A model generated the notes under the pieces. It had not been told where the DNA came from and ran no database searches. It worked only from the letters and a program-made list of their open reading frames with translations. DNA of 64,000 nt from Hankyongella ginsenosidimutans (GTDB lineage: Bacteria > Pseudomonadota > Alphaproteobacteria > Sphingomonadales > Sphingomonadaceae), in NCBI RefSeq assembly GCF_005144965.1, contig NZ_CP039704.1, positions 744,001 through 808,000 of the forward strand, given 5' to 3'. Both the position numbers and the translations under genes were made by a program. The first letter of the stretch is position 1; each line of letters starts with the position of its first letter. Shown here piece after piece: positions 1 through 64,000 of this stretch.

Positions 1-605
1 CGAAACGCTCCCGCTCCAACCCAACCCCGGTATCCGGCAGGTCGGCGTCCGCAGCGCGGGTTTCGTCGGACAAGGCGGCGAACAACGGTTCAAGGTTGGT
101 GGCGTCGCCCGCGAGCCATGACGCAAGCCGGGTCTTCAACTGCCGTGTCTTCGGCCAGGGCGCATCCAGCGCGCCGTTGGAGAGGCCATACAGGCCAACC
201 GGCAGGCGCTGAGTCTGGGGCCGGCCGGTTGGTGACGTAAATCGCATCCGCATCATCAAGCAGCAGCAGGTTGAACGGGCGGTAGGATGCTGCCTGCAGA
301 CCCTTCGCGTACATGTCGGCGCTCTGCATGCCCATCAGATAGTCGCGCACCAGCAGCCCGCGCGACAGTGCGTCCGCCGGCGGCATCGGCTCACGCACGT
401 TGGTCACCACACCGAGGCGGCCAGCCGCAGGGGCAACCGCGAGCCAGGTGCCACCGGCATCGAGGTCGCGCCCGCCCAGAATTTCCGGCGCATCCTCCCA
501 GGGGCTCGCGGCGCTGGAGGCGCGGGCATGGAATTCGTCGCGGTTGCCGATCAGAATGATCGGCCAATCCGGATGTTGCTGCAAGGCGAGCGCAATCAGG
601 CACAT
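1..605 (-). CDS. NRDE/TANGO2 family protein (3' end outside window, frameshifted)
   Basis: Start at 605 gives MCLIALALQQHP followed by the ILIGNRDEFHAR signature that names the NRDE family (eukaryotic TANGO2 relatives, molecular function unresolved). Asp/Gly-rich segments (GGRDLDAGGTWLAV, VTNVRE) are typical. The frame breaks near 205-225. The next frame restores the conserved GLYGLSNGALDAPWPKT block and stays open to the window edge, so the gene is longer than the uninterrupted frame and its C-terminus is missing here. The start lies 2 nt after the stop of the ATP-grasp gene, so it is the last visible gene of the four-gene operon. No signal peptide or membrane segment is visible. Confidence 0.85.
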
Positions 606-607
606 GA

Positions 608-1713
608 TCAGTCGGTCGAGGGGTAAGCGGCGGCGAGCCGCACCTCTTCCCGGTATAGTGCCCAGAAATCGAAGAAGCGCACCGGCGGCATGCCGCGCTT
701 GCGGTTGCCGGCCCCGATCTCGAAAGCCCAGCGCCATTGCCGCATGAGGATGCGGTAGGCGCGGCCGAGCGTCATCCGGGCGTCCCAGATCTCCGTTGAT
801 TCCGCCCCGGCGCCGTTCACTTCAGAATGGTGAACCCGTGGCCCTGCTGGAGGTTGCGATAGTCATCGAACCGGATGTCGAAGCGGCCGAAATGGAAATC
901 AGGAATGGCGCGCGCGACCGAGTCAAAGGCGGCACTCATGGCCGGCGTGATGAGGTGGCTGCCGTCCCGGAAGATGGCCCCTTGCTGTGGCTGCCGGCGA
1001 ACGCCAGCCGCACCGGCTCGCCTTCGGCCGGCACCCAGTCCAGACGATGCGCATTGCGGTCCAGGTAGAGGTGCGGCACCTGACCGGCACGCGGATCCGC
1101 ATGGATCAATGCCCGCAAGCTGGCGCGACCGTCACCAACGACATAGGGAAATATTTGAGCGTGATCGACCGCACAGCGCCGCTGCCGGTGCGCGGATCGC
1201 GGGTGTAGAAGATACCCGCCTCTGCCTCATGGTCGACGAGGCGCTGCAGCACAATGCGCTGACCGAGGGAAACGCCGCAAGGTAACGCTCGAGTACCGCC
1301 CGGTCGCGGATGACCCGCACGCCTGCCCCGCGACAGCCGCGATCGGGCTTTGCCACCAGGGGCAACTCAAGTCCCGCGGACTGGATTGCCGCCAGCACGT
1401 CCGCTGCCTCCTGCCCGATATCGGCGGGTTGCGCCGGCCGATCCCAGATGGTGAAATCCGCCACGTGTTCGGGTGCTGCCTGCCGCGCCAGCGCCAGAAT
1501 CTGCGACTTCGACTCGCCGACAAGACCACCGGCCTCGAACGACGGGTTTGCAGACAGTGGGACGGTGATGCTGCCATGACGCAGCATCAGCCACAGGATG
1601 TAGGCCCATACCGGCGCATAGAACCAGGTCATCGGCCAGAATTCGAAGAACGATATCGGCGGATCGGCAGGCTCGAGGGGCGGCATGCCCCTGTGCGGCA
1701 CGGGCCAGTCCAT
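608..1713 (-). CDS. Membrane-anchored ATP-grasp protein of unknown substrate (multiple frameshifts)
   Basis: An N-terminal hydrophobic helix (WFYAPVWAYILWLML) precedes an ATP-grasp fold: LPLVAKPDRGCRGAGVRV, then IVLQRLVDHEAEAGIFY, GRFDIRFDD and EVNGAGAE, the Mg/ATP-binding end of the fold. ATP-grasp enzymes join a carboxylate to a nucleophile through an acyl-phosphate; the substrate cannot be told from sequence. Four breaks are visible (near 1255, 1140, 990 and 823), each rejoined by one or two bases, for example ATTCTG[G]AAGTGAACGG. The corrected protein is about 370 aa. It starts 3 nt after the dedA-like gene stops. Family assignment is firm, function is not. Confidence 0.8.
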
Positions 1714-1716
1714 GGC

Positions 1717-2304
1717 TCAGTTGCGCGCGCGCAGATGGCCGGCGATCAGCGACACGGCAAACACCAGGCCGCCAAGCCCAAGCGCGCCGGCCAGCGGCGA
1801 CATGCCGAACTGGCGCTCGAACCAGCCGATAAGGGTATGCCCGGCGAACAGCAGCAGAGCGGTCCACGGCAGCACCGACAGCAGAACCGCCGGCGCGAAG
1901 GCATTGAAGGGCACGTTCAGGAAGCCGGCGCCGGAATAGGTCGGCAGACGCAGGCCCGGCACCATGCGCGCGAGCAGTACCGCCGGCACGATGCGCCGAT
2001 GCAGCGCGCCCCGCCAGCGCTCCGCGCGCTCGATGCCAAGGCGATGGCGCAGCGCCTTGATGCGGCGGGCAAGACTACCCAAGCCATAGAGGCCAAGATC
2101 GCCGACCGCGATCCCGAACGACAACGCAACAAAGGCCTGTGCAGGGCTCAGCGCCCCGCTGAGGATCAGCCCTGCGCCCAAGGCCACCGCGACTTCCTCA
2201 AGCAGCAGGGTCAGCCCCACCAGCCCGATCATCATGGCGGTCGGGCCGGCATGTTCAAGGACTTGCCACAGACCGGAGACGAGGGTCGGCAAGGAAGACG
2301 CCAT
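1717..2304 (-). CDS. DedA/VTT-domain integral membrane protein
   Basis: Intact 195-aa gene. It has hydrophobic segments near residues 15-45 and 50-70, the DedA-type re-entrant motif with R-P-x-Y-like residues (LLARMVPGLRLPTYSGAGF, about residues 105-125), then C-terminal membrane helices. Family members (DedA, TMEM41/VMP1 relatives) act as lipid scramblases or flippases, notably for undecaprenyl phosphate and phosphatidylethanolamine in other bacteria; the substrate here is unknown. The start codon overlaps the stop of the upstream TPR gene (TGATG), indicating translational coupling, and the ATP-grasp gene follows at once. That suggests a joint envelope-related task, which is inference. Confidence 0.85.
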   Translation of the reverse strand: MASSLPTLVSGLWQVLEHAGPTAMMIGLVGLTLLLEEVAVALGAGLILSGALSPAQAFVALSFGIAVGDLGLYGLGSLARRIKALRHRLGIERAERWRGALHRRIVPAVLLARMVPGLRLPTYSGAGFLNVPFNAFAPAVLLSVLPWTALLLFAGHTLIGWFERQFGMSPLAGALGLGGLVFAVSLIAGHLRARN

Positions 2305-3621
2305 CACGCCACCGCCCGAGTGTCCAGGCGGTGCGCGCTCCGCTCCCGCCCCGCGTCCAGAAGGTGCGCCATACGGGCGTTGAACAGGCGGCCGTCCTCG
2401 CCCCGCAATTCCCGCTCGGCGGAAAGCGCGATCATTTCGAACCACTCGCGCTGCACGGCGCTGCCGCCGACACGGTACACCTGCTCGCGCACGCCGTTCA
2501 TATGACTGAGCGTCGCCGCGAAGTCGCCCGCCGCGAATGCGCGCATGCCACGGGCGACCGGCAGCGTGATCGCGCGCCACACCGCCGAGTCCGGCCGATC
2601 GGAGCAGGCGCAGGCCTCCATGGCGTCAAGGAAGTTCGCGACTCCATCGTCATCGCCCGCGCGCACCAACCCGTACCAGGCGTGCAGGTCGAGAAAACTG
2701 TTTACGGTGTCGCCGATGCGCGCCGCCACATGCGCGCCGACATCCGCCCAGCGATCGCCGACATCGACGCCGGCAAGCTCCAGCCGGGCCAGCAGCGAAA
2801 CGGCGTTCACCTGATCCTGCACATGCCCCTTGCGGTAACCCCAGACCCGATTGTCGTAAAGATCGAGTGCGGCGCGGTGGTCGCCCAAGTCCAGCAACAA
2901 CAGCGCGGTGTGCCACCAATTGTGCGTATAGATAAAGCTTGAGCAGCGATCCCATGTCGGGCTCAGGCCCTGCATCCAGGTCAGCCCCTCCTCAATGCGG
3001 TCCGATGTGGTGAGCACATGCGCCACCGCATGGTGCGCCCATGGATCGTCGAGGGTCATCTCTACAGCGCGACGCCCCGCATGTTCGGCGGCCTGCGTCT
3101 CACCGCACTCGATAAGCGCGAAGGCGAGCAGGCCCCAGGCATAGCCGATATCGTCCGCGCTGCGGATCGCGTGCGTCATGAGCGCTCGCATGCCGTGCGC
3201 GTCGCCGCAGTTGATCTGCAGGATCTGCGCGATTTTCAGGGTCACGACATCGCGCGGCCAGCGCGCGGCGATCGCCTGGAACTTCCTCAGGGCGCGGTGT
3301 TCATCGCCGCGCCACCAATCCGCCACGGCGTCCACGAACGCGCGCTCCCGCTCGCCGCCCGGCCTGAAGCGCTGCGGTGATATAGGGGCTGGCGCGCCGG
3401 TAGCCTTCGCGGGTCTGGAGAAACAGGAACAGGCAGGCCGTGTAGGCCTGCAGGAGCGCGCAGCCTGCGTCCTGCGCGGCGGCGTCGACAATCGCGGCGG
3501 CATTGCGCCCTTGGCTCAACAGCTCCAGCGCGAAGGAATCCATGGCGTCGCGCGAGGCGGGTGACGAAACCAAAACGGAATTGCCAAACCGGTCCACGTT
3601 CTGCGTCATGCCCTGCATCAA
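2304..3621 (-). CDS. TTC38-like tetratricopeptide repeat protein (frameshifted)
   Basis: From ATG 3621 (MMQGMTQNVDRFGNSV) the protein shows alpha-helical repeats. The segment DPWAHHAVAHVLTTSD followed by WMQ, then FIYTHNWWHTALLLLDLGD is the hallmark of the TTC38/TPR38 family, and HAWYGLVRAG appears near the C-terminus. Length after correction is about 440 aa, as usual for the family. The frame changes near 3365-3385 in a C/G-rich stretch. TTC38 proteins have no established enzymatic role. It is the first gene of the operon; its TGA overlaps the dedA-like ATG. The 227 bp upstream hold the promoter region and the terminator of the neighbouring AhpD gene. Confidence 0.82.
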
Positions 3622-3793
3622 TCACACTCTCCAGCCAATATGGGGCCGCCTGTGAACGCGACAGACAGCAGCCCCTCCCAGCTGAGCGCCTAATGCATGG
3701 CCTAATAACACGACGTCCGCAACTGGGATTGCGATTACTGGAACCATTCGTTCAATAACGGAAAGAAGTTACGCGCGCCGGACAAAGGACGAA

Positions 3794-3820
3794 AAAGCCC
3801 CGGCTTGCACCGGGAGCTTT
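3794..3820 (-). terminator. Rho-independent terminator of the AhpD-like gene
   Basis: Ten base pairs (AAAGC CCCGG against CCGGG GCTTT, one A bulge at 3815) close a 6-nt loop. Read on the minus strand, the stem ends in CTTTTTC, a short U-run, 29 nt after the AhpD stop codon. The stem could also work weakly on the other strand. Confidence 0.75.
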
Positions 3821-3848
3821 CTGTCGAGCGTTGCGCGCGGATAGCCGG

Positions 3849-4391
3849 TTAGGCTTTGGCGGTCGAAACCAGCGGGAAATCCACAACCGTCGCGGCAACA
3901 TGGTTGAAGTAGTTGGTCAGGATGTTCACCATCGTCACGGCGACCAGCTCCACCACTTCGTCGTCACCATAGCCGGCGGCGCGTACCGCAGCCAGATCAG
4001 CGTCCGCAACATGGCCGCGGCTGTTGACGATGGCCGACGCGAAATCGAGGGCCGCCTGAACCTTGGCGTCCGAGGACTGCCCGGCCAGGTTGGCGGCCAG
4101 TTCATCGGCGGCGACGCCCGCGCCCTTGCCCAGCAGGGTGTGCGCCGATGCGCAATAATCGCATGCATTCGCGCTCGCAACCACAAGCGCGACCTGCTCA
4201 CGCAGTTGGGCCGAAATCTTGGCCGCGCCAAGTGCGCCGCTGAGGCTCAGATACGCGTTCAGGACCGCAGGCGACTGGGCGAAGACGCCGAACAGGTTCG
4301 GCACCATGCCCAACTGCTTCTTCACCGCTTCCAGCAGCGGCTTCGAGCCTTCCGGGGCAGTTTCAATCGAGAGAGACGGGATACGTTGCAT
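3849..4391 (-). CDS. AhpD-like carboxymuconolactone decarboxylase family peroxidase
   Basis: Intact 180-aa protein. The CMD/AhpD redox motif is visible: Cys77 and Cys80 in CDYCASAH with His84 and an upstream Glu65, the residues that form the thiol peroxidase centre of AhpD-type enzymes. Such proteins are cytoplasmic alkylhydroperoxide or quinone-linked reductases; the exact reductant is unknown. It is divergent from the TetR gene with about 200 bp between start codons, and a perfect 14-bp palindrome lies 60 bp upstream of its start. This is the usual arrangement of a repressor and its controlled gene. Confidence 0.88.
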   Translation of the reverse strand: MQRIPSLSIETAPEGSKPLLEAVKKQLGMVPNLFGVFAQSPAVLNAYLSLSGALGAAKISAQLREQVALVVASANACDYCASAHTLLGKGAGVAADELAANLAGQSSDAKVQAALDFASAIVNSRGHVADADLAAVRAAGYGDDEVVELVAVTMVNILTNYFNHVAATVVDFPLVSTAKA

Positions 4392-4451
4392 GACAATGTC
4401 CTTTCTTTGAGGTGTTAACGGATGGGCGAGGTGCCCTTGCGCCAGCCATGT

Positions 4452-4465
4452 AAACAGTTCTGTTT
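4452..4465. promoter_or_regulatory. Candidate TetR operator AAACAGTTCTGTTT
   Basis: A perfect inverted repeat (AAACAG-TT-CTGTTT) lies in the AhpD/TetR divergent region, 61 bp upstream of the AhpD start. TetR-family dimers bind such short palindromes. It is the only clear one in this gap; binding is inferred from position. Confidence 0.55.
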
Positions 4466-4528
4466 CTTTTCAAGAGGCAATTCCGACCTTTTGCGCGCCG
4501 CCGTATCGCTGGAGTCCACGCATCGCAC

Positions 4529-4556
4529 TTGCGATTCAAAGCAGATTTCCTATTCT
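4529..4556 (+). promoter_or_regulatory. Candidate sigma-70 promoter of the TetR gene
   Basis: TTGCGA (4529-4534), a 16-nt spacer and TATTCT (4551-4556) resemble -35 and -10 boxes, 33 nt before the proposed ATG at 4589. This placement argues against using the in-frame TTG at 4529 as the start. Confidence 0.45.
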
Positions 4557-4588
4557 TAGGGGATACGAACTCGTTTCTGGATGGATCG

Positions 4589-5224
4589 ATGCCTGCCGCT
4601 GAAATCGCCTTGAAGCCCAAGGCCGCCACCAAATCGAAACGCGAGCACCTGCTGCAAGTCGCCATCAACCTGTTCAATGAACACGGCTTTCATGCCACCG
4701 GGGTTGACCGCGTCATGGCGGCCGCCAAGATGTCGAAAAAGACCATCTACAACTATTTCCGCTCGAAGGATGAATTGATCCTGGCGGCGCTACGGTATCA
4801 TGACAGCGTGTTTCGCAACGAATTCATGAGCCAGGTGGAACGCGCCTCCGCCGACCCTATGGCGCGGCTGCTCGCTCTCTTCGACACTGCGGAAGAATGG
4901 TTTCGTTCGCCGAACTTCTATGGCTGCATCTTCATCAACGCGACGGGCGAGTTTTCCCAGGCGGATTCGCCGATCCGTCAGGTCTGCCGCGATTTCAAGC
5001 GCATGATGCATGGCTTCATTTTCGATCAGTGCCGGCAGATCGCCGTTGCGCAGCCGGAGCGGCTTGCCGCCCAGCTTGCCCTGGTGTTCGAGGGCGCAAT
5101 CGCGACAGCGCAGGTCAGTGGTGCGGATGCAGCGGCGGACACGGCGCGCGAAGTCGCCCGTACAGTGATCGGTGCCGCGCTCGAGCCATCCGCGGGAGCA
5201 GGCAGGCCGACATCGGTGAATTAG
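4589..5224 (+). CDS. TetR/AcrR family transcriptional regulator
   Basis: Intact, about 211 aa from ATG 4589 (MPAAEIALK). The N-terminal TetR_N helix-turn-helix is clear: HLLQVAINLFNEHGFHATGVDRVM then AAKMSKKTIYNYFRSKDEL (about residues 20-65). The C-terminal ligand domain includes FYGCIFINATGEF, seen in regulators of stress or xenobiotic-responsive oxidoreductases. It is divergent from the AhpD-like peroxidase, which it probably represses from the palindrome at 4452. The stop TAG shares a base with the GTG start proposed for the next gene. Confidence 0.88.
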   Translation: MPAAEIALKPKAATKSKREHLLQVAINLFNEHGFHATGVDRVMAAAKMSKKTIYNYFRSKDELILAALRYHDSVFRNEFMSQVERASADPMARLLALFDTAEEWFRSPNFYGCIFINATGEFSQADSPIRQVCRDFKRMMHGFIFDQCRQIAVAQPERLAAQLALVFEGAIATAQVSGADAAADTAREVARTVIGAALEPSAGAGRPTSVN

Positions 5225-5799
5225 TGGCCGCGCTCGACGATTTTCTCGGCGACCTTCGCGCTTGCACCCTCTGCGCAGCGAGCCTGCCGCACGGGCCGCG
5301 CCCGATCGTTCAGATCGGTCATGGGGCACGGATTCTGCTCATTGGCCAGGCACCGGGCCGCAAGGTCCATGCCAGCGGCATCCCCTGGGACGATGCGTCC
5401 GGCGACACGCTGCGCGGCTGGCTTGGTCTCGCCAAGGCCGCCTTCTACGATCCCGCGCAGGTGGCGTTGCTGCCCATGGGGTTCTGCTACCCTGGCACCG
5501 GCAAAGCGGCGACCTGCCGCCGCGGCCGGAATGTGCGCCGCGCTGGCACGCGGCTGCGCACGCACACATGCCGGCAATCACCATGACGGTGCTGATCGGC
5601 GCGTACGCGCAGGCGCATTATCTGGCAAAGCCTGGCGGCACCCTGACCGAGACGGTCGCGCAATTCCGGAACCATGCACCCGATATCTGGCCGCTGCCGC
5701 ACCAGCCCGCGCAACCGGCCCTGGCTGGCGCGCAACCCCTGGTTCGAGGCCGATCTGCTTCCCGCGCTGCGCGCCCGCGTCGCGCAAATCCTGGTCTGA
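5224..5799 (+). CDS. Uracil-DNA glycosylase family protein (two frameshifts)
   Basis: The GTG at 5224 gives VAALDDFLGDLRACTLC, and the Cys pair plus ILLIGQAPGRKVHASGIPWDD is the N-terminal signature of the UDG superfamily (GQAPG corresponds to the GEAPG water-activating motif). After breaks near 5505 and 5705 the frame recovers TVLIGAYAQAHYL and PHPSPRNRPWL, matching the conserved HPSPRN-type DNA-intercalation loop. Corrected length is about 192 aa. Enzymes of this group excise uracil from DNA or, in sister groups, crosslink to it; the subgroup cannot be fixed. The exact start is uncertain. Confidence 0.75.
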
Positions 5800-5860
5800 C
5801 GCTTGCGCCCGCGCGCGCAAGCGACCATAAGCGCGGCATTCATCCCAACTTGAGGTCCCC

Positions 5861-6100
5861 ATGAAGGCCAAGGTCTACGTCACCCTGAAATCCGGCGTGC
5901 TCGACCCGCAGGGCAAGGCGATCGCCGGCGCGCTGGCGGCGCTCGGCTTCGACGGCGTCAACGACGTCCGCCAGGGCAAATATATCGAGCTCGACCTGGC
6001 CGAAACCGATGAAGCGCAGGCGCGCGCGCAGGTCGAACAGATGTGCCGCAAGCTGCTGGCCAACACGGTGATCGAGAATTTCCGGGTGGAGCTGGCATGA
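5861..6100 (+). CDS. purS: Phosphoribosylformylglycinamidine synthase subunit PurS
   Basis: Intact 79-aa protein of the normal PurS length. [20 protein letters not shown] and the [16 protein letters not shown] stretch are typical. PurS bridges PurQ and PurL in the FGAM synthase step of purine synthesis, where ammonia is passed from PurQ to PurL. Its TGA overlaps the purQ ATG (ATGA). The RBS is TTGAGG five nucleotides before the start. purL is not in the window. Confidence 0.95.
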
Positions 6101-6759
6101 AGGCGGCGGTCATCGTCTTCCCCGGCTCCAACTGCGACCGCGATCTTGCCGTGGCGCTGGAGCGGATTACGGGTTCGGCACCCCGCATGGTCTGGCATGG
6201 CGATGCCGCGCTTCCGGACGGGTTGGACCTGATCGCCGTGCCGGGCGGCTTTTCCTACGGCGACTATCTGCGCTCGGGCCATGGCGGCGCAGTCGCAGAT
6301 CATGCACGCCGTGCGCGGCGCAGCCGAACGCGGCGTCGCGGTGCTGGGGTGTGCAACGGCTTCCAGGTGCTGACCGAGGCCGGCCTGCTGCCCGGCGCGC
6401 TGATGCGCAATGCCGGACTGAAATTCGTCTGCCGCGACGTTCACCTGACGGTCGAGAACGCCGACACCGCCTTCACAAGCGCCTACGTCAGGGGCCAGGC
6501 TATCCGCATCCCGGTCGCACATCACGATGGCAACTACTTCGCCGACGAAGCGACGCTGAACCGGCTGGAGGGCGATGGCCGGGTGGTGTTCCGCTACCGC
6601 GACAACCCCAACGGCTCGCAGCGCGACATCGCCGGGATCATCAACGAGACCGGCAACGTGCTCGGCCTGATGCCGCACCCGGAGCGGCTGTGCGAACCGG
6701 CGCAGGGCGGCAGCGACGGGCGCGGCCTGTTCGAAAGCCTGCTGAAGTCCCTGCACTGA
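6097..6759 (+). CDS. purQ: Phosphoribosylformylglycinamidine synthase glutaminase subunit PurQ (compensated frameshift)
   Basis: This class I glutamine amidotransferase supplies ammonia to FGAM synthase. [36 protein letters not shown] (nucleophile Cys) and GLMPHPER (His) are all present. Between about 6280 and 6345 the reading is garbled: a 2-nt loss after CGCTCGGG and a 1-nt loss before GTGTGCAACG cancel, and the intermediate frame reads the expected [18 protein letters not shown]. Corrected length is about 222 aa. The gene is coupled to purS and, by TGATG, to the HAD gene. Confidence 0.93.
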
Positions 6760-7410
6760 TGCGGCCAATCATCTTCGACTGCGACGGCACGCTGGTCGAC
6801 AGCGAGCGCGTCTATGCGAAATCCAACGCGGCGGTGTTCGCCCGTTACGGGGCCATCGCCGCACCGGACGAACTGTTCGCCCGCTATACCGGCGTCTCGC
6901 TGACCGCGATGGCGGCGGACATCGAGACCCGCTTCGGGGTGACGCTGACCCCGCGATCGGCGACGAACTGGACGCGGCGGCAGGTCTATTGCTCGAGACG
7001 GAACTGGAGCCGATTGCCGGGATTCCACAACTGCTTGCCATGCTGCAGGCGGAAGGGCGTCCGCTGGCGGTCGCCTCCAACAGCCGCCTGAATGGCGTGC
7101 GTCGCAGCCTGCGCATCACGGGCCTCACCCAGTTTTTCGGCGACCGGATTGCGACTGCGGACCAGGTCGCGCAGCCGAAGCCCGCGCCTGACGTCTATCT
7201 AATGGCAGCCGGGCTGCTTGAGGCCGAGCCGGCATCCTGTCTGGCGATCGAGGACTCGCCGACCGGCGTGCGGGCAGCGCGCGCCGCCGGTATGACGGTC
7301 ATCGCCTTCACCGACCCGGCGCACGCGTTCGGCAGGCAGCGGCTGGCGGACGCCGGCACGCAATCGTCGAGGATATGCGCGCCATCGCTGGACTGCTGGA
7401 GCTGGCATGA
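6759..7410 (+). CDS. HAD-superfamily (subfamily IA) phosphatase (two frameshifts)
   Basis: The start ATG overlaps the purQ stop. Motif I is FDCDGTLVDSE, motif II is AVASNSRL, and the Lys/Asp motifs III-IV appear as KPAPDVYL and CLAIEDSPTGVRAA. These are the four catalytic motifs of beta-phosphoglucomutase/phosphoglycolate phosphatase-like HADs. Breaks near 6945 and 7357 are each repaired by about one base; the repaired C-terminus reads [16 protein letters not shown]. About 217 aa. The substrate is unknown. The next gene starts inside its stop codon (ATGA). Confidence 0.85.
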
Positions 7411-8184
7411 GCGGGCCTATCGTCGTCGCGGCCGGCTATGTGTTCGCACGGCTCGACGATCCGGCTATGGTACGCGCGCCCCTGCGCAAGGCTCTGGCTG
7501 CAGCAGGCGTCAAGGGCACGGTGCTGCTGGCACCCGAGGGCATGAACACCACTTTCGCCGGCCCCGCGACGCCGTTGACACCGGCCTGGCGGCGTTGCGC
7601 GCCCTGCCGGGTTGCGCCGGCTTCACACCCCGCGAGTCGCTCTGCGCCACCATGCCGTTCGGGCTGCTGAAGGTGAAGGTGAAGCGGGAGATCGTGACCC
7701 TGGGCGTCGAGAGCGTCGACCCGGTCAACCGCGTTGGAACATATGTGCCGCCCGCGACTGGAACGCCCTGCTCGACGAGCCGGGCGTGGTCGTGATTGAC
7801 ACCCGCAACGACTATGAGATCGCGGTCGGCAGCTTTGACGGCGCGATCGATCCGCGCACGCCGCGCTTTCGTGATTTTCCCGCCTGGGTCTCGGCGAACC
7901 GCGCCACGCTGGAGTCGGCCCGCAAGATCGCGATGTTCTGCACCGGCGGCATCCGCTGCGAGAAGGCAACCGCCTACATGCGCGACCAGGGGTTCGACAA
8001 TGTCTACCACCTGCAGGGCGGCATCCTGAACTATCTGGAGACGGTGCCGACGGCGGACTCACGCTGGCGCGGCGGCTGCTTCGTATTTGACGAGCGTGGT
8101 GCTGTGGGCAGCGGCCTTGCACCGATGCCGGAGCTTGAACCCGTCAAGCTGCTGCCGGGCAAGCGCCGGATCATGGAAGAGTAG
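7407..8184 (+). CDS. trhO: tRNA uridine(34) hydroxylase TrhO (two frameshifts)
   Basis: TrhO (YceA) forms 5-hydroxyuridine at tRNA wobble position 34. The N-terminal domain reads [16 protein letters not shown]. The rhodanese domain has [23 protein letters not shown] and the active-site loop [12 protein letters not shown], followed by [14 protein letters not shown] and FVFDE. Breaks near 7565 and 7745 separate three frames that together match the whole family. Corrected length is about 259 aa. It is the last gene of the purS-purQ-HAD-trhO run, joined to the HAD gene by ATGA. Confidence 0.9.
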
Positions 8185-8248
8185 CGCCAGCCTGTTCAGG
8201 CGGCGGACGCCGGCGCGCGCCGCGCAATCGCAATAGGGCGAAGTGCTC

Positions 8249-8962
8249 TCAGCGCTTCCGACGCAGGGCGAGGACGGCACCCAGGCCCAACAGGCCAAGG
8301 GTCGCCGGCTCAGGAATATCGGTCGGCGGCGGCGGCGGCGGCGCAACCTCCGTGGTCAGCAGGAAGTTGCCGAAGGTCCAAGCCTGAGAACCCTCAATCA
8401 ATGGCGCATTCTCCAGCCGGATGCCAAGGGCGGAGACGCCGTCCGCAATGAAGCTGTTGTAGAGCGCCGTGATGTCGAGGCTGATGATCTCGCCGCCCGA
8501 GAAGTTAATCGGGTCGATCGGGAAATCGCCAAGCGCGAAGGTCGGCGTGATCTGGAAGTCGCCGATCGACTCGAAGTTGTCGCCTTCATAGGCGAGCAGC
8601 GCGATGATGCCGTCGAACGGGTTTTCATTTTCGAGGAACAGTCCGCCGGGGAACAACACCTCGAATTGCAGGATCGCTTCCGATGCAGTCCCGAGACCGC
8701 TCAGGTCAAACTCCGACAGACCGCGGCTCTCCTCGCGTACTTCGTTACCATTATCGTCGAAGAAAAACAGGCGGCCGACTTCCGCGAAGCCGCCGTCGCC
8801 CGTGAGGGTCGAGGAGTGGAAGTGCGAACCGGCCAGTCCCGGACCATCGTTGGCGACCGTAAAGGTCAAGCCGCCGGTCACGGTCGTGAGCGCCTGCGCC
8901 CCGCTGGCAACGCCGAGCGCTATACCACAAGCGACTATCGCAGCCAGAACTCGCATCCGCAT
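8249..8962 (-). CDS. PEP-CTERM sorting domain-containing secreted protein
   Basis: Intact, 237 aa. A signal peptide (MRMRVLAAIVACGIALGVAS, cleavage near GAQA) precedes a beta-rich body without a recognised enzyme domain and a seven-proline spacer. The C-terminus is a textbook PEP-CTERM: IPEPATLGLLGLGAVLAL then RRKR. Such proteins are processed by an exosortase (EpsH/Xrt) and exported to the envelope or matrix. No exosortase gene is in the window, so processing depends on a distant locus. It is convergent with trhO, and the 64 bp between them hold no clear terminator. Confidence 0.9.
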   Translation of the reverse strand: MRMRVLAAIVACGIALGVASGAQALTTVTGGLTFTVANDGPGLAGSHFHSSTLTGDGGFAEVGRLFFFDDNGNEVREESRGLSEFDLSGLGTASEAILQFEVLFPGGLFLENENPFDGIIALLAYEGDNFESIGDFQITPTFALGDFPIDPINFSGGEIISLDITALYNSFIADGVSALGIRLENAPLIEGSQAWTFGNFLLTTEVAPPPPPPTDIPEPATLGLLGLGAVLALRRKR

Positions 8963-9112
8963 CCTCCAGTTTTATAAAGGTTAACCAGCAAAGCAGGCCA
9001 GCGCCAAGAGCGCTCCAGGTCATTGAAATAACATGATTAATATTCCATTAACGGTATGAGTCGCGTCAAAACTGTAAAGCAGCCCGACAACTTTACCCAT
9101 CAACGCGAGACG

Positions 9113-9199
9113 TCACGCAGGCGCGACAAACGCAAGCAGCGGCTGGTCCGCGTCCTGCGCATCCGGCTGGCCCTCGCAGGTGACGAGCGCGATGCGCAT
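9113..9199 (-). pseudogene. Short ORF after hisF, possible remnant or frameshifted ATP-grasp-like start
   Basis: A start codon overlaps the hisF TGA (TGATG) and reads [13 protein letters not shown] for 28 codons before a stop. The opening resembles the N-terminus of larger proteins of ATP-grasp type, but neither alternative frame stays open. I see a truncated gene remnant or a spurious peptide; no function is assigned. The remaining bases up to 8963 are AT-richer and contain no other gene. Confidence 0.3.
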
Positions 9200-9953
9200 C
9201 ACGGCCGCACCGGAATGCCGGCCGCGGCAAGTGCCGCCTTGGCTTCTGCGATGCTGTGCTGACCGAAGTGGAAGATGGAGGCGGCAAGCACGGCAGACGC
9301 ATGGCCATCGCGCACGCCGGCAACCAGATGATCGAGCGTGCCGACGCCGCCCGAGGCGATCACCGGCACCGGCACAGCGTCCGCAACCGCGCGGGTCAGC
9401 GCCAGGTCGAAGCCGGTTTTGCGCCATCCCGGTCCATGGAGGTGAGGAGGATTTCGCCCGCACCCAGGCCAGCAACCTCGCGCGCGAACGCGATCGCATC
9501 CAGGCCAGTCGCCGTGCGCCCGCCATGGGTGAAGACTTCCCAGTGGTCGCCGACCTGCTTGGCGTCGATGGCGACGACGATGCACTGGCTGCCGAACTGC
9601 TCGGCCAGCTCGGTGATCAGTCCGGGGCGCTGGACGGCGGCGGTGTTGACCGAGACCTTGTCGGCGCCGGCAAGCAGCAGCTTGCGCACATCGGCCGCTG
9701 TCCGCACGCCGCCGCCGACCGTCAGCGGCATGAAGCACTGATCCGCCGTACGCGAGACCACATCCAGCAGGGTCTCCCGATTGTCGGACGACGCGGTGAT
9801 ATCGAGGAAGCACAGTTCGTCTGCGCCGGCGGCATCATAGAGGCGCGCCTGCTCCACGGGATCGCCGGCATCGACCAGATCGACGAAGTTGACGCCCTTG
9901 ACCACGCGGCCGTCCTTGACATCGAGGCAGGGGATGATGCGGGTCGCGAGCAT
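9199..9953 (-). CDS. hisF: Imidazole glycerol phosphate synthase cyclase subunit HisF (frameshifted)
   Basis: HisF makes imidazole glycerol phosphate and AICAR from PRFAR plus ammonia delivered by His[21 protein letters not shown] carries the first catalytic Asp. [20 protein letters not shown], and after a break near 9413 [11 protein letters not shown] follow. Corrected length is 251 aa, normal for HisF. Its start overlaps the hisA stop (TGATG). It is last in the hisB-hisH-hisA-hisF operon. Confidence 0.95.
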
Positions 9954-10689
9954 CAGGCCGCCCGCGCAAGCGCTTGCGCGAGGTCGATGCGGCCATCGTA
10001 GATCGCCCGGCCGACGATCACGCCATCCAGCGTCCCCGTGCAGTGGGCCTGCGCCGCCTTCACCGCGTCGATGTCGGCCAGGCTGGCCGCGCCGCCCGAG
10101 ACGATGACCGGAATGCGCGTGCGGTCGGCGAGCGCTGCGGACGCTGCAACGTTCACGCCCTTCATCAGGCCGTCGCGGCCGACATCCGTGAACAACACGG
10201 CGGCGACCCCGGCATCCTCGAACCGGGCGGCAAGCTCGGCGATCGACACGGTGGATGCCTCGGCCCAGCCTTGCGTGGTCACAAACCCGTCGCGTGCATC
10301 GACCGCCACCACGACCCGCGCCGGGTAGGCGCGCGCGGCGTCCCGCACCAGTTGCGGATCGGTCATCGCGGCCGTGCCGATCACGACCCGTTCGATGCCA
10401 AGGCCCAGCCAGTGATCGACGGTTGCCCGGGTGCGGATGCCGCCGCCGAGCTGCACCTTGCCGGGAAGGCGGCCAGCACCGCCTCGACCACCGCCGAATT
10501 GACCGGGCGGCCAGCGAACGCGCCGTTCAGGTCGACCACATGCAGCCACTGCGACCCGGCCTGCGCGAACACGCGCGCCTGCCCGGGCGGATCGTCCGAA
10601 AACACGGTGACGCGGTTCATGTCGCCTTCCAGCAGGCGCACGACCTGGCCGTTCTTCAGGTCGATGCAGGGGTAGATGGTGAGGCTCAT
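9953..10689 (-). CDS. hisA: 1-(5-phosphoribosyl)-5-ProFAR isomerase HisA (frameshifted)
   Basis: HisA performs the Amadori isomerisation of ProFAR to [24 protein letters not shown] has the catalytic Asp, and [28 protein letters not shown] and VIVSGGAAS complete the (beta/alpha)8 barrel. One break near 10465 in a G-run (GCCGGGAAGG). Corrected length is 245 aa. It overlaps hisH by ATGA and hisF by TGATG. Confidence 0.95.
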
Positions 10690-11313
10690 GGCCGCCACTC
10701 CAGAAAATTGCGCAGCAGTTCAAGGCCCAGAGCCTGGCTCTTCTCCGGGTGGAACTGCGTGCCGAGGAAGGTGTCAGCGCCGACAACGGCTGCGATATCC
10801 TGCCCGTAATCGGTGGTGGCCAGCACGTGCGCGGGTTCTGCGCCGCCAGGTGATAGCTGTGCACGAAATAGGCGTGGCCGGGTGGCGGCAGCACCGGATG
10901 CGGGCGCGCCGGATGCAGCGCGTTCCAGCCGATGTGCGGGACCTTCAGCGCCGGATCGGCCGGCGACAAGCGCACGACATCGCCCGCAATCCAGCCCAGA
11001 CCCGGATGTTCGCCGTGCTCCAGCCCGCGCGTCGCCAGCAACTGCATGCCGACGCAGATGCCGAGGAACGGCCGGCCCTGCTCCCGCACCGCGCGGTTAA
11101 GGGCCGGGACCATGTCGGGAAGCGCGTGCAGGGCGCTGCTGCACTGGCCGAACGCGCCAACGCCGGGCAGGACGATGCGGTCAGCGGCGGCCAGCTCGGC
11201 GGCTGACCCGACACGCGGATATCGAACGTGCCGTCCGCCACGCGCTCCAGCGCCTTGGCGACGGAGCGCAGGTTGCCGGAGCCGTAATCGATGACGACGA
11301 CGCGCTCGGCCAA
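10686..11313 (-). CDS. hisH: Imidazole glycerol phosphate synthase glutaminase subunit HisH (two frameshifts)
   Basis: HisH is a class I glutamine amidotransferase that feeds ammonia to His[25 protein letters not shown] (nucleophile Cys) and, in the final frame, [15 protein letters not shown] (catalytic His and Glu) are present. Breaks lie near 11200 and 10835. The start is taken as TTG 11313, four nucleotides after the hisB stop; no ATG is available in frame. Length about 209 aa. Confidence 0.92.
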
Positions 11314-11317
11314 CGGC

Positions 11318-11921
11318 TTACAGACTCCCGCCCAGCGTGCCCTTGGTCGAGGGGATGCTGTCCGCCTTGCGCGGGTCGATGCTGATCGCCGTGCGCAGGG
11401 CGCGCGCCAGCGCCTTGTAGCAGCTCTCGACGATGTGATGATTGTTCTCGCCGTAGAGGTTTTCCACGTGCAGCGTGATACCGGCGGCCTGGGCGAAGGC
11501 CTGGAACCATTCCTTGAACAGTTCCGTGTCCATCTCGCCGAGCTTGTCGCGGCTGAACCCGACCTTCCAGACCAGGTAGGGGCGGCGGGAAACATCCAGC
11601 GCGACGCGGGTCAGGGTCTCGTCCATCGGGATCAGCGCGTCGGCATAGCGCACGATGCCCTTCAGGTCGCCGAGCGCCTGGGCCACCGCCTCGCCGATGG
11701 CGATGCCGGTGTCCTCGGTGGTGTGGTGGAAGTCGATGTGCAGGTCACCGACCGCCTTGACGTCGAGGTCGATCAGGCTGTGCCGCGAGCTGCTCCAGCA
11801 TGTGGTCGAGGAAGCCGATGCCGGTCGAGACATTGTAGACGCCGGTGCCGTCCAGGTTGACCCGGACCTCGATCGAGGTCTCCTTGGTGGCGCGGCGCAC
11901 GCTTGCGATACGGTCTTGCAT
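11318..11921 (-). CDS. hisB: Imidazoleglycerol-phosphate dehydratase HisB (frameshifted)
   Basis: HisB dehydrates imidazole glycerol phosphate, using two Mn sites. From ATG 11921 the N-terminus reads [19 protein letters not shown] and [12 protein letters not shown]; after a 2-nt loss near 11782 (CAGCTC|GCGG) the second frame has [25 protein letters not shown] and [12 protein letters not shown]. The His/Glu metal ligands are all there. Length about 201 aa, a monofunctional HisB. First gene of the operon; 62 bp separate it from the divergent helicase gene. Confidence 0.94.
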
Positions 11922-11983
11922 GCTGTGCTGTTATCCCCGCCGCCCCGGCTTGCCAAGGGGCGCGCGACGCTTAGAAGCAGGAC

Positions 11984-14745
11984 ATGACCGCTGACTCGCG
12001 CACACTGCTGCCCAACCCCGCGCTCGCCGCCGGCTGGGACGGCCTGTGGGTCGCGCGCGCGGGCGAACCCGCGCAGCCGATCGCACGCGGGGCCGCGCTG
12101 CGGCTGGTCGCCGACACGCCGGTGCTGATGATCAATGCGCCGCTGGCCGCCAGCCGGATCGGCGCGCCGCAGATCTCCGGCTTAGACCTGCTGGAGCTGT
12201 TCGCCTTCGCGCGGCCGGCGCAGTTCGTCGTGCCGAGCGCGCGCGGCCTGGCGCTGGCGCTGCGCCTTGCGCCGCCGCTGACCCTGGAAGACGAACCGGC
12301 CGCCCTGTTCGCGATCGCGCAGGCGCTGCTGGACGAAATCGGCGCGTCCGGCTGGCGCTACGCCGCCGGCGCTTATGGCGCGGCGGTCGCGCTCAACCGC
12401 CTGAAATGGCCGTGGGGACCGCTGGTGACAGCGCGGGTCCCTGCCCTGCAACAGTCGAGAAACCGCTGTTCCAGGCGCTCCCGGAATGGCAGGAACCGGC
12501 GCCGCGGCCGGCACCGCGCACGGTCGAACTTGCCGAGCCGCAGGTGCTGAACGAACTGGCCCGCACTGTCGGCGCGGCAGCGGAGCCACGCGCGAGCCAG
12601 CGCGCCTACGCCCGGGCGGTCGCTGCCGCGTTCCAGCCGCGCGCGGTGGCGGGACAGCCGACCCTCGCGCTCGCCGAGGCGGGAACCGGCACCGGCAAGA
12701 CGCTCGGCTATCTGGCGCCGGCGCGGCTGTGGGCCGAGGCGGCGGGCGGCACGGTGTGGATTTCCACCTACACCAAAGCGCTGCAACGCCAGCTCGCCCA
12801 GGAACTGAAGCGCGTCTACCCCGACCCTGCGGACTATGCGGCGCGCGTTGTCGTGCGCAAGGGTCGGGAGAATTACCTGTGCCTGCTGAACCTCGAGGAT
12901 GCCGTGCAGGGCGCTTCACGGGCCGCGCAGCGGTGCTGGCGCAGCTTGTCGCCCGCTGGGCGCGCTTCACGCGGGACGGCGACATGGTCGGCGGCGACTT
13001 GCCCGGCTGGCTGACGGGACTGTTCGGCATGGGACGGATGGCCGCACTCTCCGACCGACGCGGCGAATGCGTCTATGCCGGCTGCCCGCATTATCGCCGC
13101 TGCTTCATCGAGGCCGCGATCGCCCGCTCGGCGGCGGCCGACATCGTGGTCGCCAACCACGCGCTGGTGATGATGAACGCCGCGCGCGGCCGTGCCGAGG
13201 GCCTCGGGCTGACCCGGCTCGTGTTCGACGAGGGCCACCATCTGTTCGAGGCCGCCGACTCGACCTTCGCCGTTCGCCTGTCCGGTGGTGAGGCGCTGGA
13301 ACTGCGGCGCTGGCTGCTGGGGCCGGAGGGCGGACGCACGCGCGGTCGCCGGCGCGGGCTGGAAACGCGCCTATCCGAACTTGGCATGGAGGACCCGGCG
13401 GCAGCGGAGGCCCTCGGTGCGACCCTGAAGGCGGCACAGGCGCTGCCCGGCGACCAGTGGCTGGCGCGTCTGGCCGAGGGCGCACCCTACGGCCCGCTGG
13501 AAGCGCTGCTCGGCGCTGTCCGCGAGACCGTGCTCGCCCGCGCGGAGGAGGCCGACAGCGGCTACGGGCTGGAAGCGGACCTTGCCGCCCCGCCGCCCCG
13601 CCTGATCGATGCAGCGCAGGCGGCGGCACAGGCAATCGAGGCGCTGATCAAACCCATGCGGGTGCTGGCCGGCCGGATCGAGGCGCTGCTGGAGGAGCAG
13701 CCGGAGTGGCTGGAGGCGGCGCTGCGCTCCCGGTTGGAGGGCGCGCGCCTGGGGCTCGACTACCGGCAGCAGATGCTTGCGGCCTGGCTGGCGCTGCTGG
13801 CGCGGATCGGCGGCGCGCCGGACCCGGACTTCGTCGACTGGCTGGCGCTCGAGCGTGTCGACTCGCGCGAGCTGGACGTAGCGCTGTGCCGGCACTGGCT
13901 CGACCCGACCCGGCCGCTCGCCACCACGGTGTACCAGCCGGCGCATGGCGTTGCGATCACCTCTGCCACCCTGCGCGACCCGCCGGCGATCCGGCAGCCG
14001 GACCAGGGCTGGGACCAGGCGCAGGCGCGGGTCGGCGCCCGCCATGTCGCCGCGCGCGTGCAGACTTCAGCCGCCGCCTCACCGTTCGATTACGCGTCCG
14101 CCGCGCGGGTACTGGTGGTGACCGACGTCAAGCGCGGCGACGTCGCCCAGCTTGCCGGCGCCTATCGCAGCCTGATCGAGGCAGCCGGCGGCGGCGCGCT
14201 TGGGCTGTTCACGGCGATCGCCCGGCTGAAGGCGGTGCATGCCCGGATCGCCGAGCCTCTGACCGCGAACGGCCTGCCGGTGCTCGCCCAGCACATCGAT
14301 CCTCTCGACGCCGGCACGCTGGTCGATCTGTTCCGCGCCGACCGGCATGCCTCGCTGCTCGGGACCGATGCGCTGCGCGACGGCGTCGACGTGCCGGGCG
14401 AGGCGCTGCGGCTGGCGATTCTGAGGGCATCCCTGGTCCCGCCCGACCCTGCTGCACGCCGCACGCCGGGCTGCGGCCGGCGATGCCGCCTATGAAGACC
14501 GGGCGACCCGGGCGCGGCTGGCGCAGGCGTTCGGGCGGCTGATCCGCCGCGCCGGCGACCGCGGCGTGTTCGTGCTGATCGGCGCTGCCACGCCCAGCCG
14601 GCTGCTGGACGCGTTTCCCGTGCCCGCCGAGCGCGTGGCCCTCGCCGATGCCTGCCGGATCGTGACGCGCTTTCTCAGCCATGACTTGCAGGCGACGCCA
14701 AGCTTGCCTAGACCGGGGCATTCCCCACGCGCCGAGGACGCATGA
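11984..14745 (+). CDS. DinG/Rad3-like superfamily 2 ATP-dependent helicase (three frameshifts)
   Basis: About 920 aa after correction. Walker A is [15 protein letters not shown] (near residue 230). A cysteine-rich segment [12 protein letters not shown] (near 362) with an upstream Cys fits the 4Fe-4S domain of XPD/DinG helicases. The Walker B is VFDEGHHLF (near 415), and TSATLRD and [12 protein letters not shown] are the C-terminal helicase motifs. Such enzymes unwind 5'-3' and resolve R-loops or flaps. Breaks fall near 12448, 12905 and 14440. A long N-terminal extension of about 180 aa is unassigned. The next gene starts inside its stop (ATGA). Confidence 0.88.
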
Positions 14746-15173
14746 CCGGACAGCCGATTACCCTGCAGACCGCGCTGATCTACCTGATGATCGTTGTTGC
14801 CGGTGCCGACCAGGAACTGCAGCAGACCGAGATGACCCGCATCGGCCAGATCGTCCGGCGTTATCCGGTATTCGAGGAATTCAACGTCGAGACCATGATC
14901 CCGGCGATGCGCGACTGCGCCGACATCCTGTCCCGCGATGACGGCCTCGCGACCGTGTTCGGGCTGATCCGCAGCGCCATCGATGCAGACTGGGCGGAAA
15001 CCGCCTATTGCGTCGCCTGCGACGTGGCCGCCGCGGACGGCAGCCTGCGCACCCTGGAACGGCGCATCCTCGATACCGTGCGCTCGACGCTTGGCGTCGA
15101 ACGGCTGGCGGCGGCAGCGATCGAACGCGCAACCGCCGCGCGCTGGCGTCGGCCGACAGCGGACAGCCGGTAA
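14742..15173 (+). CDS. TerB-like (tellurite resistance TerB family) protein
   Basis: Intact 143-aa all-helical protein. Acidic helices ALIYLMIVVAGADQELQQTE and AYCVACDVAAADGSLRTLE, spaced about 75 residues apart, are the duplicated TerB motif that binds divalent metal through Asp/Glu. Function outside ter operons is unclear; single genes like this are common in alphaproteobacteria. Translationally coupled to the helicase gene upstream by ATGA. Confidence 0.82.
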   Translation: MTGQPITLQTALIYLMIVVAGADQELQQTEMTRIGQIVRRYPVFEEFNVETMIPAMRDCADILSRDDGLATVFGLIRSAIDADWAETAYCVACDVAAADGSLRTLERRILDTVRSTLGVERLAAAAIERATAARWRRPTADSR

Positions 15174-15178
15174 GACCC

Positions 15179-15723
15179 ATGCGCACCCTGTTCCTTCTCC
15201 GCCACGCGAAGTCGGACTGGGACGATCCCAACCTGCCGGATTTCGACCGCCCGCTGGCGCTGCGCGGCCGCGACGCCGCCATCCGCATGGGCGTCTACTG
15301 GCGGCAGGCGGGGCTGCATGTCGACCTGGTGCTGTCCTCGCCGTCCATGCGCACCCGCCAGACCCTGGCGCTCATGGAGGGGCAAACGGCGGACCGCTGA
15401 GCGCTGGCCAGCCGGCTGCCTTCGACGACCAGCTTTACCTCGCCAGCCCCTCGACCCTCGCGCTGATCCTCGAGGAGCTGCCGGACGACGCCGTTCATGT
15501 GCTGCTGATCGGGCACAACCCCGGCTTCGAGGAAACCGCGCTGGCGCTGAGCGGCAGCGCCGAGACCGGACTGATGGCCAAACTGCACGACAAGTTCCCG
15601 ACCGGGGCACTCGCGCGCATCGACCTGCCGATCGCGCGCTGGCGCGACCTGAGCCTGAAGGCCGGGCATCTGGCGCTGTTCCTGCGCCCCGTCGACCTCG
15701 ACGTTACCCTGCCGGCGGATTGA
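15179..15723 (+). CDS. SixA-like histidine phosphatase (frameshifted)
   Basis: The RHG catalytic motif LFLLRHAKSDW and, after a break near 15390, LLIGHNPGFEE with the second catalytic His match the SixA/phosphohistidine phosphatase branch of the histidine phosphatase superfamily. VDLVLSSPSMRTRQTL is the usual middle segment. Corrected length is about 181 aa. The starting ATG is 5 nt after the TerB-like stop, so the two probably share a transcript with the helicase. Confidence 0.88.
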
Positions 15724-15795
15724 CGCCATAGCGAACGGACCCACTGTCTCCATGGTCGAGGGCTTGGCCTGATCGTCATCGCGGGGCGGCAGGCT

Positions 15796-16475
15796 TCAGC
15801 CTGGCGGCTGGTGCAGCCACCAGCTGCGCTCGTTGATGGAGTAGATCGGTCGGTAATGGACGATCAGCCGATCCGGCAGCACTTCCCCGATCTGGTTGTC
15901 GAGGATCAGGTAGCCATCCCCGCTCGCAACCGCCAGGATCGCGTGCGGCACACCCAGATTCTCGTCCTGCAGCACGACGATGCGCATCTCGTCGATGGAA
16001 TAGCCGAGCGCCTTCAGGGCCATGTACTTGGCGATCGCATAGTCCTCGCAGTCGCCGTTGCGGGCGAGAAACTGCCGCACCGCCGCCCAATAGTCCGGCA
16101 CGCCCCAGTTCTCCGGGTCCGTGATGTAGCGATGACCGTTCAGGGCCTTGTTGATCAGGCGTAGTTGCTCGAGCCGGGGCAGCTTGCGCGCCTCGGCCAG
16201 CAGGTCCGGGAAGCTTGGGCGCGCGCAGATCGGCGAGCCGGGCCGGCACGCGCCGCTGGTCGCCAGCACAGCATCCGCGCCCGGCGGCGGCGCGACCGGC
16301 TCCGGCGCTGTCGGCGGCGGACCGCGGCGCTCACGCGCCAGCATGTCCAGCCATTTCGGGAACTGCTCGACGGACGCGAACTGCCGCTCCGGCGCGCCGA
16401 ACAAGGTGCGCGCGGACGCAGGCACCGCTGCGGCGAAACACGCGACGCACAGCAAAGGAAGATGCGCGCGACCAT
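15796..16475 (-). CDS. LapG-like periplasmic transglutaminase-type cysteine protease (BTLCP)
   Basis: About 225 aa. The signal peptide starts MVARIF at 16475 and needs one T restored near 16455 to reach LLCVACFAAAVPASAR; without that repair only a TTG start at 16455 is available. The catalytic triad is visible: Cys in NGDCEDYA, His in GVPHAILAV, Asp in LILDNQ, typical of bacterial transglutaminase-like cysteine proteinases (LapG). Known LapG cuts the N-terminus of a surface adhesin unless held by an inner-membrane c-di-GMP receptor. The adjacent divergent gene encodes a plausible receptor, and an adhesin-like gene lies at 53325. Confidence 0.85.
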
Positions 16476-16538
16476 GCTTGGCTTTTGCCCGCAGGTCTTT
16501 AAGAAATAGCTAAAGTTTCGCAGGAGCACGCCCGCGCC

Positions 16539-18449
16539 ATGACGCAACCGACACCGCGTCGCCAGACCGTCCTCGCCCTTGTCGGCCTCGGCCTCGCCTA
16601 TGCGCTGGCGCTGGCTTTCGGCCTGCGCAGCGCCGAACTCGAGCGCAGCCGCGACATCGCCGCACTCGGGCAGCAACATGCGCTGGTGGCCGCCAGCCGG
16701 GCGGAAGCCGTGAGCGGCTGGGTCCAGGAGACCCGGGATCAACTGGCAGCACTCGCCGACAACCCGGCTGTACGGCTTTACACGCTCGGCGCCAGCAGCA
16801 GCGGCGACCCGCGCGCGGCCGCCGGTCAGGCGCAGTATCTGGAGAGCCTGCTGAACGCGACCGCCGCCCGCGCCGGCTTCGGCGTCGCCCGCATCGCCGT
16901 GCGCGCCGACGTGCCGGTGCCGGAGGCGCCGGGCATCGCCGTACTCGACCCCGCTGGCCGGCTGATCGCGCGCGCCGGCGGGCCGCTGCCGCGATTGGCG
17001 CAGGGCTTCGATGCGCACAAGCCGAGGCTCTCCGTGGCCATGCTCGGCGGACAGGCGGCCCTGAGCGCCACCCAACCGATCCTGCGGCTGCAGGACGATA
17101 CCGGCGCTCCGGTCGGTCTGCTCTATGCCGTACGCCTGCTGGACGAGGGGCTGGCGCGGCGGCTGCGTCAGCCCGGCGACCCCTATGCGAGCGGACGGAC
17201 GATCCTGGTCGACGCCAGGGGCACGCCGCTGCTGGCGCCGGGAACCGAGGATCCGGCGCAGGCGCTGCCGGAGGCGATCCGCAAGGCGCTGCCCCGCGAC
17301 GGCAAACCCTGGATCAGCGCCGACAGCACCGCCGCCTATCAACCGCTCGCTATCGGCGGACTTGGCGTCGTGCGCGTGGTCGATGCCGATGAAGCCTTGC
17401 AGGAAGCCAATGAACGCCGGCGGCTGAAAAGCCTGGGCTGGATTTCCGGCATAAGCTGGCTGGCGGCGGTGCTGCTGCTGCTGTGGCGGCACGGCGCGGC
17501 ACAGCGGGCGACAAGCGCTGCACGCGACGCCGAAGCCGCAACCGCGCGCGAAGGGCGCGCCCGCCTGTTCCTGCAGGAGATCGCAGACAGGCAGCAGGCG
17601 CTCATCCTGGTCGGGGATGCGGACGACCAGCTGGAATTCTCCAACGCGCGCGCCCGCGTTGCCCTGCATCTGGGCCAGGACGCGCGCGGCGTGCCGCTTG
17701 CCAGCCTGTTCGGCGCGGAAGCCGAGACGGTTGCCGGGCTGCTGGCGGCACTGCGCGCGACGGCGAGCGCTGCCGGACCGGCGCGGCTCAGCCTCGGCGG
17801 GCGGTCGGTCAGCCTCAGCGCGCTGCCGATGGCCGACGGGCAGAGCCTGCTGGTCGGCGACGACGTGACCGACGTGCTGGCGGCCGAAGCGCGCCGCGCC
17901 ACCGCCATGACGGCACTGGTGACCTTGCTGACCGGGCTGATCGACGCGCGCGACCCCGCCTCGACCGCGCACTCGCTGAAAGTCTCGCGCCTGGCGGTGC
18001 TGGTCGGCACGGCGCTGGGGCTGAGCGAGGCGGAGCGCGCGACCTTGCAACTGGCCGGGCAACTGATGAACCTCGGCAAGATGCTGGTGCCAGCCGAAAT
18101 CCTCACCAAGGCTGGGCCGCTCGATGCGCAGGAGCAGAGCATCGTCCAGAGCGCGGTCGCGCGGGCGGCGGACATGCTGGCACCGGTGCCGTTCGACCTG
18201 CCGGTGGTCGAGGTGATCCGCGGCCTGAACTCCGTCTCGCCGCCGCTGCCGGCGCGCATCCTGCGGCTTGTGAACGCCTATGTCAGCATGGTCAGCCCGC
18301 GCGCCTTCCGTGCCGCGCTGCCGCACGATGCCGCGCTCGATATCCTGCGCGCCAAGGCGACCCCGGCCGATGCGCCGGCAATCGCCGCCATCGCTCAGAG
18401 CATGGAGACGGATGCCGGACGCAGCGCGCTCGAGGCGTCATCGCGCTGA
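16539..18449 (+). CDS. Membrane sensor with degenerate HD-GYP domain
   Basis: Intact, 636 aa. TM1 is about residues 10-30, a periplasmic region of about 270 residues resembles a double-Cache sensor, TM2 (WLAAVLLLLW) is near 305-320, then a PAS-like region and an HD-type domain from about 445. The domain keeps AHSLKVSRLA but has LMNLGKM where active enzymes have LHDIGK. The HHE...GYP loop is missing, leading straight to PLPARILRLVNAY. It is therefore unlikely to hydrolyse c-di-GMP and may bind ligand only. Start codons of this gene and the LapG-like gene are 63 nt apart. Confidence 0.85.
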   Translation: MTQPTPRRQTVLALVGLGLAYALALAFGLRSAELERSRDIAALGQQHALVAASRAEAVSGWVQETRDQLAALADNPAVRLYTLGASSSGDPRAAAGQAQYLESLLNATAARAGFGVARIAVRADVPVPEAPGIAVLDPAGRLIARAGGPLPRLAQGFDAHKPRLSVAMLGGQAALSATQPILRLQDDTGAPVGLLYAVRLLDEGLARRLRQPGDPYASGRTILVDARGTPLLAPGTEDPAQALPEAIRKALPRDGKPWISADSTAAYQPLAIGGLGVVRVVDADEALQEANERRRLKSLGWISGISWLAAVLLLLWRHGAAQRATSAARDAEAATAREGRARLFLQEIADRQQALILVGDADDQLEFSNARARVALHLGQDARGVPLASLFGAEAETVAGLLAALRATASAAGPARLSLGGRSVSLSALPMADGQSLLVGDDVTDVLAAEARRATAMTALVTLLTGLIDARDPASTAHSLKVSRLAVLVGTALGLSEAERATLQLAGQLMNLGKMLVPAEILTKAGPLDAQEQSIVQSAVARAADMLAPVPFDLPVVEVIRGLNSVSPPLPARILRLVNAYVSMVSPRAFRAALPHDAALDILRAKATPADAPAIAAIAQSMETDAGRSALEASSR

Positions 18450-18867
18450 AAACGCAGCCGCTCGGCGGCGCGACGCGCGAAACGCAGGGTCTCCGCCTTG
18501 CGCCGGGCGGGCGCAAGCGGCGTGCTGACCGGGGCGCGCAGCTCCACTGCCTCGAACCGGTCCGCGCGGATCAGGCCGACCCGCTGCGGCTGAAACGCCG
18601 CCGCTTCCAGCAGCGCAGCATCGAGCGACGGCGGGACGGCAAACCAGAACCGATCACAATAGTCCAGATAATCTGGCCACTTGGCGTCGCCCGCAAGTCT
18701 GCGACGCTGACCTTGATCTCGACGATGGCGAGCGCACCCGCGGCGTCGACACCCAGCAGATCGGCGCGGCGGCCGTTACCGAGTGTCGCTTCGCTGAGCA
18801 CGGCATAGCCCATCGCCGACAGCAGTCGGCCGACGCTGCGATCCAGATCGGCGGCAGTGAAGCTCAT
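18395..18867 (-). CDS. mmcB: MmcB family DNA repair protein (frameshifted)
   Basis: From ATG 18867 (MSFTAADLDRSV) the PD-(D/E)xK-like core is visible: RADLLGVD then IVEIKVSVADL. After a break near 18690 the other frame gives WPDYLDYCDRFWFAVPP and continues through FEAVELRAPV to a stop at 18395. The corrected length of about 158 aa is normal. MmcB in Caulobacter is an SOS- or damage-linked repair nuclease homologue. The 3' end overlaps the converging sensor gene by 55 nt. Confidence 0.82.
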
Positions 18868-18923
18868 GGGGAACAATCCGGCATTAAAACCGGAACAGAA
18901 AGGAACAAAACCCGCGACAGGAG

Positions 18924-20359
18924 TCAACCCGAAAACGCCTCACCCATGCGGCGGATGGCGGCGATCTTGGCCTCGAACGGCGACCAGTCGTCGGCGCGGT
19001 CGATGGCGGCCCATAGCGTCTCGACCTCGTCGATCAGCAGGCTGCAGGGGCGGAGTCGGCCCAGTAAGGATGGTCGAGCGCCACGACGGGCTCAAGCGCC
19101 AGCAGCCGGTCGAGCGCGGCCTGGAACGGGGCCGATGCATAGGCCGCCGCCGCCGGCGACGCTGCCGCCCGGCCGCGCGACAGGGCACCGCCGCGCCAGT
19201 CGAAATAGAAGCGGTCGGGCGGCAGGCCGGTCTCTGCCAGCGCAGCGTCGATGGCGGTCAGGGTCGCGATGTTCTCCGCATGCGCCGCCGCCGGTGCAAC
19301 ACCCAGACGCGCGCAGACCCCGGCCACCATCGCCGCCTCGAAGCGCGCCGGGAACGTCTCCAGCGCTGGAACCAGCGCCGTGCGATCGACGATCAGCAGC
19401 AGCGCCTTGGCCAGTTGGTAGAGGTTCCAGTGCAGCGCCTCCGGCTGGCGACCATAGCTGTAAAGACCGTGATGATCGAAATAGGCCGCGGTGAAATTGG
19501 GGTCGAGACGGGGTGTAAAGCGATAGGGGCCGTAGTCGAAGCTCTCGCCGGTGATGTTGATGTTGTCCGTATTCAGCACCCCGTGGACGAAGCCCGCCGC
19601 CATGTAGCTGGCGACCAGCCGGGCGGCGTTGGCGACCACGGCATCCAGGAAGCGCGCCACCCGGTCCTCCAGCGCGCCGTCCGCCGTGCGGTCAAGCAGA
19701 TGGACCAGGCAATAATCCACGAGGCGGGCCATGGCGTCCTGCTCCGCGTGGAAGGCCAGCCGCTGAAACGTGCCATAGCGGATATGGCTGTGCGACAGAC
19801 GCACCAGAACCGCCGAACGGGTCGGCGACGGCTCGTCGTTGCGCTCCAGCGCCTCGCCGGTCTCGATCAGGAGAAGCTCTTGGAGGTATAGACGCCCAGC
19901 GCCTCCAGCATTTCGGTCGCCAGCACCTCGCGCATGCCGCCCTTGAGCGTCAGTCGTCCGTCGCCGAAGCGGCTGTAGGGCGTTTGACCCGAACCTTTGG
20001 TCCCAAGGTCGAGCAGACGGCCATCCGCCAGATCGCGCAGCTGGGCATGAAGGAAACCGCGACCGTCGCCGATATCCGGGTTGTAGGTGCGGAACTGGTG
20101 GCCGTGATACCGCAGCGCCAGCGGCTCCGGCAGGGAGCCCGGCAGCGGCTTGAAGCGGCCGAAATGGTCGATCCAGGCTTGATCGTCCAGACCGTCGAGG
20201 CCGACGCGCGCCGCCCAGTCCTGGTTGCGGAAGCGCAGGATGTGCCGGGGAAGGCCGCCGGCCGCACGGGGTCATAGAAGGGATCGCCGAGGCGAAGGAT
20301 CGCCGTTTCCGGCAGGGGCTGGCGGGCTGCATCACCCTGATGTAGCGTCTCGAACGCAT
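18924..20359 (-). CDS. selO: Protein adenylyltransferase SelO (YdiU/UPF0061; frameshifted)
   Basis: SelO is a pseudokinase that transfers AMP to proteins in redox control. [57 protein letters not shown] and SFDYGPYRF are the family hallmarks. Several breaks are visible (near 20235, 20110, 19985, 19880 and 19040); the last frame ends [10 protein letters not shown] at 18924. Start is uncertain: ATG 20359 needs one base restored to reach [13 protein letters not shown], while an in-frame GTG exists at 20435. About 480 aa. Divergent from ald. Confidence 0.85.
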
Positions 20360-20460
20360 GGTCGCCAGTACCGCATCGGCCACTGTTTTCTTGCCAAGTC
20401 GAGAAATTTTCGTACAAGCGCGCAGTGTCTGGCACGCGACTCTATCATGGGGAGAAAGAT

Positions 20461-21571
20461 ATGCGCATCGGGGTTCCCAAGGAAATCAAGGTCCACGAAT
20501 ACCGCGTCGGCCTGACGCCGGGGTCGGTCGCCGAACTGACTGCCCATGGCCATGAGGTCCTGGTCGAGACCGGTGCCGGGCTGGGCATCGATTTCACCGA
20601 CGACGAATATCAGTCGGCCGGCGCCCGGATCATCGGCGGGCCGGAGGCGATTTTCGACGCCGCGGACATGATCGTGAAGGTCAAGGAACCGCAACTGCAT
20701 GAATGCGCCTGGCTGAAACCCAACCAGACCCTGTTCACCTACCTGCACCTGGCCGCCGACAAACCGCAGGCGGAAGCGCTGATGAAATCCGGCGCGACCT
20801 GCATCGCCTACGAGACCGTGACCGACGCGCAGGGCCGCCTGCCGCTGCTGAAGCCGATGTCGGAAGTCGCGGGCCGCATGTCGATCCAGGTCGGCGCGCA
20901 CTTCCTGGAGAAGGAACAGGGCGGGCGCGGCGTGCTGCTGGGCGGCGTGCCGGGCGTCTCGTCTGCGAACGTCGTGATCATCGGCGGCGGCGTCTCCGGG
21001 TACAACGCTGCGCAGATCGCAGTCGGCATGCGCGCCAACGTGACCATTTTCGATACCTCGCTGTCGCGGCTGGCCGAGCTTGACCAGCTGTTCGGCTCCA
21101 GCATCCGCACGGCCTACGCGACCAAATCGGCGATTGCCCAGGCGGTGATGCAGGCCGAACTGGTGATCGGCGCCGTGCTGGTGCCGGGGCCGCTGCGCCC
21201 AAGCTCATCACCCGCGAGCAGTTGAAGAGCATGAAGCGCGGCGCGGTGCTGGTGGACATCTCCATCGACCAGGGCGGCTGCTTCGAGACCAGCCACGCGA
21301 CCACCCACGCTGACCCGGTGTTCGAAGTCGACGGCATCATCCACTACTGCGTCGCCAACATGCCGGCGCCGTCGCCCGCACCTCGACCATCGCGCTGAAC
21401 AACGCCACCCTGCCGTTCGCCGTGCAACTGGCGCAGAAAGGGCCATGGGCCGCCATGCGCGCGAACAAGCATCTGGCCAACGGCCTCAACGTCGCCAACG
21501 GCAAGATCACCTACCAGGCCGTCGCCGACGACCTCGCGCTGCCGTTCGAGGCGCCGGCCCAGCTGAGCTAG
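20461..21571 (+). CDS. ald: Alanine dehydrogenase (two frameshifts)
   Basis: Catalyses reversible NAD-dependent deamination of L-alanine to pyruvate. [52 protein letters not shown] and the Rossmann motif [14 protein letters not shown] are all typical. Breaks near 21195 and 21370; the final frame contains VDISIDQGG and [13 protein letters not shown]. Corrected length is 370 aa. RBS GGGGAGA lies before the start. The stop TAG is also the first three bases of a palindromic element. Confidence 0.95.
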
Positions 21572-21748
21572 AGTCTGATGACTTTACGTTGAACCACGCG
21601 CCATCGCGCGGTTGCGCACGCGCCGCTCACCCTGAGCTGGACGAAGGGTTGAGCGGCTCGTGGTTCGTCCAGGCTCACCACGAGCGGACTTTACAGCCTG
21701 CTCCGTGAAGATCGGAATGGCGATCCCATCCAATGTCATCAGACTCTA
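21569..21748. repeat. Palindromic element downstream of ald with nested REP-like unit
   Basis: Ends are inverted repeats: TAGAGTCTGATGACTTT on the left and AATGTCATCAGACTCTA on the right. Inside, 21624-21687 is a copy of a second unit (CTCACCCTGAGC...CCACGAGCGG) also found inverted at 26454-26519. The remaining bases to 21876 show no gene, so the 305-bp gap between ald and the porin is non-coding. Confidence 0.7.
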
Positions 21749-21876
21749 AGGCGCGCAGCGGCGGGGTCCAAGTCCACCGCTGACGAAAAGCAGCTGCCAC
21801 GACGTAAAAAGCGCCATGCGGGCCCTTTATCGAGCCGTCTGCGAGCGCCGAGCGCCCACAGATCAAGCTCCTTGCC

Positions 21877-23029
21877 TTACTTCGACAGCGTGATTTCCAC
21901 GCGACGGTTTTGCGGTTCGCGCGCACCGTCGGCGGTTTCCACAAGCGGGCGGCTTTCGCCGAACGCTTCTGCCTTCATGGCGTCTGCCGTAATGCCAAGC
22001 TTTGCGAGCGCTGCCTTGGCGATAGCGGCGCGGCGCTCGGAGATGCGTTGGTTGTACGCATCGCTGCCCGAACGGTCGGCGTGGCCCTGCAGGACGATCG
22101 AGGCCTGACCAGTCGACTTGTAGGCGTCCGCAGCGCGCTCAAGCACAGCCTGCGCTTCCGGTGTCAGGTCCGCTTTGTTCCAATCGAAGAAGATGATGAA
22201 CGGCCCCGGTGCCGGCGGCGGAGGGCGGCGGAGGCGGAGGCGGGGGCGGAGGGGCGGCGGAGGCGGCGGCGGAGGAGGGGCGGAGGAGGGGCGGCGGAGG
22301 CGGCGGGGCTGCTTCGGCCGGCGCGCCGAAATTGTAGACGAAGCCGATCGACACCGAATGCGTGCGCAAACGGGACTGAGTATCTACATCGATACCTGGG
22401 TGCGAGATACTCAACTTCCTGCGTTTAGAAATTTATACTCCATCGTGAAATCGACGGCGTCCGATATAGCACGCCGGAAACCCGCGAGTAATTGCCACGC
22501 AAATCGTGTTTCGTTCTCGGAGTCGAAGTTCACCGCCGGTGTTGAGCTTATCCTCAAGTTATTTAAACCAACGCTGGCAATACCTGCACCACCACCAATA
22601 TAGGCTTGGCCGACCTTCTCATCCGAGCCAAAATCGAAGAGGCCATTGCCCATTACAGTAAAGACACCCGTGTTTCCGGTAACAGGAGTACCCCGGGGTG
22701 GCGTGACACCTAGTGCGGTAGATGCTTCGGTGCTTAACGAAATGCCGCGAACGTTGGCACGTTGATACCCAAGCTCAACCTCGGTCGGAAGGGGCCAAAA
22801 TCATAGCCGCCAACACCACCAATGTTGAACCCGATCTTGCTCCCGATATTCACCCCTTCGTCGATGTTAGGTGCATCGCCCGGTGTTAGAATATCAAGTT
22901 TTGACCTTCGAAGAGCGTAAAACCGCCCTTCAGGCCAGTGTAAAACGCGCCATCTTTCGCGTGCGCTGCAGAAACCATCGCCGTCGTGGCGAGGACAGCT
23001 GCCATAATCAGTTTTTCATGGGTATCCCC
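21877..23029 (-). CDS. OmpA-family outer membrane porin (frameshifted)
   Basis: Start at 23029; with one A restored after MKK the signal peptide reads LIMAAVLATTAMVSAAHA and then KDGAFYTGLKGGFTLF. A beta-barrel half follows (NIGGVGGYDFG, YIGGGAGIASVGLNN, FTMEYKFLNA, SIGFVYNFGAPAEA), then a poly-proline/alanine linker and a C-terminal OmpA peptidoglycan-binding domain: FIIFFDWNKADLTPEA, VLQGHADRSGS, NQRISERRA, REPQNRRVEI. The Asp and Arg that contact diaminopimelate are present. Breaks lie near 23020, 22900, 22780, 22430 and in the linker. About 380 aa. It anchors outer membrane to cell wall. Confidence 0.88.
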
Positions 23030-23065
23030 TCGTGGAGTGATGACCAACCCGTCTCAATGCGAGTT

Positions 23066-23095
23066 AGATTGGACTTACTGAACGCCAATGGTCAA
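23066..23095 (-). promoter_or_regulatory. Candidate promoter of the OmpA-like gene
   Basis: On the minus strand TTGACC (23095-23090), 18 nt, CAATCT (23071-23066), 37 nt before the start codon. The region is AT-richer than its surroundings. The -10 box is weak. Confidence 0.4.
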
Positions 23096-23166
23096 GGCAA
23101 GTTCCGAAGAGATACAAATTGTTGCTGCCTTGCAACACAACCGCGAGATAGCGACCAGATGCTCCC

Positions 23167-23651
23167 CTAAACGGCAATTAAACCATGCGTACGCAGCGCA
23201 TCCAATATCTGTGCAATACTGGTCCGGGCTTGCGCATCTATTGTTGCGCCTCCGGAAGGATTGCCGATTGCCGGCAGTTGTGCGCCGACCACCTTTACGC
23301 CGTTCACAGCAAATGCCGCGGCGGACCAGACGCCGGGTTTCCACGACGCACCATCGAAATATCCGAAACTGTCGGCCGCCTTGTTCCAGACGATCATGCC
23401 CGGCGTTGGCGCCAGAAACACCCAGCCGCCTTCGCCCATGCAGGCGACATGATGGTCATAGCCGGTCCAGGCATCCGTCGCGCTGGCGGCGACCAGATAG
23501 CATTGGCCGACTGTCGGGCTGGCTGGCGGGGCAGCACTTGACGGGCCCTCCACCGCGATGTGCAAAGATAGCCGATCCGCTCGACGGCTTGGTTATGGGT
23601 GATTTCCTTTTGGGCCTGTCCGGCCTCCAGCAGCGGGAGATCGTGGCGCAT
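23167..23651 (-). CDS. DUF2793 phage/GTA tail-associated protein (frameshifted)
   Basis: Starts MRHDLPLLEAGQAQKE after an AAGGAGG ribosome site; HNQAVERID leads to a break near 23565, then VGQCYLVAASATDAWTG, GEGGWVFLAPTPGM and YFDGASWKPG, the repeated Trp/Gly pattern of DUF2793. Such proteins follow the tail-tip gene in alphaproteobacterial GTA and prophage clusters and may serve as tip or fiber subunits; the exact role is unknown. About 161 aa. It is the last gene of the particle cluster. Confidence 0.8.
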
Positions 23652-23661
23652 TGGTCCTCCT

Positions 23662-25936
23662 TCAGGGTCGGGTGAAGTTTTGGCGTGCGGGGTTCCCGGG
23701 CCAACGGTTGCGCTCAACTGCGCAATAGAAATGGCCAGGGTCGCAACCGGTGCGCCGAAATCCGCCGTCTGTTGCGCCATGCTGTACAGCGCCTCCGGCA
23801 CGGATGTTTGCAGTACCCGCCGCACGGCCCCGATACTGTCCAAAATCTCGATCCGGTATTGCTCGGACTCTTCGGCCAGCGGCGCGTCCACGCCGTCGAC
23901 CCAGTCGAAGCCGGCTCGGCTGCGCCGAACCCAGCGCAGTGCAATGTCGCCGCCCGGTTGCCAGGATGCCGTCAGATGCACAGGGCTCAGAGGCCGCAGC
24001 GCATTGGCGCGCTGGGTGAACGCGATCGCCGGCACGTCGCCGAGCGCCTGGTAGGGGCTGAGCGCCTTGATCAGCAGGCTCTGCCCAACCCCAAGCCCGG
24101 CAATGTCGACCGGTGCCAGCACCGCCCCGCTCAGCAGGACGAAGCGCTCGTTGGGGCCATGCCCCGTCGTCGCCCACTCGGTGCCGCGCCGCCCGCGCAG
24201 CAGGCCGCGCAGCCGATACACGCCGGGCACCACCAGACTGGCCGTCCGGAACTGCACAAGCTCGTCACCGATCAGGCACAGATTGGCACCCGCAAGAACG
24301 GATGTGGCGCTACGATCCTCCAGCAACATTGATGGGTTGAGCAAAGCAATGTCGCAGGACCCGCGCTCATCCCAGACCTGGGATGGACCGGGCGGCAGCG
24401 TGTTGGAGGTCGTCCCAAGCACCGTCGCACCGACGATCTCGGCGGCGAACGCATAGTCCGCGCCGCCATCGCGGCTGACGTAAAGGGAACTGCGCCGCCA
24501 GCCCGGCCGGTCGCCGCCAGCCGCAAACGTCACCGGCGCGCTGGTTGGCGCGGTTGCGCCAAGCGGCGGCAGGTCGAGCGCATGCGCGGTGGTGCCGCCA
24601 TGGTCGGCGCTGGCCTGCCGCGGGCTGTCCCCGGCATCGCCGCGCGCATTGCTCAGCCGGTCGACGGCGTCGATTGGCGTCAGTTCCAGTTCCAGGCTGC
24701 CGGCATCGATCGTCAAGGTCTCGATGCGCCAGCGCGCGCCCGGCGTCTCGGCGAAGGCGATCGTGTCGCCGGGCTCCAGAGCGAGCGCGCTCCAGGGCAG
24801 GTGCACGGTCAGCATGCGCCGGGCGCGCCAGCGCCGGGCCAGCAGCCGCTCGGCGGTCGCCTTGGCCCCGTCTGCACCCAGAACCAGCGGCAGTTCATAG
24901 CGCTCGGCTGTCGCGGCACCCCCATCGCGCGTCGGGCGCGCTGCTGGCCGGGCTGATAGTCGCGCGCCGTGTCCCAATAGAGCAACGCCACTTCGCGCGG
25001 CAGGCTGGCGTCGGCGGTCCGCTCCGTCGCCCGACGCGCCGGCGGCGCTTCGCGCTGGTCGGGCGCATCGGTGCCCAGCAAATCGGCATCGAGGGTTACG
25101 GCCGCATCGTCGATCCGGTCGGAATACACAAGGCCGCCAAGCGCTGTCGCATAGCCGCGCACTCCTGTCGCTGCGCGCAGGATCTCCAGCATGTCGAGGC
25201 CGTTTGCCACCCCGCGCGAGGCCACCAGACCCGGCACTGTGGCGTCGACGTCGATCCGTTCCGCGCCCACGGCCGATCGCGCGTTGACATCCGCCAGCAC
25301 GCGACGGACCGGGATCTCGCTCTCCGTATCCGCGATCACTTCGAAGGTCAGGTTGGGTGCCCGGTTGGCGAACTCGGCCAGTTGCAGGTCTTCGATCACG
25401 GCATAGGCCATCCCGCGCCAGGCCGGCGTTGCATCAATCCCGAGTGCCGCCTCCAGCAGCGGGTCGGGCATCTGGCGGCCATCGCCGGCATAGACCCGCA
25501 GGCTGCCGCCGACGGACAGCGGCCCCTGCCCTTCGCGGATCAGCTTCCCGTCCGCCCAGATCCGCTCGACCCGCAGGATCGACCGGGCGCTCAGGCCCAC
25601 CGCCATCGAGACGGAATAGCTGTACGAGGTGGTAGAGACCTTCTGCCCGCCCTTGCCGCCGACCCGTGTCGTCTCGGTGCTTCGCGTCTCCTGGAGGCCG
25701 CTGGACCACAGCACGTTGCCGGCGACCCGCGCGCGTCCGTAAACCAGCGGGATCGGCGCGCCGTAGGTCGATGCCTGGACCGCGAGGTCTGAGAGGCGCG
25801 GCCCTTCCCGCCGCACCGGCGGCGTCAGCGCTCCCAGAACCTGCCGGTCGACGAACGAGCCGGCAACCGAGCCGATGAGCGCGCCGACAGGTCCGGCGAC
25901 GACAAATCCGACCGTGCTGAGGATAAGGGTTGCCAA
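23662..25936 (-). CDS. GTA gp15-like tail tip/baseplate protein (frameshifted)
   Basis: About 758 aa. The N-terminus has a glycine-rich hydrophobic stretch (AGPVGALIGSVAGSFVDRQ), then GAPIPLVYGRARVAGNVLW, YSYSVSMAVGL, RIWADGKLI, MAYAVIEDLQLAEFANR and FEVIADTE as in phage tail tip proteins of the gp15 or J type. The C-terminal half has ERYELPLVLGADGA and YRLRGLLRGRRGTEW. The RcGTA gp15 TIM-barrel insertion is not seen. Breaks near 24945 and 23695; the corrected end reads ARQNFTRP with stop at 23662, 8 nt before the next start. It forms the cell-contact end of the tail. Confidence 0.82.
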
Positions 25937-25938
25937 GG

Positions 25939-26388
25939 TCAGGCTCCTGGAGCGATTCCGGGGCAGGTCGAGATCTGCTCCGGGAAGCGGTAAGCAGCGA
26001 TCAGGGCGTCGGCCCAGGCTGGCGGCAGCCGGTGCTCGACCACCCGCCCCAGCCGCGCATGGGCGTGGATCGCGCCGCCCGGCGTGCGGATCGCCAGGTG
26101 CCGCCGCTCGGCGTCGACCGCCAGCAGCAGCACGTCGCCCGGCAGCGCCGCGGCGGCGGGTAGCACGGCCAGTCCGTGGGCGATCAATCCCGCCTCCAGC
26201 GCCCGCTGGTCGCCGTTCAGCGAATAGGCGGGGACGCAGGCCCGCACGCCAAGGGCTGCGGCGACATGGATCACCAGCCCCAGGCAGTCGAGGCCGGTTT
26301 CAGGATCGCGGCCATGGGGGCGGAACGGCACGCCGACCAGAGCGCGCGCCGCGCTGACGGCGGGATGGCTCATACCGGGTCGCATTGA
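25939..26388 (-). CDS. GTA gp14-like NlpC/P60 peptidase
   Basis: Intact, about 149 aa from ATG 26388 (or ATG 26373). The NlpC/P60 nucleophile is in GLDCLGLVIHV, and the catalytic His lies in HLAIRTPGG or AIHAHARLG. In RcGTA the gp14 peptidase sits in the baseplate and opens peptidoglycan during DNA entry. The stop precedes the gp15-like start by 2 nt. Upstream, 342 bp contain only repeats. Confidence 0.85.
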   Translation of the reverse strand, partial: SMRPGMSHPAVSAARALVGVPFRPHGRDPETGLDCLGLVIHVAAALGVRACVPAYSLNGDQRALEAGLIAHGLAVLPAAAALPGDVLLLAVDAERRHLAIRTPGGAIHAHARLGRVVEHRLPPAWADALIAAYRFPEQISTCPGIAPGA

Positions 26389-26433
26389 TTTTTCTCCGGC
26401 GCGCCATTCCGGCGAATCCAAGAACATTTTTGC

Positions 26434-26542
26434 TAGTGGGTCGGTTTGAAAAACCGCTCGTGGTAAGCCTGGACGAACCACGAGCGGCTCAACCCTTCGT
26501 CAAGCTCAGGGTGAGCGGCAAAGTTTCAAAATGACCCGCTAC
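26434..26542. repeat. Palindromic repeat, inverted copy of the unit near ald
   Basis: Outer arms TAGTGGGTCGGTTTGAAA and TTTCAAAATGACCCGCTA enclose CCGCTCGTGG...CCACGAGCGG and CTCAACCCTTCGTCAAGCTC. The inner 66 bp are the inverted match of 21624-21687. It shares the 342-bp gap between gp13- and gp14-like genes with the next element; no coding sequence is seen there. Confidence 0.7.
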
Positions 26543-26557
26543 CACATTTTTGATGTC

Positions 26558-26733
26558 ATGAGACCTGTGCGCGCATGATGCTTCCTCCCCATTGGGGAGG
26601 GGACCACCCGCAAGGGTGGTGGAGGTGCCAAAGCGACGGATTTTTCTGCGTTCGCTTCACCCCTCCGCCCGTCTTTCAGACGGACACCTCCCCTGATAGG
26701 GGAGGATTTTGCCACCGCGCGCAGGTTTCCTCA
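26558..26733. repeat. GTA-cluster palindromic element, copy 1
   Basis: About 170 bp with terminal inverted repeats TGAGACCTGTGCGCG and CGCGCGCAGGTTTCCTCA. Internal palindromes: CCTCCCC...GGGGAGG, CCACCC...GGGTGG and GTCTTTCAGAC. The right end coincides with the TGA stop of the gp13-like gene (26731-26733). Three more copies follow at 31478, 33519 and 37985. Confidence 0.8.
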
Positions 26734-27567
26734 CAGGCCGGGATAGGCCAGCAGCGAGTCGGCCCCGGGCACGTTCGGCTCGCCCTGGAAGTTCAGGACA
26801 TTGGCGAATTTCGTCCGGCAGGTCCCGAGGCGCTTGTCGCAGCCGGCGCGCGCCTGAAAGCGGTCGCCGGCGCGGATCGGGGCCGGCGGTGCCTCGCGCA
26901 GCACGACCTCGGCATCGGTAGACGAAAACACTTCCTGGTCCAGCGCGGCGTTGTCCCCGGTCAACCAGCGCACGCGTCCATAGGCATAGAAATCCGGGTC
27001 TGCGTTCAGCCCGGCCGCTGCGAACCGGGTCGCATCCAGGACGCTCGAGACCTGCCCGACCACCGTGTAGCGCGCCAGCGAAACCCGGCAGCGGGCATCG
27101 CCCAGGTCGGCCCGGCAGTCCGGGGTGTAGGTCTCGACCAGCGGAGTGGCGAGCGCGTCGAAAGCGGACCGGCAGTTGACCTCGAATGCATCGTCGCTGC
27201 GGCGCACACTGCCGAAGCCGCCGCTGAACAGCGGAATGATCCCAAGCTCGGACGCTGACCAGTCGACCAGAAACACGCAGAGGCGCGCTGCATCATAGCG
27301 CCCGGCGTCGAGGTCGGCGGCCTGGATCGCCGCACTTGTCAGGACGCCGCGCACATCGCCGGCGTCGGTCGCATTGCCGCCCGCCTTCAGCGCCGTCGGC
27401 GTGAAGGACGGCGTCGACCGATAGCTGAGTCCGTCGAGCCACAGATCGCGGTCGTGCGTGGTGAAGCCGAGGGCCGCGCCGTCGCGCCGCACCAGCCGCC
27501 AGCACACGGCCCAGGATGTGACCGGCTCGGCCAGCCGTAGCGCGAGCGCGGGAGGGATTAGCCGCAC
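26731..27567 (-). CDS. GTA gp13-like DUF2163 baseplate hub protein
   Basis: Intact, 278 aa. GFTTHDRDLWLDGLSY, the repeated beta strands LFSGGFGSV and ALDQEVF, and the Cys-rich C-terminus CDKRLGTCRTKF then LNFQGEPNVPG are the signature of DUF2163; in RcGTA gp13 the cysteines bind an iron-sulfur cluster in the tail hub. Its start is 3 nt after the gp12-like stop. The stop codon TGA lies at the end of a palindromic element. Confidence 0.9.
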   Translation of the reverse strand: MRLIPPALALRLAEPVTSWAVCWRLVRRDGAALGFTTHDRDLWLDGLSYRSTPSFTPTALKAGGNATDAGDVRGVLTSAAIQAADLDAGRYDAARLCVFLVDWSASELGIIPLFSGGFGSVRRSDDAFEVNCRSAFDALATPLVETYTPDCRADLGDARCRVSLARYTVVGQVSSVLDATRFAAAGLNADPDFYAYGRVRWLTGDNAALDQEVFSSTDAEVVLREAPPAPIRAGDRFQARAGCDKRLGTCRTKFANVLNFQGEPNVPGADSLLAYPGL

Positions 27568-27570
27568 CGT

Positions 27571-28196
27571 TCAAGCCTCCCGCACTTCGATCAGCGGGAT
27601 GTTCGGTGCTTCGCCCGCCCGATAGGTCGCCAGCGACAGCGCTATCTGGTCGTCGGCAAAGCGGACTGGCACATCGAACATGAAACCGGCCGTCACCGTG
27701 GCATTGGGCGCAGGCGGCGCATCGAACACGATTTCAGCACCGTCGAGCGTCCAGCCGCTCGCCTGTTCCACCCGTTCACCGCCACGCACACACTCGTCGC
27801 CTCCGGCCGTGTGATCCGCCGCACCTGTTCGCCGCCAGCGTCGCCATAGCGCTTGACCAGCGCGAACCGCAGGGTCAGCCCGTCGCCGGTTCCCAGCCGC
27901 TGGTCCAGCGGCGTCACCGGTTCGCCGAGCAGCGCGGACGCATGGTCCAGCGGATCCCGGAACCGGAACGCATGCGCCCGGCCCCGCGCGCCCTGTGGAA
28001 GCGCAGCACGGCGGCGAGATCGGCCTCCGAGCGCACGCCAAGCCCGGCGTCGTAGCGCAGCCGCGCATCGGCCCAGTTGCCGTTGCGACTCTCAAAGCCG
28101 CTGGCGGTCTCGACCACAGTCGTCGAGAACGCCTGCGACACCTCCGCCCCTGCGCGACCGCCCAGGGGAAAAGCACATCGTGGAAGGCCGGCACAT
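27571..28196 (-). CDS. GTA gp12-like DUF2460 distal tail protein (frameshifted)
   Basis: FHDVLFPWAVAQG, then TASGFESRNGNWADARLRYDAG and GVRSEADLAAVLRFHRAR are the DUF2460 pattern, continued by HAFRFRDPLDH, RLGTGDGLTLRFALVKRYG, VCVAVNGVEQASGW and PNIPLIEVREA. It forms the distal tail ring. Breaks near 28150, 27975 and 27775. The start is unclear: ATG 28196 needs one restored base; GTG 28194 is in frame. No stop separates it from the upstream TIM-barrel protein in that frame, so a fusion cannot be ruled out. Confidence 0.75.
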
Positions 28197-29919
28197 CCGT
28201 CTCCTGATCTTGCGGGAAAAGCGTGAAGCCGTCGCGCTGCACCTGCGGGAACGCCCAGGCGTAAAGGTCGGCGAAGCCGCGGGCGCGCGCATCGCCCAGC
28301 GCCCAGTGGATGCGCCGCCACAGGTCGCGCGGCTGCCCCTCCGGCACGAAGCCGGCGAAATAATCCGTCTGCGCGAGCGGGTAGCCCAGCCGCGCCTGCG
28401 CCTGCGCCAGCCCGTCGGCATGGGCACGCCGGTCGTCGGCGGTCACATGATCATAGTCCTCGAGCTGCAGCCGGTCGAACGCCGGCCAGGCCCAGCCGGC
28501 GGGCAGGTTGGCGCGCACCAGCAGCGGCGCGGCGGCATCGATGATCTGCGGCGTGTAGACGAGGATGCTGGTCTCGGCTCCCGGATGCGCCGCCTTGACT
28601 GCGCCGGCGAGCGCCGCCGTCGCCGCGCTCAGCTTGTCCGCCAGCCAGTCGAGGTAGAGCTCTTGCGTCGTGTCCGGCGCCTCGGTCGCGCTCTGGTGGC
28701 GCGTCGGCACCGGCCGCCCCGTCTCGGCTGGGTAGGCCGCCAGGGTCGCGGCGTCGTAGAAGCAGGGCGCGCGACCTGGCGGCAGGCCAGACCACCACCA
28801 GGGCTCGCCGACCTGGAACCGCACCGCCAGCCCCGCCGCCGCCGCCAGCCCGGCGAACGCCAGCGCCACCGCCTGCAGGTAGGCCATGGCGGCCCCGTTG
28901 CAGGGCGAGAGCAGGGTCGAGGGCGGGGTGTATCCGGTCTGCGCCGGGCTGCCATCGTGCGCGCGCTGCTTCCAGGCCTGCCAGCAGTAGGCGTCGAACA
29001 GCTCGAACGACAGCGACAGCACGACCTCATAGCCAAGCTCGGCCGCCAGCCGGAAGAAGTCCGCATGCCAGGCTTGCGCCGGGGCGTTCAGCGGCGTGGC
29101 GCTCTGGGCGCGAAATCCCGCCTCGCCGGCATCCCACAGCAGGCGCGGGAAATGGCTCATGCCGACGTAATGGTCGATCCGCCCGCGATAGCCGAGCATC
29201 AGCATGCCGTGCAGAATGCGCGCGGGCGTCAGGTTGTAGGTGTCGTCGTAGCCGTTGGCGATGTTGATCCCGTGCGGCGGGATACAGGCATCGCCGATCG
29301 GCAGCACCGCGCCCGTGCCATCGCAGGCGATCCCGCTCAGGACCGCCCGCCCGTCCTGCGGCGCGGCGAGCCGCCCCGGCGCGCCGGTATAATCCAGCGG
29401 CACCAGGGAGACGAACATGCGGTCGATATCGCCGGCCCACACCGGGTCGGCCTCTGCGGGCAGCAGGAAGCCGCCCTCGAGCGCATCGAAATCGAGCAGG
29501 ATTGCCGCGTCGGTCGGCGTTCCGGTCGCGTAGTTCCACAGCCGCACATACCAGGTGCGCGGCTGGCCGCCGGCGTCGCGCCCTTCGATGGTCAGCGTCG
29601 GCCCGAACACGGCGTCGAGCGGCTTGATCGCGCCGCTCGCCTGCCAGCGGAAACGCAGGCTCATGCCGCGATAGTCGCGCCGGGTCGCATAGCGCAGCAG
29701 CGGGTGGTCAAGGCTGTCCTCGGACGACCAGATGGCCCCGCACAGGTCGTCGCTGTTGTGGAAGGCGCAGTCGATCGCCAGCGTGTCGGCGGCCGGTGTG
29801 GTCAGGCTCGCCATCATCGGCCGCGGGAAATTGATCGTCCAGTAGCGCGGGTCGAACCGGGCGATGGTGTCGTGGCGCAGCGAGTCCGCTGCGTTCGCCA
29901 GCCAGAAATCGTGCGCCAT
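28197..29919 (-). CDS. TIM-barrel phage structural protein resembling non-contractile tail sheath proteins
   Basis: About 573 aa, from MAHDFWLANAADS. An N-terminal beta domain (WTINFPRPMMAS, FRWQASGAIKPLDAVFGPTL) is followed from about residue 200 by a barrel-like region: GYEVVLSLSFELFDAYCW, VRFQVGEPWWW, LYLDWLADKLSAATAAL, LQLEDYDHV, LYAWAFPQVQRDGF. From recall this fits the non-contractile tail sheath family; that name is tentative. It lies between tape measure and gp12-like genes, where RcGTA has no gene. Its start overlaps the tape-measure stop (TGATG). Confidence 0.65.
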
Positions 29920-30496
29920 CAGCCGCGCTCCGTCAGGGCGCGCCGCACGGCGGACGCCACCTGCCCGGCCGATCGCTGCATCAGCTGCGGCGTCGCATTC
30001 TGGGGAACTGCCACGTTGATGGTGATGGCAACCGGCCCGCGCCCTGCGGTCTCGCCGGTCACGATCCGCCCGGCCTGCTGCGGCACGAACAGTTCCGGCC
30101 CGGTCTCGCCGACCCGGTAGGCGCGACCGGCGGTCACGCTGCCGCCGGCCGCCCGGCCCGGTGCGCCAAGCACGGTGCCAAGCACGCTCTGCAGCAACCC
30201 GCCCAGGAACCCGCCGCTGCCGCCGCTGCTGCCGCCGATCTGGCCGATCGCGTTGCGCGCCTGCGCCAGCGCGATATCGGCGATAACCGACAGGGCAACG
30301 CGCTTCAGGTCCTGGAAGTCGAGCTTGCCGGTCTGGATGAAGCCGCGCAGAGCGCTCTGCATGCGCCGCGCGGCGGACTCGACTCCATCCGCCAGCGGCC
30401 CTCCAGTTCGTTGCGCAGGGTCTGCACGTCGGTCGCAAAGCCCTGGGTGTCGGCGCGCACCTGCACCAGCAGGCTATCGATCACGGTATCGGTCAT
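29919..30496 (-). CDS. Short tail tape measure protein (GTA gp11-like; frameshifted)
   Basis: MTDTVIDSLLVQVRADTQGF and LRNELEG, then after a break near 30390 the helix MQSALRGFIQTGKLDFQDLK, an alanine/glycine hydrophobic stretch (IADIALAQARNAIGQIGG, GGFLGGLLQSVLG) and VGETGPELFVPQQAGRIV, a conserved tape-measure C-terminal motif. About 193 aa, very short for a phage and close to RcGTA gp11, implying a short tail. Starts within the preceding stop (ATGA). Confidence 0.8.
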
Positions 30497-30684
30497 CGGT
30501 CGGGGAACCGTTCCATCAGGGTGGCGAGCGCCGTGCGGGTCAGCGGCGCGGGGCTGCGCGGCGTCAGGCCCTGCAGCGCGAGCGCAAGGTCAAGCGGGGT
30601 CGCGCGCCAGAAGCGGGCGGGTGGCCAGCCCATCGGGCCGGTCGCCAGCATCGCCGCCTCGCGCGCCAGGTCGGTGAAGGTCAT
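30493..30684 (-). CDS. Small tail assembly chaperone-like protein (rcc01693/DUF2376 type)
   Basis: 63 aa from ATG 30684: MTFTDLAREAAMLAT then GWPPARFWRATPLDLALAL. The WxPxxFWxATPxEL core identifies the small gene after gp10 in RcGTA, thought to be a tail assembly chaperone partner. Overlaps both neighbours by 4 nt, which supports it as a real gene despite its size. Confidence 0.82.
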   Translation of the reverse strand: MTFTDLAREAAMLATGPMGWPPARFWRATPLDLALALQGLTPRSPAPLTRTALATLMERFPDR

Positions 30685-30989
30685 GCCGCACCGCCAAGAA
30701 TTGCGGTCGCGACTTGCCGGAACGCCGGCGTCGCCTGCGCCAGACCGGCCGCGACCAGCCGCTCGTTGAACGTCTCGCGGCTCAGGGTCTGCGGGTCGAG
30801 GCAGTGCCACAGCAGCCCGGCCAGCTCGTTCAGACGCAGGTTGCCCGTGCTCGCCCGTTCGATCAGGGCGAACAGGCTGCCGAGTTCCGCCTCGGCAGCC
30901 ACCAGCGCCGCGAAGGTCGGGCGCAGGTGCAGGGTCTCTGTCCCGAGCCTCAGCACGGCGTCGCCGCGCAACGGGTTGGCGCCGCTCAC
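30681..30989 (-). CDS. GTA gp10 family tail protein
   Basis: Intact 102 aa: MSGANPLRGDAVLRLGTETL, LRPTFAALVAAEAELGSLF and LLWHCLD match the gene transfer agent gp10 family, tail assembly chaperones found beside the tail tube gene. Start overlaps the tail tube stop, and its stop overlaps the next start, so this part of the cluster is tightly coupled. Confidence 0.87.
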   Translation of the reverse strand: MSGANPLRGDAVLRLGTETLHLRPTFAALVAAEAELGSLFALIERASTGNLRLNELAGLLWHCLDPQTLSRETFNERLVAAGLAQATPAFRQVATAILGGAA

Positions 30990-31392
30990 AGCACGCTCAC
31001 CGGACCGGAGGACTCCAGCGAGACCGCATAGGCGCGCTCGCCATTGAAGTCGCCGCTATATTCCAGCCGGGTCAGCAGGAAGCGGCCGCGGATGCGCTCG
31101 CCGCTCTCGAAGCTCACCTCATAGTCGTCGATCGTGCCGGCCAGTGCATTGGTCTTCAGCCGGGTCTCGGCTGCCGAGCCGGTGAACACGCCGGACCCCG
31201 CGAGCGACACGGTGCGCACTCCGGCGCCGGACAGCAGTTCGCGCCAGCCGCCCGAGTCCTTGTTGGTGATGACCACCGGCTCGCTGTTGATGCCGATCTG
31301 CGTGGCGCGCAGCCCGGCGACAGTCGCGTAGGTCACCGGGTTGCCGCCGTCGCCGACCTTCAGCAGGAAGGCGCTGCCTTTTCTGCAGGCAT
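30986..31392 (-). CDS. Major tail tube protein (GTA gp9-like)
   Basis: With ATG 31392 after an AAGGAGA site, and one A restored in a GAAAA run near 31380, the protein begins MPAEKGSAFLLKVGDGG. TVAGLRATQIGIN, WRELLSGAGVRTVSLAGSGVF and LTRLEYSGDFNGERAY are the TP901-1-type tail tube motif of GTAs. The longer reading from 31423 ignores the ribosome site. About 135 aa. Confidence 0.88.
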
Positions 31393-31477
31393 AAGCTTCT
31401 CCTTGTTTGGTGATCCCCGCCACGGGTGCGGGATGGCGTGCGGAACGCGCGCCGGGGTGAGGTCAGCACGGCCCTCA

Positions 31478-31646
31478 TGAAACCTGTGCGCGAATGCAAA
31501 ATCCTCCCCTTTAGGGGAGGTGTCTGTCTGAAAGACGGACGGAGGGTGAAAAGCCCATACATGTCATGCATCTGGCACCTCCACCACCCAGGAGGGTGGT
31601 CCCCTCCCCTTTGGGGAGGAATAATCACCCGCGCACAGGTCCCTCA
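31478..31646. repeat. GTA-cluster palindromic element, copy 2
   Basis: 169 bp, opposite orientation to copy 1. Ends TGAAACCTGTGCGCG and CGCGCACAGGTCCCTCA. Internal CCTCCCCTTTAGGGGAGG and CTCCCCTTTGGGGAG palindromes. The right end is the TGA stop of the DUF3168 gene (31644-31646). It occupies most of the gap before the tail tube gene. Confidence 0.8.
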
Positions 31647-32044
31647 CACCCCGAGAGGATGCAGGCGCAGGCGCACATCGAGCACGCCGTGCAACGCATC
31701 GCCCTCCGGGTCGGCGATCAGCCGCCAGCCGGTGACCCGTGCGCTGACGATGCGGTCGCTCGCTGTCTGTGCGGGCAGTGTCGCCAGCGCGCCGGTCAGC
31801 GCGCCCAGGATGTCGCGCGCCGTCTGCTGCCCGAAGGCGGCGGTCCAGACGTCCAGCGTCTGCCGCGCTTCCGCGCCGGTGAAGCTGCCGCTCGACCAGT
31901 CGCTGACGAACAGATCGCCGATGGTCACATAGGGGCGCCGCCGCCGGCGGCGGGCTGGTCATAGACCCCGCTCACCAGCGCCATCAGCGGCGCATGGGCG
32001 GTCAGGGCTGCATAGAGGGTCTTCTGCAAGGCGCTGGCGTTCAT
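31644..32044 (-). CDS. DUF3168 tail completion protein (GTA gp8-like; frameshifted)
   Basis: MNASALQKTLYAALTAHAPL, then after a break near 31940 APYVTIGDLFVSDWSSGSF, LDVWTAAFGQQTARDIL and RLIADPEGDALHGVLDVRLRL. DUF3168 proteins cap the tail tube where it meets the head (tail terminator). About 133 aa. Starts inside the previous stop (ATGA); the TGA stop belongs to a palindromic element. Confidence 0.82.
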
Positions 32045-32328
32045 GGCGCGCGCTCCTGTTCGATGGCTGTGCGCACGAACGGCCGCGCCGGACGGCCCGC
32101 CGCGCCGAATTCCGCTGCCGCGCCGCCCGGCAGCCGTATCCGCACCTGGTCGCCCGCGATCGTGATCTCCGGCTGCAGGCCCTGCGCCGCCGCCGCACGC
32201 GCGATGGCGTCCGCCAGCCGCTGCAACCGCGCATCGACGGCCCGCGCGCCGATCCGCCGCGCCGCCGCCAGGGCATTGCCGCTCAGGGCATTGCCGCTCA
32301 AGCCGTTGGAGTTCCGGGCCTCGGTCAT
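32041..32328 (-). CDS. Small phage structural protein, HK97 gp10-like (tentative)
   Basis: 95 aa, intact. A tandem NGLSGNALSGNALA motif lies near the N-terminus, then basic helices and PARPFVRTAIEQE, similar to the C-terminus of HK97 gp10-like connector proteins. It has no clear counterpart in RcGTA. Overlaps of 4 nt with both neighbours and the shared codon use support it as a gene; the function is not proven. Confidence 0.55.
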   Translation of the reverse strand: MTEARNSNGLSGNALSGNALAAARRIGARAVDARLQRLADAIARAAAAQGLQPEITIAGDQVRIRLPGGAAAEFGAAGRPARPFVRTAIEQERAP

Positions 32329-32647
32329 GGCGTCTCCTCCTCGCCGAGGATGGTCATCAGGTCCGGGCGTTCGGCCGGCAGATCCCAGCCGCGCACGGCA
32401 ATGGTCCGCGCGCCCCAGACCAGCCGCCAGTCGAGCGCCACGTCGTCACGCCGGCGGATCGTCACGCGGGTGCGTACGGCGGCGCTCTCGCGCCCGGCAG
32501 CGAACAGCGATTCGCGCGCATCGCGACGCACCGCCGCCCAGACGGTCGCGACCGTGCGCCAGGCGATCCGCCAGCCGCCAGCGCCGTCGGGCGTGCGCTC
32601 GGGGCCTCCAGGGTTACCCGCTCGCGCATCTGGCCAAGCGCGCTCAC
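32325..32647 (-). CDS. Head-tail adaptor (GTA gp7-like stopper; frameshifted)
   Basis: Start GTG 32647 overlaps the preceding TGA. LGQMRERVTLEAPSA, then after a break near 32600 WRTVATVWAAVRRDARESLFAAGR and TIRRRDDVALDWRLVW match the phage head closure/head-tail adaptor family that seals the portal after packaging. About 107 aa. Confidence 0.82.
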
Positions 32648-33189
32648 GCCAGCCTCATGCGCCGGTAGGGCCGCCACAGCGCTGCGACCGCGACGGGTGG
32701 GCCGTTTTCCTCCGGGTCGTCGCGGTGCGTGTAGAGGTGGGAGATCAACCGCAGGATGCCCTGCCGCAGGTCCTCAGGCACGCCGTTCCAGTCGGCGGCG
32801 AGCCCGGCCCAGTAATCGATCTCGATCCGCTCGCCCTGGCCGACCGGTGCCGTCACCCGCAGGCTCGCACCGCCGTCGTTCTGCTCGGTCAAGGTGTAGC
32901 CGTCGCCGACCATGGGTTGCAGCACCCCGGCGGCGGTGCGCACGCTGACGCCTGCCAGCGCCCGGAACGGCAGCCGCACCAGCCGGATCGTCGCTGCTGG
33001 CGTCTCGCTCTGGACGAAGCGCGTGTTCACCAGCACCAGCCCCGTGAACGCCTCGCACAATCCGCGCGCGGTACGGATCATCCCGGCGAGCAGGGCGTCC
33101 TCGCCATCCTGCTCGATGCGCAGATAGGCTTTGACCTCGCCCAGGCTCACCGGCTCGCTCAGTGGCCCATCGATACGCTGAGTTCCCAT
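32644..33189 (-). CDS. Head-tail connector protein (GTA gp6-like)
   Basis: Intact 181 aa. SLGEVKAYLRIEQDGEDALL then MIRTARGLCEAFTG is the N-terminal motif of the phage connector family with DUF-type C-terminus IEIDYWAGLAADWNGVPEDL and LISHLYTHRDDPEENG. It forms the ring below the portal. The start overlaps the fiber-tail adaptor stop (TGATG). Confidence 0.88.
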   Translation of the reverse strand: MGTQRIDGPLSEPVSLGEVKAYLRIEQDGEDALLAGMIRTARGLCEAFTGLVLVNTRFVQSETPAATIRLVRLPFRALAGVSVRTAAGVLQPMVGDGYTLTEQNDGGASLRVTAPVGQGERIEIDYWAGLAADWNGVPEDLRQGILRLISHLYTHRDDPEENGPPVAVAALWRPYRRMRLA

Positions 33190-33464
33190 CAGCGTTGCTC
33201 CACCCGCAGCGTGATCGCCCGCTCGTCCTCGCGGGCGTCGGTCAGGGTCACATGATTGGTGACGCGGTAGACCGTGCCGGCAATCCCGCCGGTCAAGGTG
33301 ACCGAAGTCATAGTTTCGTTGGCGCTGCTGCTGACGATGCTGAGTTCGCCCGCCGGCTCGATGCTCCAGCTGCTGCCGGCGATGCGTTCCAGGCCCAGGT
33401 AGCCCGCGCCCCAGTCGATCGTATAGTCGAGGCTGGCGGCCGGGTCCTTCAGGTAAACCGACAT
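33189..33464 (-). CDS. Phage fiber-tail adaptor-like protein
   Basis: Intact 91 aa, single Ig-like beta domain: MSVYLKDPAASLDYTIDWGA, WSIEPAGELSI, TLTGGIAGTVYRVTNHVTL, DERAITLRVEQ. This matches the small fiber-tail adaptor proteins of siphophages. It lies directly before the connector gene and after the fiber gene; RcGTA has no equivalent at this place. Confidence 0.72.
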   Translation of the reverse strand: MSVYLKDPAASLDYTIDWGAGYLGLERIAGSSWSIEPAGELSIVSSSANETMTSVTLTGGIAGTVYRVTNHVTLTDAREDERAITLRVEQR

Positions 33465-33518
33465 GATGAAACTCCTGTGGGAGAGGGTAGTCGAGGCGCA
33501 GCCGGGACCGGGTTTGAA

Positions 33519-33684
33519 TGAAACCTGTGCGCGAGTGCACAATCCTCCCCTTTAGGGAGGTGTCTGTCTGAAAGACGGGCGGAGGGTGAAAGGTCCATAT
33601 ATGTCATGCACCTACCTCCCTCCACCACCCTCGCGGGTGGTCCCCTCCCTGCGGGGAGGAATAATCATCCGCACACAGATCTCA
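33519..33684. repeat. GTA-cluster palindromic element, copy 3
   Basis: 166 bp, same orientation as copy 2. Ends TGAAACCTGTGCGCG and CGCACACAGATCTCA. The right end is the TGA stop of the fiber gene (33682-33684). Preceded at 33475-33517 by a GC-rich fragment with AGCCGGGACCGGG. Confidence 0.8.
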
Positions 33685-35186
33685 GAGGTCAGCCGCTTCG
33701 GACCAACGTGCGCCGGGCGTCGGCAGGGGTGAAACCCGGCGGACGCCGTCGATCAGCACCGCTGCTGCGGACCATGCGCCCACCCCTTCTTCATTGATGG
33801 CGCGCACCTGGAACGCCCGCACATTGGCGGCGGGCAGGTCGCTGATCTGGAGGCTTTGCATGTCTGGCGGCAGCCCGCCGACCGTCACAGCGTTGGCGAA
33901 GCCCGCGTCGGCGGCATGGGCGAGTTCGATGGCGGTCAGCACGCCCGGCGGGTTGGTCCAGGTCAACTGTGCGGACGTCGGGCCGGTGCGCACGGCGCGC
34001 AGCCCGGTCGGCGCTTGCGGCAGCAGGCTCGCGAGCGCTTCCAGCCCGGCGGCGTTCTGCGCGTCGTCGCGCAGCGCCACCCGCTCGATGACCGCCGGCG
34101 GTCCGCCCCGGCCCGCCTGCCGCGCCAGGCGCAGGCTGGCGAAGGTGGCCAGCGTCGCCGGCACGCTAGCCGTCGGGTTGCCGTTCAGGCTGGCGCGCAA
34201 CGTGCCGTCGCCCCAGCTTGTGGCCAGGCTCAGGCGCTCGGTCGCGCCCAGCGCCCCAGGCGTCAGCCGGGCGCGCTCGACGCCGCCGGCAAGCGCGCGG
34301 ACATAGGGTGCGGTGTCCCAGCCGATCTGAACGGCGTCCGCGTCGGTGCCGGCGTCGGCCTGCGCGTAGAGCGCGGGAGAAGCCTGCCGCAGCCGCCCGC
34401 GCAACAGGGTCGTCCCCTGGCCGAGCGTTGCGGTCGCGCTCAGAAAATCGGCGGCGCGCGCGCCGGGCGTATAGCTGCTTTCGCTATCGGCCTGGATCAG
34501 GTTGGCACCCCAATAGAGCAGGCCTTTCGTCGGGTCGCCCGCATAGGTGTCGAGCCCGTTCGACAGGGGCCGTACCAGAAAGCGGATTTGCGTGGTGGCG
34601 TCGCTCAGCACCGTCGCCGACAGTCGGTACCAGTCGCCTGGAAGGCGCGGATGCTGGCGCTGATTGCGGTCCAGCCGCTGCCATAGGCCTGCGCGAGGAT
34701 CACGCCGGGGTTGGCGAGATCGAAGTTGAACCGCGTGCCGACCGAGCCAGCACGCAGGGAAAGCTGCACTTCGCTGCGCCCGGACGCCTTGACGAAGATG
34801 CTGCCGGTGTAGGCGAGGCTGGCCGCCGCCTTGCTCAGTGTCTGAGAAATCGCATGCTGGTCGGTCGCGGCCGTCTCCAGCATCCGGTCGGCGCTTGACG
34901 TGCCGTCCGGCGCGCTGGCGGCATTGGCCTGCACCGTCGCGCTGACGATGGTCCAGCCGCTGGCGAAGTCTTCCGGATTGGCGAGCAGATTGGCGGCCGC
35001 ATCCTCGATCAGCCAGCCGAGCGGCGCGCCGGTCGCCGGGTCGTACTGCAGGCGTGGCGTACCCGCCGGCACCGTCTCGATCAGCCCGGTCGGGCCGATA
35101 CGCGTCGCGCTGCTTTCCCGCGCGAACGTCAGGCCCGCCGGTGCCGCGCTCAGCGTGCGCAGGTCGTGGTCGAACAGCAAGGGCAT
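33682..35186 (-). CDS. Phage head spike/fiber-like structural protein with C-terminal FN3 domain (frameshifted)
   Basis: MPLLFDHDLRTLSAAPAGLTF with FARESSATRIGPTG and RLQYDPATGAPLGWLIEDAA is the conserved opening of phage head spike or fiber proteins. A carbohydrate-binding-like beta domain follows (SGWTIVSATV, GDWYRLSATV, LLYWGANLIQADS). A break lies near 34645. The C-terminal 100 residues look like a fibronectin type III domain (APTGLRAVRTGPTSAQLTW, AFQVRAINEEGVGAWS). About 501 aa. It follows the capsid gene and probably decorates the particle. Confidence 0.68.
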
Positions 35187-35218
35187 GGGGTGTCCCGCGA
35201 AGAAGGGTCGTGACTCGC

Positions 35219-35335
35219 CGTGTTCCCCTCCCCTTCAGGGGAGGGGCAGCGAACAGCGCTAAGCGCTTAGTCGCAGCGGGGTGGGTAACTTCAGCCCACC
35301 CCGACCCCTCCCCTAAAGGGAGGGGCCTCAAGTCA
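35219..35335. repeat. Palindromic REP-like sequence between capsid and fiber genes
   Basis: CCCCTCCCCTTCAGGGGAGG and CCCCTCCCCTAAAGGGAGGG flank GCGCTAAGCGC and GGGTGGGTAACTTCAGCCC. It fills the 160-bp gap and could terminate or process transcripts. No gene is seen. Confidence 0.6.
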
Positions 35336-35346
35336 GCAGTAAGTAA

Positions 35347-36506
35347 TCAGCTCACCGAGAAGCGCAGGAACTTGATCGCCTCGGAGTTCACGACCGCGCC
35401 GCCCACGCGCCGGGTGGCGTAGAAGTGGACGAACGGCTTGTTGGAATAGGGGTCGCGCAGGATGCGCGTGCCCAGCCGCTCCGAAATCACGTAGCCGCGC
35501 TCGAAATTGCCGAACGCGATCGACAGGCTGTTGGCGGCGACATCGGGCATGTCCTCGGCCTCGATCACCGGATAGCCGAGAATGTTGGCCGGTGCGCCGT
35601 CGCTCAGGCCCGGCCGCCAGATGTAGTTGCCTTCCAGGTCCCTGAACTTGCGCACGCGGGCGAGCGTCGCCGAGTTCATCAGGAACACCGCGCCCTGCCG
35701 GTAGGCCGGGCGCAGCGCGTGCACCAGGTCGATCAGCTGGTCGGTCGGGTTGCTGGCGGCGAAGTTGCCGGAGACCCCGGTCGGGACGTGCTGCAGGGTG
35801 CCGAAGGCGCGGGTGGCGTCCGGTGTCGCCGCGGTGGTGTAGGTGATGATGCCCTTGGGCCGGTTGGTGCCGCTGCCGGCGATGAAGGCCGCGCCCTCCT
35901 GCTTGGCGAATTCAAGCGCGATTTCGTCGGCCAGCCAGCGTTCGACATCGAACACGGCGTCGTCCAGCATCACCTGGGTTGCAGCCGGGTTGGCGTAAAG
36001 CTCGCCGGTCGGCACGGCGACTTCGGCAAAGCCCGGGGTCGCGGTTTCCGGGCGTACGGCGTTATCAGCGACCCAGCCGGAGCCGAAGCCGCTGGTGGTC
36101 GCCAGCTTCTTGTAGTCGGCGCTGCCGACCTGCACGACCTGCGCGACGGCGCGCAGCGGCGAGATGTCGCGCAGCTTGGTCTCGACCAGCCGGTCGAGGC
36201 TTTCCGGCACGGCGTAGCCGCCTTCGGCGACGTTGGTGAAGTTCAGCGCCTTGACGCCCAGCGCCTCCAGCCCGGTCTCCAGTCCCTTGCGCAGATAGCG
36301 CTCGGTGAAGGCGTGGCTGTAGTCGTCGCGCACCGGGGTGAGGCCGCCGAGCGCCGGGCGGTTCTGCGCCACGTGCATCTGCTTGAGCTGGCGTTCGAGG
36401 TCGTCGATCCGCCCGGTCAGCAGCGCCGTGTCGGGAAGGTGTCCGCGACATCCGCGCCGAGCGCTTTGGTCGCATAGCCGGGGCAGCCGGCGTCGATGTC
36501 CGTCAT
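35347..36506 (-). CDS. HK97-family major capsid protein (GTA gp5-like; frameshifted)
   Basis: Start ATG 36506 (MTDIDAGCPGYATKALG). After a break near 36440 a short coiled coil (LTGRIDDLERQLKQM) forms the scaffold-like N-terminus, then the HK97 fold: GGYAVPESLDRLVETKL, VQVGSADYKKLATTSG, DDAVFDVERWLADEIALEF, GSGTNRPKGIITY, FLMNSATLARVRKFRD and RRVGGAVVNSEAIKFLRF. About 386 aa. The N-terminus is expected to be cut by the adjacent protease during shell maturation. Confidence 0.92.
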
Positions 36507-36645
36507 GGGGTCTCCTGTGGAAGTGGGACGCAGAAACGCGTTCGCCGCCCGGCCCGCGTCCGGAGGCGGGGCGACGTCTTATGAACCCTCTCCCCTTGCG
36601 GGAGAGGGACGTCGTGCGACACGCACGACTGGGTGAGGGGTTAAG

Positions 36646-36785
36646 AGTGTGATGACTTTAGATTGAACCGTTCGCCCCGAGCCCGGTCGAGGGGCAGCTC
36701 CAGCAATCTGGATGTGTCTCGACGAGGCTCGACACGAACGGTAAAGGCCTTAATTCTATAAAAGCCATCACGGTCTAATCTACCG
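36646..36785. repeat. Palindromic element between protease and capsid genes
   Basis: AGAGTGTGATGACTTTAGATT and GAACCGTTCG on the left match CGAACGGTAAAGG and AAGCCATCAC on the right. The left end resembles the element after ald (TAGAGTCTGATGACTTTA). A further hairpin CCCTCTCCCCTTGCGGGAGAG lies at 36585-36609. The 283-bp gap has no gene. Confidence 0.6.
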
Positions 36786-36789
36786 GGGC

Positions 36790-37195
36790 CTACCCCAGCG
36801 CGATCACCCGCGCGTCGGCGTGCATGGGCAATGTCACCAGCGAAATCTCGACCAGGTCCACCAGTTCCAGCAGCCGGAGCCGCCGGGCGGCGTCGAGCCG
36901 CGTGCGCCGGGCGCGGTAGCCGATCGACAGGCCGTTCAGCGCCCCGCTGGTCAGCAGCGCCCAGGCGTCGCGCCCTGGCTGTTGTCGAGGCTCAGGCGCG
37001 CGCGCACCTTCAGTCCGCGCTTGTCCGCCTCCAGCCCTCGATCCGCCCGACCGGCCGGGCGAGGTCATGCTGCCAGACCAGCGGCGGCGCTGCATCGATC
37101 CGCCCGAACGCGCCGGGCAGCAGCACGTCGCGCCCGGCGTCCGGCGTCGAGAAAATGGCGGCGTAGCCGGTGAACCGGCCTGGGGTGTCGGGCAT
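36790..37195 (-). CDS. HK97-type prohead protease (GTA gp4-like; frameshifted)
   Basis: MPDTPGRFTGYAAIFSTPDA, RDVLLPGAFGRI and LVWQHDLARPVGRIEG carry the His of the U35 protease, and after breaks near 37037 and 36980 LLTSGALNGLSIGYRARR and LVDLVEISLVTLPMHADA contain the Ser and the conserved end motif. About 136 aa, short as in GTAs. It matures the capsid. Confidence 0.85.
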
Positions 37196-37208
37196 GGTGC
37201 AATCCTCA

Positions 37209-37546
37209 TCAAAGGCCGGGCAGCTTGACGCCGAGCAGTTTCAGCTTGGCGGCCAGCCCGATCAGCAGCCCGGCAACCAGCACCCGCGTGACCCAGTTCA
37301 GCAGCGCCGAGCGCAGGGTACGGCGTGCATCGCGCCAGGCGTCCAGCACCTGGCGCAGTTCCGCGATATCCCGCCCGGCACCACCGTCGATCAGCCCGAG
37401 CTGCGTCAGCGCGCGGCGGGCGCCGGCTTCGCTGGCTTCCTCGGCCAGGGCGTGCAGGGTCACGACATCGGCGCCGCTGGCGTGCGCCTGCGCCATCAGC
37501 GCCAGCAGGTGCGCTCCCCTGCCCGCGCCGTCTCGGGGTCGGTCAT
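37209..37546 (-). CDS. DUF6127 family small protein (frameshifted)
   Basis: From ATG 37546, MTDPETARAGER then, with one base restored near 37510, HLLALMAQAHASGADV, LHALAEEASEAGARRAL and LRQVLDAWRDARRTLRSA, ending in a membrane-like helix (VTRVLVAGLLIGLAAKL). This matches the DUF6127 gene between portal and protease in GTA clusters. About 112 aa; role unknown. Confidence 0.72.
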
Positions 37547-37610
37547 GGTATGGTCCAAAAACGCCCCGCGGTGTGCCGCAGGGCGAGGTATTACAAGGTG
37601 ACGTTGCGGG

Positions 37611-37829
37611 TCAGACCCAGGCGAGGATGATGTCCTTGTGGCGCTCGTCGTCGGTGACGATCGCTGGTTCGATTTCCTCGTCTTCGCCGATCATCGGCCG
37701 GGTATCGACCGTGAAGCTGTCCGGCAGGGCGATTTCCAGCTCATAGCCCTGGGGTGCTGCTGCATCGGCGGCAAACGCCTGCGGGGCGGCGACAACCATT
37801 GCCAGGACGAGCGAGACGGTGCGGATCAT
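37611..37829 (-). CDS. Small secreted protein of unknown function
   Basis: 72 aa. Start ATG 37829 has GGGAG seven nucleotides upstream, better than the in-frame ATG at 37850. A signal peptide (MIRTVSLVLAMVVAAPQAFA) is followed by a very acidic mature part (GEDEEIEPAIVTDDE). No family recognised. It sits inside the particle cluster but is not a known structural gene. Confidence 0.6.
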   Translation of the reverse strand: MIRTVSLVLAMVVAAPQAFAADAAAPQGYELEIALPDSFTVDTRPMIGEDEEIEPAIVTDDERHKDIILAWV

Positions 37830-37984
37830 GTAAAATCTCCCGGTATGCAAAACTCTTGGGGAACATCAGCAAACCCCGGGCCAGATGCGCGTTATTCAAG
37901 GCTTCTGCGCCGGACTTTCCTTAACGAATATTCACAGACCTTAACGGACTGTAAACTTTTCCGGCAGTCCGCGCGAGTCCTTCA

Positions 37985-38150
37985 TGAGACCTGTGCGCGG
38001 GTGACTATTCCTCCCCGCAGGGGGGGACCACCTCCAGGGTGGTGGAGGGTGGTAGATTTATGATACTTATGGTCTTTTAGCCCCTCCGTCCGTCTTTCAG
38101 ACGGACACCTCCCTTAAAGGGGAGGATTTTATATTTGCGAACAGGTCTCA
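37985..38150. repeat. GTA-cluster palindromic element, copy 4
   Basis: 166 bp, same orientation as copy 1. Ends TGAGACCTGTGCGCG and CGAACAGGTCTCA. Internal GTCCGTCTTTCAGACGGAC. The 391-bp gap between the portal gene and the small secreted protein also holds a GC-rich hairpin sequence at 38155-38215 and an AT-rich stretch near 37910-37960; no gene is visible. Confidence 0.8.
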
Positions 38151-38220
38151 TTAGACCCTCTCCTCTGGCGGGAGGGGTGGTCGCGGCGCAGCCGGGGCCG
38201 GGTGAGGGGTTAAACCAGAC

Positions 38221-39358
38221 TTACATTCCCTCGCACCCAAGCAGCCGCCGCTTCTCCGCGTCGGTCAGGAAATCGGCGCTGGCGACCTGCCGCCACAGCC
38301 GTTCGCGATCCGCCGACAGCGCCGGCACATGGTCGCGGTCGATATCGAGGCTCAGGTCCGGCCACCATTGCTGCAGATGGTGGCTCAGCGCCGCTGCCAG
38401 CTTGGCGATCAGCGGCAGGAGGGTGAGCCGCCACAGCGCCCGGTTTGCCTCCTGGTAATTGGCGTAGGTGTTGTCGCCGGGGATGCCGAGCAGCATCGGC
38501 GGCACCCCGAACGCCAGCGCGATCTCGCGCGCCGCCGTGTTCTTGGCGGCGATGAAGTCCATGTCCGCCGGCGTCATCGAGAGCGGCTGCCACTTCAGCC
38601 CGCCTTCCAGCAGCAGCGGCCGTCCGGCGTTCAGCGCGCCGGCGAAGCTCGCCTCCATTTCCGCGCGCAGCCGGTCGTACTGGTCGCTGGACAGTGTGCC
38701 CCCTTGTCTGCCGGCTCGAACACCAGCGCACCCGAAGGTCGGGCGGCATTGTCGAGCAGCGCCTTGTTCCAGCGCGAGGCGGCGTTGTGGATGTCGATCG
38801 CCGGCATCGCCGCCTCCAGCGTCGACAGGCCGAGCCAGTCGTCGAGCGGATGGAAGCTGCGCACATGCAGCACGCTCGAACGACCGCTGGCCGGGTCCAC
38901 CCCGAAGCGCACGCTCTGCCCGCCCACCGTATAGCGATAGCTGGCGGCGATGCCGGCCGGCCCCGGCTCGATGGTCATGCGGTCGGGCCGCAGCAGGTGC
39001 AGCTCGGCCGGCAGCCCGTCCGGCCCGGTCACGGTCTCGATGAACAGGTTGCCCGCCAGTATCAGCTGGCTGATTGCCGCCTCGAGGAACGCCGGGCCGG
39101 CCTGTGTCGGGTTTGGCGTCGCCAGCAGGCTCAGCGCCGGGTGCCCGGCCGGCCGGCTGATCCAGGTGGCCGAGGCCGCGCTTTCCGCGACCAGCCGCAC
39201 CGAGCGCTGGGCGATGACGTTGCGACCATAGGCCTCCATCACCTGCGTCTCGTAGCGCCAGGGGTGGCCGGCTGGCTCAGACCCGCCAGCAGCAGCCAGG
39301 GCGCGCGCGCCTGTGCGGTCCGGCTGGCCTTGCGCGCCAGCCGCGAGAGGATCGACAT
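38221..39358 (-). CDS. HK97-family portal protein (GTA gp3-like; frameshifted)
   Basis: From ATG 39358 MSILSRLARKASRTAQ; after a break near 39265 the body reads VMEAYGRNVIAQRSVRLVAE, GNLFIETVTGPDGLPAELHLL, SVLHVRSFHPLDDWLGLS, then after a break near 38690 FIAAKNTAAREIALAFGVPP and NYQEANRALWRLTLLPL. These are the portal motifs of HK97-type phages and GTAs. About 380 aa. It forms the dodecameric DNA entry ring. Confidence 0.9.
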
Positions 39359-39449
39359 CCTTCTGTCTCCTGATAGAACATTATCCCGGGTCGCGGCCCA
39401 TCAGCCCGCACGATCCCGTATCGATCCCGCCCGGCAAACGGAGGATTCC

Positions 39450-39959
39450 ATGGCCATGACCGCCCCGCGTGCGAAGGCGCACATGCTGTTCAAGGCACTC
39501 GCTGTCGGCCTGCTCCTTGCCGTCGCCCCGCTACTGGAGACGCCGATGGCGCATGCCGAAGTCGAAGGTCTGGTCACCCTGCCGAGCGCGAAATCACTGC
39601 CGGACGCCGAAGCGGCGCTGGTCACGGCGCTGGAGGGCGCGGGCCTCAAGGTCGCAGCACGCATTGACCATGCCGCCAACGCCCGCTCGGTCGGGCAGGA
39701 CCTGGCCCCGACGGTGCTGCTGATCTTCGGCAACCCGGCCGCCGGCACCAGGCTGATGCAGGCCGGGCGCAGCGTCGCAATCGACCTGCCGATCAAAGCC
39801 CTGCTGTGGGAGCAGGACGGCAAGACCTTCGTCAGCTACAATGATCCCGCATGGCTTGCCCGCCGCCACGGCCTGACCGGCGTCGATCCGGTCGTCCAGG
39901 CCATGCAGGGTGCGCTCGCCAAGTTCGCCGCCGCCGCTGCGGGCAAGCAGGAACCTTGA
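39450..39959 (+). CDS. DUF302 domain secreted protein
   Basis: Intact, 169 aa, opposite strand to the particle genes. RBS CGGAGG before ATG 39450. A signal peptide (LAVGLLLAVAPL, cleavage near MAHA) precedes a DUF302 domain with VEGLVTLPSAKSLPDA, VLLIFGNPAAGTRLMQA and VAIDLPIKALLWEQDG. DUF302 proteins are periplasmic and of unknown function. It is cargo in the cluster, between portal and vapBC. Confidence 0.82.
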   Translation: MAMTAPRAKAHMLFKALAVGLLLAVAPLLETPMAHAEVEGLVTLPSAKSLPDAEAALVTALEGAGLKVAARIDHAANARSVGQDLAPTVLLIFGNPAAGTRLMQAGRSVAIDLPIKALLWEQDGKTFVSYNDPAWLARRHGLTGVDPVVQAMQGALAKFAAAAAGKQEP

Positions 39960-40077
39960 TTGGCTTTCAGACGCCACGAGAGCCTGTCCGCTTCAGACGG
40001 CATCGTCATCGCGAGGCGCAACGCGCGCTTGCTTCAACCTACCAGCTGCTGAAAAGTGGAATTATACAACTCCATTT

Positions 40078-40170
40078 CGTCATTCCGGCGAAGGCCGGAA
40101 TCCATAGGATCATATATATACAGCGAATATAAGGCGTTAGCCATGGACCCCGGCCTGCGCCGGGGTGACG
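40078..40170. repeat. Palindromic element with CGTCATTCCGG ends
   Basis: CGTCATTCCGGCGAAGGCCG GAATCCAT on the left and CATGGACCCCGGCCTGCGCC GGGGTGACG on the right are imperfect inverted repeats around an AT-rich centre (TATATATA). A short fragment of a third type (CGTCATCGCGAGG) lies at 40004-40016 and is complete at 61469. The gap to vapC contains no gene. Confidence 0.6.
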
Positions 40171-40176
40171 GGGCCG

Positions 40177-40604
40177 TCACATAACATCCAGCGCAAATGG
40201 ATTGATCAGCCCTACGCCCATACCGGCGAAATCGTCTACATTCCGGCTGACCACCGTCAGGCTGGCGTCGATTGCGGTCGCAGCGATCCACGCATCGCGC
40301 TCGGACTTTGGATCGGGAATGTGCAGGCCAGCACAGATCAGCGCCACAGCCCGCGTCAGCGGCAGGGTACGGTTTTCATAGGTTGTCATCACCTGGTCGT
40401 CGAGCCAGCGACGCAGGGCAGCACCTTGTTTTGCATCGCGACGCTCCATTGATTGAACGCCACGCTCCAGCTCGAAGAGGGTCATTGCCGACACAAAGGT
40501 GGTCTCGACGTCAATCTGGCCGAGCCATCGCGCTGCGCGACGGTCGATCCGGGGCTGCCAAGCTTGCGGCTTTCCGAAATGATGTTGGTGTCCAGAAGAT
40601 ACAT
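40177..40604 (-). CDS. vapC: VapC-like PIN-domain toxin (frameshifted)
   Basis: MYLLDTNIISESRK opens the PIN nuclease fold with its first acidic residue. After a break near 40545 (CCCCG run) FVSAMTLFELERGV, RDAWIAATAIDASLTVVSRN and VDDF supply the other acidic residues. VapC toxins are RNases that cut tRNA or rRNA. About 141 aa. Its ATG overlaps the vapB stop (TGATG), the normal antitoxin-toxin coupling. Confidence 0.87.
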
Positions 40605-40867
40605 CAGTCGTCAAGCGCAGGCGCGCGGGACGTCATGCTGGACCGGGCAGGTTCCCAATCGAAATCTTGCTGAACGACAGGAGCCAGCGCCTCGGACAGC
40701 GTCTTGCGCTGCGACGCCATGCGCTCAAGCGCCTCCTCGATAATCTCGACCTGACTGCGGCCACCTGCCGAAAGCCGGCGCAGCAGGGCCGCCGCCCGTG
40801 CCGAACGGATCGTAATCGGGGTTGGTGGCGGCGGGCCGCTTTTCCATCGTTCATCCTGTGATTGCAT
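40604..40867 (-). CDS. vapB: VapB-like antitoxin
   Basis: 87 aa from ATG 40867 (MQSQDERWKSG). A short N-terminal strand and helices (TPITIRSARAAALLRRLS, SQVEIIEEALERMAS) fit the ribbon-helix-helix type VapB, and the acidic C-terminus would block VapC. The frame is open upstream into the terminase as read; a missing G at the terminase end explains that. Confidence 0.78.
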   Translation of the reverse strand: MQSQDERWKSGPPPPTPITIRSARAAALLRRLSAGGRSQVEIIEEALERMASQRKTLSEALAPVVQQDFDWEPARSSMTSRAPALDD

Positions 40868-40970
40868 GAGAATAACACCGTACATGTACGCACACAAGCA
40901 CGCATGAACGAATGGCCGCCATGTGGGGAGTCGGGAAAGGGCTGAACGAACCCAAAAGGCGCTTATAAGA

Positions 40971-42262
40971 TCACAGCCCCTGACTCGCGGGTTCGCCGGA
41001 CGGTTCAGCATCAGGTCGGTCAGCGCCCAGACCAGCGCGTCAGCGCGGTCCGGGAGCGGCCTGGCCCTTCGTAGCCGCCGGGGCCGAACCCGCAGAGCTG
41101 GTCCTCCAGCGCCGGATACCCGCCGACATGGCGCACCCGGCCCTGCTCGTAGAGGGCGGCGACCGGCTCGGCGCGTGCCGCCTTGCCCCGGCTCGCCCGC
41201 ACCGCCCGGTACGGCAGGGCAGGCGCGCACTGGCGGAGCACGCTTTCCACCAGCTCGCCACCGTTGTTGACTTCGGCCACCACCCGGTCGGCGGCGAAGT
41301 CGCGGGCGCAGGCGGCGACCACACGCGCCCATTGTTCGGGGCTCGCCTGCGCGACGGTCGCATCCGCCAGCACATAGCCGGTGCCATCCAGTCCCAGACC
41401 GGCAACGACGATGCCGCAGGCGTCGCCGTCCCGGCTCACCGGCGGGTCGACGCCGACCACGACCCGGATCAGGTCCGGCGCCAGCCGCACCCGCGCCTGT
41501 TCGATCGCGTCGCGCCGCCACAAGGCACCCGGCAGGTCCTCGATCAGTTCGCCATCCAGCTCCTGCCGCCCGAGCCGGGTGCCGCCATAGGCCGCGGTGA
41601 CCGCCGCCAGAAACGCCTCCGGCAGATGTGCTGCATTGTCCTGCGTGCGCCCGCGCGTCACCGCGACGGCATCATCCTTCAGCAGCGCGCGCAGCAGCGG
41701 CGTCGGCCGCGGCGTGGTGGTCGCAACGATCCTCGGCGCTGTGCCCAGCCGCAGGCCGAGTGACAGGTTGGACCAGACGGCTTCGCCATAGGGCCATTTG
41801 CCCAGTTCGTCGGCCCAGGCGGCGTGATGCTGCGGCCCGCGCAGTTGCTCCGGTCTTCGGCCGAATAGAGCAGCGCCTGCGCGCCGGACGGCCAGACCAG
41901 CCGGCGCCGGCTCGGTTCGAACTGCGGCCGGCGCCCCGGCGGTGCGATCGCCAGCAGGCCGGACTCGCCCTCGACCATCACGGCGCGCGCGTCGTGCGCC
42001 GTCGCGCCGACCAGCGCGATCCGGGCCGTCCCGTCTTGCTCGGCCAGCGCCCGCACCCATTCGGCACCGGCGCGGGTCTTGCCGAAGCCGCGCCCGGCGA
42101 GCACCAGCCAGACCCGCCAGTCGCCAGTCGGGGCAGTTGCGCCGGCCGGGCCCAGCTCGGCCAGTCCCACAGCAGGTGCGTGGCTTCGGCCTCGCTCAGG
42201 CTGTCCAGCAGCCGCACCAGCGCCGCCGGCGTCAGGCCGGCAAGCGCCTGTCCGGCGCTCAT
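40971..42262 (-). CDS. Terminase large subunit (GTA gp2-like; frameshifted)
   Basis: Start ATG 42262 overlaps the small terminase stop (ATGA). Walker A is LVLAGRGFGKTRAGAEW, followed by SGAQALLYSAED, HAAWADELGKW, RIVATTTPRPT, RLGRQELDGE, and nuclease acidic motifs VVGVDPPVSRDGDACG and VAEVNNGGELV. The end reads SPDRADALVWALTDLML. Breaks near 42130, 41865 and 41050; restoring one G near 40978 ends the protein RVRGL at 40971. About 432 aa. It drives headful DNA packaging. Confidence 0.92.
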
Positions 42263-42717
42263 GGTGCCACCGCGCGCAGGCGCGCCACCCGCTCGGCGAT
42301 CAGCGCCCGGATGTCGCCGGCCGGCGCGGGCGTGTCGCTCGCCTCGCCGGTCTTGCCGTAGATCTCCGGGCGGCGGGCGCGCAGGATGAACATCGCCAGC
42401 GCGTCCGAATAATGCCGCACGGTGCCGACCTGCGAACCGCCATAGAAGTGCGGCCGCTCGACGCCATCGCGTGCCCGCTCGACCAGCGCGGCCTCCAGGT
42501 CGTCGAGGGCGGCGCACATGGCGTCGTCCCAGGCGGCAGCGAAGGTCGGCGCGCGCTTGCGGTAGGTATAGGCATAGGCGCGGGATACCTTCGCGACCCG
42601 GCAGGCTTCCGCCACATTGGCGGTCTCGGCCAGCCGGGTCAGGAACTTGCGCCGCTTGGCCGCTGTCCAGGCCTGCGTCGCTGCAGCTTTGCGCGCCGGT
42701 TTCGCTGTGGTGGTCAT
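42259..42717 (-). CDS. Terminase small subunit-like protein (GTA gp1 position)
   Basis: Intact 152 aa. A basic N-terminus (MTTTAKPARKAAATQAWT) precedes a helix-turn-helix region RRKFLTRLAETANVAEACR then VAKVSRAYAYTYRKRAPTF, a DNA-recognition fold used by small terminases, and FILRARRPEIYG. It probably loads DNA on the large subunit. First structural gene, with the GTACCAA repeat just upstream. Confidence 0.8.
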   Translation of the reverse strand: MTTTAKPARKAAATQAWTAAKRRKFLTRLAETANVAEACRVAKVSRAYAYTYRKRAPTFAAAWDDAMCAALDDLEAALVERARDGVERPHFYGGSQVGTVRHYSDALAMFILRARRPEIYGKTGEASDTPAPAGDIRALIAERVARLRAVAP

Positions 42718-42754
42718 GGACGCCCCGGACGCAATCAGTCATCATGGGGAATTT

Positions 42755-42802
42755 GTACCAAATAGCGCGTCGATAGTCAAGAGTAATTTTCCTATTTGGT
42801 AC
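42755..42802. promoter_or_regulatory. Inverted GTACCAAATAG pair upstream of the terminase genes
   Basis: GTACCAAATAG (42755-42765) and CTATTTGGTAC (42792-42802) form a perfect 11-bp inverted repeat with a 26-nt AT-rich spacer. It lies between the DUF6456 gene (whose TAG stop is in the right arm) and the small terminase start. Related half-sites occur at 43589-43597 (TATTGTACC) and 43713-43719 (GTACCAA) near the XRE gene. Operator or hairpin function is inferred. Confidence 0.5.
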
Positions 42803-43486
42803 TTTTTCCCGCATAATGATCCGCAAGCCGGTCAAGCGCCATGCCAAGCACCAGCTTGGCCGAGCGTGGCGGCCAGGCCAGCGCCTTCTCGGCGGTCTCC
42901 AACCCCTCGGCGCAGCACACCACCCGCCACAGCACGTCGCTGAGGCCGCGCCCGGCCGCCGCCATCGCGGCCTCGACGCGCCGCTTGGCCGCGATCTGGT
43001 TTTCGCTGCGGGTCAGCGGCTCCGGCGGCCCGCGCCGCCCGCCCTGCGCGGGTGCGGCGTCCCAGGCCATGGTGACGCGTGGCCCGAGCTGCGCCTGCTC
43101 GAAGTCGGCGCGCAGCCGCTCGCCCGCTGCCACCTGCGCCTCGGTCAGCAGGCCGCGCCGTTCCAGCCACGCCAGCGGCGACTCCGCGCGATTGACGGTA
43201 CAGGGTATGTCCCGGCCGTCGATCCGGCGGGTTTCCTCGGCAAGCAGGCGGTTCTGGCGATAGGCACCCTCCGCGCCGGCGCGTGCCCGTGCCACGAAGG
43301 CCCGGCCCGGCCCGCTGATCCGGTAGCCGCCGGGTGCCGGCTCCACCAGATCGCGCGCGCGCAGCTGCACCACTGCCGGTTCGGCAAGCCGGCTGCGCCC
43401 CAGCCGCCAGTCGTCGCCCTGCGGCTTCAGGGTCAGCCCCTTTCCAGCTCGCTCAGCACGCGCACGATCCGTTTCTCGTCCAGCAT
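42792..43486 (-). CDS. DUF6456 domain protein, GafY-like candidate GTA activator (frameshifted)
   Basis: Start ATG 43486 after a GGAGG site (MLDEKRIVRVLSELEKG with one base restored near 43443). An N-terminal DNA-binding-like region is followed by the DUF6456 core: ESPLAWLERRGLLTEAQVAAG, ERLRADFEQAQLGPRVTMAWD, then RVEAAMAAAGRGLSDVLWRV, CCAEGLETAEKALAWPPRSA and LVLGMALDRLADHYAG. DUF6456 occurs in GafY/GafA, activators of GTA expression in Caulobacter and Rhodobacter. About 232 aa. It directly precedes the terminase genes. Confidence 0.78.
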
Positions 43487-43509
43487 GATACGTCCTCCAG
43501 TTGCAGACC

Positions 43510-43583
43510 CTCGTGTCCCGCATCTGAAATCCATACTCCCAATATCAGGCTCGGTTGGATTTCAGATTCGAGAAGGACACGAG
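43510..43583. repeat. Inverted repeat in the XRE/DUF6456 divergent region (1)
   Basis: CTCGTGTCCCGCATCTGAAA TCCA pairs with TGGATTTCAGATTCGAGAAG GACACGAG around a loop of about 20 nt. It would form a long hairpin in the 5' leader of the DUF6456 transcript. Confidence 0.6.
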
Positions 43584-43599
43584 CAACCTATTGTACCTA

Positions 43600-43670
43600 G
43601 TGTCGTTTGAGAATCGAAGCGCGCATGCCAGCCCTATAGCATTGGGTAGCGAGCTTCGATTCTACGACAC
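43600..43670. repeat. Inverted repeat in the XRE/DUF6456 divergent region (2)
   Basis: GTGTCGTTTGAGAATCGAAG C pairs with GCTTCGATTCTACGACAC. Separate sequence from the first repeat but the same size and design. The two together fill most of the 252-bp divergent region. Confidence 0.6.
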
Positions 43671-43738
43671 GTGACTGGACTACAGCGGGGCCGATGATGT
43701 AGGACAGAAAAAGTACCAATACGGTTTTTGAGGGGCTT

Positions 43739-44302
43739 ATGCAAACACGTATTCGGGAAGTCAGGAAAGCCAAGCGCTTGACTTTGGCGGAGGTGGCCCA
43801 GCGCTGCGATCCGCCGACCACGGCGCAGACCATCGGCCGGCTGGAGGTCGGGTTGCGCACCGTCTCGGTCGATTGGCTCAACCGGATCGCCGGCGCGCTT
43901 GGCGTCGACGCCAGCGATCTGGTCCGGGTCGATGAGCGGCCGGACGTGCCGGTTGCCGCACTGCTGACCGCAAGCGGGGCCGAGGCGCCGAACCGGCCGA
44001 TGGTGTTGACCCCGCCGCGGCCGGCCTCGGACATGCTGGGCCTGCGCGTCGATGTGAGCCAGGGCGACTACCGCGCCGGGGACGATCTCTGGCTCCAGCG
44101 CCTGCCGCCGGAGCGCTTCTCCGAAGCCGAGCACCGGGATGCGCTGGCAGCCCAGGGTGTGGGCGGCTTCGCCTTCGGTCGGGTGCTGTCGGCAACGCCG
44201 AGCGCGGTCACCATCCTGCCCCTTACGCCAGGCGGCAAGCCGGTCACCCTGGCCGATCCGGGCTGGATCGCCGTCGCCGTCCGGGTCGTGCGGACGCTAT
44301 AG
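43739..44302 (+). CDS. XRE-family transcriptional regulator
   Basis: Intact 187 aa. RBS GAGGGG before ATG 43739. An N-terminal helix-turn-helix is clear: RIREVRKAKRLTLAEVAQRC, TTAQTIGRLEVGLRTVSVDW, LNRIAGALGV. The C-terminal part (VDVSQGDYRAGDDLWLQRL, ILPLTPGGKPVTL, AVAVRVVRTL) looks like a beta-rich S24-type dimerisation domain without the Ser/Lys catalytic pair, so SOS self-cleavage is not expected. Divergent from the DUF6456 gene, with a GTACCAA site 20 nt before its start. The 3' end overlaps the MBL gene by 6 nt. Confidence 0.82.
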   Translation: MQTRIREVRKAKRLTLAEVAQRCDPPTTAQTIGRLEVGLRTVSVDWLNRIAGALGVDASDLVRVDERPDVPVAALLTASGAEAPNRPMVLTPPRPASDMLGLRVDVSQGDYRAGDDLWLQRLPPERFSEAEHRDALAAQGVGGFAFGRVLSATPSAVTILPLTPGGKPVTLADPGWIAVAVRVVRTL

Positions 44303-44966
44303 GCTGGCGCGCGCGAGCACCGAGTCCGCGACGAACGGGTTGCTGCGCCGTTCATCGCTGAAGCACGCCATCGGGCCATGACCGGGCACGAACTGCACAT
44401 GGTCGCCGAGCGGCCACAGCTTGGTGGTGATCGAGCGGATCAGGTCCCCATGGTTCCCGCGCGGGAAATCGGTCCGGCCGATTGATCCGGCGAACAGCAC
44501 GTCGCCGACAAAGGCGAGCGCGCTTGGTGCATGATGAAAATCACATGACCCGGCGTGTGTCCGGGGCAATGCCGCACGTCGAGGGTCAAGGCCCCACTTC
44601 GACCGTATCGCCGTCTTCCAGCCAGCGATCCGGCGTGAACGCCTTTGCCGCCGGAAAGCCGAACATCTGTGCCTGCGTCCCCAGTTGCTCGATCCAGAAC
44701 GCATCCTCCCGGTGCGGTCCGATGATCGGCACTCCCAGCCGCTCCGAGAGGTCTGCCGTCGCCCCGCAGTGGTCCAGGTGGCCATGAGTCACCAGCAGCG
44801 ACTCGATGGTCACGCCGTGATGGGCTGCCGCGTCAAGCAGGCGCTCCGGCTCGCCACCGGCATCGACGAAGGCACCGCGCATCGTCTGCGTGCACCACAG
44901 CAGGCTGCAGTTCTGCTGGAACGGCGTCACGGGGATAATGGTGAATTGAAGTGCTAGCATCTGCAT
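44297..44966 (-). CDS. MBL-fold metallo-hydrolase, glyoxalase II-like (frameshifted)
   Basis: From ATG 44966 (or ATG 44960, MLALQFTIIPV) NCSLLWC, GAFVDAGGEPE, the metal motif LVTHGHLDHCG, then after a break near 44590 VRHCPGHTPGHVIFHH, FVGDVLFAGSIGRTDFPRG and FVPGHGPM. The His/Asp ligands of a binuclear zinc site are complete. These short YcbL-type enzymes hydrolyse thioesters such as S-lactoylglutathione. About 223 aa. Confidence 0.88.
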
Positions 44967-45055
44967 GGTTGTGGCTTTAGAGCCGGATCGGTTGCGGTTG
45001 AAGCGTTTTCCGCGTGGCACTTGCTGTGGTGTTTCGCCTTGCGCCGGAGAAGCGC

Positions 45056-46885
45056 ATGCCGCATTCGCTGCGCATTGCTGGCCGGTCACACAAAGTGCTG
45101 CACAACGCCCCGTTTTTCCTGTTCGATGATGCGCGCGGCACCAACGCGGACCAGAGCCTGTTGTTCAGCGATCTGGCGGCGAGCCTTGCCGTCGGCGACC
45201 CGGCCCGGCTCGAAGACGCGTTCGCCTGGCTGCGGGATGGCCTCGCGCAGGGCCTGCATGCCGCCGGCTGGCTGGCGTTCGAGGCCGGGTACGCGCTGGA
45301 GCCAAAACTGGCCGCGCGTTACCGTCCCCGCCCACCGGCGAGCCGCTGCTCTGGTTCGGCCTGTTCCGTGACCGCCGCGCACTTGCCCCACTGGAGGTCG
45401 AAGGGCTGTGCCGGGCCTCGCTCAGCGTGCCGCCGCGCTGTGCGCTCGGGCAGGTTCAGCCGGCAACCGAGCCGGACGACTATGCGACAGCGCTTGACCG
45501 GGTCCTGCGCTTTATCGAGGCAGGGGACGTCTACCAGATCAACCTGACCTTTCCCGCTGTCCTGAAGGCTGAGGGCGACCCGCTGGCGCTCTACGACCGC
45601 CTGCGCAGCAGCCAGCGCGGCGGCCATGGCGTGCTGGCGTCGACGGGCGCGCACTGGCTGCTGTCCACCTCGCCGGAACTGTTTTTCACGCTCGAACCCG
45701 GTGGGCACCTGACCGCGATGCCGATGAAGGGCACCGCGCCGCGCACGGAGGATGAGTCGGCCGGCGTTGTCCTGGCGGCCGACCCCAAAACCGCGCCGAG
45801 AACCTCATGATCGTCGATCTGCTGCGCAACGATTTGAGCCGGGTGGCAGCGCCGGGCAGCGTGCAGGTGCCGCGCCTGTTCGAGGTCAGCGCGCTGCCGA
45901 CCCTGTGGCAGATGACCTCCACCATCACCGCGCAGGTGCAACCGGGGCACGATGCCATCGATGTTCTGCGCACGTTGTTTCCCTGCGGGTCGATCACCGG
46001 GGCACCGAAGATCCGCGCCATGGAGATCATCCGCGACCTGGAGCCGGAGCCGCGCGGGCTTTACACCGGCGCGATCGGATGGATGTCCCCGGACGGCGCA
46101 TCAAGCTTCAACGTCGCCATCCGCACCCTGCTGCTGCAAACGGACGGGACGGCACGGCTCGGCCTCGGCAGTGGCGTGGTGGCGGACAGCGTCGCTGCGG
46201 ACGAATGGCGCGAGTGCCTGGCCAAGGCGCAGTTTCTTGACGCCGAGATTCCGCCGTTCGACCTGTTCGAGACCCTGCGCTGGACCCCGGATACCGGCTT
46301 TGTCCGGCTGGATGCCCACCTTGAACGGCTCAGTACCAGTGCCCGCAGATTCGGCTTTGCCGTCACCCCGGACGCCTGGCGCACCGTGCTGGCGGATGCA
46401 TCGACGCAGTGGAACACCCCATGCGCGTGCGGTTGCTGGTCAGCCGGTTCGGTGCGGCGTCCGTCCAGGCTAGGGCGCTGGTCCCGCTTGCCGAACCGCT
46501 TGGCGTCGTGCTGGCCTCCGCACCGCTGGACGTGCCGCGGCCCTGGCTCGCGCACAAGACCAGCCATCGCGGTTTCTATGACGACGCGCGCATGGCGTTG
46601 GCGCGCACAACCGGCTGCGATGAGGTGCTCTTCTGCAACCGGCAAGGGCATCTGACCGAAGGATCGTTCACCACCCTGTTCGTCGCACGGGACGGCGTTC
46701 TGCACACGCCACCGCTGGCCGACGGGGTTCTGCCTGGAATTCTGCGCGCGGAACTGCTGGCAGACGGCCGCGCGGTCGAGGCGCGCCTGACCGCCGCCGA
46801 CCTGGAGGCGGGAGAAATCTGGCTCGGCAACAGCCTGCGCGGCCTCATGCGCGGGCGGTTGTTAAAACCCGCCGTTTCCGGCTAA
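45056..46885 (+). CDS. PabB-PabC fusion: aminodeoxychorismate synthase component I and lyase (frameshifts)
   Basis: Start ATG 45056 after GGAGA. The PabB part has YQINLTFP, MPMKGTAPRTEDE, NLMIVDLLRNDLSRVA, FEVSALPTLWQMTST, LFPCGSITGAPKIRAME and GAIGWMSPDG, the chorismate-binding fold. From about residue 400 FDLFETLRW, a GHLTEGSFTTLFVARDG motif and IWLGNSLRGLMRGRL show a PabC-like PLP lyase. Together they make p-aminobenzoate for folate. Breaks near 45330, 45795 and 46415. About 610 aa; bacterial fusions of this order are known. Confidence 0.9.
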
Positions 46886-46893
46886 GCGCATCC

Positions 46894-47742
46894 ATGGCCA
46901 AACCATCCCAACCCGCAGAACCCCAGCGCATCGCCAAACTTCTCGCCCGTGCCGGCATCGGCTCGCGGCGCGATGTCGAACGCTTCATCGCCGAAGGCCG
47001 GATTGCGCTGAACGGCAAGACCGTCCTGACGCCGGCGACGCTGCTGGCCACCACCGACGGGATCACCTTCGACGGCCAGCCGGTACGCGCCGCCGAACCG
47101 ACCCGGCTGTGGTTCCTGCACAAGCCTGCGGGCTGCGTGACGACCGCGCGCGATCCGCAGGGCCGCAAGACCGTGTTCGATCTGCTGCCGGCACAGGCGC
47201 CGCGCATGGTCTCGGTCGGGCGGCTCGACTTCACGACCGAGGGCCTGCTGCTGCTGACCAACGACGGTGAACTCAAGCGCTGGCTGGAACTGCCCGTCAA
47301 TGCCGTGGAACGACGGTACCGCGTGCGCGTACGCGGAACGGTCACGCAGGCCATGCTCGAAGCGCTGGCCGAGGGCGTGACGATCGAGGGCATCCGGTAC
47401 GGCAGCATCATCGCCGACATCGAGCACAAGAGCGGCCTCACCAGCTGGGTGTCCGTCGTCCTCACCGAGGGCAAGAACCGGGAAATCCGTCGCGTCATGG
47501 AGTATCTGGGCGTCGGGGTCAGCCGGCTCATCCGCACCGGCTACGGCCCGTTCGACCTCAACGACCTGCCGCCCGGCGCGCTGGTCGAGGCACCCGCCGC
47601 CTGGCTGTCCCGGGTCAAGGATCGCTCAGGCCGTATCGACGTCGCCAGCGCCTGGGCACCGCCGCGCCCAAGTCCCGCCCGCGCTCCGCCCCGAAGCCCG
47701 CCGCCAAAGCCCCGGCAAGCAAGAGCGGACGACGTCCGCTGA
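46894..47742 (+). CDS. 23S rRNA pseudouridine synthase RluB-like (C-terminus frameshifted)
   Basis: S4 RNA-binding domain near residues 10-60 (RIAKLLARAGIGSRRDVERF, EGRIALNGK). The catalytic Asp is in VSVGRLDFTTEGLLLLTNDG; RYRVRVRGTV and EGKNREIRRVMEYLG are the RsuA/RluB motifs. It probably modifies 23S rRNA near U2605. A break near 47665 hides a long basic tail (SRPRSAPKPAAKAPASKSG) that would extend the protein to about 47820. It starts 8 nt after the pabBC stop. Confidence 0.88.
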   Translation: MAKPSQPAEPQRIAKLLARAGIGSRRDVERFIAEGRIALNGKTVLTPATLLATTDGITFDGQPVRAAEPTRLWFLHKPAGCVTTARDPQGRKTVFDLLPAQAPRMVSVGRLDFTTEGLLLLTNDGELKRWLELPVNAVERRYRVRVRGTVTQAMLEALAEGVTIEGIRYGSIIADIEHKSGLTSWVSVVLTEGKNREIRRVMEYLGVGVSRLIRTGYGPFDLNDLPPGALVEAPAAWLSRVKDRSGRIDVASAWAPPRPSPARAPPRSPPPKPRQARADDVR

Positions 47743-47817
47743 AGCGTCGCGGCGCAACGGACAGCGATGCGCCGGCCGGCAAACGGCGTGGCACGGGCCG
47801 CACGCCCCGGCGCCCGC

Positions 47818-48396
47818 ATGAGCGTGCGCATCATCGCCGGCAAGTGGAAAGGCCGGAAGTTGCCCGTTCCCGAAGGTCTGGCGATCCGCCCAACAGCGGA
47901 TCGGGTGCGCGAGGCGGTGTTCAGCCGACTGCAGTCGATGCTCGGCGACTGGGAGGGCCTGCGCGTTGCCGACATCTGCGCAGGCTCTGGCGCGTTCGGC
48001 CTGGAAGCGCTATCGCGCGGCGCGGCGCATGCGACATTCGTTGAGCAGAACCGCGCCGCCGCGACCGCAATTGCCCAGACGCTCAAGCTCCTGGACCAGC
48101 CCGGAAGCGCGACCATCCTCGCACAGGATGCCCGCACCCTGCCCGCCGCGGCCGCGCCGTACGATGTGCTGTATCTGGACCCGCCTTACGCCGACGGCCT
48201 TCATGGCCCGATCCTGGAGCAACTCCTGCAGGCGCAATGGGTGCAGGACACAAGCATTATCGTTGCGGAAACACAAGGAAACGACTCGTTATTGCCCGCT
48301 TACCTCAAGGATGCAGCAGGCCGTTTCGAAATCGTGACAAACCACAGATATGGCAAAACACAAACGTTTGTTATATCATATCGGCAACATGAATAA
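47818..48396 (+). CDS. rsmD: 16S rRNA (guanine(966)-N2)-methyltransferase RsmD
   Basis: Intact 192 aa from ATG 47818 (MSVRIIAGKWKGRKLPVPEG). RPTADRVREAVFSRL, the SAM site VADICAGSGAFGLEAL and the catalytic YLDPPYADG (near residue 120) are present. It methylates G966 of 16S rRNA. It follows rluB, a common pairing. Confidence 0.93.
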   Translation: MSVRIIAGKWKGRKLPVPEGLAIRPTADRVREAVFSRLQSMLGDWEGLRVADICAGSGAFGLEALSRGAAHATFVEQNRAAATAIAQTLKLLDQPGSATILAQDARTLPAAAAPYDVLYLDPPYADGLHGPILEQLLQAQWVQDTSIIVAETQGNDSLLPAYLKDAAGRFEIVTNHRYGKTQTFVISYRQHE

Positions 48397-48475
48397 TGTC
48401 GTTTTCTGCGCATGGTTGCACGTTTGAAATTTGTTAATCCTTTATTAACTTTCCGAACGGTAACCGTTATGTAGA

Positions 48476-48521
48476 GGGTAAGTTGAACAAATTCAATTCG
48501 TGTAACCGCGAATACTTACCC
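48476..48521 (+). promoter_or_regulatory. Hairpin-capable leader of the response regulator gene
   Basis: GGGTAAG (48476-48482) and CTTACCC (48515-48521) are complementary, with TTGAACAAATTCAA between them. An AT-rich promoter-like segment (48422-48460) with the palindrome ACGGTAACCGT lies upstream. A regulatory leader is possible; nothing shows its mode of action. Confidence 0.3.
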
Positions 48522-48532
48522 GGGGTACTTTG

Positions 48533-49097
48533 ATGTTGCGTGTGCATTCGGATATTTATCCGGCCAACGTCGATGCGACGTGCCTGCCCAAGATGTCGGG
48601 CTGGTTTACCAAATCGATGGAACGTCTGGAGATGGTGCGGACCTCGAATCCCTCCAATACGCCGCGCACGGACAAACCGGCCCCGCGCGGCGCAAAATAC
48701 CGGAGACCTACCGATCGCATCCGTCGCGCGCGTGCTGGTCGCTGAGGACAACGTCATCAATCAGATGCTGGTGCGCACCCTGCTGGAGCTCGGCAATTAC
48801 GAGATGCTGATTGTCGACAACGGTCGACAGGCGGTGGCGGCGGCGGAAGCGGAAATTTTCGATCTGATTCTCATGGATGTCCGCATGCCGGAAATGAGCG
48901 GCCTGGAGGCGGCGCGTGCGATCCGGGGCCGCAAGGGACTGAACGAGCACACCCCGATTCTCGCGATGACCGCCAACATCGGCGAGGCGGAGCGCCGGGA
49001 TTGCCTGGACGCCGGGATGAGCGACCTGATCAGCAAGCCGATCGACCGCCTGTATTTCCTCAGCCGCATCTCGGAAGCGCTGGGCATACCGGGATGA
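48533..49097 (+). CDS. Stand-alone response regulator receiver protein (frameshifted)
   Basis: From ATG 48533 about 60 residues of unassigned sequence (MLRVHSDIYPANV) lead to a break near 48700. The receiver domain then reads ARVLVAEDNVINQMLVRTLL, LILMDVRMPEMSGLEAA with the phosphoacceptor Asp, TPILAMTANIGEAERR and DLISKPIDRLYF with the Lys. There is no DNA-binding or enzymatic output domain. REC domains of this type usually serve histidine kinases in phosphorelays; no kinase is adjacent. About 188 aa. Confidence 0.8.
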
Positions 49098-49186
49098 GCC
49101 GCGCTCTATAAGCTGCGCCCGCATCTCGTTACGCCTCTACCGCTAGTATAATCGCATATTCCCCTCGTCTCACCATCCCACATGCG

Positions 49187-49262
49187 CTAAAGCATCTCGC
49201 CTTAAATGCGACCCAGGACTGGGATCAAGCACAGTGTCGCATTTAAGGGGAAGATGCTTTAG
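49187..49262. repeat. Palindromic element upstream of uvrD (1)
   Basis: CTAAAGCATCTCGCCTTAAA TGCGAC pairs with GTCGCATTTAAGGGGAAGAT GCTTTAG. It begins about 90 nt after the response regulator stop. Confidence 0.65.
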
Positions 49263-49275
49263 ATTCAAAGATATA

Positions 49276-49350
49276 TAGAGCAGCTTTGGACTTTGAATCT
49301 GCTGTGTGCATGCCATCGGGCTGTTGCAGATTCAAAGTCCGCTGCTCTAG
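49276..49350. repeat. Palindromic element immediately before the uvrD start (2)
   Basis: TAGAGCAGCTTTGGACTTTG AATCTGC pairs with GCAGATTCAAAGTCCGCTGC TCTA. The right arm ends 2-3 nt before the proposed uvrD ATG, so the ribosome site would lie in the stem. Confidence 0.65.
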
Positions 49351-49352
49351 AC

Positions 49353-51613
49353 ATGCGCGATGATGCGACACCTTGCGACCGATGCCCAGCCCCAGAATAT
49401 CTTGATGGACTGAACACCCCGCAGCGGGACGCCGTGGAAACCATCGACGGCCCCGTCCTCGTGCTGGCGGGTGCCGGCACCGGCAAGACCCGCGCGCTGA
49501 CTGCCCGGCTGGCGCATCTGATTGCAACCGGGCGCGCCTATCCTGGCGAAATCCTGGCGGTCACCTTTACGAACAAGGCAGCGCGCGAGATGCAGCACCG
49601 CGTCGGCCAGATGATCGGCGGCGCGGTCGAGGGCATGACCTGGCTCGGAACTTTCCACTCGGTGTCGGCGCGCATGCTGCGCCGTCATGCCGAACTGGTC
49701 GGCCTGACCGGCAGCTTCAGTATCCTCGACACCGACGACCAGATCCGTGCGATCAAGCAGGTGCTGACCCTGGCGAACCTCGATGAGAAGCGCTGGCCGG
49801 CGCGAGTGCTTGCGGGCATCATTGATCGCTGGAAAAACCGCGGCTGGACACCGGACCAGGTGCCGCCGGCCGAAGCCGGCAGCTTCGCCGATGGCAAGGC
49901 GATCAGCCTCTACCAAGCGTACCAGGACCGGCTGAAGACCGTGAACGCCTGCGATTTCGGCGACCTGCTGCTGCATACGCTTTCGATCCTGCAGCATCAT
50001 CCGGACGTGCTCGAACAGTATCAGCGTCGCTTCAAGTACATCATGGTCGACGAATATCAGGATACCAACGTCTGCCAGTACCTGTGGCTGCGGCTGCTGG
50101 CGCAGTCCCGCAAGAACATCTGCTGCGTTGGCGACGACGACCAGTCGATCTATTCCTGGCGCGGCGCGGAGGTTGCCAACATCCTCCGCTTCGAGCAGGA
50201 TTTTCCCGGCGCGCACGTCATTCGCCTCGAGCAGAATTACCGCTCGACCCCGGAAATCCTCGGTGCGGCCAGCGGCCTGATCGCCGCCAACCAGAGCCGG
50301 CTCGGCAAGACGCTCTGGACCGATGCACCTTCAGGCCAGCCGCTCGAGGTGGTTTCCGTCTGGGACGGCGCCGAGGAAGCGCGGGTGATCGGCGAGCGCA
50401 TCGAATCCGGCATGGTGCGTGGCGAATCGCTGGGCGACATGGCGGTGTTGGTCCGCGCATCTTTCCAGACCCGCGAGTTCGAAGACCGTTTTCTGACGCT
50501 CGGGCTGCCCTATCGCATCGTCGGCGGCTTCCGCTTCTACGAACGCGCGGAAATCCGCGATGCCATGGCCTATCTGCGGCTGATTCGGCAGCCGGATGAC
50601 GATCTGGCGTTCGAGCGGATCGTCAACACCCCAAGCGCGGCCTCGGCGACAAGACCATCCAGAAGCTTCATACCTTGGCGCGTGCGCGCAGCCTGCCGCT
50701 GGTGCGGACGGCGGCCGAGCTGTCCGCGACCGACGAGCTGCCGCCGGCGGCGCGACGCGCGCTGTCCGGTCTGCTGGCAGACCTTGTCCGCTGGCGCGAC
50801 GGCCTCTCGACGCTGCATCATGCCGCACTCGCGCGCACAGTCCTGGACGAGTCAGGCTACACTGCCATGCTGCAGGCGGACAAATCGCCAGAGGCCTCCG
50901 GGCGGCTGGAGAACCTGGTCGAACTCACCCGGGCGATGGAGGATTTCGAGTCGCTGGCAGGGTTCCTCGACCACGTCTCGCTGGTGATGGAAAACGAGGA
51001 GCAGCGCGACGGCCCCAAGGTCACGGTGATGACGCTGCACGCCGCCAAGGGCCTCGAGTTCCCGACCGTGTTTCTGGCCGGCTGGGAGGAAGGGCTGTTC
51101 CCCAACCAGCGCGCGCTTGATGAAGGCGGGCTGGCCAGCCTCGAGGAGGAGCGCCGCCTGGCCTACGTCGGCATCACCCGGGCGCGGCGGACAGCCGTCA
51201 TCACCCACGCCGCCAACCGCCGCGTTTACGGTCAGTGGCAATCCTGCCTGCCATCGCGCTTTCTGGCGGAGCTGCCGCAGCGCTATGTCCGGCAGTCCAC
51301 GACCATGGCAGGGCAGACTCGCCTCTGGTCCGCGATGCCGGCGGTCGATCCTGTCGCCCGTCCCGTGCGGCTGGACAGTCACGGCCCCGGCTGGACGCGC
51401 GCCGGCGGCCAGGACGCCATGCGCGCGCGCGCTGCGACGATATCAGCGCCCGCTCGCATCGCAGCCCGCGTGGACCTGGCTGTCGGCCAGCGCGTCTTCC
51501 ATCAGAAATTCGGCTACGGACGCATTACGGCCATCGATGGCGACAAGCTCGACATCGCGTTCGAGAGCGCCGGGACGAAGCGCGTCATCGCCAGTTTCGT
51601 GACGCCCGCATGA
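49353..51613 (+). CDS. UvrD/PcrA-type superfamily 1 DNA helicase (frameshifted)
   Basis: About 754 aa from ATG 49353 (MRDDATPCDRC). LNTPQRDAVETIDGPVLVLA with GAGTGKTRALTARL is the Q motif and Walker A; ILAVTFTNKAAREM, MVDEYQDTN, CVGDDDQSIYSWRGA, RLEQNYRST, VTVMTLHAAKGLEFPTVFLA and AYVGITRARR are helicase motifs Ia to VI. One break near 50637. The C-terminal GQRVFHQKFGYGRITAIDGD is the Tudor-like RNA-polymerase contact of PcrA/UvrD. It unwinds 3'-5' in repair and replication. Its stop overlaps prmA (ATGA). Confidence 0.92.
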
Positions 51614-52621
51614 CCGATCTGTGGATCCTGCGCCTGCCGCTGAACCATGCCGAGAGTCAGTGGCTGCAAAGCGAACCGGACGGCGTGTTCGATCCTGAAA
51701 ACATGCCGACGATTGCGGTTTTCGAGGCCGAGGACCAGCCAACCGGGGCATGGATCGCTGACGATTGGGTGGCGGAACTCTATTTCTCTTCCGAACCGGA
51801 CCCGGACCTGGTGCGGCGGCTGGCGCAGGGTGTCGCCGGTCTCGATCCGGCGACTGTGCGCGCGCACCCTCTGGCACCGCAGGACTGGATCAGCCTCAGC
51901 CAACTCGGGCTGCCGACCATCGCTACGCCGCGTTTTCGCGTCTGCACGCCCGAACGTATCAGCGAAATTCGCCCCGGTGGCATCCCGCTGGTCATTCCCG
52001 CCGCCGAAGCCTTCGGTACGGGCCACCATCCGACGACGCTCGGGTGCCTGGAGGCGCTCGGCCAACTCGCTCGCCAGCGCCGCTTCGACCGCATCGCGGA
52101 CGTCGGCACCGGAACCGCCCTGCTCGCGCTTGCCGCCGCCAAGCTCTGGCCGCGTGCAAGCATCATCGCCAGCGACATCGACCCCTGGCCATCGCCGTTG
52201 CCCGGCGCACCGCGGCCTTGAATAACGTGCAGCAAGGGCGGCGACGCGGCAACGTTGAGCTGATTACCTGCCCAGGGTGGCGCATGCGCGCTTCCGGCGC
52301 GCCCTGCGGTTCGATCTGCTGGTCGCGAACATCCTTGCCGGGCCACTGGTCGCGTTGGCGCCGACGCTAACGGCACGGCTGAACCCGGGCGGCTATCTGC
52401 TGCTGGCGGGCCTGCTGGCACCGCAGGCGCAGGCGGTGCTGGGCGCTTATCGGGCGCGCGGTCTCAACCTGGTCCACGAACTCGGCGACCGGGAATGGCC
52501 AACCCTGCTGCTCAGAAAGGGGCGGGTGTCGCGGCTGCCGCCAGCGCGTATGGAGCCAGACCTTGAACGTTTCAGATTGAAGCAACCATGCTTCGCCCCA
52601 AACGGTCTGGCTCTAGATTGA
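51610..52621 (+). CDS. prmA: Ribosomal protein L11 methyltransferase PrmA (frameshifted; tail from a repeat)
   Basis: MTDLWILRLPLNHAES starts the substrate-binding domain; IPAAEAFGTGHHPTTLGCLE, ADVGTGTALLALAAAKLWP and FDLLVANILAGPL are the SAM-binding and catalytic motifs. Breaks near 52188 and 52280. It trimethylates L11. The last 20 or so codons (after RLPPARMEP) lie in a palindromic element, so the C-terminus has been replaced or extended by repeat sequence, ending at TGA 52621. Confidence 0.9.
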
Positions 52622-52736
52622 TCGTTTCAGATTGAATCAATCTGAAACGTGAATCATGGTCTAAATTGTTGATAAGAGCCTGATTCACGCCCTCGGTTGA
52701 AGCACATATGCTTCAACCTCAACCGATCAGGCTCTA
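52552..52736. repeat. Cluster of three palindromes between prmA and the complex I gene
   Basis: P1 52552-52615 (GAGCCAGACC...GGTCTGGCTC), P2 52623-52649 (CGTTTCAGATTGA-A-TCAATCTGAAACG, perfect), P3 52675-52736 (AGAGCCTGATT...GATCAGGCTCTA, inner GGTTGAAGC...GCTTCAACC). P1 encodes the prmA tail; the TAG stop of the facing gene (52734-52736) is the end of P3. Confidence 0.75.
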
Positions 52737-53011
52737 GCGAAAATTGTCCGCGTAGGATTGCAACTTCAGCACGCGCGGCTGCGGCGACCGAACCGTATAG
52801 TCCAGACCCTGCCGCTCGGCGTAGCGCACCGCCTCCTCCAGGGAGGGAAAGCGCAAACGCACCTGGTTGCGCGTATCGCCCGAACCCGACCAGCCCATCA
52901 GCGGGTCGGGCGACATGCGGTCTTTCTGTTCGAACTCCAGCACCCATGCCCCTGCCCCCGGTGGCCGGATTGCATGGCGGATTTGCTCGGCGAATAGATC
53001 AATACGGTCAT
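52734..53011 (-). CDS. NDUFS4-like NADH dehydrogenase (complex I) accessory subunit (frameshifted)
   Basis: Start ATG 53011 gives MTVLIYSPSKSAMQSG; after a break near 52960 WVLEFEQKD, PLMGWSGSGDTRNQVRLRF, SLEEAVRYAERQGLDYTV and SYADNFR complete the ETC complex I conserved region of the 18-kDa (NDUFS4) subunit. It stabilises complex I in alphaproteobacteria and mitochondria. About 93 aa. The stop is inside a palindromic element. Confidence 0.88.
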
Positions 53012-53324
53012 GCGCGATTTCTGCTGCGCCTGCGTGCGCGTGTCAATCCGCAAGTTCGGATCGGCAAACGCACAATTGCTCGAAATTCTATTTCAATTAC
53101 CCCGGCAAACTGGGAAGACCCCAACAGCACTGTCTTGCCGGATATTAACGTTAATTTGCATGCGATTATTCATGTCATAAAATGTAATGAAAAACATCAG
53201 CGAATTCGTTGGAAATGCGAACGAAATTTCGACCGAAGGTTATCGTTAAACCTTTTCTTCGGCGTCGAATCGGGTTATAGCCGGAAACCAAATTCATACT
53301 TTTTAACTTCTCCAAGAGGCGGCC
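53012..53324. other. AT-richer intergenic region with the leader of the surface protein gene
   Basis: 313 bp without a gene. The last 150 bases are clearly AT-richer, with ATTCATGTCATAAAATGTAA and TTTTTAACTTCTCCAAGAGG before the ATG at 53325; AAGAGG is the ribosome site. No terminator or operator stands out. Confidence 0.5.
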
Positions 53325-56300
53325 ATGCTCGACACCCTGACCCCTGTGCGCTCGGACGCAGCGATTCTGGACGCTGAACCGGAAACCCGTTTCGCCGAAC
53401 TGACCAACGCCATTGCGGTCAGCGGCGCCGTCCGGCGGGCACGCCGCAAATTCGAGGCGGCGCGCGATGCGGCCTCGCGTACGGCGTTGCTGTCGCCGCT
53501 GATGTTCGTCGCGGCTTGCGCCAGCGGCGGCAGCGGCGACGGCGGCGGCGCCAGGGGCCAAGCGCGGTCGCGCCGCCGCCCGGCGATACCACGCCGGACA
53601 CCCAGGCGGGCCGCCCGCTTGCCGTCGATACGGCGGCTGGCCTGTTGGCCAATGTGCAGGTTCCGGCCGGCGTGACGGCGCAGGTCACCGCCATTGCCGT
53701 CGCGAACGGCGCCACTGGCGTCGTGGGTCAGCCGCTGACTTCGGCGCTCGGTGCCTTGACCGTGGCGGCCGACGGCAGCTACACCTTCACGCCGGCGAGC
53801 AACGCGACGGTCACGGCGCTCGGTGCCGGCGTCACCGCGACCCAGAACTTCACCTACACCATCCAGGCCGGCGGCACGACGTACCAGCCGGCGACGCTCA
53901 CCATCACGATCACCGGCGTCAACGACGCGCCGGTGGCGGCAGCCCCGGCCCCGGTCACGGCCAGTGCGTCCGCGCCGATTGGCCTTGGCATTGTCGTCCC
54001 GACCGATCCGGACATCAACGCCAACGGCCAGCCGGATCCACTGACGGTCTCCTCGATCGTTCTGCGCCAGAACGGCAGCGTCAACGCCAATCTCGCCAGC
54101 GCGTTCCGGATTCTGCCGGACGGCCAGGCGCCGCAGCAGGTCGGGCAGGCCACCCCGGCACTGTGCTTGATCTTAATAACCTGCCGGCCGTCACCCAGCT
54201 CGGCAACATCGTGTTCGATCCTTCGAACCTGCCCGCCGGCACCTATTCCTTCGAATACACCGTGCGCGACAGCGGCGGCCGCAGCGTGCGCCAGACGGTG
54301 ACGATCACGCTGACCAACGCCAACCCCGTGCTGGCTGCGGACGCGATCGCTGCGACCGAGGACGGCGGCGCGATCGCGGGCAATGTGCTCGCCAACGACG
54401 CCGATCCGGAAGGCCGGGCGCTGACCGTGACCCGCCTTGCCCACGGCGCGGATTCGCAGGCGGTTGCGGCAGGTGCCGCGACTGTCATCGCCGGCACCTA
54501 TGGCGCGCTGAGCCTGAACGCCGATGGCAGCTACTCCTTCGCGCTCGACAACACGCTGGGCACGGTGCAGGCGCTGCGGGCCGGCCAGACCGCGACCGAC
54601 AGCTTCACCTACACCGTGATCGATCCGAACGGCGGCACGGCGACGGCGCAGATCGCGGTGACGGTCACCGGCGTCAACGATGCACCGCGCTTCACCGGCA
54701 ACCAGGCGTTCAACATTCGCGAGGGCCGTTTCGACGTCGCGCGGATCGCCGCCAGCGACATCGACGGCGACACCCTGACCTACAGCATCGCCGGCGGGCC
54801 GGACGCCGACCGCTTTTCCTCGACGACCTGACCGGTCAGCTGAGCTTCCGCACCGTCACCAGCGTCGCCAACCCCGGCGATGCGGACGGCGACAACGTCT
54901 ACGAGATCATAGTCAGCATCACCGACGGCACGGTGACGGTCACCCGTCCCTCACCATCACCGTGTCCCTGAACGGTGCGCCGGAGCCGCCAATCGCCACC
55001 GACGCGACCGCATCGATAACGGAGGACGCCGCACAGGCGACCGTCAGCGGCCTGCTCGCCGCCAGCGACCCCAACAACGACCCGCTGACCTTCTCGCAGC
55101 CGGGCGGCAACACCGTGACCGGCGTGTTCGGCCAGTTGACCGTCGCCGCGAACGGCACGTTCACCTACACGCTGAACAACGCCGACGCCGACACCAACGG
55201 CCTGGGCGCGGGGCAGACCGCGACCGACGTGTTCACCTATCAGGTCGACGACGGCACCGGCCAGCCGCCGGCGACCGCGCAGGTGCGCATCACCGTGACC
55301 GGTGCCAACGATGCGCCGACGATCGCGGCGACCCGCGCCGTCACCGTCAACGCCGGCACGACCGCCGTCACCAGCGCCGGCGACGGCGCGGACCCGGACA
55401 GCAACAGCACGCTGCGCTACACGATCGCCGGCACGGACGCCGCGCTGTTCACGGTCAACGCCCAGACCGGCGCGCTGGCGTTCGCCACGCCGCCGAGCTT
55501 CAGCAACCCGCAGGACCAGGGCGGCGACAACGTCTACGACCTGACGCTCACCGTCAGCGACGGCAGCCTCACCGCCAGCCAGGCCGTCGCCGTGACGGTC
55601 GTCTCCGGCAACCAGGCCCCGGTGTTCCAGAACGATGCTGAGATCAGCGTCACCGAGAATACCATCGTCTCGTTCCTGACGATTTCCGCCACCGACCCGA
55701 ATGGCGATCCGGTGACCTATGGTGCGCTGACCGGGGCGGATGCCACCCGCTTCGCTTTTGATTCCGCCACGGGCGAGCTGCGCTTCCTGCAGTCCCCGGA
55801 CTTCGAAGCCCCGGCCGACGCCAACGGCGACAATATCTACGAAATCGCAGTCACGGCCAGCGACGGCACCGCCACCGCAACGCAGAACCTGTTCATCAGC
55901 GTCACGGATGTCGTTGAGGCCCCGAACAACAATCCGCCGGTCATCGACACCATCGCCGCCAGCAATTTTGCTGCAGCCGATCCGAACAACGCCAACACCT
56001 TCCTCTACAACGAACTGCAGGCAGCGACCAACCCGGTGTTCCTGGTCTCGGCCTCCGACCCGAACAACGACGCCCTGACATTCGCGCTGACCGGCGCCGA
56101 CAGCGCGCTGTTCGCGATCAATCCGCTCGGCCAGGTGGTCTTCAACGATGCGCCGGACTTCGAGGCACCCTCGATGCCGGCGGCGACAACCGCTACGAAC
56201 TGCAGGTGGTGGTGAGCGACGGGGCGTCGACCACCACCTCCAGCGTCATCACCGTCGTGGTCGGCGATGTGCTGGAAAATACGCCGCCGGTCGCCGTCAA

Positions 56301-59300
56301 TGACAGCTTCGCCGCCATCGAGGACGACCGCAACCCGGCAACCACCGACGACGTCTCGCCGGTGGTCGGCAATATTCTATCGAACGACAGCGATGTGGAC
56401 GTGACCAACGGCGTCCCCGGCCAGAGCCTGCGGGTCAGCGCCATTCGAGCCGGGGATCTGGCTGCCGGCGGCGCCACGACGACCGTCGCCGGCCCGACCA
56501 CCATCGCCGGCCAGTTCGGCGCGCTGACCGTCGATGGTCTGGGCAACGTCTCCTATGTCCTTGATCCGTCCACTGACAGCCTGAACACCGGCGACACCCG
56601 CCGCGAGGTCTTCACCTACACCCTGGTCGACAACACCGGCGGCTCTTCACAGGCGGAACTCGTCTACAATATCGAAGGCCGGACCGATGCGCTCGCCGTC
56701 GACGCCGTAGACGATTTCGCCACAAGATTGGTTACAACTGCGGATTTCATTCAGGATGGCATAAATTCCTTTCCAGGCATCGTTCTCAGCACAAACGACC
56801 AGCCTTCGTCTCCGTCTAGGCAAGTAGAAGTCATAGCGGTTACTTTTACAATGACCAAACGGGACGATCCACGCAATGGATCAGAGATTTTAATCAAGTT
56901 TCTGGCGCCTTTGAAAGTTTCACCTCCAGCAATGGGTCTTCAAGTATAGTTTCTTTTAACGCTGGCCGTTGGTTGGCAGACTTAGGGGACGATGGTGGAT
57001 TACTTTATGATCTTTCCCGCCCGGTCTGGAATTTTCGCCTCGAGTATACCATCGGCGATACCGATGACGCAATCGACGGTCTGCTGGATGCCGACTCGGC
57101 GCTGACCGACACGGCAACCGCTTTCATCACCATTACCATAGAGGCCGGCTCGGTCATTCCGGTCGCCGAGGCCAACAAGGGCCTCGCCGCCATTGAGGGC
57201 GACACCACGCCACTCGCGCTCAACATCGCTGCGCCGACCGACAATGAACCGCTGCCGACGGACGCCATCACCATCCTCTCGCTGCCGACCGCCGGCACCA
57301 TCACCGTCGGTGCCGGCGGGCGGGTGCTCGACATCGGCGACACCATTTCCGTCGCGGACCTGACAAGCCTGGTCTGGAACGCGAGCGGGCTGGCCGCCGG
57401 TAATTACGGCAGCTTCAGCTATTCGGTGGTCGATTCCGACGGCAACTTAGCCGCCGACCGGAACATCGGCACGCCAGAGCAGGAAGCGCAGATCGTCAGC
57501 CTGTTCGTCGCGCAGGAGGTGATCAACCTCGGCAACTTCACCAACGGCTTTACCGTTAATCCGCTGTCTACAAGCAGCAATAACGGTATATTGAACTCTA
57601 GTCTTCCAGTCGGCACAAATGGTGCGGATTTCGGGGCTGCGCTCGCGGTGGATACATCCGGCACGACCTTTGGCAGCATCGGCGGCAGCAGCACGCGCGA
57701 TCTGGTAATCGGGGCACCGGGGCCTTGTCCGACAATGGCGCGGTGTTCCGTGTCGATCTGAACGGCAACGCGACCACGCTCACCGGTAGTCGCATCGTTA
57801 CCGGTGGCACAGATACGCGTCTGGGCACAAGCCTTGCGGTCGGAGCGATCGCGGGGCTGGGTGTGAACCCGACCAATCCAAATCCGGATTATCCCGCATT
57901 GATCGTCGGCGCACCCGGCGCAAACAGCGGTGCCGGAGCGGTCTATATCCTCGGCGGCGCATCAAGCGGCAACCCGGTCGGCGGCGGTACCGGCACCATC
58001 AACACATCGACTTTCAACGGCACTAACGGCGCGGTAATCACCGGGGTCGCCGGCTCCGGGCTGGGGTCGAGCGTTGCCTATCTCGGCAACATCGGTGGCG
58101 GCACCGGGCCGGAACTGTTCCTGAACGCGCCGGGCGCCGACAGCTTCTTCAGCTTCAACGGCAACGCGCCCGGCGCAGCGAACAACACCAATGGCAATAC
58201 CGCTCCCATTAGCGTCTCCGTGACCGATGCGGGCGTCGGCTATGTGATCGACGGCGGCAGCTATGCCGGCACGAACGCGGTCGAGGGTCTGAAGAATATT
58301 TCCAACCCGCGTACCACGACGACCGGGGTCGGCTATTCGCTGGGCACCGCCAACGCCGGCGGCTTCAATGCGGCTGATTTCGGCGGTCTCGGCGAGCAGG
58401 GCTTGCTCACTCCCACCCTACACCTGCCCTGGTGCTGGGCAACGGGGCAGCGAACCAGGTGGTGGTGCTCACGCAAGTCGGAACGGTCACCACTACCGCC
58501 CAGCCCGGCGTCAGCGGCGATGAACTGAACGCGCCGTTTGTCCTCACCACCAACGCGGCGGCGGATGGTTTCGGCACCGCACTCGCCTTCGTCGATTCAT
58601 TCGGCTACCGGCTGGAAAACGCAACCATCGGCGTAGCATCAGATGCGTTCAACGACTTGCTCGTCGGCGCACCCGGGCGCGATACCAGCAGCGGCAGCAA
58701 CGACAATGTCGGCGCGGCGTTCCTGATCCTCGGATCGTCGCAAGCACTTGGGAATGCAAGTTTCTCCGTCGACGATACGACGGCCAATGCCTCGATCGTC
58801 GAAATCCGCAACAACATCGCCGGCAGCGGCTTCGGCACGGTGGTCGCTGATATCGGCGATTACAATGGCGACAGCATCGGCGACTTCGCCATCGGCGCAC
58901 CCGGCCAGAACGGCGGCAATGGCGCGGTCTATGTCGTGTTCGGCAAAGCATTCGAGGACGACTGGTTCGACGACGTCGCGAACCGCGCAACCCTGGTGCT
59001 CGACAGCAGCAACCTCGGCACCGACTATATCCGCCTGGACGGCACAAGTGGATCGCGCGCCGGGGCCGCCATTCTTGGCCTCGGCGATATCAACAACGAC
59101 GGTCGCGACGACTTCGCCATCGGTGCACCGGATGGCGGTGCAGACGCCAATGGCATCGTCCATGTGATCTTCGGGCCGATCGCCCAGGTCCAAGACCCGA
59201 ACCTTGCGCAAAACGCTGCGCCGGCACCGCAGTTCTCGGCATCGGTCAGCATTATCGATGCGGACGGCGGGGTGGATGCGGTTCTGGCGGCGGCGGTCGG

Positions 59301-59412
59301 CCCGGCCGATGCGCCGGCAGCGCTCGACCCGGGCGCGTTCGGTGACAGCTTCGACAAGGCGTTGCCGCTGACCACGTTCCACAACGACGGCATGGTCCTG
59401 CATATCGCCTGA
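53325..59412 (+). CDS. Large repetitive surface protein: VCBS/cadherin-like repeats and FG-GAP propeller (frameshifted)
   Basis: About 2,030 aa after correction. A polar N-terminus of about 50 residues leads to TALLSPLMFVAACASGG, a hydrophobic segment with a possible lipobox. Several repeats follow with the VCBS/cadherin pattern (VTAIAVANG, GALTVAADGSYTFTP, TITITGVNDAP; GQLTVAANGTFTYTL; FEAPADANGDNIYEIAVTAS). From about residue 1,400 FG-GAP repeats appear (DLVIGAPG, DIGDYNGDSIGDFAIGAPGQ, GLGDINNDGRDDFAIGAPDG). Breaks near 53550, 54155, 54820, 54950, 56170, 56865, 57725 and 58425. A TAAG lies near residue 105. Likely cell-surface or secreted; transport route unknown. Confidence 0.8.
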
Positions 59413-59426
59413 CCTAGCACGCCCTT

Positions 59427-59449
59427 GGGAGGCGGCTTGACCGCCTCCC
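59427..59449. terminator. Hairpin after the surface protein gene
   Basis: GGGAGGCGG-CTTGA-CCGCCTCCC, a perfect 9-bp stem, 15 nt after the stop codon. No U-run follows, so it may be a weak terminator or transcript-end stabiliser. Confidence 0.5.
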
Positions 59450-59496
59450 GCAGTCCTGCAACATTCTTGCCGAGACAAGAAAAACAGGATTGACGC

Positions 59497-60865
59497 ATGG
59501 GAGCCGCCGACACGCCGCAGATGGAGCGCGGGCTGAAAAGCCGCCACGTCGAGATGATCGCCATCGGCGGCATCATCGGCGCGGGACTGTTCGTCGGCTC
59601 CAGCACCTCGATCGCGACCGTCGGCCCGGCGGTGATCGTCAGCTATCTGCTGGCGGGGCTGGTCATCCTGCTGGTCATGCGCATGCTGAGCGAGATGGCG
59701 GTCGCCAACCCCGGCATTTCTTCCTTCACGGAGTTTGCGCGGCTGGGGCTTGGCAACGGGGCGGGGTTCGTCACCGGCTGGCTCTACTGGTATTTCTGGG
59801 TGGTCGTGGTCGGCATCGAGGCCATCGCCGGCGCCAAGATTTTGAGCGCCTGGCTGCCGTTCGAAGTCTGGGAAATCGGCCTGGGCCTGATGCTGGTCAT
59901 GACGGCGGTCAACCTCATGTCCGCGCGCTCCTACGGCGAGTTCGAGTTCTGGTTCTCCTCGCTCAAGGTCGCGGCGATCCTGGTGTTCATTGCCATCGCC
60001 GGGGCCTATGTGCTCGGCCTGACCGGCCGCCCGGACCCGGACACTAACCATCTGGTCGCCCACGGGGTTTTGCGCCGCACGGCTGGCTTGCCGCTCTCCG
60101 GTGTCGTCAGTGTCATCTTCGCGCTGACCGGGGCGGAGATCGCCACCATCGCCGCCGCCGAGTCCGCCGAGCCGACCCGCACCATCGCCCGGCTCACCTG
60201 GTCGGTGTGCGCCCGCATCCTGCTGTTCTACGTGGTCTCGATCAGCCTGATCGTCGCGGCTGTGCCCTGGACCAGCATTGTGCCGGGCGAATCGCCGTTT
60301 GCCGCCGTTCTGGACGCCATTCACATCCCCTATGCCGGGACGATCATGAACATCGTGGTGCTGATCGCGGTTCTGTCCTGCCTCAACTCCGGGCTGTACG
60401 TCACCTCGCGGGTGCTGTTCGCGCTGGCCGTACGCGGCGACGCCCGCAGGCGCTGGTGAAACTGAACCGCCGCAAGGTGCCGGCACGCGCCATCCTGATC
60501 GGCAGCCTGTTCGGGTACGGTGCGGTGATTGCTTCTGTGATTTCGCCGGAGCGGGTGTTCACCTTCCTGCTGAATGCGTCGGGCGCGATCATGCTGTTCA
60601 TCTATTCGACCATCGCCGTCGCGCAGATCCGCCAGCGGCAGAAGCTGCAAGCGACGGCGCCGAGCGCCTGACGCTCAAGATGTGGTTCTTCCCTTATGCA
60701 AGCTGGTTTGCGGTCGCAGCGATGGCCGCGATCATGGTGGCGATGGCGCTCAGCCCCAGCCGCTCGATCGAACTTTATTCCAGCCTGGTCGTTCTGGGCC
60801 TCGCGCTGACCGCCTATCAGGTGCGCAAGCGTGCCGCGCGACCTGCCGTCGTCAGACCAGCTTGA
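59497..60865 (+). CDS. APC-family amino acid permease (frameshifted)
   Basis: MERGLKSRHVEMIAIGGIIG AGLFVGSS is the N-terminal motif of the AAT/GABA-type permeases; many hydrophobic segments follow, with FALTGAEIATIAAAESAEP (conserved TM6 loop) and CLNSGLYVTSRVLFALA. After breaks near 60450 and 60665 the protein continues LVKLNRRKVPARAILIG and ends with two more helices to 60865. About 456 aa, 12 membrane helices expected. Proton-coupled amino acid uptake is likely; the substrate is unknown. Confidence 0.88.
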
Positions 60866-61429
60866 GCAAGGCAAACCCGCCGACGATCAGCAGCACCAGC
60901 CCGGTCGTCACCAGGGTCAGGCGCTTCTCGATGAACACCTGGATCGGTGCGCCATACTTCTTCAGCAGGGCGGCGATCAGAAAAAGCGCGCACCGCGCGT
61001 GATGATCGAGAGGACCGTGAACAGCGCCAGATTGTAATGGGCGACGCCGCTGGCGATGGTCACCAGCTTGTAGGGGATCGGGGTGAAGCCTTTGATGAGG
61101 ATCACCCACGCCCCATATTCGGCATACATGTCGTGGAATTTGTCGAACCCATGGCTGTAGCCATAGAAGGCGATCAACTGCTTGCCGAGCGTCTCGAACA
61201 GCAGATAGCCGATCGCGTAGCCGAACAAGCCGCCCAGAACCGACGAGACCGTGCAGATGGCGGCCAGCCGCCAGGCGCGTTCCCGGTTCGCAAGCACCAT
61301 CGGCACCGCGATGACATCCGGCGGGATCGGGAAGAAGCTGCTCTCGGCAAACGAGATCGCAGCCAGCCAGCGCTCGGCGTTCGGCTTGGCGGCAACGCCC
61401 ATGGTCCAGTTATAGAGTTTGCGTAGCAT
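60852..61429 (-). CDS. YqaA-type DedA/VTT-domain membrane protein (frameshifted)
   Basis: MLRKLYNWTMGVAAKPNAER, FAESSFFPIPPDVIAVPMVL and GYAIGYLLFETLGKQLIAFYG then GFTPIPYKLVTIASG are the VTT re-entrant motifs of the YqaA branch. A break near 60985 separates the C-terminal KRLTLVTTGLVLLIVGG. About 193 aa. A lipid-transport role is known only for relatives. The 3' end overlaps the permease by 14 nt, head to head. Confidence 0.82.
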
Positions 61430-61468
61430 GCGGGCTCCTGGAGAGCGCTGATCTCAAATTGCCTCACC

Positions 61469-61577
61469 CGTCATCGCGAGGCTGCAAAGCAGCCGTGGCG
61501 ATCCAGTGCACAGAAGCAAAATCCCTGGTCAGGAGTCTGGATTGCCGCGTCGGCCTGGCGGCCTCCTCGCAATGACG
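61469..61577. repeat. MITE-like palindromic element
   Basis: CGTCATCGCGAGG and CCTCGCAATGACG are the ends; inner GGCTGCAAAGCAGCC and GCCGCGTCGGCCTGGCGGC palindromes. 109 bp in the 209-bp gap between the YqaA-type gene and flhA, which otherwise holds nothing recognisable. Confidence 0.65.
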
Positions 61578-61638
61578 CTCCCATCTAAAGACGTCGCGCT
61601 CTAACGGATTGCGCTGCACCGCACAAGATCGAGGGGCG

Positions 61639-63753
61639 TCAAACCGCGCCCAGCGCGCGAATTTTCGCCTTGGGGTGAATTTCGTTCTGGCTGAGCACCA
61701 CCGTCGCCGGGCGGAACCGCTCGATGACCGAGCGCACATAGGGCCGGATGCCGGGTGAGGTCAGCAGGCAGGGCATCTCGCCGCGCGCGGCCTGCGCCTC
61801 GAAGCTGTCGCGCACCGCGCCGATGAATTCCTGCAGCGTCGTCGGCGCCATGGCGAGCTGCCGCTCCTCACCGCCGCCGATCAGGCTTTCAGCGAACCGC
61901 TGCTCCCACAGCGGCGACAAGGTGACGAGCTGGATGATGCCGCCGCGCGCGTTCGCGGCGCTGATCTGGCGCGCCAGCCGGGCGCGGACATGTTCGGTAA
62001 TCAGGATCAGGCTCTGGGTGTAGCCGACGGCCTCGGCGATGCCTTCGAGGATTGCGCCCAGATCGCGGATCGAAATCTGCTCGCTCAGCAGGTTCTGCAA
62101 TACCCGCTGCACGCCCGACACCGTGATCTTTGACGGCACGATCTCGCCGATCAGCTTTTGCGCGTCCTTGGGCATCTCGTCGAGCAGGCGCTGGGTATCC
62201 ACATAGCTCAGCAGGTCGGCGATGTTTTCCTTGATCGATTCGGTCAGGTGCGTGGTGATGACGGTCGGCGCGTCGACCACCGTGTAGCCGCGGAAGCTTG
62301 CTTCGTCCCGCAGCGAGCGGTCGACCCACATGGCCGGCAGGCCGAATGCCGGCTCGCGCGTATCCTCGCCGGGCAGCGAGACCGCGTCGCCGGAGGGGTG
62401 CATGACCAGCAGCATTTCCGGCCGCAGGTCGCCGCGCCCCACCTCTGTCTCCTTGATGTAGAGCACGTAGGTGTTGGCGGGCAGCGCCATGTTGTCGAGG
62501 ATGCGCACGGACGGCATGACGAAGCCGAAGTCGCTCGCCAGCTGGCGACGCAGCGCCTTGATCTGGTCGGTCAGCCGGTAGCCGTCCTGCGGGCCGCTGA
62601 TGAGGTTCAGCAAGCCGTAGCCGAGCTCCAGGCGCACCTGGTCGATGGCGAGCGCCGTCGCGATCGGCTCCTCGGCGGGCGTCGCTTTGGCCATCGTCGC
62701 GGCCTCTTCCGCTTCGGCGTCCTGCGCGGCTTTGACGGCCCGGCCCTTGCCAAGCGCATAAGCCGTGTAGCCGAGCGCCCCGCCAGCCCAGCGAACGGGA
62801 TGAACGGCATGCCGGGCATCAGCGCCATGAAGCCCAGCATGCCGGCCGAAATGCCGATCGCCTTGGGATAGGCGGTGAGCTGGCCGATGAGCGCATCATC
62901 CGTCTTGCCGGTGACGCCCCTTGGACACCAGCAGGCCCGCCGCAGTCGACGTGATGAGCGCTGGAATCTGGCTAACCAGGCCGTCGCCGGCGGTCAGCGT
63001 CGTGTAGGTCTGGAAGGCTTCGCCCAGCGGCAGGCCGTTGATGCCGGAGCCAACGATCAGGCCGACAATGATGTTGACGAAGGTGATGATCAAACCGGCG
63101 ATGGCGTCGCCCTTCACGAACTTGGACGCCCCGTCCATGGCCCCGAAGAAGGTCGATTCGTTTTCCAGCTCCTTGCGGCGGGCCCGCGCCTGGTTCTCGT
63201 CGATCAGGCCAGCCGACATGTCGGCATCGATCGCCATCTGCTTGCCGGGCATGGCGTCGAGGCTGAACCGTGCGGCCACTTCGGCGATCCGGCCGGCACC
63301 CTTGGTGATGACGATGAAGTTGATGATGATGAGAATGGCGAAGATGGTGAGGCCGATCAGCGTCTGCCCACCCATCAGGAAGGTGCCGAAGGCATGGATG
63401 ACGCCGCCCGCCGCCTGCGTGCCTTCGTGGCCGTGGCCCAGGATCAACCGTGTCGAGGCAAGGTTCAGGCCCAGCCGGAACATCGTGAACACCAGCAGGA
63501 TCGTCGGGAAGGACGAGAGCTGGAGCGGCTTTTCAATGAACAGCGCCGTCATCAGGATCAGCACACTGAGCGTTATCGAAAGCGCCAGGCCGAAGTCGAG
63601 CATCCAGGTCGGCAGCGGCAGGATGAGCATCAGAATGATGCCGATCACGCCAAGCGCCACCACGATGTCGCGGTTGGCGTGCAGCCGGTTCAGGACCTGG
63701 CTGAGCTGCGGCGGCAGACCGCCGCCGGCCGTGGTGCTGGGTGCTTCAGCCAC
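61639..63753 (-). CDS. flhA: Flagellar biosynthesis protein FlhA (frameshifted)
   Basis: GTG 63753 start. N-terminal membrane half: [74 protein letters not shown] and [20 protein letters not shown] (FHIPEP region). After breaks near 62912 and 62790 the cytoplasmic domain has [55 protein letters not shown] and [19 protein letters not shown]. About 705 aa. It is the nonameric export gate of the flagellar type III system. Starts 3 nt after the regulator gene. Confidence 0.95.
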
Positions 63754-63756
63754 GCG

Positions 63757-64000
63757 TTAGACCGCCAGCCGCTCGGAGAGGTTGGCGGCCGGCACGGGCA
63801 CACCGGCCGCCGTGTATTCGTTCAGCTTGTTGCGCAGGGTGCGGATGGAGATGCCGAGGATATTGGCGGCATGCGTACGGTTGCCCAGGCAATGCTTCAA
63901 CGTGTCGATAATGAGGTCGCGCTCGACATCGGCGACCGTACGGCCGACCAGCCCGGCAGTGCCGATTGCCCCTCACCATCGAACGCCGGGTCAATGCCGG
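63757..64000 (-). CDS. C-terminus of an FlbD-like sigma-54 activator (5' part outside window)
   Basis: The visible frame reads LVGRTVADVERDLIIDTLKH, CLGNRTHAANILGISIRTLR and NKLNEYTAAGVPVPAANL, ending ERLAV at the TAA 63759-63757. This is the Fis-type helix-turn-helix of NtrC-family regulators; its place directly before flhA matches flbD, the class II/III flagellar activator of Caulobacter and relatives. A break probably lies near 63960, where the upstream frame is lost. Confidence 0.78.

Follow-up and report, generated by a model that had tools for sequence, protein, structure and literature searches.

Results

The window analysed here, a stretch of 64,000 nucleotides from the genome of Hankyongella ginsenosidimutans, carries two divergent genes: a minus-strand gene (15796-16455) encoding a LapG-type periplasmic cysteine protease of 219 amino acids (Peptidase_C93/BTLCP), identified by profile, PDB and fold matches, and a plus-strand gene (16539-18449) encoding a predicted DvhD-type receptor of 636 amino acids. 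Between them lies a short intergenic region (16456-16538; no strand assigned), as read from the sequence.

The minus-strand product is a Peptidase_C93 (BTLCP) protease of the LapG type with an intact Cys-His-Asp triad (C136, H171 and D186), the calcium residues D135 and E137, and a signal-peptide-like N terminus, LLCVACFAAAVPASA. It scored 62.3 bits against the Pfam model Peptidase_C93 (cut-off, 27); LapG proteins were its sole good PDB matches in a sequence search (4u65, Pseudomonas fluorescens LapG, E 3.9e-17; 4fgo, Legionella pneumophila LapG, E 3.1e-16), and its AF2 model retrieved the same structures by fold. The initial annotation had described a protease/receptor pair at this position, and both the pair and, by the Pfam and PDB matches, the LapG-like assignment were upheld. 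The triad and the calcium residues are invariant in 20/20 relatives, with which the protease shares 36-59% identity. Since the score against the LapG equivalog model NF045674 was 74.8 bits and its cut-off is 320, the protein is best called LapG-type, not a true LapG.

No ATG is present in the reading frame of the protease: its first in-frame start is the TTG at 16455, and an ATG at 16475 on the minus strand is out of frame, which looks like the result of a one-base indel at the start of the gene. Several genes are split between frames within positions 12046 to 16475 (a DinG-like helicase, a SixA-like phosphatase at about 15400 and the protease start at about 16460), and genome completeness is 86.7%; together, these features point to indel errors in the assembly. 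Elsewhere in the window, positions 23394 to 26481 hold genes of phage-tail type, with a match to PF13550 at 24809-25936; they may belong to a gene transfer agent or a prophage.

Architecture of the receptor

According to profiles, the AF2 model and Foldseek, the receptor is ordered TM1-dCache-TM2-signal helix-PAS-stalk-degenerate HD-GYP. The model, built from 23 relatives (mean pLDDT, 86.4), comprises a TM helix, a dCache domain, a second TM helix, a PAS domain, a stalk and an HD domain, and so bears out the two TM helices and large periplasmic domain first read from the sequence. The periplasmic part is a dCache domain (residues ~30-287; 16626-17399, plus strand), delimited by the model, Foldseek and conservation, with invariant R54 and W61 on its first helix. 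Pfam matches to dCache_1 and CHASE4 were weak (PF02743, E 2.4e-4, below its cut-off), and HD_5 (PF13487) scored 68.8 bits. On the cytoplasmic side, phmmer, AF2 and Foldseek place a PAS domain (residues ~352-442; 17592-17864, from the model and a Foldseek match to 9rc0), followed by the stalk helix and degenerate HD-GYP domain (residues 444-636; 17868-18446, from PF13487 and a phmmer match to 9rbz). The initial annotation was thus right about the domains that it gave but had overlooked the PAS domain.

In alignments, the HD, HHE and GYP phosphodiesterase motifs are all absent. The catalytic HD is replaced by MN (residues 510-511; 18066-18071), with the motif lysine K514 retained, and a loop of ~13 residues, HHE-WDGSG-P or GYP in other sequences, is missing at 18219-18251. 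An identity as an active phosphodiesterase was rejected on these grounds. The description of an HD-type domain with MN for HD and no loop therefore holds for this protein, but loop loss is a trait of its clade only, not of the receptor family as a whole. Residues 579-591, NAYVSMVSPRAFR (18273-18311), are the counterpart of DvhD NAFCAMVRPRSYR, which carries the c-di-GMP contacts M646, R650, Y652 and R653, as judged by phmmer, alignment and PMC13090378.

Relationship to DvhD and other known systems

The best PDB matches of the receptor were to DvhD, both by sequence (phmmer: 9rbz, 7.7e-24; 9rc0, 1.2e-23; the next being an active HD-GYP at 1.8e-10) and by fold (Foldseek: 9rc0, 1.8e-11, and also 9rbz), and its dCache domain matched the DvhD periplasmic domain 9rc2 with a TM-score of 0.66 by target (Foldseek). 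A maximum-likelihood tree of HD-GYP domains separated DvhD and the receptors from active HD-GYPs with support of 99/99; the same split had support of 100/99 when the catalytic and loop columns and a long-branch row (L203) were left out. The active domains came from the same order and from Vibrio cholerae (5Z7C), and the tree is unrooted, with thin sampling of other phyla, so a single origin is to be understood relative to the active enzymes included. Within that frame, phylogeny indicates that the receptor is of the DvhD type, sharing descent with DvhD apart from the active HD-GYPs.

DvhD and DvhG of Desulfovibrio vulgaris (DVU1020 and DVU1019; PDB 9RBZ, 9RC0 and 9RC2) were described recently (Nat Commun 2026, PMC13090378). 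That paper reports that DvhD binds c-di-GMP, which it does not hydrolyse, through an inactive HD-GYP domain; that it acts by splaying of the stalk, with the dCache domain as output; that it controls DvhG when the pair is reconstituted in P. fluorescens lacking lapD and lapG; and that DvhG cleaves adhesins after their retention domain. The two proteins come from sulfate-reducing bacteria, where, in the same account, they are thought to replace LapD, possibly by way of gene transfer.

The pair in the window resembles DvhD/DvhG in the order dCache-TM-PAS-HD-GYP, in the loss of HD (SQ in DvhD, MN here), in the adjacent BTLCP protease with its C-H-D triad and calcium site, in its side of the HD-GYP tree and in the conserved signature NAF/Y..M..PR.[YF]R. 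It differs in being alphaproteobacterial, with divergent genes that do not form one operon with an adhesin and a type I secretion system (T1SS). The receptor, unlike DvhD, lacks the GYP loop and does not retain Y523, K582, Y621, E668 and R569, and the protease, unlike DvhG, begins with a signal-peptide-like segment and lacks a long linker. With LapD/LapG of P. fluorescens and CdgS9/LapG of Legionella, the pair shares a LapG-family protease (34% identical over the core that aligns structurally) and, as with LapD, the protease has a partner with an inactive domain of a c-di-GMP-turnover enzyme, two TM helices and a periplasmic output domain; however, dCache-PAS-HD-GYP and LapD/MoxY-HAMP-GGDEF-EAL have no domain in common. 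Identity of the receptor as LapD itself was rejected for this reason, since dCache and HD-GYP stand in place of the LapD/MoxY domain with GGDEF-EAL. Compared with active HD-GYP phosphodiesterases (PmGH 4MCW/4MDZ, V. cholerae 5Z7C and PA4781 4R8Z), the receptor has the HD_5 fold and several conserved positions but has lost the HD and HHE metal-binding motifs and GYP, and falls on the other side of the tree.

Degeneration of the predicted c-di-GMP site

Residues were counted over 110 sampled loci, representing 100 distinct receptors, and DvhD numbering was verified against the residues named in PMC13090378. HD is missing from all 110 loci: the aspartate has given way without exception to Asn (108 loci) or Ser (2 loci), and Met, Val, Ala, Leu or Ile stands in place of the His. 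The motif lysine is retained in 110/110, and K563, L577, M646, R650 and R653 are retained in 103-110/110. For the DvhD c-di-GMP contacts L577, M646 and R650 and the neighbouring R653, the range is 103-109/110; position 652 is variable. In the window receptor, L577 corresponds to L528, and M646, R650, Y652 and R653 correspond to M584, R588, F590 and R591. Other contacts of the canonical site are altered (Y523 to A, K582 to Q, Y621 deleted and E668 to K), and at the bridging site, P567 is retained as P518, K520 is replaced by R471 and R569 by E520. These changes, including that of R569 to glutamate, may weaken or alter ligand binding.

The betaproteobacterial receptors retain GYP; most alphaproteobacterial ones have WDGSG, with the Tyr mostly absent. 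Kordiimonas gwangyangensis is an example of a relative in which the loop is present. The loop deletion is common to four genera of the window's family, its own and three others, and the clade to which the window receptor belongs is on a long branch (1.19). Judged from the alignments, this clade has lost about half of the c-di-GMP contacts of DvhD, together with the GYP loop.

Conservation of the pairing

Among 150 related genomes, assigned to the same family and order by the grouping of the search tool, all 45 receptors have an adjacent C93 gene, upstream and on the opposite strand. The named loci whose receptors are identical belong to Kordiimonas, Emcibacteraceae and a Sphingomonadales MAG. 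Both genes are present in 45 genomes, 22 have C93 without the receptor, 83 have neither and none has the receptor without C93 (Fisher p 6e-22, ignoring relatedness); adjacency by chance would be expected at ~0.002 per genome. The C93 proteins of the 22 receptor-less genomes (e.g. G014, G035 and G060), many of them in longer open frames of ~310-430 amino acids, represent another BTLCP group. A scan of contigs of GTDB genomes gave 182 relatives, of which 80 were kept, mostly from Rhodospirillales, Sneathiella and Kordiimonas, with some betaproteobacteria. In this wider sample, 86 of the 100 distinct receptors have a LapG-type neighbour, divergent in 82, and of those without one, a few are located at the end of a contig. 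The co-occurrence of BTLCP and degenerate HD-GYP genes, which had been put forward as a synteny check, is therefore borne out in both samples, and the 45/45 adjacency in the order led us to reject chance neighbours.

Orphan receptors with no C93 nearby occur in seven marine Rhodospirillaceae-type MAGs (L100, L102, L108, L110, L114, L117 and L128), mostly between genes named by eye as EamA-like and argD-like; a search with a protease-derived HMM detected no diverged copy in their vicinity. In four loci, mostly betaproteobacterial (L121, L142, L145 and L146), the protease and receptor genes share a strand, and HD is changed to AN with GYP retained in L121, L145, L146 and L141. One cluster (G113:C55:7974-18159; L032, L061 and L203) contains two C93 and two degenerate HD-GYP genes, the second of which groups with DvhD on a long branch; a weak BapA-prefix match lies ~8 kb away. 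A receptor in a record labelled Mesoflavibacter, Bacteroidota (L125; CP051228.1), groups with alphaproteobacterial ones; a wrong label or a mixed bin is the probable cause.

Adhesin genes

An RTX gene directly follows the receptor in seven relatives (L092, L107, L113, L116, L120, L127 and L144) and lies slightly further off in three (L109, L147 and L148). Several of these genes are of great length and show features of the cadherin-like or BapA/LapF type. The L144 adhesin has a type I secretion signal and PAAGPAAG after its N-terminal domain, and the N terminus of the L120 adhesin is BapA-prefix-like and LapA-retention-like (38 bits against a cut-off of 50). In L081, a gene identified by eye as TolC-like runs divergently from the receptor gene.

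The pair in the window is flanked by TerB-like and SixA-like phosphatase genes on one side and by MmcB-like and SelO genes on the other; neither a T1SS nor a large adhesin with a retention module and a [T/A/P]AAG site is beside it. RTX genes and an HlyB/HlyD type I secretion system occur elsewhere in this genome. At G000:C1:2084000-2103500 (L159), HlyB/HlyD genes precede a long, frame-broken RTX gene, and other RTX clusters are scattered. Searches of this genome with NF033682, the FecR-type retention module of a relative and a BapA prefix model gave no match to a retention-module adhesin, and across the order, such searches returned too few matches for co-occurrence statistics; the gammaproteobacterial models are probably too remote. 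Inspection of RTX clusters in this genome and in three family members for [T/A/P]AAG after the N-terminal domain did not point clearly to a substrate. In L208, a family member, an RTX-type gene with a reported open frame of 5557 amino acids encodes an N-terminal domain that looks similar by eye, but the part read has no motif. In the genome of the window, the lack of an identified substrate is due in part to frame shifts that break long genes in the assembly.

LapD and c-di-GMP proteins in the genome

A separate canonical LapD elsewhere in the genome was considered as the regulator of this protease and rejected. The LapD_MoxY_N model (PF16448) had no match in this genome; in a control, it matched in 44/150 Pseudomonadota genomes, weakly in this class. 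The EAL/GGDEF proteins with a readable sensor have CHASE4, PAS or CSS, and some EAL matches are frame-broken and sensorless. The presence of GGDEF and EAL proteins indicates that c-di-GMP signalling exists in this organism, with no recognisable LapD.

Discussion

In this study, we consider it likely that the two genes form an inside-out switch of the DvhD/DvhG kind that works like LapD/LapG. The protease would be exported and would cleave a surface adhesin in its N-terminal retention part, and a receptor dimer would span the inner membrane. Its catalytically dead cytoplasmic HD-GYP domain is predicted, from homology to DvhD, to be the ligand sensor, reading a cyclic dinucleotide that is most likely c-di-GMP, and the ligand state would be relayed through the PAS domain, stalk and TM helices to the periplasmic dCache domain. 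If the direction of control is that of DvhD, the dCache domain would restrain the protease, presumably by contact, when ligand is high; as ligand falls, the protease would be freed, a putative adhesin substrate clipped and the cell would let go. The initial annotation had proposed an alternative LapD-like receptor with an inactive HD-GYP domain, and the proposal is supported as homology plus inference, with DvhD as the closest PDB homologue; it is not new in principle.

It is possible, although unlikely, that the HD-GYP remnant of this clade no longer binds c-di-GMP and serves as a dimerisation scaffold or reads another nucleotide, so that the receptor still governs the protease but the signal comes from the PAS domain or, from the outside in, from a small molecule bound by the dCache domain. 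Small molecules are the usual ligands of dCache domains, the AF2 model includes a PAS domain, and this clade, on its long branch, has lost the GYP loop and about half of the DvhD contacts; however, L528, M584, R588, F590 and R591 remain, the same positions are kept in 103-109/110 relatives except for the variable 652, and the HD-GYP domain is itself still there. We regard as quite unlikely a form of this idea in which the loop-less domain is a relic without cyclic-dinucleotide binding and the adhesin switch is now gated by a periplasmic or PAS-sensed signal, which, if true, would add to LapD and DvhD a third mode of control over a LapG-type protease. A target of the pair other than a retained adhesin is distinctly improbable. 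The model for it is HvyA of Caulobacter crescentus, which is likewise a BTLCP protein of an alphaproteobacterium but is reported to control capsulation, which it restricts (PMC4241560). The genome of the window has no recognised retention-module adhesin, and the receptor-less C93 in 22/150 relatives indicates a family of mixed roles; against this, LapG proteins come nearest among solved structures and have the corresponding triad and calcium residues, several relatives carry RTX adhesin genes next to the pair, and DvhG is reported to cleave adhesins (PMC13090378).

Decay of the pair in this genome, with the missing in-frame ATG and the deleted loop as marks of a pseudogene system, is very improbable. 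The other frame-split genes and the 86.7% completeness would fit such decay, but neither frame is interrupted otherwise, and both can be aligned with relatives over their full length, the protease at 36-59% identity; moreover, the loop deletion is common to three other genera, and assembly-wide frame breaks point to sequencing indels. It is scarcely credible that two unrelated genes lie side by side without functional connection: receptors without an adjacent C93 in some marine Rhodospirillaceae-type MAGs would allow it, but conservation (45/45 in the order and 86/100 in the wider sample) comes close to refuting it.

The principle of an inactive HD-GYP receptor paired with a LapG-type protease has been known for Desulfovibrio since 2024-2026. 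Our literature search found no report of a DvhDG-type pair in alphaproteobacteria, with the proviso that the class-level distribution in PMC13090378 may already list them. Within the literature searched, it is new that the pairing is fixed across an order of alphaproteobacteria, that its receptors group with DvhD, that adhesin genes lie beside the pair in relatives and that one variant lacks the loop.

In conclusion, the receptors form a series, from SQ with GYP (DvhD) through AN with GYP (betaproteobacteria) and MN or VN with WDGSG (most alphaproteobacteria) to MN without the loop (the window's family), that could be used to test the minimum of HD-GYP needed for c-di-GMP sensing. The DvhDG-like pairing is conserved as a module across an order of alphaproteobacteria and occurs in some betaproteobacteria as well; a single origin and broad use are suggested by this conservation and by the HD-GYP tree, in which DvhD falls on the side of these receptors.
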